IMG/VR virus record: IMGVR_UViG_3300011013_000018
Span: 1-51,145 of that record
Source: a virus
Length of the DNA: 51,145 nucleotides
Strand: one strand, 5' to 3'
The notes under the pieces were generated by a model that was not told the origin of the DNA, made no database searches, and was given only the letters and a program-made list of their open reading frames with translations. Shown here piece after piece: positions 1 through 51,145 of the stretch (positions are counted from its first letter, which is position 1; each line of letters begins with the position of its first letter). A program made the position numbers and the translations under genes.

Positions 1-274
1 AGAATATATCTATTTTATCTTTAATCATTGGATCATCACTAAAGACACTCCATATTAAAAGTAAAATCGGGAGCGAAATTAAAATCAAAACGAACTCGTC
101 TTTCCATCCATTGTCTTGTGATTTTCTTATAACTTGTTGGTATTCAATTTCACCGTTCGCCATCTTCTGTGCATGAACCATAGCAGCATCAGACTCAAGC
201 ATCTTACGCTTTTGTCTGTTTTTCATAATATGTGTACCAGCACCAACTGCTAGTTTTAATACATCTAATATCAT
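1..274 (-). CDS. Holin-like membrane protein, 3' part missing
   Basis: The ATG at 274 overlaps the amidase stop (ATGA). The visible 91 residues hold a charged, basic N-terminal half (MKNRQKRKMLES, about residues 16-27), then GWKDEF and a hydrophobic segment with a proline (LILISLPILLLIW, about 67-79). A Trp-Lys-Asp-Glu stretch before a Pro-containing membrane helix is what I recall of the GTA-type 3TM holins; that assignment is from memory of the family. The reading frame runs off the left edge, so the C-terminus is unseen. Position directly after an amidase supports a role in lysis. It could be another inner-membrane virion or lysis accessory protein. Confidence 0.55.
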   Translation of the reverse strand, partial: MILDVLKLAVGAGTHIMKNRQKRKMLESDAAMVHAQKMANGEIEYQQVIRKSQDNGWKDEFVLILISLPILLLIWSVFSDDPMIKDKIDIF

Positions 275-693
275 AAATTGTCTCCCTTCCATTTTTGAAC
301 ATCAAAAGAAGGACATTCTTTTTCACTTATTTCATTATGACCAATAACTTTAGCATCAGGAAAATCTGCTAACAATTCTTTAACTGTTGCTAATAAACTA
401 GTCCATTGTTGTGCAGTAAAATTATCTTCAGCAGAATTATCTTCAGCCATGCCACCCACCAAGCACAGACCAATACTTTTAGAATTGTATCCGGCAGCGT
501 GTGCGCCAGAATCATTAATGTCACGACCTTTTTCAACATCTCCATTTCTTCTTATTACAAGATGATAGCCTATATCACGCCATCCATTGCCATTGACATG
601 CCAATCACGAATCGTGTCAGCGCCTATGTCCATACTAGGTTTAGTCGCTGCACAATGGATAACCATATAATCTGTCGAAGATCTAGGTTCCAT
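271..693 (-). CDS. N-acetylmuramoyl-L-alanine amidase (T7 lysozyme type endolysin)
   Basis: A 140-residue amidase_2 domain cleaves the bond between N-acetylmuramic acid and L-alanine in peptidoglycan. Zinc ligands match T7 gp3.5: His13 (VIHCAAT), His119 (IGHNE) and Cys127 (ECPSF). The catalytic Tyr43 (GYHLVI) and Lys125, two residues before the Cys, are also present. GAHAAGYNSKSIGLCLVGG (63-81) is the typical core strand. Length equals that of T7 lysozyme, and no signal peptide is seen, so it needs a holin. The start overlaps the 36-residue membrane peptide by one base (TAATG) and the stop overlaps the holin-like gene, giving a compact lysis cassette. T7 lysozyme also binds T7 RNA polymerase, but no such polymerase is visible here. 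Confidence 0.95.
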   Translation of the reverse strand: MEPRSSTDYMVIHCAATKPSMDIGADTIRDWHVNGNGWRDIGYHLVIRRNGDVEKGRDINDSGAHAAGYNSKSIGLCLVGGMAEDNSAEDNFTAQQWTSLLATVKELLADFPDAKVIGHNEISEKECPSFDVQKWKGDNL

Positions 694-803
694 TAGCTTG
701 CTACAATAGCAATAACTATAATAACAACAACTGCAGCAATAGCGATCTTTTTCTTGTTATCAAGATTCATGATCCAGTCTTTTAGTTCATTAAGTTTGTC
801 CAT
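693..803 (-). CDS. 36-residue single-span membrane peptide of the lysis cassette
   Basis: This very short gene starts at ATG 803, with AGGAGG centred about 11 bases upstream, and ends in TAA overlapping the amidase ATG. The N-terminal half is charged (MDKLNELKDWIMNLDNKKK). Residues 20-35 form one hydrophobic helix made of Ile, Val and Ala. The strong ribosome binding site and the translational coupling make it a convincing gene. A pinholin-like or holin-accessory role is inferred from position and topology only. Confidence 0.7.
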   Translation of the reverse strand: MDKLNELKDWIMNLDNKKKIAIAAVVVIIVIAIVAS

Positions 804-818
804 TTTTGGTTCCTCCTG

Positions 819-1490
819 TTAATAATTATTAAAGTAAGCTCTTCCAGGTACAGCACTAAAACTAGCTCTGTCTCTATCTTCATCCATAGCCCTTTTAAAC
901 TCTTCCTCATATACCTGTTTTAAATGTGGCATCATCTGAGGAGCCTTTTTCATCGCGATATAATAAGCCATACCAGCAGTTAAACAAGGTAAAAATCTAA
1001 AAGGTACATTAGGGTCATCAGTAGGTGCATCAATGTCGTCTAATCTTTTTAGATAATAATACCTTATTGTATAGGTAGATACATCAGGTGTTGGGTACAC
1101 ATATAAAGTTGGTGTAGTTGTTCTTTCCAAATAGAACTGAGAAGGTTTACCTTCTGAATCTTTACTTGGCAGCATCTCATAATCTGCACGGCTAATTCTA
1201 GATAATGTTACATCATCGTCATTTGAATCTCTTACCGATGCTTCTAAAATATCAATAACATTAGCATCTAAAGAATAATCTTTATCACTAGCAGTTGTTG
1301 ATTGTGTACCAAGAGTTACAGTCCATAAATTAAGACCACGATTGGCCCATTCAGCCATAAGAAGGTTCATACTACGTACAGCTGTACGTAAGTCTTTACC
1401 GCTTATTTCTTGTAAGCCACAGCGTTCGTAAGCTTCTTGAATAACTTCAGCAGCGTCCAGATTAAAATCTGTAGATCCTGATACAGCCAT
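819..1490 (-). CDS. P22 gp4-like head-to-tail adaptor
   Basis: The 223-residue protein is mostly helical at the N-terminus, with AAEVIQEAYERCG followed by a helix ending LLMAEWANRGLNLW. This pattern matches P22 gp4 and related tail accessory factors that bind the portal ring and extend the DNA channel. The middle contains beta-rich, Pro-containing stretches (TPTLYVYPTPDVSTYTIRYY) and the C-terminal third returns to helix (GMAYYIAMKKAPQMM). It lies at the distal end of the head operon after coat and beta-rich virion proteins. It is longer than P22 gp4 (166 residues). Family assignment is by pattern, not alignment. Confidence 0.7.
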   Translation of the reverse strand: MAVSGSTDFNLDAAEVIQEAYERCGLQEISGKDLRTAVRSMNLLMAEWANRGLNLWTVTLGTQSTTASDKDYSLDANVIDILEASVRDSNDDDVTLSRISRADYEMLPSKDSEGKPSQFYLERTTTPTLYVYPTPDVSTYTIRYYYLKRLDDIDAPTDDPNVPFRFLPCLTAGMAYYIAMKKAPQMMPHLKQVYEEEFKRAMDEDRDRASFSAVPGRAYFNNY

Positions 1491-1499
1491 ATATTACTC

Positions 1500-1919
1500 C
1501 TAATAAATCTTTTGGAATTCAGCTATAATTGTATACATATTGCCACTATCAGCGGCACCTGGAACTACAAGATTAACATCGCTCTGATTTGTATTAGATG
1601 ATTTATCAGCTGGTATTCCTCCAAACTCTCTAAAATCCCAATAGCCGGTTCCAGTTAATCCAATAATTGGAATATCACCATCATCATCTTCTTCATCTAA
1701 ACGAGCATAAGAGTCTCCTCCATCTCCGCCTTGACAAGAAAACCAAATTCTAAGTAATGCTAAGTGTGCTACAGAAGTCCCATCTTCTCTCGCAGCCATT
1801 GCTGAAACATCACCGAATACGGTTGTTGCGCCTGTTCCGTCTGATTGATTAACTATTTTAATCGTAACACGATTATCGTTTTGTTGTAGGATCGTTGGTC
1901 CTGTTACTGTATCTGCCAT
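1500..1919 (-). CDS. Putative virion protein, beta-rich
   Basis: A 139-residue protein beginning MADTVTGPTILQQNDNRV, rich in Gly, Asp, Ser and Thr with alternating hydrophobic strands. It has an acidic loop (ARLDEEDDDGDIP, about 72-84). No catalytic motif is visible. A strong AAGGAGGG ribosome site precedes the ATG. Between the decoration-like protein and the gp4-like adaptor, it is most likely a capsid-surface or head-completion component. I do not recognise a named family. Confidence 0.55.
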   Translation of the reverse strand: MADTVTGPTILQQNDNRVTIKIVNQSDGTGATTVFGDVSAMAAREDGTSVAHLALLRIWFSCQGGDGGDSYARLDEEDDDGDIPIIGLTGTGYWDFREFGGIPADKSSNTNQSDVNLVVPGAADSGNMYTIIAEFQKIY

Positions 1920-1944
1920 ATGTTTCCCTCCTTAATCAAGAAAC

Positions 1945-1964
1945 TGTGGGCCCGAAGGCCCACA
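1945..1964 (-). terminator. UUCG-tetraloop hairpin after the 240-residue virion gene
   Basis: On the minus strand an 8-bp stem TGTGGGCC / GGCCCACA closes a TTCG tetraloop, just past the stop at 1975. The following bases (GTTTCTTG) are only weakly T-rich. It may be a leaky terminator or a 3'-end stabilising hairpin rather than a full stop. Confidence 0.6.
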
Positions 1965-1974
1965 TTAATTATTA

Positions 1975-2697
1975 TTATCTTTCGATAATTGCTGTTACGT
2001 AATCAACAACTACTGATTTAGCAGCAGCTGCACCAGCTTGAATAGCTATTGTTACAGTTAGCTCTTCGTCATCTGGTAAATTACTATTAGATACAGCTGT
2101 AGGTTCTGCATTATTAATTGAATAATAAACAGACCCTCTATCTGGATCAATAAACCAAGTTGCAGTTACAAATGTGTCATCTGACAATGTAGCAATAGCA
2201 GCAGATTCAGTTTCTGTACCGTTTTTTTCTACAACAAAATCTAAATTAGCGTCGCCGTCATCTTTTCCAAACCAAACACCATCTGAAACAGCATCTATTG
2301 CAGTTGTGTCTGTAATTGTTAATCCGATAAGCATGTCAGATTGTGTAGCATCACTTAATTTAAATCTAGCTGAAAAGTAAGCTCTTTTACTAGTGCTTAA
2401 TTTAAAGCCTTCGCCTTTTAGTTGCAGTTCTTCCGAATCGTTATCTGCATCGTTAGTTGTAACGATTAACGCTCCTCCGGCTGAACTTGTTGCTTGAATA
2501 ACTTCTCCTGAATCACTACCACCGTCAGTTGACGTAACAGTCCAATCAGTTGCAGTGTATGTAAAAAAGTCATTAAAATAACCATAAGATGTTTGATCTG
2601 ATGGTATTGGTGGGAACATTGGTTGGTCCTTCTTATGCTTTGTTGCAACAGTATTACCAGCCCAATTTATTATGTTTTGAAAATGTGGGTTTGCCAT
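1975..2697 (-). CDS. Lectin-like beta-sandwich virion protein (possible capsid decoration)
   Basis: A 240-residue protein with an N-terminal arm (FQNIINWAGNTVATKHKKD) and then a long series of beta strands rich in Thr, Ser and Asp. Elements such as FNDFFTYTATDWTV, SKRAYFSARFKLSD and GSVYYSINNAEPT resemble a concanavalin or laminin-G-like jelly roll. It has a strong AGGAGG ribosome site and sits between the coat-protein terminator and a stem-loop. The gene order suggests an abundant surface protein. No enzymatic residues are evident, and the fold assignment is inferred from strand pattern. Confidence 0.55.
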   Translation of the reverse strand: MANPHFQNIINWAGNTVATKHKKDQPMFPPIPSDQTSYGYFNDFFTYTATDWTVTSTDGGSDSGEVIQATSSAGGALIVTTNDADNDSEELQLKGEGFKLSTSKRAYFSARFKLSDATQSDMLIGLTITDTTAIDAVSDGVWFGKDDGDANLDFVVEKNGTETESAAIATLSDDTFVTATWFIDPDRGSVYYSINNAEPTAVSNSNLPDDEELTVTIAIQAGAAAAKSVVVDYVTAIIER

Positions 2698-2718
2698 ATT
2701 TTTAATCCTCCTAGTTTT

Positions 2719-2764
2719 GTTAATGTAGTCCTCTAGGCAGTCGACTGCGTGCGTCTACATTAAC
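2719..2764 (-). promoter_or_regulatory. Nested stem-loop in the leader of the 240-residue virion gene
   Basis: A perfect 10-bp inverted repeat, GTTAATGTAG (2719-2728) and CTACATTAAC (2755-2764), encloses a perfect 12-bp palindrome GCAGTCGACTGC (2737-2748). In RNA this gives an outer stem and an inner 4-bp hairpin directly upstream of the ribosome site. It follows the coat-gene terminator, so it may be a processing or stability element, or part of an internal promoter region. Confidence 0.5.
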
Positions 2765-2816
2765 TAAATTAATCGCAGTGCAATGAATATACTCTTTTAA
2801 ATTCTTAAATGCAAAT

Positions 2817-2841
2817 AAAAAGGGCGGCCGAAGCCGCCCTT
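2817..2841 (-). terminator. Rho-independent terminator after the major capsid gene
   Basis: On the minus strand the stem GGGCGGC / GCCGCCC, extended by two A-T pairs, closes a TTCG tetraloop and is followed by TTTTTATTT. It begins about 25 bases after the capsid stop codon. This is a canonical intrinsic terminator. Confidence 0.85.
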
Positions 2842-2864
2842 AATTTGTTCTTTGCTTTTAAGAA

Positions 2865-3770
2865 TTAAGCACCCGGTGAACCGAAAATACCTCTCCAGTC
2901 AGACCAACCGAAGCTGTATCTTTCCCTAGCTTTGTATTTAACGTTACCAGTTTCGAAATCACCTTCCATAGAAGTAGCTACTGCTGCTCTTTGGAAATGT
3001 TTCATTCCGTTAGGTACATCCGTTTTAATAAAGAATGCATCTGTATCAGTTAAGTAGTTGTTTACCACATAACCTTCCGGAACCATGCCCATACTTTTCA
3101 CTGCATTGATGTCATTATCAGCAGTTCCAGTTCTACCTGCAGACTTCATAAGTCTTTCAGCAGTAAACTGTAGTGCTGATGGGATGATCAACTTACGTGC
3201 TTTAGCAGCAACTTTTAGACCTCTATCATCAGTCAAAGCAGCAATATCAATTAATGCTTGCTCTAGTGATGTTTCGTTAAGGTCTGCAGCTGTTGTAAGC
3301 TCGTTTTTAACGTCTCCACCAGTAGTACCGTGGTCAGTTGCACAAAGTTCTTTTGAGTCACCACCAGTGTAAGAACTGTTAAACGCTCTGTTAAGAACAT
3401 TAGCAGATTTTACCTGTTTCGTGTGAGCCATAGAACGTGCAAGTGCTTTCGTATAACGAGTGCTGACTTTATCGTAAAGGTTATCCTCTACAGCCTCTTC
3501 AGTTATTGAGAAAGCTAATGCCACTGTCTCATGTGTGTAACGTGCTGTGAATGACTCAGAAGCAGAATCAAAGTTAACTGAAGTTCCTTCAGGCTTAACT
3601 GATGCTGCACCGAATCCTGATAACATAACTTCTTCTTCAAAAGCTCTGTCAGAATTCTCTGTGTCAAAAATTTCAGCATGTTGGTTTTCGTATTGTGCGT
3701 ACTCTAGTCCAAATAGTGCATTCAGACCAGGTTCCAACTCTTTAGCAAGTTGTGCTCTGTTTATAGCCAT
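2865..3770 (-). CDS. Major capsid protein (HK97 fold)
   Basis: The 301-residue protein resembles short Mu gpT-like / HK97-type coat proteins. It starts MAINRAQLAKELEPGLNALFG, carries a domain rich in acidic residues and Phe (EEEVMLSGFG, FDSASESFTARYTHETVALAFSITEEAVED), and a spine-helix-like RYTKALARSMAHTKQVKSAN. It ends with the compact beta/P-domain element YKARERYSFGWSDWRGIFG. It lies downstream of the scaffold, has AGGAGG seven bases before ATG, and is followed by a strong terminator, as expected for a highly expressed gene. No N-terminal protease delta domain is evident; the scaffold is separate. Confidence 0.85.
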   Translation of the reverse strand: MAINRAQLAKELEPGLNALFGLEYAQYENQHAEIFDTENSDRAFEEEVMLSGFGAASVKPEGTSVNFDSASESFTARYTHETVALAFSITEEAVEDNLYDKVSTRYTKALARSMAHTKQVKSANVLNRAFNSSYTGGDSKELCATDHGTTGGDVKNELTTAADLNETSLEQALIDIAALTDDRGLKVAAKARKLIIPSALQFTAERLMKSAGRTGTADNDINAVKSMGMVPEGYVVNNYLTDTDAFFIKTDVPNGMKHFQRAAVATSMEGDFETGNVKYKARERYSFGWSDWRGIFGSPGA

Positions 3771-3786
3771 ATTCTAAATCCTCCTA

Positions 3787-4368
3787 TTAACCTAGAGTTG
3801 TTGCTGAGTTAAGTTGATGTTCAGAACCATTAACGACTGCATAAGCATTACAATTTGCAGATGCTACATCGCTATTGTCTGGATCCTTAGAAACTCCTAA
3901 TTGCTGGAAGTTTCCAGAAGTAGTCACAGTTGACGTATCAAGTTCGGCTTTTGAAATACCAGTGTCAGTGTTTCCACTTAACCCTACATAATCAAAACCA
4001 CCGAAATTCATAGCTGCTGTGCCAGTTCCAGAGTGCTGAACTTCAAAGACGATCGAAGGATCGTCATATACATACGCAAGTATATCAGTAGCTGAAGTAG
4101 AAGCTTTCCAATAAGACTTAAACGTAGGTTCGTCGGTTGTTCCATCCGTATACTGAACACCACCAAAAGTACCCAGGATCAGTCCAACTGTTCCTGTAGA
4201 GGTGTCAATTGCGTGTTGAATTCCGCCTGCTGTTACACCAACCACTGGTTGATTAGTATATATAGCAGTGCCAAATCCAGTCGCAATAGTGTATTCGTTA
4301 GTACGAATGTCACCGCCGCTTAAATGCCTTGTGGGTCTAAACCCGAAGGCTGCGTCTTTATTTGCCAT
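3787..4368 (-). CDS. Head decoration-like virion protein
   Basis: A 193-residue beta-rich protein starting MANKDAAFGFRPTRHLSGG. It contains repeated Gly/Thr-rich strands (TIATGFGTAIYTNQPVVGV, GTVGLILGTFGGVQYTDG). The start motif and position just upstream of the capsid gene match a family commonly encoded with HK97-type coat genes in marine phages. A good AAGGAGG site precedes the ATG. It probably binds the capsid exterior or stabilises it. No enzyme motif is visible. Confidence 0.6.
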   Translation of the reverse strand: MANKDAAFGFRPTRHLSGGDIRTNEYTIATGFGTAIYTNQPVVGVTAGGIQHAIDTSTGTVGLILGTFGGVQYTDGTTDEPTFKSYWKASTSATDILAYVYDDPSIVFEVQHSGTGTAAMNFGGFDYVGLSGNTDTGISKAELDTSTVTTSGNFQQLGVSKDPDNSDVASANCNAYAVVNGSEHQLNSATTLG

Positions 4369-4386
4369 AATTATAGTCCTCCTTAG

Positions 4387-4403
4387 ACTAATAAATTATT
4401 AGT
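4387..4403. promoter_or_regulatory. 17-bp palindrome in the leader of the decoration and capsid genes
   Basis: ACTAATAA and TTATTAGT flank a single central base, immediately upstream of the AAGGAGG site of the 193-residue gene. It could be an operator or a leader hairpin. The surrounding 79 bases hold no gene. Confidence 0.35.
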
Positions 4404-4447
4404 TGTTATTAATCCAAATCTTTGAACAATGTTGTTAGGTGTAAAAT

Positions 4448-4912
4448 CTATTTAGATTCTTTTGCACCGCCAAAGCTTACTCTCGATTGCCTATTTGGAT
4501 TGTCTATAGGCATACTAGGATGCTGCTCCCTTAGAAGATTATTATCAACAGCTGCCTGTTGATCTTCAGTTTGTTGAGAATAATATGCATTTCGTTCATC
4601 AACAATCTCTTTAGGTATTTTGGCTAGCAGTAATCCACCTACTGAAACAACGCCTTTCATAGTGCCATCTTCAACAGTCGGGGCATCGAAGTCTCCAAGT
4701 TCTTCCAGTCTAACTGGTTCGTAACCTTCTCTCATTCGAGATGCTACGTTCTTTTTGTCTTCTTGTCCCATGACTTCAGCACGAATCCAACGATATTGAA
4801 ATCCGGCCGGTGGCTCAGGCGCGTCCAACCTAGATGGTGGTCGCCAAGGCTGCCTTCTGGCAGTTTTTTCTCTTGTTTGAGATGAGCGTGAGGTTCTTGT
4901 TTTTTTATTCAT
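4448..4912 (-). CDS. Unknown protein of the head operon
   Basis: A 154-residue protein with a very basic N-terminus (NKKTRTSRSSQTREKTARRQ), a Pro/Trp segment (PPAGFQYRWIRAEVMGQED), and a GVVSVGGLLLAKIPKEIVDE core. It sits between scaffold and decoration genes and is preceded by AAGGAG. The basic tail would suit binding to DNA or to the acidic scaffold, which is inference. I do not recognise a family, although this gene order appears typical of related marine phages. Confidence 0.5.
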   Translation of the reverse strand: MNKKTRTSRSSQTREKTARRQPWRPPSRLDAPEPPAGFQYRWIRAEVMGQEDKKNVASRMREGYEPVRLEELGDFDAPTVEDGTMKGVVSVGGLLLAKIPKEIVDERNAYYSQQTEDQQAAVDNNLLREQHPSMPIDNPNRQSRVSFGGAKESK

Positions 4913-4915
4913 ATG

Positions 4916-5905
4916 CTACTCCTTCACGTATTTAGCGTATTCTTCTAATGGCACACCTAGTTTTTTAGCGATTGCAACCTGTGAGGATGTGAGTCTCACA
5001 GTTCGTTTTCCTGGTTTGGAAACTGATTTTACCGCAGGTGCCACTGTCTGGTCAACCTTTTTCTTGGGTTTTTCTGTTTTAAATTTATTTGGAAATTGTG
5101 CTCGAAGTCTACGGTCCACTTCCCCATAATATTCGTCAGTTCGTGGGTCATATCCTTCGTCTTCAACCAGTTTTCTATGAATTGCAAATGCCGTATATGT
5201 CATTGCTTCATCTTGACCAAACCACTCATTTGCTTCTGCCCATGCTGTTGCTTTTGGATCAGGTGGTGCAGCCTGTTGCTGTGGTGGTGTGTATACCGGT
5301 TGATTTGTTGTTTGTTTTTGCTCTTGAAAAGTTTTAGCTTGTTGCTCAAGAGCTTCTTTTTGAATTTTTGCTCGTTCAGCATTTAAAGTTGCTTTAGCTA
5401 AAGCACTCTGTGCTTCTGCCTGTATATCTACATTTTGTTCTTCAATTGCTTTTTTAAGTTTTATTTTAGCTTCCTCAATTTGAGCAACTGATTCGGACTC
5501 TAAACTTGAAACATAGTTTTGATTTGTTTCAGAATATTTTTTCTCTAAGTCCTCTGATTTTGTTTTCAAACCGTTAGCATATTTCAAAGCCGCTTCTTCA
5601 CGACGTTCAGACTCGCGTAATTTTCCAACTAACTTTGCTATCCTTTTTTGGACTTTGTCGCTGTACTCTTTATGCTCACCGTCGTCCGTTGGCCGTTGTT
5701 CTTCATCCTCTTGAACATCATCGCTGACGTCAGATTCCTCAACTGCGTTATCGGCGACAGTACTGTCTTGTAAAGATTTATCATCATTACTTTCCTCTTC
5801 TGCTGGATTTACTTTAGATTCTTCTAATTCAACATCAACGGAATCTCCGCTGGTGTCAATGGGAACTAGTTGTTCCTCTTTTACTTCTTTTTGTGCCTCT
5901 GGCAT
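4916..5905 (-). CDS. Capsid assembly scaffolding protein
   Basis: This 329-residue protein has a strongly acidic, low-complexity N-terminal third (EESNDDKSLQD, SDVSDDVQEDEE). A long charged coiled coil follows from about residue 80 to 195 (RIAKLVGKLRESERREEAAL, KIKLKKAIEEQNVD), then a Gln/Pro linker. The C-terminal region is basic (KPKKKVDQTVAPAVKSVSKPGKR). This acid-coil-basic layout and its place upstream of the coat gene fit a scaffold whose basic end binds coat protein. No protease Ser-His-Asp set is visible, so self-cleavage is not indicated. Confidence 0.75.
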   Translation of the reverse strand: MPEAQKEVKEEQLVPIDTSGDSVDVELEESKVNPAEEESNDDKSLQDSTVADNAVEESDVSDDVQEDEEQRPTDDGEHKEYSDKVQKRIAKLVGKLRESERREEAALKYANGLKTKSEDLEKKYSETNQNYVSSLESESVAQIEEAKIKLKKAIEEQNVDIQAEAQSALAKATLNAERAKIQKEALEQQAKTFQEQKQTTNQPVYTPPQQQAAPPDPKATAWAEANEWFGQDEAMTYTAFAIHRKLVEDEGYDPRTDEYYGEVDRRLRAQFPNKFKTEKPKKKVDQTVAPAVKSVSKPGKRTVRLTSSQVAIAKKLGVPLEEYAKYVKE

Positions 5906-5944
5906 GGTTCTTGTTCTCCATGGTTAATTAATTTGCAAGATGAC

Positions 5945-6454
5945 TTACATATGTAGTATGTCAGTCGGATCCTGTATTATAGCAAGTATTTCATCATCAT
6001 TCAAGAGTCTTAAATCACCACCATCAATTTTTAATCTTGACCCCGCATAACGTGCAAAGATCACCCAATCACCCTTTTTGCACCATGGTCCATCAGGGAA
6101 CTTATTTGTATCGGCATACGCATCAGGGCCAGTGGCCAACACATAACCGCAAACGGTTGCTAATTGCTCTCTTTCACGTGCTTGATCAGTTAATATAATA
6201 CCGCCTTTACTCTTTTCAGCACCTAAATAAGGTAATATTAATACACGCCAACCAGTAGGTTTTGGTAGCTTTTCAGCTATATTTTCATCAATATTATCAG
6301 GATCAATGTACTTTGATTCCCTTTCACCATAAATATCTTCAACTTCTTGCTGTTTTTGCTCTATTTCAGCAGCAGTTTTGCCTTCTTCGTCTATTTTTGC
6401 CTTTTGTTTGCGTCTAGCTTTAGCCATGCGCTCTGGTAAAATTAAATCACTCAC
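5945..6454 (-). CDS. GroES-like co-chaperonin (Cpn10 domain)
   Basis: The first 60 residues are a charged helix absent from ordinary GroES. Residues about 64-161 follow the Cpn10 pattern: PKPTGWRVLILPYLGAEKS, a mobile loop GGIILTDQARERE (84-96; GroES has GGIVL), CGYVLATGP, KKGDWVIFARYAGSRLKIDGG and NDDEILAII. GroES caps the GroEL folding chamber through the Ile-Val-Leu loop; here Ile-Ile-Leu takes that place. Phage T4 gp31 is the classic precedent and is needed to fold its coat protein. Lying just upstream of scaffold and coat genes, this one is probably a coat-folding factor. The start codon is GTG, with GGAG seven bases before it. Confidence 0.85.
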   Translation of the reverse strand: MSDLILPERMAKARRKQKAKIDEEGKTAAEIEQKQQEVEDIYGERESKYIDPDNIDENIAEKLPKPTGWRVLILPYLGAEKSKGGIILTDQAREREQLATVCGYVLATGPDAYADTNKFPDGPWCKKGDWVIFARYAGSRLKIDGGDLRLLNDDEILAIIQDPTDILHM

Positions 6455-6641
6455 TTTTTTCTCCTTTATCTAGTATTTCTTTAATTTCATCCTCGATTTC
6501 TTCAAGAACTCGAAACTTTCCAATCATATAGTTATAATCATTACGTTCTGTAGTGCTTCCTTGCATTACAAAATTCGTTGTTTGCTCTTTCTTGTCGCGA
6601 ATAAGACGTAATATCTTATCGCCCAGCCATAATCCGTCCAT
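6447..6641 (-). CDS. Small conserved-type phage protein, unknown
   Basis: A 64-residue, mainly helical charged protein (KILRLIRDKKEQTTNFV, NDYNYMIGKFRVLEEIEDEI). It overlaps the GroES-like gene by eight bases, which suggests translational coupling. No cysteine cluster, membrane span or catalytic motif is seen. I do not recognise it. Confidence 0.55.
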   Translation of the reverse strand: MDGLWLGDKILRLIRDKKEQTTNFVMQGSTTERNDYNYMIGKFRVLEEIEDEIKEILDKGEKSE

Positions 6642-6747
6642 TTTTTGTTCTTACCTTTCTTTTTTTCTTGCGTTTATAGCTTGGTTTACCACCTTTTGCT
6701 ATGCCGACTGTCTTTCCGCCTTTAACTCCTACTAAAGAAAACACCAT
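6616..6747 (-). CDS. Lys-rich 43-residue protein
   Basis: The frame starts at ATG 6747 (MVFSLVGVKGGKTVGIAKGG) and ends in a basic run (KPSYKRKKKRKVRTKNGR). It overlaps the start of the next gene by 26 bases. No good ribosome site is visible, so translation would depend on coupling to the preceding gene, whose stop lies two bases upstream. The Gly-Gly-Lys pattern resembles neighbouring basic mini-proteins. Confidence 0.45.
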   Translation of the reverse strand: MVFSLVGVKGGKTVGIAKGGKPSYKRKKKRKVRTKNGRIMAGR

Positions 6748-6748
6748 T

Positions 6749-6904
6749 TTAATCTATTTTTGGACTCATTGGTCCATGTATTTCTATAACTTTTTTGCCT
6801 TTTCGTTTAATAATATCGTAACCAAGAGAGCCTTTGCGCCCTTGCTTAAAACCACCTCTACGTAGTGCGTCCATCATTTTCTTTGAGTAAGGGATAATTC
6901 GCAT
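6749..6904 (-). CDS. Basic 51-residue protein
   Basis: MRIIPYSKKMMDALRRGGFK opens a short protein with a basic middle (QGRKGSLGYDIIKRKGKK) and a more neutral tail (VIEIHGPMSPKID). Its ATG overlaps the stop of the 128-residue Lys-rich gene by one base (TAATG). It carries an RRGGFKQG variant of the Gly-Gly-basic motif found in neighbours. Function unknown. Confidence 0.5.
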   Translation of the reverse strand: MRIIPYSKKMMDALRRGGFKQGRKGSLGYDIIKRKGKKVIEIHGPMSPKID

Positions 6905-7290
6905 TACCTAACTCTGCCACCTTTTTTCTTAGTGATCCTTCCGCCTTTTTTTGCTGCCTTAAACCCTTTTGATTTTTTTCTATTGAAAAGCTCCATAGCC
7001 TTCAACTTTTGTGCAGGGGTCAGTTGGTCCCATTTTAGCGCTGGAGAAGGACTTGGGCTAGGCATTTTTGGTTTTAGTTCTCTTTTAGGTTTTAGTTTTC
7101 TTTTAGGTTTTGTTTTAGAAGATCTTTTCGTGGCTGGAACAAGCCTGCTATTCTCAAACATCCGCTCCATCCTCTTTTTCATATAATAGTTTCTTTTTTC
7201 CTCAGGAGACATTCTTTTAACAGCCTCTGACTGTCTTTGTTCTTCACCACCTTTAGGTGATTTTCTCTTTAATTCACGTTTGTATACCAT
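6904..7290 (-). CDS. Lys/Arg-rich protein with KKGGRVR C-terminus
   Basis: A 128-residue very basic protein. An Arg/Glu-rich N-terminal part (VKRMSPEEKRNYYMKKRMER) is followed by Lys-Pro repeats (KTKPKRKLKPKRELKPKMPS, 61-80) and a C-terminus with GGRITKKKGGRVR. Composition suggests nucleic acid binding or packaging with DNA in the capsid, which is inference. The Gly-Gly-Arg motif is shared with several other virion-region proteins in this window. Confidence 0.55.
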   Translation of the reverse strand: MVYKRELKRKSPKGGEEQRQSEAVKRMSPEEKRNYYMKKRMERMFENSRLVPATKRSSKTKPKRKLKPKRELKPKMPSPSPSPALKWDQLTPAQKLKAMELFNRKKSKGFKAAKKGGRITKKKGGRVR

Positions 7291-7292
7291 AA

Positions 7293-8159
7293 CTATAGCT
7301 CCGCCCTAATTTGTTTATATTTATCTAATATACTACCTATTCCAGATTTTGCAACACTCATTACAACAGTTGGTGATTCACTCATTGCCATACCATTACT
7401 TGGCATCATTCCGCCATGCATCATACCTACACGGCCACCTTGATTATATACTGGAGGATTGTGTACTGGAGGAAGCCAAGAATTTCCAATTTGTTGTCCC
7501 GTTGCACCTGTACTTAATGAAGAGGCTATACCTGTTGCAGGCACTCCTGTGGCAACATCTTGCGTTACTCCTTGTTGTGCCCCCGCCGTCTGTAAATAAA
7601 GAGGGTCAGCTGGTGTAAGTGCTCTGCCCCTATTATGTTCGCCTCCTCTATCTAGCTCTCCAGATAAGGACGGACTCAGTACTAAACCTCTGGTATCAAT
7701 ACCTGCAAATTTAGATAAGAGTCCCGAAAGACCAAAAGAAGGTAGTGCTCCAAATTGAGCAATTCTTTGCTGGTCATGCATTACAACATTTTTTTGTGCA
7801 AGTGGCCCTTTTTCAAAATTTTTAATACTTACCTCATTAGGATTAATGTCTTGTTCTTTTAATGTATTATAGAGCGATACAATATCTTTAGTCTTAATAG
7901 GCTTATTCTTATCTGCTTCCTTTTGCATTCTACTAACAAAACCCCATTTTTCTGCAATATCTGTTTCAGATGAGACATTAGTTTGATTACTAGGATGACC
8001 TGGACTCTCTGTATCAGAAGTTGGACCAAACATACCCTGGCCAACATTTGAACCCCCTGTAGTACCTTGACCTTGCCCGCCAGCAGGACCTTGAGCTGAA
8101 GCACCATGTCCTGGTGCCCCTGCCCTGCCTTGCCTACCTCTATCTCCAGGTCCAGCCAT
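7293..8159 (-). CDS. Gly-rich virion-region protein with GGRVGMMHGG motif
   Basis: The 288-residue protein has a collagen-like low-complexity N-terminus (MAGPGDRGRQGRAGAPGHGA, to about residue 40) and a helical middle (IAEKWGFVSRMQKEADKN, TKDIVSLYNTLKEQDINP). A Gly/Pro/Ser-rich linker leads to GGRVGMMHGG (241-250) and a helical tail (SILDKYKQIRAEL). Its start overlaps the portal stop by one base. The GGRVG motif recurs in three other proteins here. It is probably a minor virion or ejection-related component. No family recognised. Confidence 0.5.
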   Translation of the reverse strand: MAGPGDRGRQGRAGAPGHGASAQGPAGGQGQGTTGGSNVGQGMFGPTSDTESPGHPSNQTNVSSETDIAEKWGFVSRMQKEADKNKPIKTKDIVSLYNTLKEQDINPNEVSIKNFEKGPLAQKNVVMHDQQRIAQFGALPSFGLSGLLSKFAGIDTRGLVLSPSLSGELDRGGEHNRGRALTPADPLYLQTAGAQQGVTQDVATGVPATGIASSLSTGATGQQIGNSWLPPVHNPPVYNQGGRVGMMHGGMMPSNGMAMSESPTVVMSVAKSGIGSILDKYKQIRAEL

Positions 8160-10630
8160 TACTTAGCTCCTCCATTAGTGAACGCGTCTTTTATGTTGTC
8201 AGTTATTTTTTCAGCTTTGTCTAGTACTCTATGTTCAGCGTCCTTATCAAGTTTCTCAATAGCAATTGCTGATCGAATAGCTGTGGCCGCATTTTGCTGA
8301 TCAATTTTATCTTGGTCAATTTTCTCCTTATTTTCCATCTTCTCTTTTTCCACAGAGAGTTTTGCTTGAGACTCTTTTAACTGTCTGTCAGAGTCTCTAG
8401 ATTTAATGGCTAGTTCTAATTCTTTTAATTTAACTAAAGGATCTTCTTGAGCATCATTCACAAGTTCATCAATATTTTCCATGTATTCAGTAATTAATTC
8501 TGCTTGTCGTTTTGCGATAGCTTTTTGCATTTCCATCATTGTTTGTTGCATTACTTGTTGTTGCTGAGGAGACATTTGTTGTCCTTGTTGTTGCATTTGT
8601 TGTAATTGTGGAGCCATTTGTTGCTGTACTTCTTCTTGAGCTTTTAGTGATATATGTTGCATAATATGTGCCTGCGTATTTGCAAATGCTTGTGGATTAG
8701 ATTTAACAACAAGACTACCAAGTAATGCAATATGCGCTACAATATGGGCGTCATGATCTTGACCTGGAAATGCCTGCGCTGTCATTCCAGCAGTTAACTC
8801 AGCATTCTCTAGTGCAGGATCTTTTGGTTGCGGTTGAGGTGGTGGTGGTAATAGAGCTTCTACATTTTGCACACCCATTGCTTCATACATTCTTCTATAA
8901 GCCTCATGTATATTATGCATTTGTGGGGCAGCTTGTGCTAACTGCAACTGTTGTTGAGCAAGTGTTACTCTTTGTGTAATTGAAAAAATATTTGGATCAG
9001 ATACAGGTATTACATCGATACGTTGATCAAAATCTTGCGCTTTAATTGCTTGGTTACCACCAACAACTTGATATGGATAAACTGGTGGTAATGTGTCTGC
9101 AAATAATTGTGCAAGTAATTTAAATTCTTTTCCTTGAGCTGAGTGCATTCTTTTATGAATTGCAGACATAACTTTCATTCCACGCTCTAGTAAGGCCATC
9201 GTTGTGCCAACAGGATTAACTTCATTGCCTTCACCAAGTTTCATATCAGCAACAGCAGCAAATGCTTTGCCACTTTCAATTACAAAGCCAAGTAACTGAT
9301 AAAGTGTTCCGGAAGGTTCTTTGTACGGTAATGGTACTAAAGAGTTTCTAATTTCTCCTGAAGGAGCATCAACATCTCTAAATTCACCTGGTACTAGTGG
9401 TTGGTCGTCATCTCTAATTCTAAGTCCACGAGCTTTAAATCCTGCAGGTAAATTAGAAAGAGTTCCCGCATCAATAAGCTGACGTAAAATTGAAGTTGCA
9501 GATTTTGTAAGACCACCCAACATGTGGATAAGACCAAAGCCGTAAAAACCAAGTCCTGGTAAAAATTTATAATGTACAAAATATTGTTTTTTATTTTTAA
9601 GTTGATCTTGTTCGTTCCAGTTTCTTCTAATAGAAAGTATTTGTGACGAGCTCTCATCAATACTGACAATGTATGGAAGACTAATGCCAGAAGCTTCTCC
9701 TCCTTGTGTAACATCTTCATAACCAGGAAGATCTAAATCAGTGTGTATTTCTAAAATTGTGTGTATTTTATCTTTTGTATAAACACGTCGTGTTCCTTCT
9801 AGCTCCCCTATTTTTTCTTCGACTGCATCTGCTTCTGGTTCTGACGGGTCAAATAAATCCATGTCTCTATAAAATCCAGACGCTTGATACTTAAGTACAT
9901 CATTAGCTGGCATCTTAATAACATGAGTTATACGCATACATGTAAGCAGATCAGTTGCATCATAAGGAACAACTAAATCTTCTGAAGACACAAATTTAGA
10001 AACTGGTCGCCCTAGTTTATCATCAAAGTATACTTTACGGAACGCCGAACCTGATAAGGGAAGATGAAATAACATTTGATCAAGTTCGGGTTCGTATTCT
10101 TCCATGACATGAGAAAGTTGATAATTCATAAATTCCTTAACACGTTTTGATTGTGCTTCAACTTGTGGGTTTGCATCTCCCATTATTTGTGTTTTAACAG
10201 GGCCACCCGCAGGAAATAATTCTTTGTAAGATTGTGCTTGAAATTGTGTTACTGATTCTGCAAGCAATGGGTGAGATACACCAGACGCTCCTGGAAAAGG
10301 ATCAGTTCTGTCTTCATACTTCATTCCTAGAAGACCAAGTCCTTCAGCATAGGTTGATGACCAATCTGCACGTGAATCTTTATCTCCCTCGTATGCTTCT
10401 AATAGTTCATCAGCAATAACTGCTAAATCACCCTCGTCTAAAGTATCAGCTAAATTTGAGAAGTGTCCTTGTGGTGCTTGCATTTGATTACCAAATGTAA
10501 TCGTTGCCCCACCATCGGGATCAAGCTGTTGATCACCTTCTAATAGCTCTATTTCTTCTGGTGAAATATTTTCTGCCTCTAAGTCAAACTTCATTTGTTC
10601 TGTTAGTGGCATATCTTTATCTACTGGCAT
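8159..10630 (-). CDS. Portal protein (P22-like)
   Basis: At 823 residues this is slightly larger than P22 gp1 (725). The N-terminal part holds the portal core: a helix (VIADELLEAYEGDKDSRADW), PFPGASGVSHPLLAESVTQF, then stem and wing elements (SGSAFRKVYFDDKLGRPVSK, EDLVVPYDATDLLTCMRITH). Residues about 630-800 are Gln/Met-rich and then a long charged coiled coil (KLKELELAIKSRDSDRQLKE), resembling the C-terminal barrel of P22-type portals that reaches into the capsid. It forms the dodecameric vertex for packaging and ejection. It has an AAGGAG site and lies four bases after the preceding gene. Confidence 0.9.
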   Translation of the reverse strand: MPVDKDMPLTEQMKFDLEAENISPEEIELLEGDQQLDPDGGATITFGNQMQAPQGHFSNLADTLDEGDLAVIADELLEAYEGDKDSRADWSSTYAEGLGLLGMKYEDRTDPFPGASGVSHPLLAESVTQFQAQSYKELFPAGGPVKTQIMGDANPQVEAQSKRVKEFMNYQLSHVMEEYEPELDQMLFHLPLSGSAFRKVYFDDKLGRPVSKFVSSEDLVVPYDATDLLTCMRITHVIKMPANDVLKYQASGFYRDMDLFDPSEPEADAVEEKIGELEGTRRVYTKDKIHTILEIHTDLDLPGYEDVTQGGEASGISLPYIVSIDESSSQILSIRRNWNEQDQLKNKKQYFVHYKFLPGLGFYGFGLIHMLGGLTKSATSILRQLIDAGTLSNLPAGFKARGLRIRDDDQPLVPGEFRDVDAPSGEIRNSLVPLPYKEPSGTLYQLLGFVIESGKAFAAVADMKLGEGNEVNPVGTTMALLERGMKVMSAIHKRMHSAQGKEFKLLAQLFADTLPPVYPYQVVGGNQAIKAQDFDQRIDVIPVSDPNIFSITQRVTLAQQQLQLAQAAPQMHNIHEAYRRMYEAMGVQNVEALLPPPPQPQPKDPALENAELTAGMTAQAFPGQDHDAHIVAHIALLGSLVVKSNPQAFANTQAHIMQHISLKAQEEVQQQMAPQLQQMQQQGQQMSPQQQQVMQQTMMEMQKAIAKRQAELITEYMENIDELVNDAQEDPLVKLKELELAIKSRDSDRQLKESQAKLSVEKEKMENKEKIDQDKIDQQNAATAIRSAIAIEKLDKDAEHRVLDKAEKITDNIKDAFTNGGAK

Positions 10631-10633
10631 AAA

Positions 10634-11230
10634 TTACTCCTTATTTTTAAACAACGCGCCTATGCCCCCTGTTATCTTTTCTAGTGGGCTACCTATAAAA
10701 TCTTGGTAGGTTTTAGTAAAAGCTCTTTGTGCAGAGTGTCCAAAAGGAACATCTTCTTTATACTCTTCAAACCACGGCGTGTCACCATAATACTCTTCTA
10801 AAGTTTCCATGGGGAAAACTCCGGGCTCAGCTGGCCCTTCTTTCGGGGCAACGAATGAATTATGCAAAACAAAATCCAACAACTCGTACACACTCATGTC
10901 TTGCTCTTCTGCAGCAGCTGCCCATTCTGGACTATTCATTGCTTCTCTATAGGTCCAACCATCTAGTGCTGGTATAGGTTCATCATAGTCTAAACCGTAA
11001 TTCTCTGGACCCGCCCGCTCATGAGGGTGAGTTCCAGTTATGGGATTTGACTCTCCCATATCCCCTGCCATAACGTCATAAAGAATAGCGGGCAAACCTA
11101 AACCTAGTGATAAAGCTTTTGAGCCAGCACCTTTTGCAATGTTTGGTATAGAAGTAATTTTTGGTATTTTGACGTTAGGTTTAGCTCCTGCTATTCCGCC
11201 TTCTAATACTGCTGCGTCTATTGTTGCCAT
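10634..11230 (-). CDS. Unknown virion-region protein upstream of portal
   Basis: A 198-residue acidic protein. A hydrophobic N-terminal stretch (GSKALSLGLGLPAILYDVMAG, split by Gly/Pro) follows KPNVKIPKITSIPNIAK, which echoes the KIPK repeats of genes at 13.7-15.0 kb. The rest is acidic and aromatic (ENYGLDYDEPIPALDGW, LEEYYGDTPWFEEYKED). It may be a minor head protein. No motif of known function is visible. Confidence 0.5.
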   Translation of the reverse strand: MATIDAAVLEGGIAGAKPNVKIPKITSIPNIAKGAGSKALSLGLGLPAILYDVMAGDMGESNPITGTHPHERAGPENYGLDYDEPIPALDGWTYREAMNSPEWAAAAEEQDMSVYELLDFVLHNSFVAPKEGPAEPGVFPMETLEEYYGDTPWFEEYKEDVPFGHSAQRAFTKTYQDFIGSPLEKITGGIGALFKNKE

Positions 11231-11272
11231 ATGTTCTTCCCTGCCATAATATAATATTAATTATAGCTACAC

Positions 11273-11749
11273 TCAACCCTTAAATACTTCCCACAACTTT
11301 TGAGCGGCGTCTCTGTAATATTGTTCAGAGGTCATTCCATCTACCTTTTTTCCTGTTTTACTATCAACAAAAGACCATGGATCGTTGTCCGTGAGTATAT
11401 ATTCAAAGTTTATTGTAAGCTCATCTCCTTTTTTAATCTCTTTTCTAGCGAAACATATCCCTAAATAATATAGCATAGAAGGGTCAAACGAATGATTAAT
11501 ATACCCATCTTCTCGAACCTCATACCCATAAACAAATAAATCATCTAACCAACGACAGCACGTCATTTGAAATACGTGATCATCTGCTTTATGAATACGG
11601 TAGTCTAGATATTCTTCTAAGGTCTTCGTACCATGATCTACGTCAGGACACCACAACGCAATAACACTTCCTTTCGGAATATCTTCACCGGCAAATAAAC
11701 CTAGGCCGGCGATATCAGACTTCTTGATGTCTGTCTTGTATCTCAGCAT
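11273..11749 (-). CDS. SET-domain protein, putative lysine methyltransferase
   Basis: A 158-residue stand-alone SET domain. N-terminal DIAGLGLFAGEDIPKGSVIA (12-31) is the first SET block. GYINHSFDPS (82-91) matches the pseudoknot motif NHSxxPN, with Ser where Asn is usual. IKKGDELTINFEY (105-117) matches GDELTxxY, where the final Tyr is catalytic. SET enzymes transfer methyl groups from S-adenosylmethionine to lysine side chains. No post-SET cysteines are present, as in other small bacterial and viral SET proteins. It overlaps the double-Hint gene by 35 bases, so it is translationally coupled to it. The substrate is unknown: the Lys-rich proteins nearby or a host protein are candidates. Confidence 0.8.
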   Translation of the reverse strand: MLRYKTDIKKSDIAGLGLFAGEDIPKGSVIALWCPDVDHGTKTLEEYLDYRIHKADDHVFQMTCCRWLDDLFVYGYEVREDGYINHSFDPSMLYYLGICFARKEIKKGDELTINFEYILTDNDPWSFVDSKTGKKVDGMTSEQYYRDAAQKLWEVFKG

Positions 11750-13337
11750 TTACTTTCTTTCTCATCATTTCTATGTATGGCTCCCAGTCTTTTTGAGAAC
11801 CAGTTAAGTAGTCACCAAACTCAATGCCTTGTACCCAGATTCTATTGTTTGTTGTCTCGAAACAATACACAGGTTCAATGCGATCAGTTAATATTCCATG
11901 CTTACTATTTTGTACCTCTACCATTTCGTTGCCTTCACGAACTAAATGTGTTCCAGAAACATACACACCTTGGTAGTTATAAATTTTTGTTGATTCAAAT
12001 TCTAGTTTTGCAATAACTCGTCCGCCTTTAGTTTCTTCTCCAACACGAATACCAGTAATTTCTTTTGTTGTACCATCAGCCATATCGATTGGTGTGCCTT
12101 CAACGAAGCAACCACCACTACCGCCGCCTTTATTATGTACAAGGTAGCCGTCTGCATAGTAAGTTCGGTCTCCGTTCAGTATGAAGTTATAGACAGTATC
12201 TTCAGCGTTTCCATCGTGCTCTTCTATACTATCAACTTTAACGTCGTCTTTTCCAGTAATTATAATATCCCCAACGTCTAGTTTTTTAACATCTAGGTCA
12301 GTTTCTTTTGCTGTATCTTCTGGGTTAATAGATTTCCAACCTTCCAGTGTTTTGAATGGGTGTTCAGAAGTTACGAAGGCATCTCCGTTATTGATAGAAT
12401 ATAATTTTCTATCTCCTAGTGGAGGATGATCATAGTCAGTTACCATATTAACACCCTCTTCACCTTTGACTTTATCTCCTATCTCAACTTCTTCAATCTT
12501 CTTCAATGTACCATCTTCCATAGTTACAAGTGTGCCTGCAACGAAACAACTGCCGCCAATACCTGGTGGTCTTAAGAGGTATTGTGGGACGTATTGTGGG
12601 ACGTATTGAATTTGTGGCTGTACATTTTGTGCTGCTGCAAGTTGTTCTCGAAGTTCTGCAAGTTGTGCTTGGAGCGCCGCCTCTTGTGATTGTGCTTGTG
12701 AGGAAGCGGAAGCAGCAGATGCTTGTTGTTCGGCAAGAGCTGCAGCATGCTGCGCTTGTGCTTGTTGCATAGCTTCTGCTCTCGCATCTATTTGTGATTG
12801 ATATGTTGATGAAAGATTTCCTTGTTGCTCAGCAAGTCTTGCGTCTAGTTGTTCTTGCGTTAACGTTCCTGCGTCTTGACCAAAAATATCTTGCAGCATT
12901 GGGTATGTATCATCTCCAGTGTAAGTTAAAGCATCAAGATTTCTACGACCAAAATCAGCACTAGGTCCATATCCATAGTTGTATGGAATAGGTACATTCA
13001 TTGGATTGCCAGCTTGTTGTGTCATCGCTGCTAAATCAGGCCGTGGTGGTAATAAACTTTGTAATCCTAAAGCATCTAAATCTGGAGTTGAAGTTGGGTT
13101 CTGTTGAGCGGATAATGATTGTAGTCCTAGTACAGAAGCAACAGTAGGTAGTCCTCCTGTTGATCCTCCTGTTGATCCTCCTGTATTCATTCCCACACGA
13201 CCGCCATCGGCCCTTTCAATTCCAAACTCTCTGTACAAGTCTAATCGAATTATCTCTGCTAAATCATCATCACCAGAAGTAATTGCATCATCTAACAATT
13301 GAATAAGCTGTGATGGGCGACTACTAGACCAACTCAT
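11715..13337 (-). CDS. Virion-region protein with two tandem Hint (intein-like) domains
   Basis: The 540-residue protein has an N-terminal helix, GGRVGMNTGGSTGGSTGG (45-62), an Ala/Gln coiled coil (about 158-238) and a QYVPQYVPQY repeat. Hint 1 runs from Cys264 (CFVAGTLVTMEDGT) through TSEHPF (323-328) to YYADGYLVHN (393-402). The junction residue is Lys403, not Cys/Ser/Thr. A short KGGGSGG linker leads to Hint 2 from Cys410 (CFVEGTPIDMADGT), with SGTHLV (461-466) as block B and FGDYL (507-511) at the end. The first resembles bacterial intein-like domains, which usually cleave rather than splice when the +1 residue is not a nucleophile. The second ends like Hedgehog-type Hint domains. No homing endonuclease is inserted. 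The protein likely self-processes, releasing its coiled-coil part. Confidence 0.85.
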   Translation of the reverse strand: MSWSSSRPSQLIQLLDDAITSGDDDLAEIIRLDLYREFGIERADGGRVGMNTGGSTGGSTGGLPTVASVLGLQSLSAQQNPTSTPDLDALGLQSLLPPRPDLAAMTQQAGNPMNVPIPYNYGYGPSADFGRRNLDALTYTGDDTYPMLQDIFGQDAGTLTQEQLDARLAEQQGNLSSTYQSQIDARAEAMQQAQAQHAAALAEQQASAASASSQAQSQEAALQAQLAELREQLAAAQNVQPQIQYVPQYVPQYLLRPPGIGGSCFVAGTLVTMEDGTLKKIEEVEIGDKVKGEEGVNMVTDYDHPPLGDRKLYSINNGDAFVTSEHPFKTLEGWKSINPEDTAKETDLDVKKLDVGDIIITGKDDVKVDSIEEHDGNAEDTVYNFILNGDRTYYADGYLVHNKGGGSGGCFVEGTPIDMADGTTKEITGIRVGEETKGGRVIAKLEFESTKIYNYQGVYVSGTHLVREGNEMVEVQNSKHGILTDRIEPVYCFETTNNRIWVQGIEFGDYLTGSQKDWEPYIEMMRKKVNAEIQDRHQEV

Positions 13338-13339
13338 GT

Positions 13340-13519
13340 TTAATATTTTTTCTTTTTTTTGTTAATATCATTAATAGGTTTTCCTAAGCTGCTCCAAAAC
13401 TCGTCCAGAGCATTGTGTTCACAAAGAATGCACTCACAATCTAGAGTGCGGCATGAACCGCCATGACTACAATGACAGTTATGTTCGCAGTTCTTACAAG
13501 TTTTACCTAAAGAAACCAT
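13340..13519 (-). CDS. Cys/His-rich 59-residue zinc-binding protein
   Basis: ATG at 13519, stop two bases before the double-Hint start. It has eight Cys and four His in 28 residues: CKNCEHNCHCSHGGSC (8-23) followed by DCECILCEH (27-35). The tail is FWSSLGKPIND plus a Lys run. Such spacing suggests two small zinc sites. A treble-clef or ribbon role in protein or nucleic acid binding is inferred. The density of cysteines makes a chance frame unlikely. Confidence 0.65.
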   Translation of the reverse strand: MVSLGKTCKNCEHNCHCSHGGSCRTLDCECILCEHNALDEFWSSLGKPINDINKKKKKY

Positions 13520-13545
13520 TTTTGCAAGAGTTAATTAGCAACTAC

Positions 13546-13656
13546 TTACTTATTCTTGCCTTTAGATTTCTTTTTATTCTTTTTGGTTCTTGCTTTGGCT
13601 GCGGCTGCATAACCAGCTTTAGTGTATGGGTAGTGTGTTTTTCCAACTTTAGGCAT
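13546..13656 (-). CDS. Basic 36-residue protein (MPKVGKTHYPYT type)
   Basis: MPKVGKTHYPYTKAGYAAAA continues with KARTKKNKKKSKGKNK. The start and tyrosine pattern match a very small basic protein that I have seen next to head genes of marine phages. It could be a packaged DNA-binding peptide. The gene follows directly on the 150-residue Lys-rich gene (start two bases before its stop region). Confidence 0.6.
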   Translation of the reverse strand: MPKVGKTHYPYTKAGYAAAAKARTKKNKKKSKGKNK

Positions 13657-13657
13657 A

Positions 13658-14110
13658 TTATTTCACCCTTCCTCCTCGTTTATAAATTCGTCCACCAAAT
13701 CTTTTTCGTGGTATAGGACTTTCCTTGCCGCCCGCAAACGCACTAATTGCTCCTGCTGCGCCTGCAGTGCCTGCAGCACCAAGTCCAATTTTTTTCCCTA
13801 TTCCCATATGAGGCCCAGTCACCACATCATCCATTCCTTCCAAAACAAAGCCCAAATCTTTTTTCTTAGGGGCACCAAAAGAAATTCCTGAGGTCACATC
13901 AGGGTGCATATCTCCTGCTACCTTCTTTTTTGATAGTTTCTTTTTCTTCTTCGGTCCAGGACCAGACTTCTTCTTTTTTGTCAACTTCCTTTTCTTCTTC
14001 GGTCCAGCGGAAACTTTTTTTGGTTTCTTTGGCGTCTTCGGAATCTTTGGGATCGTTGGAATCTTCGGTGGTTTTTTAGGAATTTTGACCTTGCTAATAA
14101 TTTTTACCAT
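13658..14110 (-). CDS. KIPK-repeat protein 3, with GGRIYKRGGRVK tail
   Basis: The third of three adjacent relatives. The 150-residue protein starts MVKIISKVKIPKKPPKIPTI and continues with KIPKTPKKPKK repeats and basic blocks (GPKKKRKLTKKKKSGPGPK). A Gly/Ala-rich hydrophobic helix lies at about 107-126 (IGLGAAGTAGAAGAISAFAG), then GGRIYKRGGRVK at the C-terminus. Lys-Pro repeats of this kind behave as extended polyproline-type cationic arms, so DNA or membrane binding is plausible. This is inferred from composition; no family is known to me. Confidence 0.6.
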   Translation of the reverse strand: MVKIISKVKIPKKPPKIPTIPKIPKTPKKPKKVSAGPKKKRKLTKKKKSGPGPKKKKKLSKKKVAGDMHPDVTSGISFGAPKKKDLGFVLEGMDDVVTGPHMGIGKKIGLGAAGTAGAAGAISAFAGGKESPIPRKRFGGRIYKRGGRVK

Positions 14111-14112
14111 GA

Positions 14113-14559
14113 CTATTTACCCTTCTTAGGTTTAGGTTTTAGTGGTGGTTTTTTTCTTCGGCCTTCTCTCATAATAGCACGGTAAATCTTAAAGGCTCCT
14201 TCTTTATCGCCCATGTTGTATAAGTGAGCAGCTTTGAAAGCTTTGCCTCGATTTGGTTGAGAGATGCCTTTAGTTCTTTTTTTAACTTTTCTTTGTACAG
14301 CAGCTTTATTACCCCAATATTGTTTTACGGCAGCAGTCTTTTCAGCCCCACTCATGTTCTTAAACGCTTTTGTTTTTGTCGTCTTTGCAAACGACTGAGT
14401 TACAGGAGCATTAGCAGGGTTAGCTGTTTTAGGTCCGGGTTTCGTTTTGCCCGGAGGTGTCTTAGGACGAGAAGCTTTTGGTTTTGACTTCGGCTTCTTA
14501 GGAATCTTTGGGATCTTTGGAATCTTCGGTGGCTTCTTAGGAAGCTTAACTTTAACCAT
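14113..14559 (-). CDS. KIPK-repeat protein 2
   Basis: A 148-residue basic protein. The N-terminus MVKVKLPKKPPKIPKIPKIP (1-20) is nearly identical to its upstream neighbour. A Pro/Lys/Gly linker and then a helical basic region follow (MSGAEKTAAVKQYWGNKAAV, KAFKAAHLYNMGDKEGAFKI). It ends KPPLKPKPKKGK. The C-terminal half differs completely from the two relatives, so the repeat arm looks like a shared tag on unrelated bodies. Its ATG overlaps the stop of protein 1 (TAATG). Confidence 0.6.
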   Translation of the reverse strand: MVKVKLPKKPPKIPKIPKIPKKPKSKPKASRPKTPPGKTKPGPKTANPANAPVTQSFAKTTKTKAFKNMSGAEKTAAVKQYWGNKAAVQRKVKKRTKGISQPNRGKAFKAAHLYNMGDKEGAFKIYRAIMREGRRKKPPLKPKPKKGK

Positions 14560-15023
14560 TACCTATTCTTTTGTCGCTCCCTGATCTCAGCTGCGGTTAG
14601 TTTCTTGTGTCTTACCACTTTACCTTTGCTGTCTCTAACAACACCTTTTGAATATTTAACTGCTGGATCTAAAGATAGTTTTCTTTTCTTTTTAGGTCCA
14701 GAGCGTAGTCCTTTTTTACCGTAAGGTCGTGTAGGTTTCTCATAAGGTTTATATGGTTGCTTTCCACCACGTCCAGGTTGTTCGTTCTTAGGAGAAGAAG
14801 CAGCAGCATCTTTATCGCGATTCTTCATATACAAACCAATACCTGTTCCTAGTCCAGCGGCTACAACGCCACCTACAATAGCTTTTTTAGAAGGACCTTT
14901 TACTGTTCCTGGAGGCTTTTTAGGTTTAGTTACTTTTGGTTTCTTTGGCGTCTTCGGAACCTTCGGAATCTTCGGAATCTTTGGGATCTTCGGTGGCTTC
15001 TTAGGAATTTTAATTTTTACCAT
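14559..15023 (-). CDS. KIPK-repeat protein 1, with one membrane-like segment
   Basis: First gene after the large terminase. The 154-residue protein starts MVKIKIPKKPPKIPKIPKIP, then KVPKTPKKPKVTKPKKPP. A hydrophobic Gly/Ala segment follows (AIVGGVVAAGLGTGIGLYM, about 48-66) and then a basic, disordered tail rich in Pro, Tyr and Lys (KQPYKPYEKPTRPYGKKG). A good AAGGAG site precedes the ATG. A cationic arm plus a membrane-like helix would fit a protein ejected with DNA, which is inference. Confidence 0.6.
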   Translation of the reverse strand: MVKIKIPKKPPKIPKIPKIPKVPKTPKKPKVTKPKKPPGTVKGPSKKAIVGGVVAAGLGTGIGLYMKNRDKDAAASSPKNEQPGRGGKQPYKPYEKPTRPYGKKGLRSGPKKKRKLSLDPAVKYSKGVVRDSKGKVVRHKKLTAAEIRERQKNR

Positions 15024-15034
15024 AATAGTTCTCC

Positions 15035-16543
15035 TTAATAATAGACCCGTGGTCTTATGTCAACAGGTTCGTCCTCGTAGTCCATACGTAATTGAATCAA
15101 ACCTGATTGTCTGAACCTTAACAGAGATTGGGTTACTGTGTCAACATAATCATCGTGTTCACCGAAAGGAAATGCTGCACATTCTTCAATGACTTCTTCA
15201 GCGAACCGTCTATCCTTAGGATAATACACCATACCTGACTCAAACATCGGAGCAATAGAGTTAACTCTGGAGTGCTTATCATTACCTCTAGATGGAGTAT
15301 AATTAGTTACAGGAATGCCCGTGCGCCGTAGTTCGTCGGACAATGGCATACCACTTGCTTTCGCTTCAATTAACACCATCTCTGGTTCCCAATAATTATA
15401 CTCTTGTAAGGCAATCTCCTTTAGTTCAGGGAACTCCCACCGCCCACGACGGGCATCAAGTAAAATGAGCGCTGGCCGTGCACCGTCGGGCGTGAACACT
15501 CCCCATGTGGTAATAGCACTGAAGTCAGCAGTTTCTTTTTTACTGTATGCAGTATCATAACTTTGGATGATGTAATGTAAGTCAGGAATTTCTTTTGGTG
15601 CCCACTCGTTCCACCATTCACGTTTAAGTATTGCACCTTCCTCGGACGTTGGCCGTTGCATCCACTGCGCGTTCCATTTTGTAATAGCTAAAGATGCTTT
15701 AACTGATTCAAGTTCAGATAACTTCCAATACTCCGGCCATGTGGGTGTACCGCTATCCATCACTGCTGGAAACTCTACAACTTCCCATTGATCGGATTTT
15801 GGTTCTGTTTGTGCAGAAATAAGTTTTCCTGTTAAATCAATTGTACTCCATCTTGTCATAACTAATACAATTGCACCGCCGGGCTGAAGCCTTTGACGAG
15901 GACCAGATGTATACCACTCATAAGCATTCTCCATTGCTGTTTCTGATAACGCATCTTGCTCCGAGTGTGGATCATCAATAATTAATAAATCCGCACCACG
16001 GCCCGTGATGGCTCCACCAACACCAGCCGCAAAATACTCTCCCCCCTCACTGGTATCCCATCTACCTGCAGCCTTAGAATCTGCTTGGAGTCCCGTCTCT
16101 GGAAAAATATCTTTGTATTCTGATGAATCGATTAATTGTTTTGTTTTACGACCAAATCTCTGTGAGAGCTCTGCAGTGTGCGACGTTTGAATTATCTTGG
16201 TCATCGGATTACGACCCATGATAAATGCCGGTAACATAAATGATGCAAATTCAGATTTTGTATGACGTGGTGGCATATTTACTATGAGCCTCTTTAGGGT
16301 CCCATTTGCAATTTTATTAAATTTTTCCGCTATGATTCTATGATGGGTCCCTTCCACGAATCCCGGCCAAACGACTTTAACAAAAGACATGAAATCTAGC
16401 TGTGCTTCTGCGTTTAATTTTGATTTTTCGTTTTGCTGATAGAGCTGAAAGAATCTTTTTTGTTCGTGGGAGGTCATACTGTCCAAAAGTTTTGGTTCAG
16501 TAATGATTTCTTTTAGTCTTTCTTCTAAACCTAATTTACTCAT
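15035..16543 (-). CDS. terL: Terminase large subunit
   Basis: The 502-residue packaging motor has an N-terminal ATPase with Walker A MPPRHTKSE (90-98), Walker B LLIIDD (186-191) and coupling motif VLVMTRWS (about 227-234). The C-terminal RNase H-like nuclease shows Asp330 (QSYDTAYS), Asp340 (ETADFSAITTWG), Glu393 (LIEAKASGMP) and the DDYVDT group (464-469). It cuts concatemers and pumps DNA through the portal. It is first in the leftward late operon, with a candidate promoter at 16613-16641. The small subunit gene lies about 7 kb away on the opposite strand. Confidence 0.95.
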   Translation of the reverse strand: MSKLGLEERLKEIITEPKLLDSMTSHEQKRFFQLYQQNEKSKLNAEAQLDFMSFVKVVWPGFVEGTHHRIIAEKFNKIANGTLKRLIVNMPPRHTKSEFASFMLPAFIMGRNPMTKIIQTSHTAELSQRFGRKTKQLIDSSEYKDIFPETGLQADSKAAGRWDTSEGGEYFAAGVGGAITGRGADLLIIDDPHSEQDALSETAMENAYEWYTSGPRQRLQPGGAIVLVMTRWSTIDLTGKLISAQTEPKSDQWEVVEFPAVMDSGTPTWPEYWKLSELESVKASLAITKWNAQWMQRPTSEEGAILKREWWNEWAPKEIPDLHYIIQSYDTAYSKKETADFSAITTWGVFTPDGARPALILLDARRGRWEFPELKEIALQEYNYWEPEMVLIEAKASGMPLSDELRRTGIPVTNYTPSRGNDKHSRVNSIAPMFESGMVYYPKDRRFAEEVIEECAAFPFGEHDDYVDTVTQSLLRFRQSGLIQLRMDYEDEPVDIRPRVYY

Positions 16544-16612
16544 ATTCTATGTCTAAATTGCTATATAAATACGTAACTATTAACATCCATAATACCAAAA
16601 GGGGGTGTCGAC

Positions 16613-16641
16613 ATCTTACATTAATCCGTCATTCAGTTCAA
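16613..16641 (-). promoter_or_regulatory. Candidate late promoter for the terminase/head operon
   Basis: On the minus strand TTGAAC (-35) and TAAGAT (-10) are 17 bases apart, about 70 bases upstream of the terminase ATG. It is a moderate match to the sigma70 consensus and is the best candidate for the 16-kb leftward block. Confidence 0.4.
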
Positions 16642-16665
16642 GTTTTACAGGTACCCTACGGATAA

Positions 16666-16679
16666 GGGAGGGTGGGCCC
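16666..16679 (+). repeat. Partial copy of the 30-bp GC-rich repeat (core only)
   Basis: The 14-base core GGGAGGGTGGGCCC is present, but the usual second half (GTTAGCCGTCAAGCGT in other copies) is missing. It lies between the terminase promoter and the terminator of the DUF932 gene. Confidence 0.75.
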
Positions 16680-16681
16680 AT

Positions 16682-16724
16682 AAAAAAACAGGCGTAATTT
16701 AGAATGATTCTAAACTACGCCTGT
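16682..16724 (-). terminator. Strong Rho-independent terminator of the DUF932 gene
   Basis: On the minus strand an 18-bp stem starting ACAGGCGTA and ending TACGCCTGT, with one G-U pair and a single-base gap at the tip, is followed by TTTTTTT. It begins seven bases past the stop codon. Confidence 0.9.
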
Positions 16725-16730
16725 GGTGAT

Positions 16731-17558
16731 TTATGCCGCTAAGGCTTCGAACTGTGGCGTCTTCCAAAGTTTTGTAAGCTCGGCTTGTCTATTCAAATAG
16801 ACTTCATTCATATCGGCGGTTGCTCTTGCTTCATGGTGAGTAGCCCATTCAGTCAACCCATTGTACACAACGTAAAGATTGGTTTCATTAACAGAACCTC
16901 GATTGTTGTTTTCGATATATTCCATTAACGTATTTTCTTTAACTTCATTTTTAGCAATGGTTTCTTTTAACGCTGTTCTTACTTGATCCATAGTTACAAC
17001 TGTATCATTCATTGACTGAAGTTGTTTCATGCTGTTATCAACTGTTAATTTGAAATCACCAATTTTGCTATACTCTTGTGCAAGTATATCATTATTAGTA
17101 TGTTTTCTAAATTGAACATGCCCTTCAACATCTATCATACCATTAGAACAAATCATTCTAATAAGACCGAATGCGATCATTGCTTTACGAGTTCCATTAT
17201 AACTATTAATGAAAATCATTTGCGGGTTAATCTCATCGTTTCGAACTGGATCAATGACAGCATCTTTAAAAGTAATAGTTCTTTGATTAACGCCACCAAA
17301 GGCCCATTTCTTATCTTCAACTTCTACATTATCAGTAGCAATGCCAGATTCTAAAATATGTTCATTGGCCGCTGTTAACATTTCATCAGTTCTATTGATT
17401 TTGTAAGCTTTGGTAAATGAACCAACTCTTACATTGTTTACGATCACATCCTGACCGTGATAAGTAACGCCGTTAACTTCTTCATCTATTAAAGAAGTAA
17501 CAACATCGTTTTCAAACATTTCAAGGTTATGAATGTCTGTGTGTTTTATTGTTTCCAT
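16731..17558 (-). CDS. DUF932-family protein
   Basis: The 275-residue protein matches the DUF932 phage/plasmid family. Signature elements are INPQMIFINSYNGTRKAMIAF (about 112-132; family pattern I.NSyDGs) and RMICSNGMIDVEGHVQFRKH (C-S/N-N-G motif). A helical C-terminal half follows. Molecular function of the family is unknown; members often occur with recombination and restriction-related genes. It is a single-gene transcription unit with its own promoter region of repeats and a very strong terminator, which suggests high, regulated expression. Confidence 0.8.
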   Translation of the reverse strand: METIKHTDIHNLEMFENDVVTSLIDEEVNGVTYHGQDVIVNNVRVGSFTKAYKINRTDEMLTAANEHILESGIATDNVEVEDKKWAFGGVNQRTITFKDAVIDPVRNDEINPQMIFINSYNGTRKAMIAFGLIRMICSNGMIDVEGHVQFRKHTNNDILAQEYSKIGDFKLTVDNSMKQLQSMNDTVVTMDQVRTALKETIAKNEVKENTLMEYIENNNRGSVNETNLYVVYNGLTEWATHHEARATADMNEVYLNRQAELTKLWKTPQFEALAA

Positions 17559-17581
17559 AATTATCTCCTATGGTTAAAGTT

Positions 17582-17601
17582 ATGTAGCATTATTGCTACA
17601 T
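17582..17601 (-). promoter_or_regulatory. Leader hairpin of the DUF932 gene
   Basis: ATGTAGCA and TGCTACAT form an 8-bp stem with a 4-base TTAT loop in the transcribed leader, just upstream of the shared ATAACTTTAAC leader motif and the GGAGA ribosome site. Confidence 0.5.
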
Positions 17602-17651
17602 TGTTTAATATATAGATATGTCCCATAATGTAAAGTACATTGTTTAATATA
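17597..17651. repeat. 16-bp direct repeats overlapping the DUF932 promoter
   Basis: TACATTGTTTAATATA occurs at 17597-17612 and again at 17636-17651, 39 bases apart start to start. The first copy overlaps the predicted -10 and the second lies just upstream of the -35, the arrangement expected for a repressor or activator binding twice. Confidence 0.65.
17607..17634 (-). promoter_or_regulatory. Promoter of the DUF932 gene
   Basis: On the minus strand TTTACA (-35) and TATATT (-10) are separated by 16 bases. It is framed by 16-bp direct repeats and by a 9-bp inverted repeat further upstream (GTATGTATC 17658-17666, GATACATAC 17672-17680). Confidence 0.55.
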
Positions 17652-17708
17652 GCTCTTGTATGTATCTCACTGATACATACTATATATTGATTTTTATTTT
17701 TTTTTTTA

Positions 17709-17738
17709 GGGAGGGTGGGCCCGTTAGCCGTCAAGCGT
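17709..17738 (+). repeat. 30-bp GC-rich intergenic repeat, single copy
   Basis: A core GGGAGGGTGGGCCC is followed by GTTAGCCGTCAAGCGT. It runs directly into the terminator hairpin of the 132-residue gene, sharing its last three bases with the stem. Confidence 0.9.
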
Positions 17739-17767
17739 CAGCCGTGGTTCATTGTCCACGGCTGACG
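17736..17767 (-). terminator. 12-bp hairpin ending the 132-residue gene
   Basis: CGTCAGCCGTGG and CCACGGCTGACG pair across an 8-base loop, ten bases past the stop. There is no direct T-run; instead the 30-bp repeat follows. The same hairpin with compensating base changes ends the next gene at 18319-18350, which supports a conserved RNA structure. Confidence 0.7.
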
Positions 17768-17777
17768 ATCAGAAGAT

Positions 17778-18176
17778 TTAACCTCTGTTAACTCTTTCGT
17801 ATTGAACAGCGACCCAATTAGACATGCCCCACAAAGAATTAATAACGAGTGACTGCGTTACATCTTCCGAAGCACCGTCAAACCAATTCATATACCAGTA
17901 CTCTGCCTTCTCAAGTTCTGTCGGTCCGTTGTCTTGTTCTTTAACATAGAACCGTATTTCATCTGACGGGCCACCCCAGGACAATTGGAAGCGCCAATAC
18001 CCTCTGGTCTGGCCTTCAAATGTATTTGGTTCAACATAAGAAAAGTCAAGCCCATATTCATGGAAGTCGTCCCAGCCATTGTTTTCATACTTTTCTAGTT
18101 CCTCTTCTCTAATGAGCCATTCACTACGGACAAGGTCAGCACAGCTTTTTTCTTTCTTTTCACTTTTAGTCAACAT
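17778..18176 (-). CDS. Unknown protein, single-gene unit
   Basis: A 132-residue acidic, Trp-rich protein (YENNGWDDFHEYGLDFSYVE, GYWRFQLSWGGPSDEIRFYV, EYWYMNWFDGASEDV). Trp and Gly spacing suggests a compact alpha/beta fold. No catalytic or cysteine motif is seen and I do not recognise a named family. It has its own promoter, a leader shared with its neighbours and its own terminator hairpin. The sequence style is reminiscent of small proteins on alphaproteobacterial plasmids, a weak impression only. Confidence 0.55.
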   Translation of the reverse strand: MLTKSEKKEKSCADLVRSEWLIREEELEKYENNGWDDFHEYGLDFSYVEPNTFEGQTRGYWRFQLSWGGPSDEIRFYVKEQDNGPTELEKAEYWYMNWFDGASEDVTQSLVINSLWGMSNWVAVQYERVNRG

Positions 18177-18209
18177 TTGTATCTCCTTGTTTAAATTAAA
18201 GTTAACTTA

Positions 18210-18237
18210 ATTATAGTATTTTATGGGATAAATGCAA
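18210..18237 (-). promoter_or_regulatory. Promoter of the 132-residue gene
   Basis: On the minus strand TTGCAT (-35) and a perfect TATAAT (-10) are 16 bases apart. The spacer contains ATCCCATAAAATAC, which is repeated upstream of the next gene (about 18925-18938) and in short form elsewhere. Confidence 0.65.
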
Positions 18238-18258
18238 CCCCTAAAATTAATTATTTTA

Positions 18259-18321
18259 GGGAGGGTGGGCCCGTTAGCCGTCAAGCGTGGTCGGCGGGTG
18301 GGCCCGTTAGCCGTCAAGCGT
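18259..18321 (+). repeat. Tandem pair of the 30-bp GC-rich repeat
   Basis: Copies at 18259-18288 and 18292-18321 have a 33-bp period. The second copy has a changed 5' edge (CGGCGGGTGGGCCC) but an identical second half. The pair abuts the terminator hairpin of the 173-residue gene. Confidence 0.9.
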
Positions 18322-18350
18322 CAACCGTAGTTCGTTGTCTACGGTTGACG
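18319..18350 (-). terminator. 12-bp hairpin ending the 173-residue gene
   Basis: CGTCAACCGTAG and CTACGGTTGACG pair across an 8-base loop, eleven bases past the stop. Compared with the hairpin at 17736, two base pairs have changed on both sides (G-C to A-T), so pairing is preserved. Confidence 0.7.
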
Positions 18351-18360
18351 GTCGGGAGAT

Positions 18361-18882
18361 TTAACCTGTCGATTCTTTAATAAGTTTTTGGTCTAAGTAG
18401 TCTAGATAAGAAAGACTTACACTGTTTAAAATAGGGCAAGTCATGTGAAGCTGTCTTGTTGAACGGACAGCGTATTCTAGACCCTCGTTCCAGTCCTCAG
18501 CTCGTCCGTCGCTTGTAATCTCAGATATAATAGACTTATTATTATCCATAGTGTACAACGCACAAAGAACAGCAACCACATATTTATCGTAAGGCTTGCG
18601 TGCTGTCTTGCAGAACCCAAGGGCTCCTTGTCTATCGTAGGACATATCGTAATCGTCCTTGGCTCGTTTCTTCTTGGTCAGTATAAAGGTTTCATGTCCG
18701 TTTTCACCTATACCATTGAAACGAATTTCTTCGTTATCTATGTTGAACTCAGCAGGGTCAAGAGCCGCTGTTAAATTCCTTGCAGGCCACCCCTCCGTAA
18801 TTAGTCTAGTTAATCGCGCTAACTCGTTCCACTCCGAATCTGTGAAATCTCGTAGCTGTCGCCAATAATGAGTATATCCCAT
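18361..18882 (-). CDS. Conserved-type hypothetical protein (MGYTHYW family)
   Basis: The 173-residue protein starts MGYTHYWRQLRDFTDSEWNE. It contains EIRFNGIGENGHETFILTK (52-70) and FCKTARKPYDKYVVAVLCAL (about 90-109), a pattern I recall from uncharacterised proteins of phages and bacteria. It looks alpha/beta and soluble. Enzymatic role unknown. It is a one-gene unit with GGAGA ribosome site, the shared leader motif and a covarying terminator hairpin. Confidence 0.65.
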   Translation of the reverse strand: MGYTHYWRQLRDFTDSEWNELARLTRLITEGWPARNLTAALDPAEFNIDNEEIRFNGIGENGHETFILTKKKRAKDDYDMSYDRQGALGFCKTARKPYDKYVVAVLCALYTMDNNKSIISEITSDGRAEDWNEGLEYAVRSTRQLHMTCPILNSVSLSYLDYLDQKLIKESTG

Positions 18883-19014
18883 TTTTTATCTCCTTGTTTA
18901 AGTTAAAGTTATCTCCAGCTTAAAGTATTTTATGGGATATGCAACCACTAAAATTAATTATTTTATCTACTGTAACATTTATGCAACACCTACATCAGAC
19001 AACGGAAAACGGAT

Positions 19015-19030
19015 TGTTTCACGTGAAACA
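19015..19030. promoter_or_regulatory. parS: parS centromere site (ParB-binding 16-mer)
   Basis: TGTTTCACGTGAAACA is a perfect 16-bp palindrome and equals the bacterial chromosomal parS consensus TGTTnCACGTGAAACA. It lies in a 295-bp gene-free region between divergent genes, seven bases before a pair of 30-bp repeats. ParB CTPases load at such sites. No parA or parB gene is visible in the window, so it would be read by a host ParB. Confidence 0.85.
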
Positions 19031-19037
19031 TTTTTTA

Positions 19038-19101
19038 GGGCGGGTGGGCCCGTGAACCGTCATGCGTATATAGGTGGGAGGGCCCGTGAACCGTCATGCG
19101 T
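19038..19101 (+). repeat. Tandem pair of the 30-bp GC-rich repeat next to parS
   Basis: Copies at 19038-19067 and 19072-19101 have a 34-bp period. Both use the second-half variant GTGAACCGTCATGCGT. The second copy has T and A at the two spacer positions of the core (AGGTGGGAGGGCCC). Confidence 0.9.
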
Positions 19102-19115
19102 TAAAAAAATAATTC

Positions 19116-19144
19116 TTGTCATCTTACGTTGTTTACTGTATATT
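19116..19144 (+). promoter_or_regulatory. Promoter of the 111-residue plus-strand gene
   Basis: TTGTCA (-35) and TATATT (-10) are 17 bases apart. The transcript would begin near a TTATGGGATAACTTTAAC element shared with the oppositely oriented neighbouring genes. Confidence 0.65.
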
Positions 19145-19177
19145 ATGGGATAACTTTAACTATCAAGGAGAAAGCAA

Positions 19178-19513
19178 ATGAATACAGAAAAAAATCAATA
19201 CGGTGTGAACGCAAGTTTACCAAGAAAGATTTTTAGCCAAGCTAAAAATCTTAATCTAAAATGGAATTTTAGTTGCGAGGGCGAAATTATTTTTCCAGAG
19301 ATTGTTGGCTCAGAAGAAAATATTCTTATAACAACGGCTAAAGATTTTACAGACAATATCGAGGAATCTGTGGCTTACATGGGCGCAACTGAAGAGCTAT
19401 TGATCCGCTTTGATGATGGCTCTTGCATCTTTTACATGCCTTATGAATTTGACACAGAAATCACTGATCATTCAACTGGACCAAATTCAAAATGGATTGA
19501 GGAGCTCTATTAA
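19178..19513 (+). CDS. Unknown plus-strand protein with its own promoter and terminator
   Basis: A 111-residue, slightly acidic protein (GEIIFPEIVGSEENILITTA, YMGATEELLIRFDDGSCIFY). It looks like a small beta-rich soluble fold with no recognised motif. AAGGAG lies eight bases before ATG. It is flanked by repeat pairs on both sides and transcribed against the surrounding genes. A role as a small early regulator or host-takeover protein is only a guess. Confidence 0.6.
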   Translation: MNTEKNQYGVNASLPRKIFSQAKNLNLKWNFSCEGEIIFPEIVGSEENILITTAKDFTDNIEESVAYMGATEELLIRFDDGSCIFYMPYEFDTEITDHSTGPNSKWIEELY

Positions 19514-19530
19514 ATCAGGGCTTGGACCTA

Positions 19531-19559
19531 AAAGGGAGAGTTAAACTCTCCCTTTTTTT
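19531..19559 (+). terminator. Rho-independent terminator of the 111-residue gene
   Basis: AAAGGGAGAGT and ACTCTCCCTTT form an 11-bp stem with a 3-base loop, followed by a T tract. Confidence 0.9.
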
Positions 19560-19576
19560 ATTTTATTTTTTTTTTT

Positions 19577-19642
19577 TGGTGGGTGGGCCCATGAACCGTC
19601 AAGCGTGGTTCGGGGCGGGTGGGCCCTTGAATCGTCATGCGT
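19577..19642 (+). repeat. Tandem pair of the 30-bp GC-rich repeat
   Basis: Copies at 19577-19606 and 19613-19642 have a 36-bp period. The pair lies between the terminator at 19559 and the 3' end of the nuclease gene at 19673, with T-rich sequence before it as for other copies. Confidence 0.9.
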
Positions 19643-19672
19643 AATTTGTTGCAAAAATGCAACTGTCAAGCT

Positions 19673-20065
19673 TTATTTAATTAAATGTTCTTGGATCGTT
19701 GTCCATTGTTTAAGGTCATGCGTATCATGGACAACGAACAACGGGTCGTGGTCAGTTAATTTTACTCTCGGCATACAAGCAAAAGATGATTGAAAAAGTT
19801 TTACGGACAACGGAAAGAGGGTCTGAACCAGAATAAATTTAGAGCCATGATTTACTCTATGCCAAGCGATTTGGTGTGGTGAAAATGACACAATTCCCTT
19901 GTCGTTTGCTACTTTAAGTTCCACCGAAAAAAAGTGAGAGTTTTCAGCGCTTCCAATAAGGTCTGGGAAACCTTGACTAACAGAATTTTCTATTCTATTC
20001 CAACGAATTTTTGGTGTCCGTTGTTTAACGAGTTTCCAAAATTTTGTTTCTTTTTTTCCACTCAT
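19673..20065 (-). CDS. PD-(D/E)XK nuclease-like protein
   Basis: The 130-residue protein shows a restriction-endonuclease fold core: Glu26 (NRIENS), GFPDL (32-36, Asp35), then VELKVA (48-53, Glu49/Lys51) and SPHQIAWH (62-69, with Gln65). The spacing fits VRR-NUC or phage resolvase-like nucleases, which cut branched or double-stranded DNA using metal ions. The C-terminal third (QTLFPLSVKLFQSSFACMPR) looks less typical. It is an isolated leftward gene. It could serve recombination, host DNA breakdown or packaging-related debranching. Confidence 0.75.
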   Translation of the reverse strand: MSGKKETKFWKLVKQRTPKIRWNRIENSVSQGFPDLIGSAENSHFFSVELKVANDKGIVSFSPHQIAWHRVNHGSKFILVQTLFPLSVKLFQSSFACMPRVKLTDHDPLFVVHDTHDLKQWTTIQEHLIK

Positions 20066-20104
20066 TATTCAACGGAACACCTAACTTTAACCATACAAGG
20101 TTTT

Positions 20105-20128
20105 ACTAGATAACATATGCTATCTAGT
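20105..20128. promoter_or_regulatory. 24-bp palindromic operator-like site
   Basis: ACTAGATA (20105-20112) and TATCTAGT (20121-20128) flank ACATATGC. It sits 40 bases upstream of the nuclease start and at the edge of the structured non-coding stretch. No T-run follows, so an operator is more likely than a terminator. Confidence 0.5.
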
Positions 20129-20133
20129 ATGTC

Positions 20134-20313
20134 GAGAGAGAAAGTATGCGTAAATATAAAACAGTCATGATTTCTTTCTCTTTCAGCTATGGTGTATCCA
20201 ACACAACTGAATATTTTAGCGAGAGAATAAATCAGGTTAGTCAGCTTGCGTGCTTATCCCTTAGACTAGTCCTAGCTATCTCTAACTTATTCTCTCTATC
20301 CGTATATCTACGG
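20134..20313 (+). ncRNA. Candidate structured RNA or leader (no convincing gene)
   Basis: Several inverted repeats lie in line: AGAGAAAG with CTTTCTCT (about 20137-20180); GAGAGAATAA (20221-20230) with TTATTCTCTC (20287-20296), extended by GTTAG (20236-20240) and CTAAC (20282-20286); and CCGTA/TACGG (20300-20313). The strand is uncertain. The plus strand is favoured because the first stem would hide the AGAGAAAG-ATG region of a weak frame there. Promoter and terminator are not clear. Confidence 0.3.
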
Positions 20314-20319
20314 AATATC

Positions 20320-20412
20320 TTAAACTCCAAAAGCCCAATTCAATAAATGTAGTCCAAAATATGCAAACGCACATATTGGAATTACTATACTAAATACATC
20401 AAAAAAATTCAT
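20320..20412 (-). CDS. 30-residue membrane peptide
   Basis: MNFFDVFSIVIPICAFAYFG begins a nearly fully hydrophobic peptide ending HLLNWAFGV. Its ATG directly follows the TAG of the 58-residue gene (TAGATG), so it would be translated by coupling. One transmembrane helix covers residues 5-25. Function unknown. The short length keeps confidence moderate. Confidence 0.45.
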   Translation of the reverse strand: MNFFDVFSIVIPICAFAYFGLHLLNWAFGV

Positions 20413-20589
20413 CTAAATACTCCCATACAACACTTTAAATTCTTCTTCAGCTTTCTTCATGTCAATTTCTTCTTCTTTATAAAATCTTCTTTCTCTATTA
20501 ACCCAACGAACCCACCTATCAAAATTAGTCTGGTAGTCCTGATCTATGTTATATTCAAACTGTCTGTCTTTTCCTATGTCAAGTGTCAT
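20413..20589 (-). CDS. 58-residue charged protein, unknown
   Basis: The frame starts at ATG 20589, three bases after the stop of the 119-residue gene. It encodes a helical charged protein (MTLDIGKDRQFEYNIDQDYQ, FDRWVRWVNRERRFYKEEEI). Strong helix and coil propensity in the C-terminal half. No family recognised. Tight spacing on both sides supports an operon. Confidence 0.55.
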   Translation of the reverse strand: MTLDIGKDRQFEYNIDQDYQTNFDRWVRWVNRERRFYKEEEIDMKKAEEEFKVLYGSI

Positions 20590-20592
20590 AGT

Positions 20593-20952
20593 TCAAGTAT
20601 TCCTATTATTATTTTGTGCAAGTAAAATGCTATGAATAGCAACTATATTATCCCCTATCCAATCATACATACACGATTGAGAGTGAAAGTATGGGCCATA
20701 TTTATCAGGTCTGGTGGGCCTCATAGTTTGACACCATTCCCCACTCCAACTATAATAAACAGGAGACTCCCCGCTTCGTCGCCAATGTCCCTCGAGTTCT
20801 ATTGCGTCTAACAATGGGTTTAATTCTTCCTCACTTGCGCCATAAACATATCTAATAGTATTACTTGAGGCATATCCATATTTATAAAATTTCTTTTTAC
20901 AACTTGGATTTTGGCAAATATAAGCTTTGCCTTTTCTAAATGCGTGTATCAT
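20593..20952 (-). CDS. Unknown protein with Cys-rich N-terminus
   Basis: A 119-residue protein. The N-terminus has a zinc-ribbon half (CQNPSCKKKFYKYGY, Cys13 and Cys18), and further Cys at about 79 and 99 (EWCQTMRP, SQSCMYDW) could complete a site. Trp/Tyr-rich segments follow (GHWRRSGESPVYYSWSGEW). GGAGAAAG precedes the ATG. No named family. Confidence 0.5.
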   Translation of the reverse strand: MIHAFRKGKAYICQNPSCKKKFYKYGYASSNTIRYVYGASEEELNPLLDAIELEGHWRRSGESPVYYSWSGEWCQTMRPTRPDKYGPYFHSQSCMYDWIGDNIVAIHSILLAQNNNRNT

Positions 20953-21016
20953 TTCTTTCTCCTATTCAAAAAATTACAAAGAAACTTGTACCACCGCCAA
21001 CGGAACATAAAAGTTT

Positions 21017-21220
21017 TCATTGAACACTACTCCCTTGTCTAAGTTCAAACGAAATTATTTTGCTGAGTAAACACTTGTCAAAAAATATTGGCACTAGAGG
21101 ATCGTTAAGTAAATCCTCTAGTGCCTCATCTACTGTAATCAAACCTTTCAGTAAATAACCTATCTGAGTATCAATTCTATTCTCAGCTATATCAAACATT
21201 TGGTTTTTATACTTCCCCAT
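21017..21220 (-). CDS. 67-residue helical protein, unknown
   Basis: MGKYKNQMFDIAENRIDTQI leads to a leucine-rich helical body (GYLLKGLITVDEALEDLLND). Its start lies three bases after the stop of the 351-residue gene. No membrane span or metal site. Function unknown. Confidence 0.5.
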   Translation of the reverse strand: MGKYKNQMFDIAENRIDTQIGYLLKGLITVDEALEDLLNDPLVPIFFDKCLLSKIISFELRQGSSVQ

Positions 21221-21223
21221 GTA

Positions 21224-22279
21224 TTAATCTGAGGAATTAGTTTCAATTTCGCTGAGTAAATTATTTACTGCGTCTTGAACGGGAGTATCAGTAGATACAA
21301 CAACTGTATCATACTTTAATCTCTCAGCAATCTTTTGTTCTCTCGTCATAGTTTTGTTCTTCATGCCTTGTATCATACTAGCGAGATTTTGAGGGTTATA
21401 CATTGTTAGGCCCGTTGAATTAACTTTGATTAAGTCAGCTTCATCACAATCAACACCGAGTTCACTCATTAACTCAACCCCCTCAGTTAAATAGCGATAA
21501 GCTTTTAAACCCGTAGCCATAGCTTTTTTCTGTGCAGTTATGGTATCTATCCAAGTAGCATGGGCCGAGATTAACTGTGCTTTCTTCTTCTTAAACATTT
21601 GAAAGGTATCAAACTCAGCTTTACTACAAGCAATAGTTCTAGACCTACAATGGCTAGTGCCAATTATATCCAAGTACCATTGTTTATCAAAGCCTTTAGC
21701 AATTCCTACATTATTATCCCTATCAGAATTATGTCCTGAGTAGCCTGAATAACCTAAAGCCCTGTCATTCGCCTCACAAGTTTGTGATTTGTGTGGGTTG
21801 TCTTGGTTTTCAGCTTGTTGTGGAAAGATATCTGGGTTGCAGTCTTTAGCTTTCAGTTCATCACGATATAAAGCATAAGCAAACTTTCTACCACTCTCGC
21901 TTCCGTCATAGTCGCCACTATTACAATTACCAAACAAACCAAAGTCAAAATGTTCCGATAACTCTCGCGCCTCATACTCATTTTCATCTATTTGGGTTTC
22001 ATGTGCATAAGAGAAATAAAAGCATTTGTCTTTTGCTACAACATCTAAAGGTTGTCCGTATTTTTTCTTGAGTGTTCTACAAGTATCAACATCATCTTGT
22101 GGATATGCTGTTGAAACTACATCTTTAGCAAGGTCAAAAGTTTCTTGATACAAGTCATGTATTTCTGCCTTAACATCAAGATATGCTTGTTTCTCTTGAG
22201 TGTCCTCGCTTTCTGCGTGTTCGATATAACGATTGAGGATTTTCTTCCTATACTCGTCATTCATTCTTAGTTTAGTCAT
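21224..22279 (-). CDS. Unknown 351-residue phage protein
   Basis: A soluble, helix-rich, acidic protein with many Cys (about 12). The N-terminal third is coiled (ILNRYIEHAESEDTQEKQAY). A Gly/Ser/Asp-rich middle follows (GLFGNCNSGDYDGSESGRKF, ALGYSGYSGHNSDRDNN). The C-terminal part is helical (MKNKTMTREQKIAERLKYDT). I recognise no enzyme motif. It is the largest early-region gene without an assignment. Neighbouring genes are also unknown, so context gives little help. Confidence 0.5.
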   Translation of the reverse strand: MTKLRMNDEYRKKILNRYIEHAESEDTQEKQAYLDVKAEIHDLYQETFDLAKDVVSTAYPQDDVDTCRTLKKKYGQPLDVVAKDKCFYFSYAHETQIDENEYEARELSEHFDFGLFGNCNSGDYDGSESGRKFAYALYRDELKAKDCNPDIFPQQAENQDNPHKSQTCEANDRALGYSGYSGHNSDRDNNVGIAKGFDKQWYLDIIGTSHCRSRTIACSKAEFDTFQMFKKKKAQLISAHATWIDTITAQKKAMATGLKAYRYLTEGVELMSELGVDCDEADLIKVNSTGLTMYNPQNLASMIQGMKNKTMTREQKIAERLKYDTVVVSTDTPVQDAVNNLLSEIETNSSD

Positions 22280-22321
22280 TTGTTGCCTCTCTTTCGTTTA
22301 GTGTTATTAATTTTTCTTTAT

Positions 22322-22555
22322 TCATTTGACCTCTTCGTCATCTAACCAATGTTTTTCATTTTCTTTATACTCCTCTACATCAAACACGGTAGTTCCCTCA
22401 CCGTCCTCAAAATCCCAACTACTTTTTAAACTCATACTATCTTCCATATTAAAGTCGATAAAACCTTTATCTCTTGCTTCTTCCTCGTTCTTCGCCTCAA
22501 TAATTTTTGAAAACGAACAATGCTCCGAGATATATACTCTAAATTTCTTTGTCAT
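22322..22555 (-). CDS. 77-residue acidic protein, unknown
   Basis: Beta-alpha-beta-like small acidic protein (MTKKFRVYISEHCSFSKIIE, AKNEEEARDKGFIDFN). The start pattern, a beta strand followed by an amphipathic helix with EEARDKG, resembles small phage proteins that share this fold. Function unknown. Confidence 0.5.
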   Translation of the reverse strand: MTKKFRVYISEHCSFSKIIEAKNEEEARDKGFIDFNMEDSMSLKSSWDFEDGEGTTVFDVEEYKENEKHWLDDEEVK

Positions 22556-22630
22556 TTTTACCTATTTCAGCGGGTACTCTACTATCAGTCATGTTAAAAG
22601 TTTTAATCCTCGTTTAAATTTGAAAGACTT

Positions 22631-22816
22631 TTATTCTTCAATATTTTTTATTTTTAAATGTTTGCATAATTCTATGGTAATAATTTCTGAGGCTCCATAA
22701 TATGAATTATCAGAATTATCAATATATTCTTCGTCCATTAAATTTTCAGTAATCGCTTTTCTTATCTTTTTTATTGTATCGTAATTTAATGTATTAAAAT
22801 TTAAACTTATATTCAT
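22631..22816 (-). CDS. 61-residue protein, unknown
   Basis: I place the start at ATG 22816 (MNISLNFNTLNYDTIKKIRK), not the further upstream ATG at 22849, because GAGGG lies about nine bases before it and the ATG overlaps the upstream stop (ATGA). The rest is acidic and helical (ITENLMDEEYIDNSDNSYYG). Function unknown. Confidence 0.5.
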   Translation of the reverse strand: MNISLNFNTLNYDTIKKIRKAITENLMDEEYIDNSDNSYYGASEIITIELCKHLKIKNIEE

Positions 22817-23019
22817 TTTGTTTTTCCCTCGTAAAAATAAAGTTCGCAATCTTCTATTATAAAATCGTCAAGTTTTTCTGGCGCTTCATCATAAGGCCTA
22901 TTCTCATTATTTTCTTTTAACCACCTATCAAGATTATTTGTTGTGCATATATATTTTGGGGGCTTACCATCACCTAGATAATCAAAATAAATATTATAAA
23001 GTTTCTGCTTAGTGTTCAT
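22813..23019 (-). CDS. 68-residue protein, unknown
   Basis: MNTKQKLYNIYFDYLGDGKP begins an acidic alpha/beta protein ending CELYFYEGKTK. The start overlaps the end of the 48-residue upstream gene by 11 bases and the stop overlaps the downstream start. No motif recognised. Confidence 0.5.
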   Translation of the reverse strand: MNTKQKLYNIYFDYLGDGKPPKYICTTNNLDRWLKENNENRPYDEAPEKLDDFIIEDCELYFYEGKTK

Positions 23020-23155
23020 CTTCTAAATAATCCCATATATCTTGTTCAATGCTTGAATAGGTAATTTCACTTAAAACTACATTATGGGTTTCTCCATTAA
23101 TTTTTATGACTACATCATAATCTAAATAAGTGTTCATGTTTGGTTTAGTGTTCAT
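23009..23155 (-). CDS. 48-residue acidic protein, unknown
   Basis: MNTKPNMNTYLDYDVVIKIN continues GETHNVVLSEITYSSIEQDI and ends acidic (WDYLEDEH). ATG 23155 immediately follows the TAA of the 104-residue gene. Another in-frame Met at residue 7 is possible as start. Interestingly both this and the next gene start with MNTK, and the DNA at the two starts is the same for 11 bases, suggesting a small duplication. Confidence 0.5.
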   Translation of the reverse strand: MNTKPNMNTYLDYDVVIKINGETHNVVLSEITYSSIEQDIWDYLEDEH

Positions 23156-23470
23156 TTAATGCTCCCCCTCATAGTACCAATCACTTAATGTAGGGTCTTT
23201 ATCAAAATCATTTTCCGTTATCTCATCAATCTCGTTTACTACTATACTGTCAAAATTTTCTATACGACCCTTAAATAAAATTTCCTCGTCAAAGTGCATT
23301 ACCTCGTCTTTATCTTGGCTACTGATTTCTCTTGCCTCGTAAAGAATGTCTGTTGCCTGACCTTCATCATTTGCAAGGACTTTATAATATTTAGTAGTGT
23401 ATTCTGACTTTGCTATGGTGAACACTTTGCGCCCAATATCCTTTTTAGTTATGTGCAATTTTTCTATCAT
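23156..23470 (-). CDS. 104-residue acidic protein, unknown
   Basis: First gene of a leftward run of small genes, just downstream of a promoter with TTGACT. MIEKLHITKKDIGRKVFTIA is followed by an acidic beta-rich body (EEILFKGRIENFDSIVVNEI). AGGA lies before the ATG. Being first in the operon opposite the terminase small subunit suggests early expression. No family recognised. Confidence 0.5.
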   Translation of the reverse strand: MIEKLHITKKDIGRKVFTIAKSEYTTKYYKVLANDEGQATDILYEAREISSQDKDEVMHFDEEILFKGRIENFDSIVVNEIDEITENDFDKDPTLSDWYYEGEH

Positions 23471-23496
23471 TCTTCCTATATCTTTAAAATTTTCAA

Positions 23497-23526
23497 AGTT
23501 TAATCTGATTTGTTTCCCACAGTCAA
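23497..23526 (-). promoter_or_regulatory. Promoter of the leftward small-gene operon at 23.4 kb
   Basis: On the minus strand TTGACT (-35) and TAAACT (-10) are 18 bases apart, about 30 bases upstream of the 104-residue gene. Confidence 0.5.
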
Positions 23527-23554
23527 TAGCATTTTATGTTTTTTTTTAAAAAAA

Positions 23555-23582
23555 TTGACTTTATTCACAGCTACTATATATG
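23555..23582 (+). promoter_or_regulatory. Promoter of the terminase small subunit gene
   Basis: TTGACT (-35) and TATATG (-10) are 16 bases apart. It faces away from the leftward promoter at 23497-23526, and a T9/A7 tract lies between the two. Confidence 0.5.
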
Positions 23583-23608
23583 GTATGCTAAGAGGAAAAA
23601 CATACTAT

Positions 23609-24130
23609 ATGTCGAGAAGGAAACATTTAACCCCACAACAAGTCAAATTTGTTCAACTCCTAGTATATAATGAGGGTAGAAAAACAGCAACCGACTGTGC
23701 AATAGAGAGTGGATATGCCAAAGATAGAGCAAGATCAACTGCTTCTGAGCTACAAAACCCCAATTATTATCCCCTTGTCGTACAAGAAATCACTAAATTA
23801 AGAAAAGAGGTAAACGAAAAATATAGGGTTTCCCTTGAAACTCACATGAGAGATTTAGAACAAATTAAACAACAGGCGTTGGAAAATGGCTCATACGCAA
23901 GCGCAGTTCAAGCTGAAATTGCTCGTGGAAAAGCGGGTGGCCTTTACATAGACCAAAAAATTATCAAGCATGGAAAAATTGACCAATTAACACCAGAAGA
24001 AATACGCAAGGAGCTTCAAGCGATAGCCGACCAATTCAATCCAAAAATAGTTGATGCAGAATTTTCAGAAATGGAAGAAGAAACAAAAAATAAAAGAACT
24101 GTCAAGCGCAAGCGTGAACTTTTAAATTAA
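23609..24130 (+). CDS. terS: Terminase small subunit
   Basis: I choose ATG 23609 (MSRRKHLTPQQVKFVQLLVY), 173 residues; a frame open to 23510 would overlap the promoter. The N-terminal helix-turn-helix (TPQQVKFVQLLVYNEGRKTA TD, then AIESGYAKDRARSTASELQN) is the Terminase_2-type DNA-binding domain. A central coil follows (RDLEQIKQQALENGSYASAV), then a basic tail (KRTVKRKRELLN) likely to contact the large subunit. It recognises phage DNA for packaging. It is unusual in being on the plus strand and about 7 kb from the large subunit, under its own promoter. Confidence 0.8.
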   Translation: MSRRKHLTPQQVKFVQLLVYNEGRKTATDCAIESGYAKDRARSTASELQNPNYYPLVVQEITKLRKEVNEKYRVSLETHMRDLEQIKQQALENGSYASAVQAEIARGKAGGLYIDQKIIKHGKIDQLTPEEIRKELQAIADQFNPKIVDAEFSEMEEETKNKRTVKRKRELLN

Positions 24131-24543
24131 GTCTTATTCATGTGCTTTTTCAACATGTCCAATAGCCAAGGATTATCTCTAAACACCCCCATCATAAAAT
24201 TAGATAGTTGATTTACAACAAGTTCCTCCGCATCATCATCTTTAAGAGGGCCATTAGCCTGATTTAAACCTGAAACATAGGCTGCAGCGTGCATAATTTC
24301 ATGAAATGTTGTGTTGCAGCGTTCCTGCCCGCAGAGATCATGCTGTACTAATATACGACCCTCGCGCGCACGATACTCCCCGTAGCTTTCTGTCATATCA
24401 TCAGTCTTAAAGTCCGGGCGTACATACTCTATCTTAATATCCCTATATCCTACCTTAACTGAGGTCGGATATGACTTTACCTTGGCTGATTTAACAACTA
24501 CTGGTTTTGATTTCTTCACTAATTTACTTTTAATTACACTCAT
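24127..24543 (-). CDS. Zinc metallopeptidase-like protein (HExxH)
   Basis: The 138-residue protein has a basic Lys/Val N-terminus (MSVIKSKLVKKSKPVVVKSA) and a catalytic core with HEIMHAA (81-87) preceded by RCNTTF. A third ligand is likely Glu106 or Glu107 (DDAEELVVNQLSNFM). This matches small ImmA/IrrE- or SprT-like phage metallopeptidases. A substrate cannot be read from the sequence; processing of a virion or host regulatory protein is possible. The stop overlaps the plus-strand terminase small subunit by four bases (convergent). The upstream region is the AT-rich inverted-repeat segment. Confidence 0.75.
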   Translation of the reverse strand: MSVIKSKLVKKSKPVVVKSAKVKSYPTSVKVGYRDIKIEYVRPDFKTDDMTESYGEYRAREGRILVQHDLCGQERCNTTFHEIMHAAAYVSGLNQANGPLKDDDAEELVVNQLSNFMMGVFRDNPWLLDMLKKHMNKT

Positions 24544-24550
24544 TATACTC

Positions 24551-24781
24551 TACTAGGGTTTTTTTACTAAATCTCTAATTGACAATTTTACAATTTGGCA
24601 CTCACGACTACAAGAAAATTACTTCAAACCTCTAAAAATTACTTTAAAATTACTTGTAAAAGTAATTATTTTACTATTATTATTCAATAAGTTAAGCATT
24701 AAAATCATTAAAATTACTTAATTACGTCCATTTTATTTTTTTTTATCCCATAAAAATCAATTTGGTAAAAAAACCCTAGTA
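24551..24781. repeat. 17-bp perfect inverted repeats flanking a 197-bp AT-rich segment
   Basis: TACTAGGGTTTTTTTAC at 24551-24567 is the exact reverse complement of 24765-24781. The enclosed segment is highly AT-rich and gene-free. The arms sit at the 3' end of one leftward gene and the 5' end of the next. Possible roles are replication origin, invertible promoter or RNA loop. Confidence 0.8.
24615..24719 (+). repeat. Four AAAATTACTT direct repeats (iteron-like)
   Basis: Exact 10-mers lie at 24615-24624, 24635-24644, 24646-24655 and 24710-24719. The third forms a hairpin with the following AAGTAATT (4-base loop GTAA). This is typical of an origin or a multi-site operator. Confidence 0.7.
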
Positions 24782-24782
24782 A

Positions 24783-25082
24783 CTACTTTTCAGACTCCAT
24801 TATCTCCCCTTGACAGCATTCTGTGACATTTTTGCAACAGTTGGGGCATTGATAATGCCCGTGGACCATGATCCATTGACCTTCATGCATGCACCATGGA
24901 CAAAGATCAACCATTAAGTCCTCCTTTTTTAATTTTTTCAATCTCTCGTTCCTTTGCCTGAACGATTCTTGCATACTTAACTTCCACAACTTGTCTTCCT
25001 CTTCCCAAAACTCATCAAAAGTTTTGTCCTTAGAATTCAATAAACGCCCCACCAAATCTGGCAAGGGCTTCGATCCTCTCAT
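24783..25082 (-). CDS. Zinc-ribbon protein, 99 residues
   Basis: A charged helical N-terminal half (FDEFWEEEDKLWKLSMQESF, KLKKEDLMVDL) is followed by a ribbon: CPWCMHEGQW (61-70) and CPNCCKNVTECC (79-90). The Cys pairs probably bind zinc. Such ribbons often mediate nucleic acid or protein contacts. The N-terminus overlaps the preceding gene by 53 bases, which is long. A later start (Met37) is possible and would remove the overlap while keeping the ribbon. Confidence 0.6.
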   Translation of the reverse strand: MRGSKPLPDLVGRLLNSKDKTFDEFWEEEDKLWKLSMQESFRQRNERLKKLKKEDLMVDLCPWCMHEGQWIMVHGHYQCPNCCKNVTECCQGEIMESEK

Positions 25083-25227
25083 TAGCCTTCTGCCACCGCA
25101 GTTCTTGTAAATCCCTCAGCTTACCAGTCCAGATGCGTCTTGCACCTTGGGACAAGTCTTGTCGCAATAGCTTTTCAACCTTTTCTATTCTCTTGTACAG
25201 AGTTTCTTCGTCTGTTCTATCTATCAT
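25030..25227 (-). CDS. 65-residue helical protein, unknown
   Basis: MIDRTDEETLYKRIEKVEKL continues LRQDLSQGARRIWTGKLRDL, a predicted two-helix coil with many Arg, Lys and Glu. Its start overlaps the stop of the 96-residue gene (ATGA). It may bind a partner through the coil. No family recognised. Confidence 0.5.
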   Translation of the reverse strand: MIDRTDEETLYKRIEKVEKLLRQDLSQGARRIWTGKLRDLQELRWQKANERIEALARFGGAFIEF

Positions 25228-25514
25228 TGTAAAAATATCACTAAAAAGTGCCTCTCTTTCGTTCCTATCATTGGGTTATCAACCAGTTTTATTTCGGTTA
25301 TTTCAAAGTTATCTTGGCCTGGAGCACGACCTTTCGGTAGAGCCACGACAACCTTCGCTTCAGCGCCCTTAGGCCCTTTAGCAAAATTTTGTAATACTTG
25401 GAGTAAATGCCTAGTATTCCATCTAGACACAGGCTTTTCTTTGCTCCAGTCACGAAGCTTCTCCTTACTGTAGGTTTTATCCATAAATTCTTTGTATTCT
25501 TTATTTTGGGTCAT
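25224..25514 (-). CDS. 96-residue basic protein, unknown
   Basis: A Lys-rich N-terminal half (MTQNKEYKEFMDKTYSKEKL) with a helical HLLQVLQNFAKG and then beta strands (AKVVVALPKGRAPGQDNFEI, HFLVIFLQ). No enzyme motif is visible. It overlaps neighbours at both ends by ATGA junctions, so it is part of a tightly coupled small-gene operon. Confidence 0.5.
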   Translation of the reverse strand: MTQNKEYKEFMDKTYSKEKLRDWSKEKPVSRWNTRHLLQVLQNFAKGPKGAEAKVVVALPKGRAPGQDNFEITEIKLVDNPMIGTKERHFLVIFLQ

Positions 25515-25645
25515 TTCTTCTTTCCTTGTCCTCTATATTTTTTCTTACTAAACTTTTTATTAGGCCGTTTTGCGTGTCTTCCGGGCCGTTTAATTCTCTT
25601 CTTAGTAATATGGTCACTACTATAAAACTTACTTCTCTTAGCCAT
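25511..25645 (-). CDS. 44-residue basic protein (RPGRHAKRPNK motif)
   Basis: MAKRSKFYSSDHITKKRIKR then PGRHAKRPNKKFSKKKYRGQ and GKKK. The RPGRHxKRPNKxF and KKYRGQG elements match a small basic protein I recall from marine phages. Its role is unknown; the composition points to RNA or DNA binding. Start overlaps the upstream gene and the stop overlaps the downstream start. Confidence 0.65.
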   Translation of the reverse strand: MAKRSKFYSSDHITKKRIKRPGRHAKRPNKKFSKKKYRGQGKKK

Positions 25646-25829
25646 TCTTTTGCTTTTCTAACCATTCTAAAATGTCTTCATCTTTAAAGTACGGAGTGTT
25701 TCCAACTTTAATATAAGGTACATTAAATTTACCTTTTCGTCTATTCTTCCTTAAAGTTTCAAGACTAAACCCTCTCGGTATCCCTAACTTTTTCATAAAA
25801 TATTGTACTTGGGCTATATGTATGTACAT
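25638..25829 (-). CDS. Excisionase/MerR-like small DNA-binding protein
   Basis: The 63-residue protein contains KLGIPRGFSLETLRKNRRKG (14-33), a winged-helix recognition helix, then VPYIKVGNTPYFKDEDILEW (37-56). This is the usual pattern of AlpA/excisionase-type or HTH_17 proteins: Tyr/Phe-Lys-Val-Gly, then a second helix ending Glu-Trp-Leu. A regulatory role is likely. The ATG directly follows TAG of the 51-residue gene; Met12 is another possible start. No integrase partner is visible. Confidence 0.65.
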   Translation of the reverse strand: MYIHIAQVQYFMKKLGIPRGFSLETLRKNRRKGKFNVPYIKVGNTPYFKDEDILEWLEKQKNG

Positions 25830-25985
25830 CTATTCTTTGTTTCCATGATACACAATTACCTCTGCCGTGCATTTAGGGCACGATAAGATCGTCATAATCA
25901 TATGTTGTTCGTTTTCATTCTCTTCCCACTCAGTGTCGTGATCACCGCCCCAAATTAATTCGTTACCACAACTCCAACAGTTCAT
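25830..25985 (-). CDS. 51-residue zinc-ribbon protein
   Basis: MNCWSCGNELIWGGDHDTEW contains a first CxxC (3-6). The second, CPKC (36-39), lies in ILSCPKCTAEVIVYHG. The spacing of two CxxC knuckles around an acidic, His-containing middle fits a rubredoxin-like zinc ribbon. It may bind nucleic acid or a protein partner. Confidence 0.65.
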   Translation of the reverse strand: MNCWSCGNELIWGGDHDTEWEENENEQHMIMTILSCPKCTAEVIVYHGNKE

Positions 25986-26183
25986 CTATTTTGATACTAC
26001 CTCTTGGTCATTAACTAATACAGTATGTATCTCATCCACATGCTTGCGCAACGTGTCAATTTCTGCCGAGCACCAGTCTGCATCTAAGTAAGATGTATGC
26101 TGTCTGATAATCGTTGTCTGTTGTATAGTAACCGTTGTCAGCAGAGCGATAACCGTTATCTGTATAAAAAGTTTCCAAGTCAT
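25986..26183 (-). CDS. 65-residue protein with N-terminal membrane helix
   Basis: MTWKLFIQITVIALLTTVTI is a single hydrophobic helix, followed by a soluble charged part (SAEIDTLRKHVDEIHTVLVN). This bitopic layout could be an inner-membrane spanin-like or host-membrane effector protein. It lies between nuclease and zinc-ribbon genes, not in the lysis cassette. Overlaps the nuclease stop by four bases. Confidence 0.5.
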   Translation of the reverse strand: MTWKLFIQITVIALLTTVTIQQTTIIRQHTSYLDADWCSAEIDTLRKHVDEIHTVLVNDQEVVSK

Positions 26184-26878
26184 CCTTCCAGGTTATAGTA
26201 TTTTTCACAACGTTTTAACCATTTATATTTATAATCATCCAACCGTTGTCCGTTGAGCGTAAACATTTGTAAAGTCATACCTCTTGACGCCATAAGTATC
26301 ACTCCAGCCTCCATTTTAGTCTTATACAACGCATCGTGCGCCATGATATATGCCGCAAGTTGAATAAAATAATCCTCAATCCACTCTTCCTTTTTCGGCT
26401 TATTTGTCTGCTTAAAGTCAATGACTGCCGGCTGATCGCGCCAAACTCCAGTACAATCGGCCGTCCCTCCGTAGAACGTGGGGTAGTACAGGGGTACTTC
26501 GGTTCCCCAATATTCGTCCATGGAAGGAAGACCGGACTCAATTATGAGTTTTGCCATACGCTTACCAATGACTCCGATGTTGGTGATGTCATCGTAGCCT
26601 ACTCCTTCGATATGGCATTCGAGGAATTTGTGCATTGCTGTTCCAACTGCCGCTGCTTGATTCTTAATCGCCTCTGCCTTCTCTTCGCCAACTCTATTGC
26701 GCCACGCCTGTAGACCTTTCTGGTCCCGGTCGTCCTTGGTGGCGGAGAGGACCGTGGTAACAGACGGGAGAAGCTTGTTCTCGCCTTCGTAATAGCGTTT
26801 GCCATCCACTTTCTTGCGTCGAACAGCAGCATAGGAATATTTCTCCTTTATAAGCGACTTAAGATTTTGAATGGCCAT
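26180..26878 (-). CDS. RecB/Cas4-like PD-(D/E)XK exonuclease
   Basis: The 232-residue protein carries the full nuclease set: His83 (GTAMHKFLE), Glu127 (WGTEVPL), Asp141 (GGTADCTGVW), Asp154 and Lys156 (AVIDFKQTNK), and Gln173 (YFIQLAAY). This is the RecB-family layout of phage exonucleases and Cas4-like enzymes, which resect DNA ends with Mg2+. No iron-sulfur cysteine set like that of Cas4 is seen. It probably works with the UvrD-like helicase and DNA polymerase in phage recombination or host DNA degradation. The start overlaps the upstream ribbon-helix-helix gene by 20 bases. Confidence 0.85.
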   Translation of the reverse strand: MAIQNLKSLIKEKYSYAAVRRKKVDGKRYYEGENKLLPSVTTVLSATKDDRDQKGLQAWRNRVGEEKAEAIKNQAAAVGTAMHKFLECHIEGVGYDDITNIGVIGKRMAKLIIESGLPSMDEYWGTEVPLYYPTFYGGTADCTGVWRDQPAVIDFKQTNKPKKEEWIEDYFIQLAAYIMAHDALYKTKMEAGVILMASRGMTLQMFTLNGQRLDDYKYKWLKRCEKYYNLEG

Positions 26879-27041
26879 TCAGCTTCATCTGCTTTGCTTT
26901 TTGTGTCGCAAGATGTTCGATTGTCTTCGAAATAGACATCTTCATCCCAAGTTTTTCAGATAGTGCTTTGGCCACTGCACGCAACTCCTTATAAGTATGC
27001 TTATTTACAGAGACAGAATTATATTTTAGAATGTCGGGCAT
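26859..27041 (-). CDS. Small ribbon-helix-helix-like regulator
   Basis: The 60-residue protein has an N-terminal beta strand (YNSVSVNKHTY) followed by two helices (KELRAVAKALSEKLGMKMSI, SKTIEHLATQKAKQM), as in CopG/Arc-type dimeric regulators. A role as repressor of the nearby divergent promoter with its TAATCTACT inverted repeat is inferred. It would be transcribed from that promoter, allowing autoregulation. Confidence 0.5.
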   Translation of the reverse strand: MPDILKYNSVSVNKHTYKELRAVAKALSEKLGMKMSISKTIEHLATQKAKQMKLNGHSKS

Positions 27042-27067
27042 CCTTTTACCTTTCTATATGTTATAGT

Positions 27068-27247
27068 TTATATACTCCCGTATTGTGGGTCCGGTCCAAC
27101 TGCTTGCTTTAAAGAAACCTTTAGCTCGTGGTTTCTACTGCGTAGTTCGCGATTCTGCTGTTTCAGCATTTGAACTTCTTGCTGCAGTTTTACTGTTTCA
27201 CTCGCCAAGACTATGTCTTGAAACGGGAAATTATCATCAAAAACCAT
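27068..27247 (-). CDS. Coiled-coil 59-residue protein
   Basis: I place the start at ATG 27247 (MVFDDNFPFQDIVLASETVK), because GGAGG lies five bases before it. The upstream ATG at 27259 sits inside the Shine-Dalgarno. A leucine-rich coil follows (LQQEVQMLKQQNRELRSRNH). It is first in a leftward operon controlled by a strong promoter. Oligomerising adaptor or regulator is plausible. No family recognised. Confidence 0.55.
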   Translation of the reverse strand: MVFDDNFPFQDIVLASETVKLQQEVQMLKQQNRELRSRNHELKVSLKQAVGPDPQYGSI

Positions 27248-27268
27248 GGAATCCTCCATATTTTGTTG

Positions 27269-27295
27269 TAATCTACTCCAACTTATAGTAGATTA
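27269..27295. promoter_or_regulatory. Operator-like inverted repeat in a divergent promoter
   Basis: TAATCTACT (27269-27277) and AGTAGATTA (27287-27295) are separated by nine bases and overlap the -10 of the leftward promoter. Confidence 0.6.
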
Positions 27296-27309
27296 GTGTA
27301 AAATGTCAA
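27282..27309 (-). promoter_or_regulatory. Strong promoter of the leftward operon at 27.2 kb
   Basis: On the minus strand a perfect TTGACA (-35) and TATAAG (-10) are 16 bases apart. The inverted repeat at 27269-27295 covers the -10 region. Confidence 0.7.
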
Positions 27310-27325
27310 TAAGAAAGAGTATTTT

Positions 27326-27637
27326 ATGAGAGAACAATTAACAGACAGAAGACCGGCGTATGCCTTCGATATTAGGGATGCAAATGGTACACCATATAGG
27401 CTGACCACATCATTCTGCAACGGTGAAGTGAAAGAAGTCTGGATTAATGGCGGCGGTAAGGTCGGAACAGAACGTCATGACACACTAACAGAGATAGGCC
27501 GTATTCTATCTGTAGCCCTACAAAATGGGGTACCTTTAGAAGAACTAAAGGCCTGTGCAACATACCATTCCGACGGCAGACCAGCCACCATTATCGGCGA
27601 AGTCTTTAACGCTATAGACTTTAAGAATCGATCTTAA
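27326..27637 (+). CDS. Stand-alone TSCPD-domain protein
   Basis: The 103-residue plus-strand protein contains GEVKEVWINGGGKVGTERHD (34-53) and GRILSVALQNGVPLEELKAC (58-77). These match the C-terminal TSCPD domain of class II (B12-dependent) ribonucleotide reductases, where the pattern is EvFi..gk.G and iSlaLr.Gv. Here the catalytic reductase body is missing, and no reductase gene is seen in the window. Free TSCPD proteins also occur in alphaproteobacteria and other phages. It might modulate a host reductase, which is inference. Its 3' end overlaps the Hsp20 gene (convergent). Confidence 0.75.
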   Translation: MREQLTDRRPAYAFDIRDANGTPYRLTTSFCNGEVKEVWINGGGKVGTERHDTLTEIGRILSVALQNGVPLEELKACATYHSDGRPATIIGEVFNAIDFKNRS

Positions 27638-28037
27638 TTTTTCTAGGGCGTTGGTGCTCCGGAACCTCTCGTTCGAGATATATATGCAACAGTCCATCCT
27701 TGTAGCTTGCACTACCAACTTTGATAGTTTCAGCTAGTTTAAATGATCTTCTAAAGTTGCGCGCGGCTATGCCACGATGCAGGAACTCTGGTTCGTTGTC
27801 CTGTTTAGGCACCTCACCACTAATAATGAGCTCGTTATCCTCAACGGATACGTCAATATCCTTCTCGGCAAAACCAGCTACGGCCATGGTGATAGTGTAA
27901 TTGTTGTTAGATTTTATTATATTATAGGGCGGATAAGTTGTCGCAGTGTCCCCATGCTTGAACATATTGTCAAACATTTTGTCAAATGCATCAAATCCAA
28001 CGCTAGAACGTAATAATGGTGATAAGTCAAAAGTCAT
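27621..28037 (-). CDS. Small heat-shock protein (Hsp20/alpha-crystallin)
   Basis: The 138-residue chaperone has an N-terminal arm (MTFDLSPLLRSSVGFDAFDK), an alpha-crystallin domain (about 39-128) with YTITMAVAGFAEKDIDVSVE, ELIISGEVP, RNFRRSFKLAETI and ASYKDGLLHIYLERE, and a C-terminal IxI-type motif (RKIKIDS, 134-136). It binds unfolded proteins without ATP, likely protecting virion or host proteins during infection. IbpA-like sequences of this sort occur in several marine phages. An AAGGAGGG site precedes the ATG and a candidate promoter lies in the preceding 80 bases. Confidence 0.9.
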   Translation of the reverse strand: MTFDLSPLLRSSVGFDAFDKMFDNMFKHGDTATTYPPYNIIKSNNNYTITMAVAGFAEKDIDVSVEDNELIISGEVPKQDNEPEFLHRGIAARNFRRSFKLAETIKVGSASYKDGLLHIYLEREVPEHQRPRKIKIDS

Positions 28038-28115
28038 AATAACCCTCCTTTTAAGCAGTTAATTGTTTGTGTCAGCACTTATCAAGCTACTGATAATTAT
28101 AATATGGGGTATTAA

Positions 28116-28400
28116 TTACTCTTTGTCAAGGTCGTCTTCGAATTCTGGTTCAAAAGTCAGCCCCATTCCCATGTCTAGATCCATCTCTTGTTCAAATTCA
28201 AATTTAAGCTGCTCTTTGGTTCGTTCCATTGCGTCAGCAACAGCGAGAGGAATATATAGAAGTCTCCCGTTTGTATATTGTTTAAACTTCTGATTACATA
28301 AACGACAAAAATAATTGTCTTTCTGTATCTTCTTCATAGTGGTTAAGCGAGCACAACTCGGGCACAATGAAACATCAACGACGTTCGATTTCTTTGCCAT
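28116..28400 (-). CDS. Zinc-ribbon protein with acidic tail
   Basis: The 94-residue protein starts MAKKSNVVDVSLCPSCARLT, with CPSC (13-16) and CRLC (32-35) forming a zinc ribbon. A helical part (AVADAMERTKEQLKFEFEQE) and a very acidic C-terminus (DMGMGLTFEPEFEDDLDKE) follow. A ribbon plus acidic tail might bind RNA polymerase, but this is speculation. It overlaps the upstream 54-residue gene by 26 bases. Confidence 0.55.
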   Translation of the reverse strand: MAKKSNVVDVSLCPSCARLTTMKKIQKDNYFCRLCNQKFKQYTNGRLLYIPLAVADAMERTKEQLKFEFEQEMDLDMGMGLTFEPEFEDDLDKE

Positions 28401-28539
28401 CCGTGTTTTGTTTTCTCCTTGCGTTGCTCGTGTTATAATAACCTTTACTACATCTTGCCGAACAGTACTTCTTTATCTTGAAAGCGACCGGCGTCAACAC
28501 TGTAAATTCTTCGCCACACGTTGCACACGTCTTAGTCAT
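28375..28539 (-). CDS. 54-residue Cys finger protein
   Basis: MTKTCATCGEEFTVLTPVAF (CxxC at 5-8) continues KIKKYCSARCSKGYYNTSNA (CxxxC at 26-30). This FCS/TRASH-like zinc finger is typical of very small phage proteins. The ATG overlaps the DNA polymerase stop by eight bases, so it is translated with the polymerase. Role unknown. Confidence 0.65.
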   Translation of the reverse strand: MTKTCATCGEEFTVLTPVAFKIKKYCSARCSKGYYNTSNARRKQNTDGKEIERR

Positions 28540-30424
28540 CTTTTGCTTCACCCCAGTTATTTGCTAATTTGTAATCAACTCGACTTGGCACATGTAGTTT
28601 TATACAGTTCTCCATTTTTTCGACAATTCGTTTGGCCTGTTCCTCGCCCTCAATAGAAATATTTAATTCATCGTGAACTTGTATATGAGGTATGATACCA
28701 TCTTGCTCATATAAGTCCACCATTGCTTTCTTTGTTTGATCGGCCGCAGACCCTTGAATTAACTTATTTAATGCTTTGTAAGTGTAAGCTTTCTTATAAC
28801 CATACTTACCAACATCTTCTTCTGCTTCTTTTTCTGTTTTCCAAAAACCACTTGCACCCCACCTGACCGGAACATAACCAAAGAACCGGCACCGTCGGCC
28901 GTAGATCGTGGTCACGTATCCCTTGTTATCCATTGAGTCCATTGCTCGCTGTGAAAGTCTTTTAACAAAAGGAACTTTTTCGTTGTAGTCATTAATAAGA
29001 ACCTCTGCAGTTTCTTCATCAATACCTAACTGCTCTTTGAGTTTTCCTTTTCCCATGCCATAGAACAATCCAAGATTAATTGTCTTAGCAATCTTCCTAT
29101 CAATGCCCGCCATTTTCGCAACCATCTTATGAAAATCTGCATCCCCTCCACGATACCCTGTAATAAACTCTTTAGTGCCCATTACAGGACGTTTAGAGGT
29201 ATAATTAAAACCTTCAGCCTCATTGATTCGCTCAGCAAAGTGGACCACGAGTCTTGGTTCTTGCTGTGAGTAGTCAAAACTTCCCCACCGTTGACCGTGT
29301 TCCGGGATGAAGAGAGAACGAATCTTATTCTTAATCTTTGGATTACGGGCTGGGATCTGCTGTAGGTTTGGCTTACTATAACTAAAGCGCCCGGTCACTG
29401 TACCTCTGTCATCACTACGCATTTGGTGTATCTCTGAGTGGATACGACCCTTATGTTGATGGCGTAAGATACTATCAATAAAGGTTGTATGAGCCTTATT
29501 AGTTTCTCTGGCCTTAATGATAAGTTGTGCAATCTCTGAGTCGTGTTGCAGTAGAAAGTTTTTAGTGAAACTAGGCTTTCCTGTCGTGGTTTGTTTGTAT
29601 TTAATTTTTAAGTTATCAAAAGCTTTCGCCACAGAAGCCGCAGCCCAGATATTAACATCCACTCCAGATAGTTTCTTGATTTCATAAAGCGCTGCTTCTT
29701 CTTCTGTAATCAAATCTTTCTTTGCTTTCTCAGCGGCCTCTAGATCAACGCGAACACCGTTTGCTCGCATTTTAATCAAGCACGGCTGAAGTCTAGTCTC
29801 TAAATCATATATCTTATGTAGCCCTTGTTTCTCGATCTCTCGTTCGTTGTGAAAGAATAGATCATAAGTTAATCGCGCGTCGTATTCTGCATATTCTCCA
29901 ACATACATTGCTGGCATCTTATACATTTCTTTCTTAGGATCGATTCCTTTTGACTTAGCAAAGTCAATAAGAACGTCTTCATCCTTTCCTTTACCAAGTT
30001 TGTCTTTTGCTAAACTATTCAAAGTATAGGAGAATCTATGTTCGTCAATCAAAGCACTTGAAATCATTGTGTCATGTATAGTACCATTAACGGTTATACC
30101 TGATGCTTGAAGCCAGCCCATATCATAGGAAGCATTATGAAATATTTTTGGCATACCATAACTTAAAGTTTTCTTAACCCACGCTATTACTTTCTCTGCA
30201 TCGAGATTTCCTTCTGCATGAGCAACAGGGTAATAACCCTGCCAGTCTTTTGTGGCAAGTGCAAAACCTGTAATGTATCCATTACCAGTGGCCCAACCAG
30301 AACCATGAGTTATTAAGTCAGTATCACAAGTCTCTAAGTCGACTGCGAGACTTTCTTCTTTAGAAAGATCGGGAAAGTTTTCTTCTGGGACCCACTCAGT
30401 CCAGGGCTTAAGATTGGTTTTCAT
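28532..30424 (-). CDS. DNA polymerase I-type (family A) with 3'-5' exonuclease domain
   Basis: The 630-residue enzyme has exo motif I at Asp29/Glu31 (AVDLETC) and further exonuclease motifs (HNASYDMGWL, YAEYDARLTYDLF). The polymerase has motif A GSFDYSQQEPRL, motif B RKIAKTINLGLFYG and motif C VHDE (Asp585). No 5' nuclease domain is present, as in T7 and marine podovirus polymerases. The residue equivalent to E. coli Phe762 is Leu451 (INLGLFYG). The fold lacks an obvious thioredoxin-binding insertion. It replicates the phage genome with the primase and helicases encoded next to it. Confidence 0.95.
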   Translation of the reverse strand: MKTNLKPWTEWVPEENFPDLSKEESLAVDLETCDTDLITHGSGWATGNGYITGFALATKDWQGYYPVAHAEGNLDAEKVIAWVKKTLSYGMPKIFHNASYDMGWLQASGITVNGTIHDTMISSALIDEHRFSYTLNSLAKDKLGKGKDEDVLIDFAKSKGIDPKKEMYKMPAMYVGEYAEYDARLTYDLFFHNEREIEKQGLHKIYDLETRLQPCLIKMRANGVRVDLEAAEKAKKDLITEEEAALYEIKKLSGVDVNIWAAASVAKAFDNLKIKYKQTTTGKPSFTKNFLLQHDSEIAQLIIKARETNKAHTTFIDSILRHQHKGRIHSEIHQMRSDDRGTVTGRFSYSKPNLQQIPARNPKIKNKIRSLFIPEHGQRWGSFDYSQQEPRLVVHFAERINEAEGFNYTSKRPVMGTKEFITGYRGGDADFHKMVAKMAGIDRKIAKTINLGLFYGMGKGKLKEQLGIDEETAEVLINDYNEKVPFVKRLSQRAMDSMDNKGYVTTIYGRRCRFFGYVPVRWGASGFWKTEKEAEEDVGKYGYKKAYTYKALNKLIQGSAADQTKKAMVDLYEQDGIIPHIQVHDELNISIEGEEQAKRIVEKMENCIKLHVPSRVDYKLANNWGEAKDD

Positions 30425-30645
30425 TTATACTCCTCTTTTAATCTATTTAAAAACCAGATAGCTTTATCTAAATCTTCTACTGGTTTTTTCTTCCATTCAT
30501 GGCGCCAGATATATTTTATAGCTGAGCCTTGTAAGTAGTATCTATGTCCATAACCTTGACACGCTTTAATTGCCTCGATGCAACCAATATCACCTTGATT
30601 ATAATGTGACGGGTGATTCACCGGATCATGTTTCTTTTTCTTCAT
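30421..30645 (-). CDS. DUF3310-family protein
   Basis: The 74-residue protein matches the DUF3310 domain: VNHPSHYNQG (9-18), CIEAIKACQG (22-31), AIKYIWRHEWKKKPVEDLDK (42-61) and AIWFLNRLKEEYK. These appear in many phages as small proteins or fused to nucleotide kinases. Function is not settled. It overlaps the DNA polymerase start by four bases and follows the helicase stop directly, so it belongs to the replication operon. Confidence 0.85.
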   Translation of the reverse strand: MKKKKHDPVNHPSHYNQGDIGCIEAIKACQGYGHRYYLQGSAIKYIWRHEWKKKPVEDLDKAIWFLNRLKEEYK

Positions 30646-32235
30646 TTATGCTACTTTTTGTCTTTCGTTATACGCTTTAAACACTCTATCAAAATCGAAG
30701 CGATATTGCAAACTTGGACACATATATACATACATATTTTTCTTAGATCGAGTACATGCCACATAGAAGATACGAAGCACTGAGTCCTTCTCTATATAAT
30801 TATGACTGGTGTATTTATCAAAGAACGGTTTTTCCATATTGCCTACAACCACAGTGTTGTCGTCTTCGCCACCTTTCATTCCATGTATAGTGGATAGTTT
30901 TATCTTTGGACTTTTAGTAAAGATGTCCACACCTTTATTTATACATTCTATAATATAACGACGTTTTCTTTGCCACTCTGGATTCTTTATGTCAGAAAAA
31001 TTATCTTTCCAATCAACTGAAAAATCAAACTCAAACATTTCTTCCAATTGTTTTGAACTATAAAGCTGGTCTTGATCTAATGTTTCCCATTGTTTAGGCT
31101 TAAAGTTTTTAGGTTTAACCAGTTGTCTGTAGTTAAATAAGTCAGACTTGGTAACATACTTTCCTTGCTGCAGATCAAAATAGCATTTTAAAGCAGAAAT
31201 AATTTTTGAACCTACAGGATAATGAACAAATCCTCTCGCTGTTATTTGTTTGAACCACAATCTACGTTTAATTAATAGGTCTTTCATTTCATCCATGATT
31301 CTTGATCCGGTAACCATAATGGTCCACGACTCTTCATTGTTTAAAGGAATAGTTGAAAAGCTGTCCGTGTAGCCTAACTCTCCTACACCCGGTTTAATAG
31401 CATCATAGGTCTTTTTTTCTCTTTGTTTTATTTGAGAACTAATAATATTTGCAAACTCAATGTGGTTATGTGCAAGTCTATAAGAACCTTCTAAGTATAC
31501 TGGAGTACACACAGACGCATAGGCTTTTAAGAAACATTTTACATCTCCTCCGTTCCAATCAAAGATTGCTTGGTCATCATCTCCGGCAAGATACAAATAT
31601 TCAACAGTTCCTTTTCCTGTCAGTTTGTTTATCACTTGCCATTGACACCACGAAGAGTCCTGTGCCTCATCAAGAAACACAGCCTTGTAATGTTGAAACT
31701 CATCCACACTTAATGCAAAAAGTATTTGATCTGTAAAGTCGTGCAACTTATTGTTTTCTTTATATTTATCCCAACTCTTCACATAGTATTCAACCTTGTT
31801 CCACTTATAATTTCTTTCATTTAATTTTGTAAAGGCTTCTGTTAAGGGAATATTTGAAACTCTTTGTAAGTTGTATGCTTGAACAATAAAATTGTTTTCC
31901 ATATCTCCGCCAAACTCTTTCTTTACATCTCCTCGTTCTTTAGACGCCCAGAAATCAAAATCAGAGCTAGCTACAAGTTTTGATTCTTGTCCTTTAATGT
32001 ACCTATTACAAAGACCATGTATGGTCGCAAAAGATTCATAGCCCTCTGTCTTTTTAGTGACCCCTAAACGTTCTCTAACTTCGTCAATACCTTTATTGGT
32101 AAATGTGATGTAGCAAATATCTTTTGGTGCCAGCTTCTCTTTGTCTCTGAGGTGTAGAACCTTTTCTATTAGATAATTTGTCTTCCCTGTTCCGGGCGGA
32201 CCAAATATCTTTTTTGCTTCCTTTATCTTCGTCAT
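30646..32235 (-). CDS. UvrD/PcrA-like superfamily 1 helicase
   Basis: The 529-residue protein contains Walker A FGPPGTGKT (11-19), motif Ia YITFTNKGIDEVRERLG, FATIHGLCNRY, Walker B VFLDEAQD, the Q-containing DDDQAIFDWNGGD, TIHGMKGGEDD and VACTRSKKNM. It is shorter than bacterial UvrD (about 720), as is common in phages. It is a 3'-5' DNA helicase or translocase for replication fork or recombination work. The stop of the primase and the start of this gene touch (overlap by one base). Confidence 0.9.
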   Translation of the reverse strand: MTKIKEAKKIFGPPGTGKTNYLIEKVLHLRDKEKLAPKDICYITFTNKGIDEVRERLGVTKKTEGYESFATIHGLCNRYIKGQESKLVASSDFDFWASKERGDVKKEFGGDMENNFIVQAYNLQRVSNIPLTEAFTKLNERNYKWNKVEYYVKSWDKYKENNKLHDFTDQILFALSVDEFQHYKAVFLDEAQDSSWCQWQVINKLTGKGTVEYLYLAGDDDQAIFDWNGGDVKCFLKAYASVCTPVYLEGSYRLAHNHIEFANIISSQIKQREKKTYDAIKPGVGELGYTDSFSTIPLNNEESWTIMVTGSRIMDEMKDLLIKRRLWFKQITARGFVHYPVGSKIISALKCYFDLQQGKYVTKSDLFNYRQLVKPKNFKPKQWETLDQDQLYSSKQLEEMFEFDFSVDWKDNFSDIKNPEWQRKRRYIIECINKGVDIFTKSPKIKLSTIHGMKGGEDDNTVVVGNMEKPFFDKYTSHNYIEKDSVLRIFYVACTRSKKNMYVYMCPSLQYRFDFDRVFKAYNERQKVA

Positions 32236-33902
32236 TAAAATGCATCCTCCTTTATGATGTCTTTAGGTTCAATGTCAGTAATTGTCATGTCCACAGCAGT
32301 GTCCTTTATATACCAACAAAATATTGTTTTTCCATTTACATTAAGCCTCCCGTCTTTTGCTTCAAGACCTGGATTTGTAATTTTTTCTCCGGCCTCGTTC
32401 TTTGCTCCTCTTTTTATAAAGTCAAGAAGCATAGTCGAGTCATTTTGTGTGGCGCGTAAATCTTTAGTTGAGACTAAAGCATCTCTTAAGTCTTGAAACC
32501 TAAACCAAACTACTTTCTTTTTAACATCATAAAAAGAATTACCGGCTAAGATACTTTCTTTATCGTCCCCAGCGCCTGTTCCCGTCAACCAGTTTTCTAT
32601 GGCACCTCTAATGCGATCTAGTCGTGACACCCCTTCTGGTAGTTGTACCACCTCTAAGTGCTCTCTCATACTCACATTCATAAAAGTATCAAAATCATTC
32701 ACCGCTAATCGTGGAGGTTTCGCATCTAATGTAGCAAAGACCTTTTCTCTCCAAAGTTTTTGATCCGTCATTTCTTTTAATTCAGCCTTCATCACGATGC
32801 CACTTTCAAATGTTATGTAATATATTATTGGGTCATCTAACACTTTGTGTATCTGTGTTATTTGAAACTCTTCGTCACCAATGTTCGTTGGCCGTGTTAC
32901 GCCAAACTTTCTCCCTACACAAGCACCTCTATCACAATAGCTTTGAAGAGGTTCTTGCTTACATAGGTAGTGATAGCTTTGATTTGTTTCTTCATCTAGG
33001 TCAACGTCTAAAACACTGTTATTAGTGTGTTCAGTGTGGTTTGCAACAGAGCCATATATGTTGTCCACTTCTTTTCTAGAAAGAGGTGTTTTCAAATACT
33101 TCTCATTTACTTCTCTTAGTCTATCTAACCAGTCTTCATTATTCTCTTGACTCATACGTTTCAACATAACCGCAACATTAAATAAATAATTGTTTCTTCC
33201 TCCTTCACTACACCCTCTCAATGCAATACAGTTATTACAAGGAGGACCCTCTGGAAAAATAGTGTCGGTTTTAATGACAAACTGATCTATGCCATCTATC
33301 ACTTTCTCACGATAGTGATCATAAAATTGTTCAAGAGATAATTTTTCAACCTCATCCCCATTTAATTTCATAGCATAACGATCAGTGTTCTCGGCATTAA
33401 AGTAAGGAGTGTTCACATAGTTGCCAAAAAATCCATTCGGCAATTCATTTTGTTTAGGGAAAATTTCAGATCCTTTAAACCCTAACAAAGCTGAAGCTTC
33501 AGCTAATCGTTTTCTTAATATTTTTGCTTTAACAGGATTCTTAAAAAATCCATACACATGAGCGCCACCACTTTTTGATTTAAACACGACAAATGGAAGC
33601 TTCGCTCTTTCAATACTAGTTAAAAGTTCTTTGTGATTAAATCCTTTGTAAGAGTCAATGTCTATACACCCCCAATAACATTCGTTCTGTTTGTTAATAG
33701 GTATAACTCCAATACTTTGTTTTCCTTTTAAATGAGCGTCCCAAAGTTCTTTGCTTTCGGATAATTTTTGCCCTTCTTTTAAAGCCAAAGTTCGACAAGT
33801 GCCTTTAGCTTTGCCCCTATGATCCTTTTCTCCGGAATCTATAAAGGTGCCGTAGGCGTCTTCATTACCCTTAAATATATTACTAATAGTTAATTCTTCC
33901 AT
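32235..33902 (-). CDS. Archaeo-eukaryotic-type primase (AEP), TOTE-like
   Basis: The 555-residue protein has an AEP catalytic core: GCIDIDSYKG (78-87, Asp81/Asp83), FKSKSGGAHVYGFF (107-120, with SGGxH) and EIFPKQNELPNGFFGNYVNT (146-165). A PriCT-like helical domain follows with a Cys cluster (CNNCIALRGCSEGGRNNYLF) and DRLREVNEKYLKTPLSRKEV. A second Cys group (CKQEPLQSYCDRGACVGRKF) may be a zinc site. The C-terminal third has no helicase motif. It makes primers for the polymerase; a polymerase activity is possible in this family. TOTE-type resemblance is by motif recall. Confidence 0.85.
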   Translation of the reverse strand: MEELTISNIFKGNEDAYGTFIDSGEKDHRGKAKGTCRTLALKEGQKLSESKELWDAHLKGKQSIGVIPINKQNECYWGCIDIDSYKGFNHKELLTSIERAKLPFVVFKSKSGGAHVYGFFKNPVKAKILRKRLAEASALLGFKGSEIFPKQNELPNGFFGNYVNTPYFNAENTDRYAMKLNGDEVEKLSLEQFYDHYREKVIDGIDQFVIKTDTIFPEGPPCNNCIALRGCSEGGRNNYLFNVAVMLKRMSQENNEDWLDRLREVNEKYLKTPLSRKEVDNIYGSVANHTEHTNNSVLDVDLDEETNQSYHYLCKQEPLQSYCDRGACVGRKFGVTRPTNIGDEEFQITQIHKVLDDPIIYYITFESGIVMKAELKEMTDQKLWREKVFATLDAKPPRLAVNDFDTFMNVSMREHLEVVQLPEGVSRLDRIRGAIENWLTGTGAGDDKESILAGNSFYDVKKKVVWFRFQDLRDALVSTKDLRATQNDSTMLLDFIKRGAKNEAGEKITNPGLEAKDGRLNVNGKTIFCWYIKDTAVDMTITDIEPKDIIKEDAF

Positions 33903-33912
33903 ACATCACCAT

Positions 33913-33942
33913 AAAAGAGAGGGGCGACAATAATGTCGCCCC
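33913..33942 (-). terminator. Hairpin between the ssDNA-binding-like gene and the primase
   Basis: On the minus strand GGGGCGACA and TGTCGCCCC form a 9-bp stem around a TTAT loop, followed by TCTCTTTTAT. Partial terminator or mRNA 3'-end protector that lowers primase relative to the upstream genes. Confidence 0.65.
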
Positions 33943-33948
33943 CATCAA

Positions 33949-34746
33949 TTAGAACGGGTCTTTGCCCGATGCTACTTGTTTTGTCTCTTCTTGGTGTTGT
34001 ACTTTCACACTATTTGCATTAACTCCACTTGCAAAAAGTTTTGCAGAATCATACAAACTCGCGTCTTCAACAGGACCTACTTTAAATATTTCCCATCCAA
34101 ACCAAGTCCCTTTAGAGTTGGACTGTGGCACAGTTTTTAATCTGTAGACTTGACTGTATGAAGGTGGCGTAAAAGGTGCACCATCTTTTCCTTGCATCTT
34201 TTGACTAAGCATCATTGAGTTCCATTTACGTGAAACTTTTCTTTGAGTTGATTTCATAGTAATAAGAGCTTGTTCTGCTCCTACTTTATCTAAAACCAAA
34301 ACAAAGTGATTTGCTGTCTCTTCTACAATATTACCATTTGGTAATCTGTTTTGAAAATTAGCATCTCTTGGTGCTTGACTAATGTCATAGTTTGCAGGAT
34401 GAATAGCCACAGGAGCCCCTGTGCCTTTCCCACGTTCTCCCCATTCTATAAACTCTCTTTTATAGTGGCAAGGGATTACGTCTATTCCTTCTTCTCCGTC
34501 ATAGAGTTTTCCGGTAACAGTATTGTATATCATGCCAGGTTCGGCCTCTTCTACAAAATTGTTACTGGTTTTGTTACACTGCGGAGAAAGTTGACTCAAT
34601 ACTTTTAAAAATGGCAGAGCCAAATCATCAGAGGAATTAACATGTTCTAATCCACTAAGGTTCTTTGAGTCTGCTAGCATAGTATCAACTCCTATCACAG
34701 CAACGCTATTGCCGTTTTTCTTTGTTTTTGTTACTTTGTTATTCAT
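33949..34746 (-). CDS. Putative single-stranded DNA-binding protein
   Basis: The 265-residue protein has a Lys-rich start (MNNKVTKTKKNGNSVAVIGV), a middle with FLKVLSQLSPQCN, GVGIDVIPCHYKREFIEW-type strands, and a C-terminal linker ending SGKDPF. An acidic or Asp-Pro-Phe tip is usual in ssDNA-binding proteins that recruit partners. Its place between primase and nuclease genes fits. The family is often left unnamed, and the OB fold is not proven here. The alternative is a recombination mediator. Confidence 0.5.
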   Translation of the reverse strand: MNNKVTKTKKNGNSVAVIGVDTMLADSKNLSGLEHVNSSDDLALPFLKVLSQLSPQCNKTSNNFVEEAEPGMIYNTVTGKLYDGEEGIDVIPCHYKREFIEWGERGKGTGAPVAIHPANYDISQAPRDANFQNRLPNGNIVEETANHFVLVLDKVGAEQALITMKSTQRKVSRKWNSMMLSQKMQGKDGAPFTPPSYSQVYRLKTVPQSNSKGTWFGWEIFKVGPVEDASLYDSAKLFASGVNANSVKVQHQEETKQVASGKDPF

Positions 34747-34748
34747 CG

Positions 34749-35309
34749 TTATTTTTTCCTAACTACTTTTGCTTGTCTACCCACAAACGTTTTAAAAAGA
34801 TCTTCGGGTGGTAGAGCCGCACCTTTTTCATGCAGTTCCCGAAGAGTTGCTTTAAGGGTCATGGGCTCAACTTTTAAACTTTGTTGAACCTCATAACCAT
34901 TGGCGGTGGCTAACTTGGAAAACTCCAATGCCTTCCCGTCTTCGTTACGACCAAACCTAGCGGCAATCTCATTTTTAATAAGATCACCAAGGTTATTGTC
35001 ACGAAGCCATTGATACGCCGTAGACTTTTCGTCTGGGTCTTTGGGTATCGAAATACCGTAAAAATTCTTTACTTCAACAGAACTTCCATCATTAAGTTTC
35101 AATTGAGACAAATTCTTGTCTTTCATCCACTCTGGAATTTTCACTTGTTTTATTTCTAAAGCAAGTTCCTGTTTTTGCTGTAGCACTTTTTTAAGTGCAT
35201 CAATTTCAGTTTCAGCATCAACAAGTTGTTGACACAGATCACCTATTGTTGAGGCGTCTTCGTTACTGACACTCTCTAACTTATCTTCCTCAAAATTTAT
35301 CTTCGTCAT
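34749..35309 (-). CDS. Unknown replication-region protein with coiled coil
   Basis: A 186-residue acidic protein. A leucine-zipper-like coil (LCQQLVDAETEIDALKKVLQ, to about residue 55) leads into QLKLNDGSSVEVKNFYGISI, a beta hairpin, and then helices ending ATLRELHEKGAALPPEDLFK. No catalytic motif. It starts 20 bases inside the preceding gene and sits just upstream of the ssDNA-binding-like gene, so it is probably a partner in replication or recombination. Family not recognised. Confidence 0.5.
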   Translation of the reverse strand: MTKINFEEDKLESVSNEDASTIGDLCQQLVDAETEIDALKKVLQQKQELALEIKQVKIPEWMKDKNLSQLKLNDGSSVEVKNFYGISIPKDPDEKSTAYQWLRDNNLGDLIKNEIAARFGRNEDGKALEFSKLATANGYEVQQSLKVEPMTLKATLRELHEKGAALPPEDLFKTFVGRQAKVVRKK

Positions 35310-35649
35310 AATTATCTTCTTTCTGGTATAAATTAACTGTTAACGGATAGTACTTACCAGATTCTCGATCCCATTTCAACATTTTAAATTTTCCATTATT
35401 AATGTCGGCTACTACAGCACTAGTAGTAGCAATGATAGAAGGATCACCCACAAGCAATAAATAATCTTCATCATCAAATTTTTCAAGTTTCTTTCTAAGC
35501 TCATGTACTAACGCTCCTGTACTATATACTAATTGTGCTCGCTCTGTAAATAAAAATTTTACATTACCAAAAGGTAGTGCCTTCATAACATCCATTTTTG
35601 GCATTCCTCTTGATGTTCCTGGCGGTTCTTGCACACAATAAACAGTCAT
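35290..35649 (-). CDS. Unknown conserved-type phage protein
   Basis: A 119-residue alpha/beta protein. It opens MTVYCVQEPPGTSRGMPKMD and contains LVGDPSIIATTSAVVADINN (65-84) and KMLKWDRESGKYYPLTVNLY (88-107). The GDP/ATP-like GDPSII pattern is shared with short proteins I recall from marine phages near helicase genes. Function not known. It is first of the leftward replication operon, with its own promoter that overlaps the SNF2 promoter. Confidence 0.55.
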   Translation of the reverse strand: MTVYCVQEPPGTSRGMPKMDVMKALPFGNVKFLFTERAQLVYSTGALVHELRKKLEKFDDEDYLLLVGDPSIIATTSAVVADINNGKFKMLKWDRESGKYYPLTVNLYQKEDNYDEDKF

Positions 35650-35660
35650 ATTTTTCTTTC

Positions 35661-35688
35661 TTGACTAATTAAAAATTATTCCTATTAT
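35661..35688 (+). promoter_or_regulatory. Promoter of the SNF2 helicase operon
   Basis: TTGACT (-35) and TATTAT (-10) are 16 bases apart. Transcription would begin close to 35695, making the ATG at 35690 unlikely and favouring 35717. Confidence 0.6.
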
Positions 35689-35711
35689 AATGTTTTTAGA
35701 AAGAAAGACAA
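35684..35711 (-). promoter_or_regulatory. Promoter of the leftward replication operon
   Basis: On the minus strand TTGTCT (-35) and a perfect TATAAT (-10) are 16 bases apart. Its -10 overlaps the -10 region of the rightward promoter (shared ATTATAAT), so the two promoters face each other and cannot be occupied at once. Confidence 0.6.
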
Positions 35712-35716
35712 GACAG

Positions 35717-37171
35717 ATGAAATATAAATTTAAAACAAAGCCCTATAAGCACCAACTTAATGCTCTTGAAAAGAGTTGGAAAAAAAGAAATTTTGCTCTC
35801 TTTTGTGAGATGGGTACAGGCAAGTCTAAGATTTTATTGGACAATATTGCTATGCTTTATGATGAAGGAAAGATTTCTGGGGCGCTTATTGTAGCACCTA
35901 AAGGGGTTTACAGAAACTGGGTAGCGCAGGAAATACCTAAGCATTTACCCAATCATATTAACTGCCGAACTTTTTATTGGGTTGCTCCAAGTTCTCGATC
36001 TAAGGACGACAAGGAGATGTTGAGTCAACTATATTCACAGACAAGAGATCCTTGCTTAACATTTTTTGTTATGAATGTTGAAGCTTTTTCAACTAAACCG
36101 GGAAGAGAAGAAGCACAAAAATTTTTATGGGGTTACAAGACTTTAATGGCTGTAGATGAAAGTACTTCTATTAAGACTCCTTCTGCTGCAAGAACAAAAA
36201 ACATTTTAGCAGTAGGAATGGATGCTCAATATAAAAGGATTATGACAGGAAGCCCTGTAACAAAGAGCCCATTAGACCTATATTCTCAATGTAATTTCTT
36301 AGACTCTGAACTGCTTGGCCATGAGTCGTTTTATTCATTTAGGTCGCGTTATGCTAACATGAGCACAATAAATGTTAATGGAAGACAGGTTAACATTGTA
36401 AGACCCGTAGATAGCTACAGAAATTTACATGAGCTGTCCGACGTTGTATCAAAGTTTTCTTATAGAATTTTAAAAGCAGACTGCCTTGATTTGCCAGACA
36501 AGGTATATCAACAACGAACCATTGAAATGACCCCAGAACAACAAAAAATATATAACTCTATGAAAGAAATTGCTTTGGCTGAACTAAACAACAAGGTGTG
36601 CTCTACTATGAATGTATTAACTCAAATGCTTCGTTTACAGCAGATAACTTGTGGTCATTTTAAGGCGGACGACGGCACAATTACGGCAGTAAAAAGCAAT
36701 AGATTAGGTGAGCTTTTAGAGGTTCTGGATGAGTGTGAAGGAAAGGTTATTATTTGGTCTAACTACGTAGAAGATATAAAACTAATTAGTAAAGAAATAG
36801 GCAAGAGATATGGAGAAGGCTCCTTCTGTACCTACTACGGTGCAACAAAACAGAAGCAACGACAAGGAAATATTGACAAGTTTCAAGATGAAGATTCTGA
36901 AGTAAGATTTTTTATTGGTAATCCACAGACTGGAGGGTATGGAATTACGTTAACAGCGGCAACAACTGTTGTGTATTATTCTAACAGTTATGATCTAGAG
37001 AAAAGGTTGCAGTCCGAAGATAGGGCACATAGGATTGGTCAAAAGGATAAAGTTACTTATGTTGATATTATATGTAAAGACTCTGTAGATGAGAGAATTG
37101 TGAAAGCTTTGCGACAAAAGATTGATATTGCCAATGAGATATTGGGAGAAGAACTAAAAGAATGGTTATAG
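35717..37171 (+). CDS. SNF2-family helicase/translocase
   Basis: 484 residues from ATG 35717 (MKYKFKTKPYKHQLNALEKS), preceded by AGAAAG; an in-frame ATG at 35690 falls on the promoter start. Motif I is FCEMGTGKSKI, motif II VDEST (DExx variant), motif III MTGSPVT, motif V TLTAATTVVYY and motif VI QSEDRAHRIGQKDK. These define an SNF2-type ATPase that moves on double-stranded DNA. The C-terminal RecA lobe is complete. Phage members are thought to aid replication fork remodelling or recombination. It forms a plus-strand pair with a nuclease gene ten bases downstream. Confidence 0.9.
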   Translation: MKYKFKTKPYKHQLNALEKSWKKRNFALFCEMGTGKSKILLDNIAMLYDEGKISGALIVAPKGVYRNWVAQEIPKHLPNHINCRTFYWVAPSSRSKDDKEMLSQLYSQTRDPCLTFFVMNVEAFSTKPGREEAQKFLWGYKTLMAVDESTSIKTPSAARTKNILAVGMDAQYKRIMTGSPVTKSPLDLYSQCNFLDSELLGHESFYSFRSRYANMSTINVNGRQVNIVRPVDSYRNLHELSDVVSKFSYRILKADCLDLPDKVYQQRTIEMTPEQQKIYNSMKEIALAELNNKVCSTMNVLTQMLRLQQITCGHFKADDGTITAVKSNRLGELLEVLDECEGKVIIWSNYVEDIKLISKEIGKRYGEGSFCTYYGATKQKQRQGNIDKFQDEDSEVRFFIGNPQTGGYGITLTAATTVVYYSNSYDLEKRLQSEDRAHRIGQKDKVTYVDIICKDSVDERIVKALRQKIDIANEILGEELKEWL

Positions 37172-37181
37172 GTGTTGTATT

Positions 37182-37589
37182 TTGAGTGATAATCCTGGTC
37201 ATACTAAAGGAAATATTTCTGAGTATGCAGCAATTGTTAAGCTGCTAAAAGAAGGATACAACGTTTATAAAAACGTAGAATCACACGGACAAATAGATTT
37301 AATTGTAGAAAGTAGGAAAAATAAAAAATTATTAAGAGTAGATGTTAAGGCACTTAATTATATTAATGGTGTTGGTAAGACACGAGTATCTGGAGCAAAA
37401 TTAAACCCAAATCAAAGAGATTATCCAGACGACGGCATAGTATTTCTGGTAGTAGATGACGATGGCTGTATGTGGATTCAAGGCTACATTAAGAACAGAA
37501 ACAAACTCCCTGTGATTAGAGACGAAAGATTTAAAGAGTCTATGCGACAATTAGGCATGGATGACTACAACACTTCCACTAAAACATAG
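37182..37589 (+). CDS. Hjr-like PD-(D/E)XK endonuclease
   Basis: The 135-residue protein starts at TTG 37182 (AGGTG lies about nine bases before it). Its catalytic set is Glu14 (GNISEYAAI), Asp39 (HGQIDLIVE) and Asp54-x-Lys56 (LRVDVKALN), as in archaeal Hjr-type Holliday junction resolvases and similar small nucleases. It likely cleaves branched DNA together with the SNF2 enzyme upstream. Its 3' end overlaps the leftward XhlA-like gene by 25 bases (convergent). Family by motif pattern. Confidence 0.75.
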   Translation: MSDNPGHTKGNISEYAAIVKLLKEGYNVYKNVESHGQIDLIVESRKNKKLLRVDVKALNYINGVGKTRVSGAKLNPNQRDYPDDGIVFLVVDDDGCMWIQGYIKNRNKLPVIRDERFKESMRQLGMDDYNTSTKT

Positions 37590-37795
37590 ATAATCCCAAG
37601 AATAATTGAGATAGCAGCAAAGGAAGCTGCGGCCCCCATAAACCATGTCATCATTTGTCTTAACTCAAATGTGTGTTTATTGATTCGTTCTTGCTGTATT
37701 TGAACATTATCTAACTTCTCTTCAAATATTTCATAGCGCAGTTGACATTCTTTTAAATGCGCTTCTAACGCATACTTTGTATCTTCGTCGGTCAC
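37565..37795 (-). CDS. XhlA-like membrane protein (possible holin accessory)
   Basis: The 76-residue protein starts with GTG at 37795, overlapping the stop of the 1411-residue gene (GTGA). A charged coil (about 10-48; KLDNVQIQQERINKHTFELR) precedes one transmembrane helix (MGAAASFAAISIILGIIYVL, about 53-72). This N-coil, C-membrane layout resembles XhlA-type hemolysin/holin helper proteins. It may act in lysis or genome entry at the inner membrane. The lysis cassette proper lies at the other end of the window. Confidence 0.5.
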   Translation of the reverse strand: MTDEDTKYALEAHLKECQLRYEIFEEKLDNVQIQQERINKHTFELRQMMTWFMGAAASFAAISIILGIIYVLVEVL

Positions 37796-40700
37796 GCCAA
37801 GTCCCTTAGTAAAGGATCGTTTTCCACCAAACGTTCACGTACAGTTTTAGTTGGAGGATTTAATGAACCACTTAGACCAGGCGTCTGTGTTCCTGTTGCC
37901 ATCGCTCCTGGAGTAGCAAGACCTGGTCCTTGTACCGTTGTCCCTTGTCCCTGTGCCGTGGTTACTGGTGCAGGAGTAGGCGGTGTTGGTTGGTTTTCTT
38001 TTCTTATTTGTGAACGAATAGTACTTAACGATTGTAGTAAGTCTCTATATCTATAGTTAAAGTAAATATTTCTCATCTCACTTCTAGGGAAAAGTGATGC
38101 TCGTGATACGCCAAGTTTTTTCGCAAGTTTTTTAAATCGCTCATCCTCATAGAACGTTTTATAGTTAGGGGGAATAAATTGACCTCGACGTATGCTTTTT
38201 TGTATGTGTTTTTTTGCTCCTCTTTGTTTTAAAAACTTTTTAATGTAAGTGTCGCTTATTCCTAGAGCTTTTAAGTCTTCGGTTATCTTCCTAAATTCAG
38301 TGTAAGATCTATAAGAATCTTCTAGATAGTTTTCGTATGCAAGAGCTCTTGTACCTAAAGTAGCGTTCTCTGCAAAAAAGTTTCTCTTAGCAAGAGATGT
38401 GTTCTGCCGATCAATCCTTGCAAAGTCGTTATAAGAGAAGTTTAAGTTATTTGATAAGTCTGCATCATATACTCTAACTCCAGCAAACACGGCTAGTGCT
38501 TCATCACCAATAGTATATTGTTTTCCGTACCTTGTTTTTTCTCCTGCAACAGCCTGCATAAATCGTCCACCTTGTGTAAATATACCCGGTTGAATGCCAC
38601 CCATAACATGGCCAAACATTGCCCACAATTTATCTCCTACAGGGGCTCCTTCTGGGTAAATTCTGCCTCCTCGTCTAGGTTGTCCGCCTCTGACAGTAAC
38701 ATCTGCTAGTAATTCTGTTAAAATAGACTCATCGATAAATGGTTCAAATACTCGCATAAATGCAGAGCCCATGGCGTTTAAAACTCTATCGTCCCAGTCC
38801 GCCCCTACTTTCTTCCCTGCAGCCATTTCTCCTGCGAGAGCGTAGAAAGGTGCTTGTAAGTATTCGTATGGGTTTTGATATGAGAATGGAACATATCTAT
38901 AGACGACATTGCCGTCTGGTTTGTCAGCACGGGACAGCATAATTAGGTCACTAAATCTATTCCATTCTGGAACTTGTGTTTCTCTAAAGCTGTTGTACTC
39001 GTCTCTACTCATTCCAATAGCTGACAGAGACGCAGTTGCTAAAGTTGCTCCTGTAGAGAAGCCCATGGCCTGACCTACAAAGCTCTTAGCACCCATTTGC
39101 CTAATAACAGGGTTCTCACTTGCCATCATTTTTGCTGAAAACTTCATTAGGTTTGCTGATGTTCTTAGTATCTCTGCTGGGAAGGAAATAAAGTTACCAA
39201 GAGGAAGTCTTCTCATGTCTTTTATAAACTGAGGAACGTAGTTATAGTTTGGATAAGTGTTCTTAACAAACTGTGCTGCAAACTCCTCTACTACTTCGTC
39301 ATAAGTTTTTGCAACACCAGTTCCTGTTGTAAAATTAAACTCTTTATTAAATAACTCCGCATAAAGTTTTCTAGCGCTTACATTAAACCCAGGGTTTTTT
39401 GGAAGAGCCTGCCTTAGTTGAGATTGAGTAAATAACCAACCAAAATGTTTCCAAATATCATCACCTTTCATATACAGCTCTTGAGATTTTTGGAACGTAG
39501 GGCTGTCGATTAGTTTTTTAAATATCGCTTGTGTTGAACTGTATCTAGATTTACCTGCCGCTATATCAACAAATAAATCTTCAATCTCTCTTGCCATCGG
39601 GTTACTTTGTGTAACACCTAATTCAATGGACCGTAATCTACTTTGTTCTAAGTATTTCCTTGCGGAGTCTTTTGTAATTTTTACTCCTGGAGGGAACACT
39701 TCATCTAGATGGGCGCGAACAATATCTGTAAATGTATGCGGATTTTTGCCAAATGGAGTTCCAATGTGACCATTATGTAGTGCGAAGAATGATGCTGAAG
39801 TAAAGTTCCTGACTTGGGTCACTGGACTGAACACTGTTTTACCTGCCTGTGTTAAACCTTTAAATGTTAAAAAAGTTTTATAGAGAGGCAGTGCTTCCCA
39901 AGCAGCGCCAAAGCCTTTCATTTCTCCTGTCAATGCGTCAAATAGATTTTCTGGAACATAGTGATTAATCATCTTGGAATATAAACCAAATGGATCTTCC
40001 CCAGACGTTTTTCTTCTAAAAGCTTCACCCATGTCTCTCATGGTTGGGGCCCTGTCCGCCAAAGTTGGATACTGTTCTCTAAATTGTCTTGCAACGTCTC
40101 CCTGAAGTATTTCCCTTATTTTTCTACCTGCAAATTTGTCCGGGGTACCTCTCGCAATAAGAGCTTTTTCTAGGTCGGCAATATTTTTAATCTCAATACC
40201 AAAACCTTTGCTAAATTCCGCAAAGACTCTTTTGTAGTCTGGTGTGAATATAAATTTTCCAGTATCTATGCTTTTATTAAATTGAAGCATTTGGTTAATA
40301 TAGTTTTTCTTGGCCACAATATCAGCAAGAACAACGTTCGTATTTAAAATACCCTGCTCTACGCTTTCTTTACCCAATAATTTTTCTATTTCGTCAGGCA
40401 GTTCTCGTCTGGCTGCTCTTCCAAAACCAACCACATCTTCTCCAAGAAAAGTTATTTTAGCACCAGGACGTGCTTCAGACCTAATTAACCATGTAGGTAA
40501 AGCGGTATCAAAGAAATATTCAGCGGTGTGGCTGTTTTTTGCTTGGTTTAAGAATGTTTCAACCTGTGCGTGTGCCTCACTTCGTAGTACAGAATCCGAA
40601 GTTCCTGGTAAGTGATCTCCATGCTCTTTTAAATATTTGAACACATACTCTCTAGCCCCTTTTAGAGAAGCTTCATCAGGAGTAAATTTTTTTCCTCTTT

Positions 40701-42027
40701 GAAAAACAGCATAACTGTTGTGTATTCCCCTGTTTAAATACCTTAATAGTCCTTTCTCAACTACATCAGAAACGCCGTCTTTAAGTATTGCAGATAGGTT
40801 CTTGTATTCTTCTGGGTCCAGTCTTGCACGCGCCTTAAGCAGATTTTTCCCTTCCAAAGTTAAAATATTTTCAGCTTGCATTAAGTCTACCATTCTTTTT
40901 TTAAGGTCATCATGGCCATTTCTAAGAGATTGAACTGAGTCTTGAAGCCCTTTAGGCAAGTCTCTTATTTCTTTGTCTCTGCTTAACACTTTGCCAATAT
41001 CATCGAACATAGATTGTCTCGCTGTTATGGTTTCTGCTTTAGTAAGCTCTTTATTTGTGATTATATTATCAATTGACTTATTTAAATTTTTTGTCAAATT
41101 ATCAAGTATCTTACCTTCTTTTAAAAAGAGAGTGCTTTCCATTTTTCTAATATCAAAAGCATTTCGTGGAAGAGCTCCTGCCGTAGTAAGATTGTTGATA
41201 ATTTTTTGCTGCATTCTTTGTCTAAAGGTCTCAGGATTTCTGATCAACCGAATTTCGTCAATAGAGGCTAAGTTAAGTTTGTCTCGTGTAAAGTTTACGG
41301 CATCTTTTGTGCCTTTTGTTATTTTTTGAAACAATTGTTGTGTAACATTAGTTCCAACAGCGTCTCCTGCAATAATTTTTGCTAAAGGATTAACAATAGC
41401 AAAATTAACGCCTTTAGCAACTGGAGCAGCTACTTTTGCACCACCTACTACCGCACCTTTCAATCCCGCGCCAGCAACAGGCAGAGCTGCACCAAGTGCG
41501 CCTGCTTCTATGCCCATAATTGTTTTTTGTTTCAGAGTTGCTGCTGCTTTAGCACGACCTGTTAAATCTTCTATTTCAGGTTTTGTGCTTAGACCAAACG
41601 CTTGCCCTAGAGTAACATCTCGACTAGTAGAAATAAATGGATCGGTAATAACCCCTAATCCTCCATAATAACCCATCTTTGTTGCAACTCCAGAAACCCC
41701 TGTCCCTTTGCGGATAGTGTCTAGTCTTTTTAAACCTATCAGTTTACTTGCAATTTTTGCAGCACCAAAATAAGGCAGTCCATATTGAACAAGAAGCTCA
41801 GTGAATTTACCAACACCGTCGTCAACATTTATTTTTGGAAAGTTTCTTTCTATGTAATCTAGAAGCTTTGTATCAAAAGCATAATCAATGAAGCCTGCTC
41901 CAAGTTCAGCAATACCTTCAAATATTTTAAGACCACCAGAAGTAAGTCCTAGTGCAAACTGCTCCGCCTTATTAAATTCTGGACCTTTCGTCCCGTGTTG
42001 AAAGTAGTAGTTACTTTTATCACCCAT
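37792..42027 (-). CDS. Large internal virion (ejection) protein, 1411 residues
   Basis: By far the longest gene. N-terminal helices with Gly/Ala-rich hydrophobic stretches (ALGAALPVAGAGLKGAVVGG, VAAPVAKGVNFAIVNPLAKI) are followed by a very long helical, charged body. A Pro/Thr/Gly-rich linker near the C-terminus (PTPPTPAPVTTAQGQGTTVQ) and a short tail VRERLVENDPLLRDLA end it. Size, position after the virion block and amphipathic character match T7 gp16-like or P22-like proteins ejected with DNA. I see no clear transglycosylase Glu motif. GGAGG precedes the ATG. Confidence 0.6.
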   Translation of the reverse strand: MGDKSNYYFQHGTKGPEFNKAEQFALGLTSGGLKIFEGIAELGAGFIDYAFDTKLLDYIERNFPKINVDDGVGKFTELLVQYGLPYFGAAKIASKLIGLKRLDTIRKGTGVSGVATKMGYYGGLGVITDPFISTSRDVTLGQAFGLSTKPEIEDLTGRAKAAATLKQKTIMGIEAGALGAALPVAGAGLKGAVVGGAKVAAPVAKGVNFAIVNPLAKIIAGDAVGTNVTQQLFQKITKGTKDAVNFTRDKLNLASIDEIRLIRNPETFRQRMQQKIINNLTTAGALPRNAFDIRKMESTLFLKEGKILDNLTKNLNKSIDNIITNKELTKAETITARQSMFDDIGKVLSRDKEIRDLPKGLQDSVQSLRNGHDDLKKRMVDLMQAENILTLEGKNLLKARARLDPEEYKNLSAILKDGVSDVVEKGLLRYLNRGIHNSYAVFQRGKKFTPDEASLKGAREYVFKYLKEHGDHLPGTSDSVLRSEAHAQVETFLNQAKNSHTAEYFFDTALPTWLIRSEARPGAKITFLGEDVVGFGRAARRELPDEIEKLLGKESVEQGILNTNVVLADIVAKKNYINQMLQFNKSIDTGKFIFTPDYKRVFAEFSKGFGIEIKNIADLEKALIARGTPDKFAGRKIREILQGDVARQFREQYPTLADRAPTMRDMGEAFRRKTSGEDPFGLYSKMINHYVPENLFDALTGEMKGFGAAWEALPLYKTFLTFKGLTQAGKTVFSPVTQVRNFTSASFFALHNGHIGTPFGKNPHTFTDIVRAHLDEVFPPGVKITKDSARKYLEQSRLRSIELGVTQSNPMAREIEDLFVDIAAGKSRYSSTQAIFKKLIDSPTFQKSQELYMKGDDIWKHFGWLFTQSQLRQALPKNPGFNVSARKLYAELFNKEFNFTTGTGVAKTYDEVVEEFAAQFVKNTYPNYNYVPQFIKDMRRLPLGNFISFPAEILRTSANLMKFSAKMMASENPVIRQMGAKSFVGQAMGFSTGATLATASLSAIGMSRDEYNSFRETQVPEWNRFSDLIMLSRADKPDGNVVYRYVPFSYQNPYEYLQAPFYALAGEMAAGKKVGADWDDRVLNAMGSAFMRVFEPFIDESILTELLADVTVRGGQPRRGGRIYPEGAPVGDKLWAMFGHVMGGIQPGIFTQGGRFMQAVAGEKTRYGKQYTIGDEALAVFAGVRVYDADLSNNLNFSYNDFARIDRQNTSLAKRNFFAENATLGTRALAYENYLEDSYRSYTEFRKITEDLKALGISDTYIKKFLKQRGAKKHIQKSIRRGQFIPPNYKTFYEDERFKKLAKKLGVSRASLFPRSEMRNIYFNYRYRDLLQSLSTIRSQIRKENQPTPPTPAPVTTAQGQGTTVQGPGLATPGAMATGTQTPGLSGSLNPPTKTVRERLVENDPLLRDLA

Positions 42028-42035
42028 GAAACCTC

Positions 42036-43664
42036 CTAAGCGAACTCAGTTGTAGGAATCATCTCCTCGTCTTGCTCAGGTAAATTTAACTCAACCCGAT
42101 ATTTGTCTTCAAAGTCGTCTGCCTCAGTACGGGTTTTAATTTCTACAAACTCTGATAATGCTGCTTTATCCTCTACAAGCAGTTGTACAACATTATCCGT
42201 AATATAATCAGGTAATGCTGCGCGTAATTCTTCAAAAGTTAAATTGGTTGGTGCAGTAGCCTCAATTCCTTGTTGTGGGGGAACACCTTGTTGTGCTGCA
42301 GCCATGTCTTGTGAAACCGGTTGAGCGTTTGGATCAGTAACTAAAGCTCCTTGTTGATAACCTACTCTGCCCCCATCTTTAATTGTCTGTTGCATTAAAG
42401 CACCAGGATTCGTTATGCTCATTTGTTGAATTTGATTAGCACGCTCTAAAACATATTGTGATCTATTTGCTTGGATCTCACTTACCTCCACTCCAAACAT
42501 AGTTGCAAGTTCTTGGTCACCTATATCCTCTGCAATAGCATACGCTTGTTGAAGATCTAGACCCCCTGAAGCAGAAGAACCATAGATTTCTTTTGCTGTC
42601 TTCATTGCTAAAGGATCTCCAGCTAAATGCTCCATAAACTTAACTTGATCTGGCCGTACAGCGTCGTCCGTGACTCGGTCTCTAATGTTTGTGTACATGT
42701 CTTGACCAAGTTGGTACTCTCGTTCACGTAGCGCAGCCATAGGTTCTTGAAATGCTCTGAACGTAGCTCTTCCCATTCCTTCCCAAGGTTGTACAGGGTC
42801 AGCAGCACCTAAGTTCATGAAGCCTGCCTCAATTGCTTGACGTCTTGCTTTGTCTTGAAGCTCGGTTTCCATTTGAGCTTGTTTCAAATAATCAATAGCT
42901 GCTGTTCTTCCTTCATCTGTTTGAATGCCAGGAAGACCGGCTAATGTTCCTAGACCCGCTCCTGTGTCGAGTAGGCCGGGGTCTGTCTCCCCACCAGTAA
43001 GTACTTCTTCATCAGTTTTTTCCTGTGCTACTACAGAAGGAAGCGGATCCATTATATTAGGGAAATCTTCTTGTAAACCACCTAAACTGCTCTCAATAGA
43101 GGCCTCTATTTTTGGAACAAGTTTATCCATTTGTCCTGATGGGGTGTTTATTAATTGTGTGTTAATTGATTTTATTGTGTTGTTTATGGTAAAGTTATTG
43201 CCATCTTTATCTAAATCTCCACCAAAAGAAATATTTAACTGCTCAATAGGAATATTATATTTTTGAGATATGATTTCAAATGCTTGGTCTCCAAATTCTT
43301 GAGCAAGTTCTTGTTTTTGTGCCTCTGGAAGTTTTCTCCACATCTCCGTTGTTATGCCATTTGCCTGTAACGCATTGTAGAGAGCTACTTGATACTCTTG
43401 CCCTAAGACACTAAGCGTTTGCCAGTTTGCAAATGGAGCATTCCATTGACCATCAAACAAGGCCTCTTTCCCAGATTGAGCTAGTCCTTCAGAAACAATT
43501 CCTTCTATTTTATTCTCTTGAGTTGGATCAGGGCTGCCTGCAGCATAACCTATTCGTCCGCCGGCCGCGTACCCCGGTCTATCATCCAGACCAGAAGCTA
43601 TCCCTGTGCCGTAGTGTTCGTACACTGGTGCTTTAAATAATGATCTTTTAAATACTCCTGGCAT
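42036..43664 (-). CDS. Virion protein with two GGR(I/V)GY motifs
   Basis: The 542-residue protein starts MPGVFKRSLFKAPVYEHYGT. It contains AAGGRIGYAAG (33-43) near the N-terminus and KDGGRVGYQQG (429-439) near the C-terminus, separated by a helical, Gln/Glu-rich body (QAQMETELQDKARRQAIEAG). The region after the second motif is helical and acidic (FEELRAALPDYITDNVVQLL). It lies between the internal protein and a Gln/Ala-rich protein. Likely a minor virion or ejection protein. No named family. Confidence 0.55.
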   Translation of the reverse strand: MPGVFKRSLFKAPVYEHYGTGIASGLDDRPGYAAGGRIGYAAGSPDPTQENKIEGIVSEGLAQSGKEALFDGQWNAPFANWQTLSVLGQEYQVALYNALQANGITTEMWRKLPEAQKQELAQEFGDQAFEIISQKYNIPIEQLNISFGGDLDKDGNNFTINNTIKSINTQLINTPSGQMDKLVPKIEASIESSLGGLQEDFPNIMDPLPSVVAQEKTDEEVLTGGETDPGLLDTGAGLGTLAGLPGIQTDEGRTAAIDYLKQAQMETELQDKARRQAIEAGFMNLGAADPVQPWEGMGRATFRAFQEPMAALREREYQLGQDMYTNIRDRVTDDAVRPDQVKFMEHLAGDPLAMKTAKEIYGSSASGGLDLQQAYAIAEDIGDQELATMFGVEVSEIQANRSQYVLERANQIQQMSITNPGALMQQTIKDGGRVGYQQGALVTDPNAQPVSQDMAAAQQGVPPQQGIEATAPTNLTFEELRAALPDYITDNVVQLLVEDKAALSEFVEIKTRTEADDFEDKYRVELNLPEQDEEMIPTTEFA

Positions 43665-43667
43665 ACA

Positions 43668-44405
43668 TTATCTCCAGCCACCCATCACACCTGCACCTGC
43701 TATGCCCATTTGCATTGGATTAGGCATCAGTGGAGCTTGCCATGTAGGCATGCCGCTATAGGCTTGCTGTAAGAATGAAGCTTGGTTCATTGGCATTTGA
43801 TAGCCGTACATTGCTCGTTGTGCTCCAATACCTCTTCGTTGTTCACCAAGATTATATAGTGCATTAACATCAGCGTGTCGTTGTCCTTGCATTTGTTGAC
43901 CAATAGTGCCCATGATACCAGCAGCGTTTTGACCTGCTTGTTGGGCTTGACCATAGCCTTGACTATATAAATCAGCTACAGTTTTGCCAAGCACATCAAA
44001 CTGTTCTCCTTGAAGTGCTGCATCAAACACAGCTCCCCTTGTACCACTACCAGCAAAGGATCCAGACTGTATAGCACGTTGGTCAGCTTGTGCTTGTTGT
44101 AGTCCAAATTGTTCTTGTAATTGTTGGGTTGTTGCATCTACAACATTTTGAGTATACGGATTCATGAAGGCATCTGCCCCTTGTGGACCCGCGTATTGAG
44201 CAGCTTTCTCTAAGTATGGAACATAAGAACCAAGACCTTGAGTTAATAGCCCTGCTGCCTGTGCTTGATAAGGATCAAATCCCGGGGCTAGTGCAGATGC
44301 ATCAATAGGTCTATCTGCAATAGCAGATGCTTGACCAAATATCTTTTTATAGGCATCTTGTGCAAAGGTAGGTAATCTTGTGAAATCTTCTTGTGCTATA
44401 GCCAT
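43668..44405 (-). CDS. Gln/Ala/Gly-rich virion protein, possible ejection protein
   Basis: A 245-residue helical protein (MAIAQEDFTRLPTFAQDAYK). It contains FMNPYTQNVVDATTQQLQEQ (130-149, approx), GSFAGSGTRGAVFDAALQGE and a Gln-rich run (GQAQQAGQNAAGIMGTIGQQ). The MNPYTQ and GSGTRGA elements recur in marine podovirus proteins. The composition matches small ejection proteins such as P22 gp7. The start overlaps the upstream stop (TAATG). Confidence 0.55.
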   Translation of the reverse strand: MAIAQEDFTRLPTFAQDAYKKIFGQASAIADRPIDASALAPGFDPYQAQAAGLLTQGLGSYVPYLEKAAQYAGPQGADAFMNPYTQNVVDATTQQLQEQFGLQQAQADQRAIQSGSFAGSGTRGAVFDAALQGEQFDVLGKTVADLYSQGYGQAQQAGQNAAGIMGTIGQQMQGQRHADVNALYNLGEQRRGIGAQRAMYGYQMPMNQASFLQQAYSGMPTWQAPLMPNPMQMGIAGAGVMGGWR

Positions 44406-45406
44406 TATGCTCTTGACTCTAATTGATTCATTAAATTGTACATGCGTTTTGCTCCTCTGTTAACACTACCGCCGCCCGCTGCCCGTACAGCGTCAGCCGT
44501 CATTACAAATTCATTCTTAGATAATCTTGCAGGCACGTCATCTGCCCGTTCTCTTGCACCTACAGGAATAAAACCACCACCACGGTAGTCCATTTCCATA
44601 GCTGGTTGACCACCACGAGATAGTCTTGCGATACCTCCTGTAGCGTAAGGATACTCTGTTCCAGTTACTGTGGCAAGAGGATAATCAGTTTCTAATTGTG
44701 ATAATGGTGTTTTTGCTCCCGACTCTGCCATCATTTTTTCCCATTCTTTTTCTGCTTCACGTTCTTCTAAATAACTTAGTCCACCACCAATAAGACTTCT
44801 TAATATTGGGTTGTCAGCAAAGACACCAGATCCAAGTCCTTCGCCAGGAGTTCCGCCTCCCTTCCACCATTCTCCAGAAGCAATGCTACTAGCAGGGCCT
44901 TCACCAATAACTTTTAAACTTGGGTCCGCTGCAGCCGATGCACGAGAAGTAAAGAATTGATCGCCGGCGGCATTCTCTACCCGTACTTGACCTGCTCCTG
45001 CTCCTGCTCCTGTTCCTGTTCCTGTTCCTGTTCCTGTTCCTGTAAGGAAAGATTTAACTCCTCCTCCATAGCCTTCAACTCTATCAAAGAAAGAACCAAC
45101 ACCTTGTCCAAACGGAGAAGCTGCAAGTTGAGAAACACCTGGTATGCCTTTAAAGAAACTTCCGAGTCCTGCGGACATATTTCCACCAATTAATGGTGCA
45201 CCCATGCCTTGAGCAAATCGCCCAATACCGTACGCACCTAATCCACCAAGAGCTGCTTTGCCAAGATTACCTTCTCTGAGTCCTCCTGCGACACCTAACG
45301 CAGCACCAATTGCTGGGTTAAATATACCTACAATAGGAGCTAATTTCGAAGTCTCCTTTGGTATAATTTTTTTTGCTAATTTCTTGAGTTTACTGCCTAT
45401 GCCCAT
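44405..45406 (-). CDS. Gly-rich virion protein with hexamer repeat and DDVPARLSKNEF tail
   Basis: The 333-residue protein has a basic start (MGIGSKLKKLAKKIIPKETS), Gly/Ala hydrophobic segments (FNPAIGAALGVAGGLREGNL), a (Thr-Gly)n(Ala-Gly)n run encoded by the hexamer repeat at 44991-45044, then TGGIARLSRGGQ and GGGFIPVGARERADDVPARL. The tail (SKNEFVMTADAVRAAGGGSV, NRGAKRMYNLMNQLESRA) is a recognisable element of many marine phage virion proteins, whose function is unknown. Repeat-length changes would shorten or lengthen the linker. Confidence 0.6.
   Translation of the reverse strand: MGIGSKLKKLAKKIIPKETSKLAPIVGIFNPAIGAALGVAGGLREGNLGKAALGGLGAYGIGRFAQGMGAPLIGGNMSAGLGSFFKGIPGVSQLAASPFGQGVGSFFDRVEGYGGGVKSFLTGTGTGTGTGTGAGAGAGQVRVENAAGDQFFTSRASAAADPSLKVIGEGPASSIASGEWWKGGGTPGEGLGSGVFADNPILRSLIGGGLSYLEEREAEKEWEKMMAESGAKTPLSQLETDYPLATVTGTEYPYATGGIARLSRGGQPAMEMDYRGGGFIPVGARERADDVPARLSKNEFVMTADAVRAAGGGSVNRGAKRMYNLMNQLESRA
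44991..45044 (+). repeat. Nine tandem hexamers (CCTGCT/CCTGTT)
   Basis: Three CCTGCT, five CCTGTT and one CCTGTA units lie head to tail inside the 333-residue gene. On the coding strand they give a Thr-Gly/Ala-Gly linker. Changes in unit number keep the frame. Confidence 0.9.
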
Positions 45407-45449
45407 GATAACCTCAATTTACCGTATTCTCCGTGTTTTTCAATCATTA

Positions 45450-46133
45450 TTATGCCCTTAATTGTGGTATTGGTAATTCTTGATAGAATACAACATATGT
45501 CCATGGCTCCTCAGTGAATCTAGCTTGGAGAGAATCCCCAGGCTCTAAAACAAAAGTTGCAGTGAAACTAGTATGAACACCATTATTAAGTGTTCCTTGT
45601 GCTATAGGAACATATGTATTGTCGTCGGCAACCATACGAACCTCATTATCAGTACCGGTGGCATTTGTCCCTGAAATATTAGCTATAGTTAGATTTTTTA
45701 TAATTATAGTGTGCCCTGCTGGAGCAGTTACTAAACTAACAAAGCTATCTTCTGTTTCCACTTTTTTTGAAATATGTTTATATTTAGTTCGAGACGAGCT
45801 ATCAAGTAGAACATAATTTCCAGATATTCTTTGTGCGTTAACATCTGTTTCAAATCCAATTCTGTCTCCTTCCTCTAGAACAATTCTAGTTGTCCAATTA
45901 ACAGTATTTTTACTATTTAGAGCATACCCGTCTGGATCTCCAAGAACGATGGTTACAGTTGTGCTTTCTGACTTATCTAACAAATGAAGTTTTTGCGTAG
46001 CGTTACTAGCATTATCATTAAATGCTGTTATAGTTCTAGTAATTAAAGTTTTCCCTGTAGGGCACTCTAAAAATGTAACCGCACTTCCTGTCGTGTTAGT
46101 AGTTGCAATAAAATTTTTAAACTCCTGAGCCAT
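45450..46133 (-). CDS. Beta-rich virion (tail) protein
   Basis: The 227-residue protein shows two similar halves: NFIATTNTTGSAVTFLECPT with LITRTITAFNDNASNATQKL, and EDSFVSLVTAPAGHTIIIKN with TIANISGTNATGTDNEVRMV. Each half ends in an acidic turn (VLEEGDRIGFETD, VLEPGDSLQARFT). It looks like a duplicated jelly-roll of a tail or decoration protein. The cupin-like turns appear structural only. Its ATG overlaps the upstream 58-residue gene (TAATG). Confidence 0.6.
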   Translation of the reverse strand: MAQEFKNFIATTNTTGSAVTFLECPTGKTLITRTITAFNDNASNATQKLHLLDKSESTTVTIVLGDPDGYALNSKNTVNWTTRIVLEEGDRIGFETDVNAQRISGNYVLLDSSSRTKYKHISKKVETEDSFVSLVTAPAGHTIIIKNLTIANISGTNATGTDNEVRMVADDNTYVPIAQGTLNNGVHTSFTATFVLEPGDSLQARFTEEPWTYVVFYQELPIPQLRA

Positions 46134-46309
46134 TATTCAAAGAACCATGTAAGTTGAGCGTTTGAATCGAGCATATCTTCTTCTGTGATTACTCTATCTA
46201 CTTCTAAAAAACCTTTTTCAATTTCAGCCGATAGTTGATCAAGATACATTTTTAATTCGCGATCTTTTCCCATGAATCTAGGCATTCTTTTATATCTATT
46301 ACCAGACAT
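46133..46309 (-). CDS. 58-residue charged protein, unknown
   Basis: MSGNRYKRMPRFMGKDRELK continues MYLDQLSAEIEKGFLEVDRV and ends TWFFE. Both its start and stop overlap neighbouring genes by one base (TAATG). It may be a chaperone or minor structural protein. No family recognised. Confidence 0.55.
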   Translation of the reverse strand: MSGNRYKRMPRFMGKDRELKMYLDQLSAEIEKGFLEVDRVITEEDMLDSNAQLTWFFE

Positions 46310-46428
46310 TATTCCTCGCCCATTTTTTCTTCAAGCTTAATCTCTGAATAACTACACTGCATGTGCTCACAATTGTCTTTACCTTCAGGAATCGTATTAC
46401 CACACTTAGAACATTTTTTATCACTCAT
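46309..46428 (-). CDS. 39-residue Cys-rich protein
   Basis: MSDKKCSKCGNTIPEGKDNC (CxxC at 6-9) continues EHMQCSYSEIKLEEKMGEE. The four cysteines (6, 9, 20, 25) could bind one zinc. Its ATG overlaps the gp10-like stop (ATGA). Role unknown; small Cys proteins of this kind are frequent in the window. Confidence 0.6.
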   Translation of the reverse strand: MSDKKCSKCGNTIPEGKDNCEHMQCSYSEIKLEEKMGEE

Positions 46429-47951
46429 GTATTTCTTTTCCCGTCTGGCAGCATATTAAATCTAACATCACCTAGTCGCCAATGTGAACTTGTAGCTGCA
46501 CTTGACACTACCATAGATACTTGACGTCCACGTGCACGCATACTTGCATGTGTAGTGGATGTTGCTGATGTGACAGTTTCTTCAGTTCGCTGTGTACCAT
46601 TTGGATGATCTCTAAATTTTAAAGTTACAGTTACGTCTTCTGCTTGGTCTTTAAAATCTGGGATAAAATCATTAATAAACATTATCTCTTCTCCGTTTGG
46701 ATCTAAGTCGTAATCTCCTGACGTAATAGATGCAGTCATTGCAGAACTAACATCATCTGTCCCTGATTCGTGTTTATAAATGTAGGTAGCTGTGTTAGAA
46801 ACCGTACTAGCTAAAGGATTATCATAGATTCCTTCAGGCGCCCATCCGCCTCTTACCATTGTGCCAACTGACCATACTTGTTCTGCATAATTAAAGATTA
46901 CATAATTAGTAATATCATCTGATGCATCAGTATCTCCTGTTGGATAAAAGAACCACACTTCATTAAACTTTGCATTAAGTCCTGCAAAGCATTTTAATTT
47001 TTGTTGTTTAGTTAGATTATCAAATACATGGCGCTCAACTGGACACGGTATATTTTGGACTTGCCCACTGTACATATAGAATCCATCATTGCCCATCCAA
47101 TAAACAACACCATTATGTTCAACACACGCTTGTGGTCCAACAATGCCAGCATTCTCAGCTAGTACTTGAAATTGAAATACGTCAGGCTGCCCTACAAATG
47201 TCATAGAGAAAGCACTAGTATCAGAGAATAATAATATTTGTCCTTTAGTTCTAATGCCTCCAAGCAATAAATTACCACCTTGTAATTCAATTGCTCCTGC
47301 AAAGTTATCAAGTGTTGGTGTCCAATCTGTTACGTCCTCTAGATCTGACCAAGCTACTCGCATGGGTGCATTAGCCGAGCCATCATGTGCTCCATAACAT
47401 ACAACTTGACGTGAGGATTGATTGACTACCACACCGTTAACCGCTGACGGTGCATTACTGACCACTGCCGCATTAGTTGCTGCATCCCCTTGGTATGCAC
47501 TTAAATCAAATTTATATAACTTGCCACCTATCTTATTAACTCCTATTAAGTCTTCACCAAATGTATCTAGTGTCCAAATACCAGCGAAAGTATAAACACC
47601 AGAACTAATTGTTGTGTGTTGTGCGCCGGCCGTGTAACTTGATCCAGGGGTAATATCTACAAAAGTTCCTCCACCGTCATCATATAAAAATAATTTTTTA
47701 TATGAACCAATTCCAATATATCTTTTGTTATTTGCTACTTGTCCACGGAATGGGAGTAATGTTCTAATAACACCACTTTGATCATTAGATAAATCTACTT
47801 TGTCCGAGTCTAATTTTGCCCAACCACCAATCTTTTCAGGTCTACCTTTTACGAACCTAACTTTTTCAGAGTCAACCCAGCGTCCTTCTTGAGAGTAAAC
47901 TGTGTCATCCTTAAACACTCCGGGTTGTACTGCCATTTTTGCTAAGGGCAT
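46425..47951 (-). CDS. P22 gp10-like tail accessory / DNA stabilisation protein
   Basis: The 508-residue protein starts MPLAKMAVQPGVFKDDTVYS and contains repeated beta blades (FRGQVANNKRYIGIGSYKKL, GNLLLGGIRTKGQILLFSDT, HNGVVYWMGNDGFYMYSGQV). This matches the P22 gp10 (Phage_stabilise) pattern: propeller-like blades that form the tail hub and plug the channel with gp4 and the needle. P22 gp10 is 472 residues, near this length. The C-terminal part (NDFIPDFKDQAEDVTVTLKF) is a separate beta domain. It lies with tail genes, far from the gp4-like gene. Order differs from P22, where these genes are adjacent. Confidence 0.75.
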   Translation of the reverse strand: MPLAKMAVQPGVFKDDTVYSQEGRWVDSEKVRFVKGRPEKIGGWAKLDSDKVDLSNDQSGVIRTLLPFRGQVANNKRYIGIGSYKKLFLYDDGGGTFVDITPGSSYTAGAQHTTISSGVYTFAGIWTLDTFGEDLIGVNKIGGKLYKFDLSAYQGDAATNAAVVSNAPSAVNGVVVNQSSRQVVCYGAHDGSANAPMRVAWSDLEDVTDWTPTLDNFAGAIELQGGNLLLGGIRTKGQILLFSDTSAFSMTFVGQPDVFQFQVLAENAGIVGPQACVEHNGVVYWMGNDGFYMYSGQVQNIPCPVERHVFDNLTKQQKLKCFAGLNAKFNEVWFFYPTGDTDASDDITNYVIFNYAEQVWSVGTMVRGGWAPEGIYDNPLASTVSNTATYIYKHESGTDDVSSAMTASITSGDYDLDPNGEEIMFINDFIPDFKDQAEDVTVTLKFRDHPNGTQRTEETVTSATSTTHASMRARGRQVSMVVSSAATSSHWRLGDVRFNMLPDGKRNT

Positions 47952-48373
47952 TAGCTTAACCTTATAATAGCTGTTGATGCAGAGTTGGCTGGTAGCGTCA
48001 CTGTTAGTGTCCCACTACTAACTGACTTGGTTGCACCAAAATCAATTACAGCGATTGCTTTGTTACTAGCTGATGAATTATAAATTAATGCACCGGCAGC
48101 ATCACTGATCGTTGCACTTGACCATGATACGTCGGCAAAATCAACGTAAGTTGTCGATGTTGACTTAGCAACTGTTACACTTGAAATCGTTGCTCCGCCT
48201 GCAGTATAATTTGTTCCACTTGATTCATTAGTTGCTGAATAGGCCGTTGTCGTTGAACCGAGTGTCGCACTCGATGTATAAAGGGCCATCTTCAACGTAT
48301 GACCGTCAAGGTCATGTGTACCCTCGAGTAATTCCTCTTTAAATGAATCGCATATTGCTTGTGTTATTGCCAT
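47951..48373 (-). CDS. Virion protein, MAITQAICDSFKEELL family
   Basis: A 140-residue protein starting MAITQAICDSFKEELLEGTH. It contains TLKMALYTSSATLGSTTTAY and YTAGGATISSVTVA, then SWSSATISDAAGALIYNSSA and AIAVIDFGATKS. These short strands are familiar from marine phage structural proteins. It is probably a small jelly-roll or Ig-like virion protein in the tail or capsid. The start overlaps nothing; the stop is shared with the gp10-like start (TAATG). Confidence 0.65.
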   Translation of the reverse strand: MAITQAICDSFKEELLEGTHDLDGHTLKMALYTSSATLGSTTTAYSATNESSGTNYTAGGATISSVTVAKSTSTTYVDFADVSWSSATISDAAGALIYNSSASNKAIAVIDFGATKSVSSGTLTVTLPANSASTAIIRLS

Positions 48374-48382
48374 AAAAATCTC

Positions 48383-48622
48383 CTATGCGGTACTTATTTC
48401 AGACCATGATTCAGTAGCCGTTGTAGTGCTGATCGCTGACCATGATTCGGTTGCACTAGTTGTACTAATAGCCGACCACATTTCACGGCCGACATCGGGT
48501 GTACCGCCAAACGATGATACACCAAAAGCCACCATTCCGAAACCAGAAGTTTCAAAAGTTCCGGCAATATCGGTGCTGATCGCCTCTAAAACAAATACTG
48601 GTGACCAGACCTCTGTTGCCAT
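48383..48622 (-). CDS. 79-residue protein with SWSxISTTxATE repeats
   Basis: MATEVWSPVFVLEAISTDIA precedes a Gly/Phe-rich middle (GFGMVAFGVSSFGGTPDV) and three degenerate repeats (MWSAISTTSATE, SWSAISTTTATE, SWSEISTA). Such beta-repeats suit a fibre-like or decoration protein. Its start overlaps the upstream coiled-coil gene stop. Repeats have near-identical DNA, a recent expansion. Confidence 0.55.
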   Translation of the reverse strand: MATEVWSPVFVLEAISTDIAGTFETSGFGMVAFGVSSFGGTPDVGREMWSAISTTSATESWSAISTTTATESWSEISTA

Positions 48623-48813
48623 TATTTATCCTTTTTTTCTTCTTTTGGCTTTTCTTCTTTTGGCTTTTCTTCCTTTTTAGTGGCTTCTGCCAAATCAGCT
48701 TTAACCAAAGAAAGTTCAGCCTGCAATTTTGTGTTTAAATCTATTGCTTCGTTTCTTTGCCTAGTTAGCACACTTATGACTGTGTTAATGTATTTAGTTG
48801 TTTTTTCGTCCAT
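48622..48813 (-). CDS. 63-residue coiled-coil protein with KEEKPKEEK tail
   Basis: MDEKTTKYINTVISVLTRQR leads to a leucine coil (LNTKLQAELSLVKADLAEAT) and a KEEKPKEEKPKEEKKDK tail. The 5'-terminal helix is amphipathic. Likely an oligomeric linker or fibre-assembly factor. No family recognised. Confidence 0.5.
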   Translation of the reverse strand: MDEKTTKYINTVISVLTRQRNEAIDLNTKLQAELSLVKADLAEATKKEEKPKEEKPKEEKKDK

Positions 48814-48834
48814 AGTTCTTCCTTTCCTAATTCA

Positions 48835-49098
48835 TTAACTATCACTCAATTTACTTACATCAAGGCCGTTGTCAACTTTAAGTTTTTCGTTGTTTAGTTT
48901 GTTTTTTAGTTTTCGAACCTCCCATTTTAGCAATAAAATTTTCATTTCTTTATCTCTTATATCTTTACCGGTAAAATTCCGATAATCTACAAATAACTCA
49001 TAAAACCTCTCCAGCTCTTTTATATAATCATCTTTTGTGGCTGAAGCTCCATTTTCAGAGTATTTAAATTCAGCTCCTGATAATCTAGTCATACTCAT
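48835..49098 (-). CDS. 87-residue charged helical protein, unknown
   Basis: MSMTRLSGAEFKYSENGASA followed by long helices (DDYIKELERFYELFVDYRNF, MKILLLKWEVRKLKNKLNNE). The start overlaps the cupin gene stop by one base. No membrane span or metal site. Probably an assembly or fibre-associated protein. Confidence 0.5.
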   Translation of the reverse strand: MSMTRLSGAEFKYSENGASATKDDYIKELERFYELFVDYRNFTGKDIRDKEMKILLLKWEVRKLKNKLNNEKLKVDNGLDVSKLSDS

Positions 49099-49775
49099 TA
49101 GATTTCTTGAAACCTTTCTTGTAATAGTTTTTCTATTTGTACTAAAGATAAACTTTTAACACCTAATTTTTTAGCTGCCCTTTGTCGTCTATTAATGCGT
49201 TTTTTTCCAGCTGCATCGTATTTAATCCACTTTGGAATTTCTCCTTTATCTAACTTTGTTACATAATCTTTAAAGTTAAATTCAACTTGTGATTTTTTAC
49301 AAACACCTTCATTAGTTTCGATACAATGTTCACAAACAGTTTCACAAAAACTAGGTTTAAAGTTCCAGCTAGGTCTGCTTCTAAACCAGTGGAAAAAAAG
49401 AGTTACAGTGTTATCTTTTGTTTTACCTATGTAGTGTCTAATTTTATCATCTCTAAAAACAATATCACCTTTGTTTCTCCAAGTGCCTTTTTGTCCTTCA
49501 AAGTGTTCTTTATACCCACCAGAAATAATATAGGTCATAGTTCTCCAAGGATGTCTATGATAAGTATTACTGTCAGCACCATGTTCAGATTCATTAATTC
49601 TATGTAACCAAACATTAGGAAACCATCTAGCTTTTACTTTACCAGTTTCAATATCTTTTTCGTCTGGTTCAACGCCGAATAAAAAATATCTTAAAAATAA
49701 AACACTTCCGTAAGTATCAACCAAAGCATTACATCTACCAGTATCTTCTAAATATTTTAAAAACCTCTTTAACAT
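49098..49775 (-). CDS. Cupin-like metal-binding protein with Cys cluster
   Basis: The 225-residue protein has a cupin-type core: LHRINESEHG, then YHRHPWRTMTYIISGGYKEH (72-91), GDIVFRDDKIRHYIG (102-116) and TLFFHWFRSRPSWNF (124-138). His and Glu/Asp residues at these places form a metal site in cupins; a dioxygenase or structural role is possible. A Cys group (CETVCEHCIETNEGVC, about 143-158) suggests a bound metal in addition. The C-terminus is basic (KKRINRRQRAAKKLGV). It neighbours tail-fibre genes. Confidence 0.6.
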   Translation of the reverse strand: MLKRFLKYLEDTGRCNALVDTYGSVLFLRYFLFGVEPDEKDIETGKVKARWFPNVWLHRINESEHGADSNTYHRHPWRTMTYIISGGYKEHFEGQKGTWRNKGDIVFRDDKIRHYIGKTKDNTVTLFFHWFRSRPSWNFKPSFCETVCEHCIETNEGVCKKSQVEFNFKDYVTKLDKGEIPKWIKYDAAGKKRINRRQRAAKKLGVKSLSLVQIEKLLQERFQEI

Positions 49776-49777
49776 TT

Positions 49778-50476
49778 TTATTTATATATTTGTATTATCT
49801 TACAAGGCTTACTACTCGTGTTAGTTACTTCTATTGATGCACTTGTTTGTTTTCTACATTCGTGTTTAGCTATTACTGTTCCACCTACACTTACAGCTTG
49901 AGAAAATAAAACATAACAAACATTACTTCCAATTTTTTCTACGTCAAATACTTGATCCGAACTTAAATCTATATGTCTAATATTCCAATCAGTAATGTTA
50001 TTTTTTCTTTGAATACAAAATAAAATTGAATCATCTTGTTCAATCTTTACTTTTGCTTTGTGTACTTTTAATCCATAAGCAAATGAAATTGGATTCCAGC
50101 TAGAATTTTCTCCAAGATATTTAAATGTTACTTTATATGTTTTATTTTCAAAATCTCTAAAAATTTGAACTGTTTCATCAAGACTATTTAGATATGTTGT
50201 AAGTTCATCTAAATCACTTTCTGTAATAGGTTCATCATCCCATTCCCAAGTAATAGACTTTTTACCTTCGACTAAAACATAATTCTGACCATTTGCAGTT
50301 ACGTTTTCTTTTCCATTTAAAAGTGTAGAATGTAAATCTGACTGTAACTTTTCATAAAGTTTTGTTCGAGAAAGCTCTTGTCCTGCTGTTGTATCTTTTG
50401 AAACACAAATTTGTAAATTATCGTCTAATACTTTTGAATAAGTTTTATCAAATAATACTGTACTAATTACTGTCAT
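49778..50476 (-). CDS. Beta-rich fibre-region protein, unknown
   Basis: A 232-residue protein. It starts MTVISTVLFDKTYSKVLDDN and is dominated by beta strands (YVLVEGKKSITWEWDDEPIT, TVQIFRDFENKTYKVTFKYL, KIEQDDSILFCIQRKN). Its end IEVTNTSSKPCKIIQIYK is a single strand. The location next to the oxygenase and cupin genes suggests a tail-fibre or adhesin-associated component. No known domain. Confidence 0.5.
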   Translation of the reverse strand: MTVISTVLFDKTYSKVLDDNLQICVSKDTTAGQELSRTKLYEKLQSDLHSTLLNGKENVTANGQNYVLVEGKKSITWEWDDEPITESDLDELTTYLNSLDETVQIFRDFENKTYKVTFKYLGENSSWNPISFAYGLKVHKAKVKIEQDDSILFCIQRKNNITDWNIRHIDLSSDQVFDVEKIGSNVCYVLFSQAVSVGGTVIAKHECRKQTSASIEVTNTSSKPCKIIQIYK

Positions 50477-51011
50477 TTCTTTTTCCTGTTACTATATAAT
50501 TTCCTGCAACTGCAACTCTTTCATTGTCGGTTGTATTTCTTCTAGTGTAGTGTTTAATATTTAATGGAAAGATAATTAATAATCCTGTTTTTGGTTCAAT
50601 ATCTGTGTCATATCTTTTTTGTCCATACTCTAAATCAAAAACTAAATTTCCACAATCTTTTTTGGCGCTAGCGTAGTAAACAAAAGAATACCCATTTCTA
50701 TTTGGTTGTTTTGCATTGTAATGAGTGTGTAAGCCACAACACATATTTTTAGTTGTTATTTGGCCCCATAGTTCTTCACATTCAAGGACTACTCCTTTTT
50801 CCATTTCTTTAAACATTTTATCAAGTTGTTTTAATAAATTTTTACAGCTTTTATTTTTTGATAATCCAATATCTTCATTTCTTGTTAAATGAATATTGCT
50901 GCTTAAAGGTTTACTCTTTGTTATCTCTTTTATAATTTCTTTATTATTAATATTTTTAAGTTCATCACTTACAACAAAGAATAAAGGAAAAATAGGTCTT
51001 GCGCTTCTCAC
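50463..51011 (-). CDS. 2-oxoglutarate/Fe(II)-dependent oxygenase
   Basis: 182 residues starting with GTG at 51011, which overlaps the upstream stop. The oxygenase core has LHTHYNAKQP (93-102), YSFVYYASAKKDCGNLVFDL (108-127), PKTGLLIIFPLNIKHYTRRN (139-158) and ERVAVAGNYIV. His-x-His and the distal His (KHYTRRN) with Arg are as expected for Fe(II) and 2-oxoglutarate binding. Phage 2OG oxygenases may hydroxylate proteins or nucleobases. The target here is unknown; neighbouring fibre proteins are obvious candidates. It overlaps the next gene by 14 bases. Confidence 0.75.
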   Translation of the reverse strand: MRSARPIFPLFFVVSDELKNINNKEIIKEITKSKPLSSNIHLTRNEDIGLSKNKSCKNLLKQLDKMFKEMEKGVVLECEELWGQITTKNMCCGLHTHYNAKQPNRNGYSFVYYASAKKDCGNLVFDLEYGQKRYDTDIEPKTGLLIIFPLNIKHYTRRNTTDNERVAVAGNYIVTGKRNDSN

Positions 51012-51145
51012 AAAGTTTCACTTTCCACATTTGGTACTTGGCTTGAAAGGTAAATAATTGGATGATGCTCTATTTCGTGAGTATCAAAATTAACTTTGTA
51101 GACAGCAGTTTCATATCCAAGTTCTTCTAGCCATTCTTTGTGTAT
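51008..51145 (-). CDS. C-terminal fragment of a gene running off the right edge
   Basis: The last 45 codons are visible (HKEWLEELGYETAVYKVNFD, THEIEHHPIIYLSSQVPNVE). The stop TGA overlaps the GTG start of the oxygenase. No start codon is inside the window. An alpha/beta fragment of unknown function; since it leads into the oxygenase, it belongs to the tail-fibre block. Confidence 0.6.
   Translation of the reverse strand: MHKEWLEELGYETAVYKVNFDTHEIEHHPIIYLSSQVPNVESETL

Follow-up and report, generated by a model that had tools for sequence, protein, structure and literature searches.

Tandem Hint domains, putatively autoprocessing, encoded in the packaging and portal block of a marine-type phage

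What might two Hint domains, set one behind the other in a single protein, do amid the packaging genes of a phage? This question is raised by IMG/VR record IMGVR_UViG_3300011013_000018, from a marine-type phage, whose 51,145 bases constitute the window analyzed here. Inteins, Hedgehog and bacterial BILs are the settings in which Hint domains have been studied. The initial annotation of the window placed two of them, beginning at Cys264 and Cys410, in one open reading frame, joined by a seven-residue Gly-rich linker and preceded by a Gln/Ala-rich N-terminal part with a GGRVG motif. All of these features were recovered, the two cysteines at exactly those residues (Table 1); coding lies on the minus strand, and the plus strand over the same interval is closed in the frame of the ORF.

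Profile search and structure prediction had been put forward in that annotation as checks, the lack of a Hint fold being the adverse outcome. Both domains are instead predicted to fold as Hints, and the Pfam Hint models Hom_end_hint (E 6e-10) and Vint (E 1e-8) match the 540-aa protein. The top Pfam match, AXH (Ataxin-1, E 2e-10), was dropped, since structural comparison identifies the domain as a Hint and ranks Ataxin-1 much lower. Residues 52-540 also occur on a second contig (L002) at 100% identity, and the Hint1-Hint2 tandem was found in at least eight other IMG/VR contigs. Purifying selection on Hint1 and Hint2 is clear, with dN of about 0.10 in both Hints versus 0.25-0.27 in the N-terminal body when this record is compared with L003, L005 and L014; dS in the same comparisons is above 1.3 or saturated, which makes the ratios rough but leaves the constraint evident. 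Because of the Pfam matches, the recurrence among contigs, the stronger conservation of the Hints and the predicted fold of both domains, we take the tandem on the minus strand to be confirmed and not a product of chance.

Table 1. Features of the Hint locus and its surroundings (positions in the window; residues of the Hint protein)
Feature	Position	Strand	Remarks
Hint protein ORF, 540 aa	11715..13337	-	N-terminal body + Hint1 + linker + Hint2 + C-terminal helix
N-terminal body, residues 1-263	12549..13337	-	helical start, no cysteine; kept in L003-L008, L012, L014
GGRVG, residues 45-49	13191-13205	-	
Gln/Ala-rich stretch, residues 156-240	12618-12872	-	Gln+Ala = 52%
Hint1, residues 264-402	12132..12548	-	Cys264, block B T323-S-E-H326, H401-N402; putative type-A BIL-like
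Linker K403-GGGSGG-409	12111..12131	-	seven residues; Lys403 = invariant +1 residue of Hint1
Hint2, residues 410-510	11808..12110	-	Cys410, block B S461-G-T-H464, terminal F-G-D509-Y (507-510); phage C-terminal Hint class
Tail behind Hint2, residues 511-540	11718..11807	-	mostly one predicted helix; TGSxxDWEPHxExxxxxxN kept in Hint2 family
SET-domain (lysine methyltransferase-like) gene	11273..11749	-	Pfam SET 1.5e-9; overlaps Hint ORF end by 35 nt
Portal protein	8159..10630	-	context; neighborhood conserved with Hint2 genes in related phages
Terminase large subunit (TerL)	15035..16543	-	context
Three consecutive small Lys/Pro-rich proteins	13658-15023	-	PKIPKIPK-type repeats near start
Cpn10 / GroES-like co-chaperonin	5945-6454	-	extended at the N terminus; flanked by the portal and scaffold-like genes; belongs to the conserved block
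329-aa protein	4916-5905		coiled-coil scaffold by appearance
Major head protein	2865-3770		

The first of the two domains most closely resembles the type-A BILs. Modeled alone with AlphaFold, Hint1 reaches a pLDDT of 94.9 and superposes on BIL2 of Tetrahymena BUBL1 with Z 19.7 (rmsd 2.0 over 134), on 2lwy with Z 16.5 and on Hedgehog with Z 14.5; this good model is that of the isolated domain, since within the tandem model Hint1 comes out at low confidence (pLDDT block means mostly in the range 35-75), so that this model does not place the two domains relative to each other. Its best profile matches among solved structures are BIL2 (E 2.2e-13) and then the Clostridium BIL (1e-12). Like BIL2 (6y75, 6tmm) and the Clostridium thermocellum BIL (2lwy), Hint1 combines the predicted Hint fold with Cys1 (Cys264), TxxH and a terminal His-Asn that is not followed by Cys, Ser or Thr, within about 140 residues. 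It differs from them in residing in a phage protein, in its invariant +1 Lys, in standing in tandem with a Hint of another class, and in an identity of only about 25%. Because of the conserved residues, the predicted fold and the identity of its best relatives, Hint1 is, on sequence and model, a type-A BIL-like domain.

Cys1, the Thr and His of TxxH, and His-Asn-Lys are shared among the Hint1 relatives (28 aligned rows). As one search pattern had contained HNK, the +1 Lys could have been an artefact of the search; we therefore counted only domains selected by the block-B motif F[VT]TS[ED]HPF, which is independent of the +1 residue, and found Lys in 21/21, domains that share common descent and are not 21 independent events. 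In nine Hint1 relatives the protein ends with this Lys (HNK-stop), leaving a one-residue C-extein; among them is a tail protein of 2,021 aa (Pfam Phage-tail_3). Giant tail-type proteins ending in such a Hint, with a single Lys as C-extein, were seen at L047:376-6438 and L048:1-6438. From the HN-Lys junction the initial annotation had expected cleavage instead of splicing. Type-A BIL domains do mostly cleave, but splicing can occur through attack of the liberated amine on the N-terminal thioester (review PMC4031507), so that the dominance of cleavage stands whereas the denial of splicing was too strong. For BIL2, formation of Lys isopeptide bonds has been reported (PMC8616854).

The predicted structure of Hint2 is also a clear Hint; against BIL2 it scores Z 14.9, against inteins about 11-14 and against Hedgehog 1at0 13.0 (101 residues). 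Model residues 161-262 align with Hedgehog 258-402, which places Cys410 on Cys258, and Asp509 (model residue 260) is matched to the final Asn both in PI-SceI (454) and in the Mtu RecA intein (440). Judging by the end points of the Hedgehog alignment (402 on model residue 262), Asp509 would lie on Hedgehog Cys400; inteins ending in Asp are cited in the reference list of PMC4031507. The terminal FGDY had been called Hedgehog-like, which by alignment holds for its position but not for family: FGDY is a phage motif, and Pfam Hint (Hog) PF01079 matched one of 14 Hint2 sequences, at E 0.033 and short of the cut-off, giving no assignment to the Hedgehog family. Like Hog-Hint (1at0), Hint2 is a C-terminal Hint behind an N-terminal body and is followed by a short extra region; unlike Hedgehog, it has Asp509 for Cys400, Ser for the block-B Thr, and what appears to be only a 30-residue helical tail in place of the sterol-recognition region. 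The lack of intein block G (no His-Asn) within a predicted Hint fold is as in type-B BILs. Public profiles see the domain weakly, Hom_end_hint matching 14/14 aligned sequences, with the copy in this record matched in block A only.

Relatives of Hint2 are encoded in 144 IMG/VR stretches, of which 80 were kept. Among 47 distinct segments, Cys1 is present in all 47, as is block B [ST]-G-x-H (S-G-x-H in 46, T-G-x-H in one), mostly a Ser variant of T-x-x-H. A terminal-position Asp is found in 45/47, and nearly all end in Gly-Asp-[Tyr/Phe] without His-Asn. The 20 residues before Cys1 average 54% Gly, with Gly at -1 in 37/47, and the parts upstream fall into ten clusters without detectable mutual similarity. 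With the patterns used, a search of 84,980 cellular genomes returned no full-length match, only short ones, nearly all to block A, and tblastn against cultured phages gave no match at E 0.01. Hint2 thus represents a divergent C-terminal Hint class that is apparently restricted to phages. On the sequences, its position at the ends of many unrelated phage proteins suggests a reusable way to release or attach virion parts. In the mapped contigs, Hint2 genes adjoin portal, terminase, nozzle or ejection genes, in many cases lying next to the portal gene, before or after it; in L088 the Hint2 gene directly follows the portal gene of another phage type, and in L060 it lies between genes for a virion structural protein and a DNA-ejection protein. 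One contig, IMGVR_UViG_3300030107_000322, bears two different Hint2 genes (L050:774 and L106:4843).

A recent duplication of one Hint can be rejected as the origin of the tandem: Hint1 and Hint2 have little in common outside block A and are of different classes. L027 carries both domains; where it has Hint1, L008 and L094 show just a Gly-rich linker, although their coiled-coil end is similar and their Hint2 almost unchanged (95% identical between L027 and L008). The tandem occurs on two Hint2 lineages, requiring two changes (a single change sufficed in 0/200 bootstrap trees), and the Hint1 copies of the tandems group together with support 90/89. Given its presence or absence among near relatives, the two Hint2 lineages and the grouping of its copies, Hint1 is thus an optional cassette that has been gained, lost or exchanged. 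Tandem Hint arrays are recurrent among phage proteins: three Hints with short linkers were seen in single proteins at L244:6092-7930, L198:2774-8131 and L037:2881-5667, and two in one protein of L233.

The order of transcription is TerL, the three Lys/Pro-rich proteins, the Hint gene, the SET-domain gene, a 198-aa protein, portal, Cpn10, the 329-aa protein and the major head protein, and this position within the packaging and portal block is an indirect sign that the Hint protein may be located in the virion. The portal protein is 48-51% identical to those of HTVC023P, HTVC027P and 023Pt_psg01. HTVC023P-type pelagiphages have the same packaging and head block, with TerL, portal, GroES, scaffold-like and capsid proteins detectable at 28-74% identity, and GroES belongs to their published core (PMC9599517), a survey whose text does not mention Hint or intein. 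Unlike this record, the cultured members HTVC023P and HTVC027P have no Hint in the packaging block; neither do cultured DSL-LC04 and most portal relatives, in a survey that used partial contigs. We therefore rejected the Hint gene as a core virion gene; it is accessory. The SET gene is about 86% conserved in tandem relatives but was not found beside L007, L008, L027 or L094, and it was rejected as an obligatory partner. Speculatively, the Lys/Pro-rich proteins might be DNA-binding proteins or substrates of SET or Hint.

Together, these observations lead us to lean toward a reading, based on sequence and models, in which both domains are active in autoprocessing, Hint2 as a conserved release module and Hint1 as a BIL cassette within the linker. 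The self-cleaving or self-crosslinking virion component suggested by the initial annotation would be plausible. The predicted fold, the intact catalytic residues, the constraint, the modularity and the gene context are shown here; activity, cleavage sites, the order of steps and the location in the virion are inferred. The encoded precursor would process itself: Cys410 would attack the carbonyl of the preceding Gly409 in an N-to-S acyl shift assisted by Ser461 and His464, and the Gly409 thioester would be resolved by water or another nucleophile, the upstream part leaving Hint2 and its helical tail as in Hedgehog-type C-terminal Hints. Hint1 would form a thioester at Ser263-Cys264, and cyclization of Asn402 would cut before Lys403. 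The outcome at Hint1 may be separate cleavage with some religation through the freed Lys403 amine, which would restore a Gly-rich linker resembling that of relatives without Hint1. Maturation would leave the N-terminal body ending in a short Gly-rich stretch, and this product would probably belong to the head, the neck or the interior of the virion.

Several considerations count against the autoprocessing reading. One is the low-confidence prediction of Hint1 within the tandem model; another is the accessory status of the gene, which implies that the product is not a core virion component. A further one is that, if Hint1 only cleaved, the N-terminal body would be lost to Hint2; if it religated, the restored linker would allow Hint2 to act afterwards. 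Because cleavage by Hint1 alone removes the substrate of Hint2, yet both Hints are conserved in one lineage, these data hint at some religation or a mixture of products.

An alternative outcome, which we consider unlikely, is covalent attachment, in which one or both Hints would transfer the N-terminal body to an amine, so that it becomes linked through an amide or isopeptide bond to Lys403 or to lysines on virion partners; they would serve as a C-terminal self-attachment module for variable N-terminal bodies. The isopeptide chemistry of BIL2, the closest solved relative, is consistent with this, as are the persistence of the +1 Lys even as the final residue of a protein and the variety of N-terminal bodies in front of a constant C-terminal Hint, which suits an attachment signal. 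The Lys-rich proteins encoded next door offer a candidate acceptor only, such genes not being shown to accompany Hint genes generally; the +1 Lys, among domains related by descent, could be retained on other grounds, and Hint2 lacks a counterpart of it. Less probable still would be a sortase-like system, in which the constant C-terminal Hint and the HN-Lys class of Hint1 thioester-activate the Gly ends of varying bodies and link them to lysines of the particle, the +1 Lys serving as resident acceptor.

It is also rather improbable that Hint1 is a small splicing element, a mini-intein-like passenger that removes itself quietly and leaves only Hint2 to matter to the phage. Its patchy presence in a tolerant Gly-rich linker, the grouping of its copies across two Hint2 lineages and the capacity of type-A BILs to splice (PMC4031507) would fit such a passenger. 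Phage inteins, such as those of terminase or RIR1 of phiCbK (PMC3556154), likewise place a Hint fold inside phage proteins, but those inteins are inserted into conserved sites of enzymes and removed by splicing, whereas Hint1 and Hint2 sit in or behind Gly-rich linkers. Hint1 is followed by Lys403 instead of the nucleophilic Cys, Ser or Thr of a canonical intein, has no homing endonuclease, and is inserted in a variable linker of an accessory protein, outside any conserved site of an essential one; its relatives at the ends of tail proteins have a one-residue C-extein, which a splicing parasite would not need. That the Hints have lost their reactivity and act as folded spacers or as binding domains, as the end of Hint2 without His-Asn might suggest, is very improbable given the invariance of Cys1 and the block-B His across widely diverged Hint1 and Hint2 sets and the strong suppression of non-synonymous change.

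Hints on phage proteins are not new as such, as public databases already label some of these proteins Hint-containing. Among cultured phages, the tail-fibre-like genes for gp028 of Achromobacter phage JWF and QPB11246 of Providencia phage PSTNGR1 carry a Hint on a virion-region protein, as here, but these Hints are single, lack a terminal His-Asn, do not belong to the Hint2 class and are only weakly similar to Hint1. The literature searched, which included few subscription journals, yielded no paper on BIL or Hint domains of phage virion proteins and no description of the phage-specific C-terminal Hint class, the HN-Lys rule or the optional tandem. The initial annotation also did not include the invariance of the +1 Lys, the wide distribution of Hint2 as a C-terminal module or the optional nature of the Hint1 cassette. 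What is noteworthy is a Hint class at the ends of many unrelated phage proteins near portal and tail genes, beside which a BIL2-like class with an invariant +1 Lys can be inserted. If active, the Hints would constitute a general phage module for self-processing or self-attachment of virion parts, with the HN-Lys domains as candidate compact protein-ligation tools.

Outside the Hints, the motif GGRVG, GGRIGFQ or GGRMGYQ is repeated in numerous unrelated proteins whose genes lie between those of TerL and portal (this record, L117 near 5770, L037 and L111), and GGR arrays are present in L037. At L111:1046 the N-terminal helical segment of the Hint protein is fused directly to a homologue of the 198-aa neighbor, without a Hint, and the N-terminal piece is therefore modular as well.
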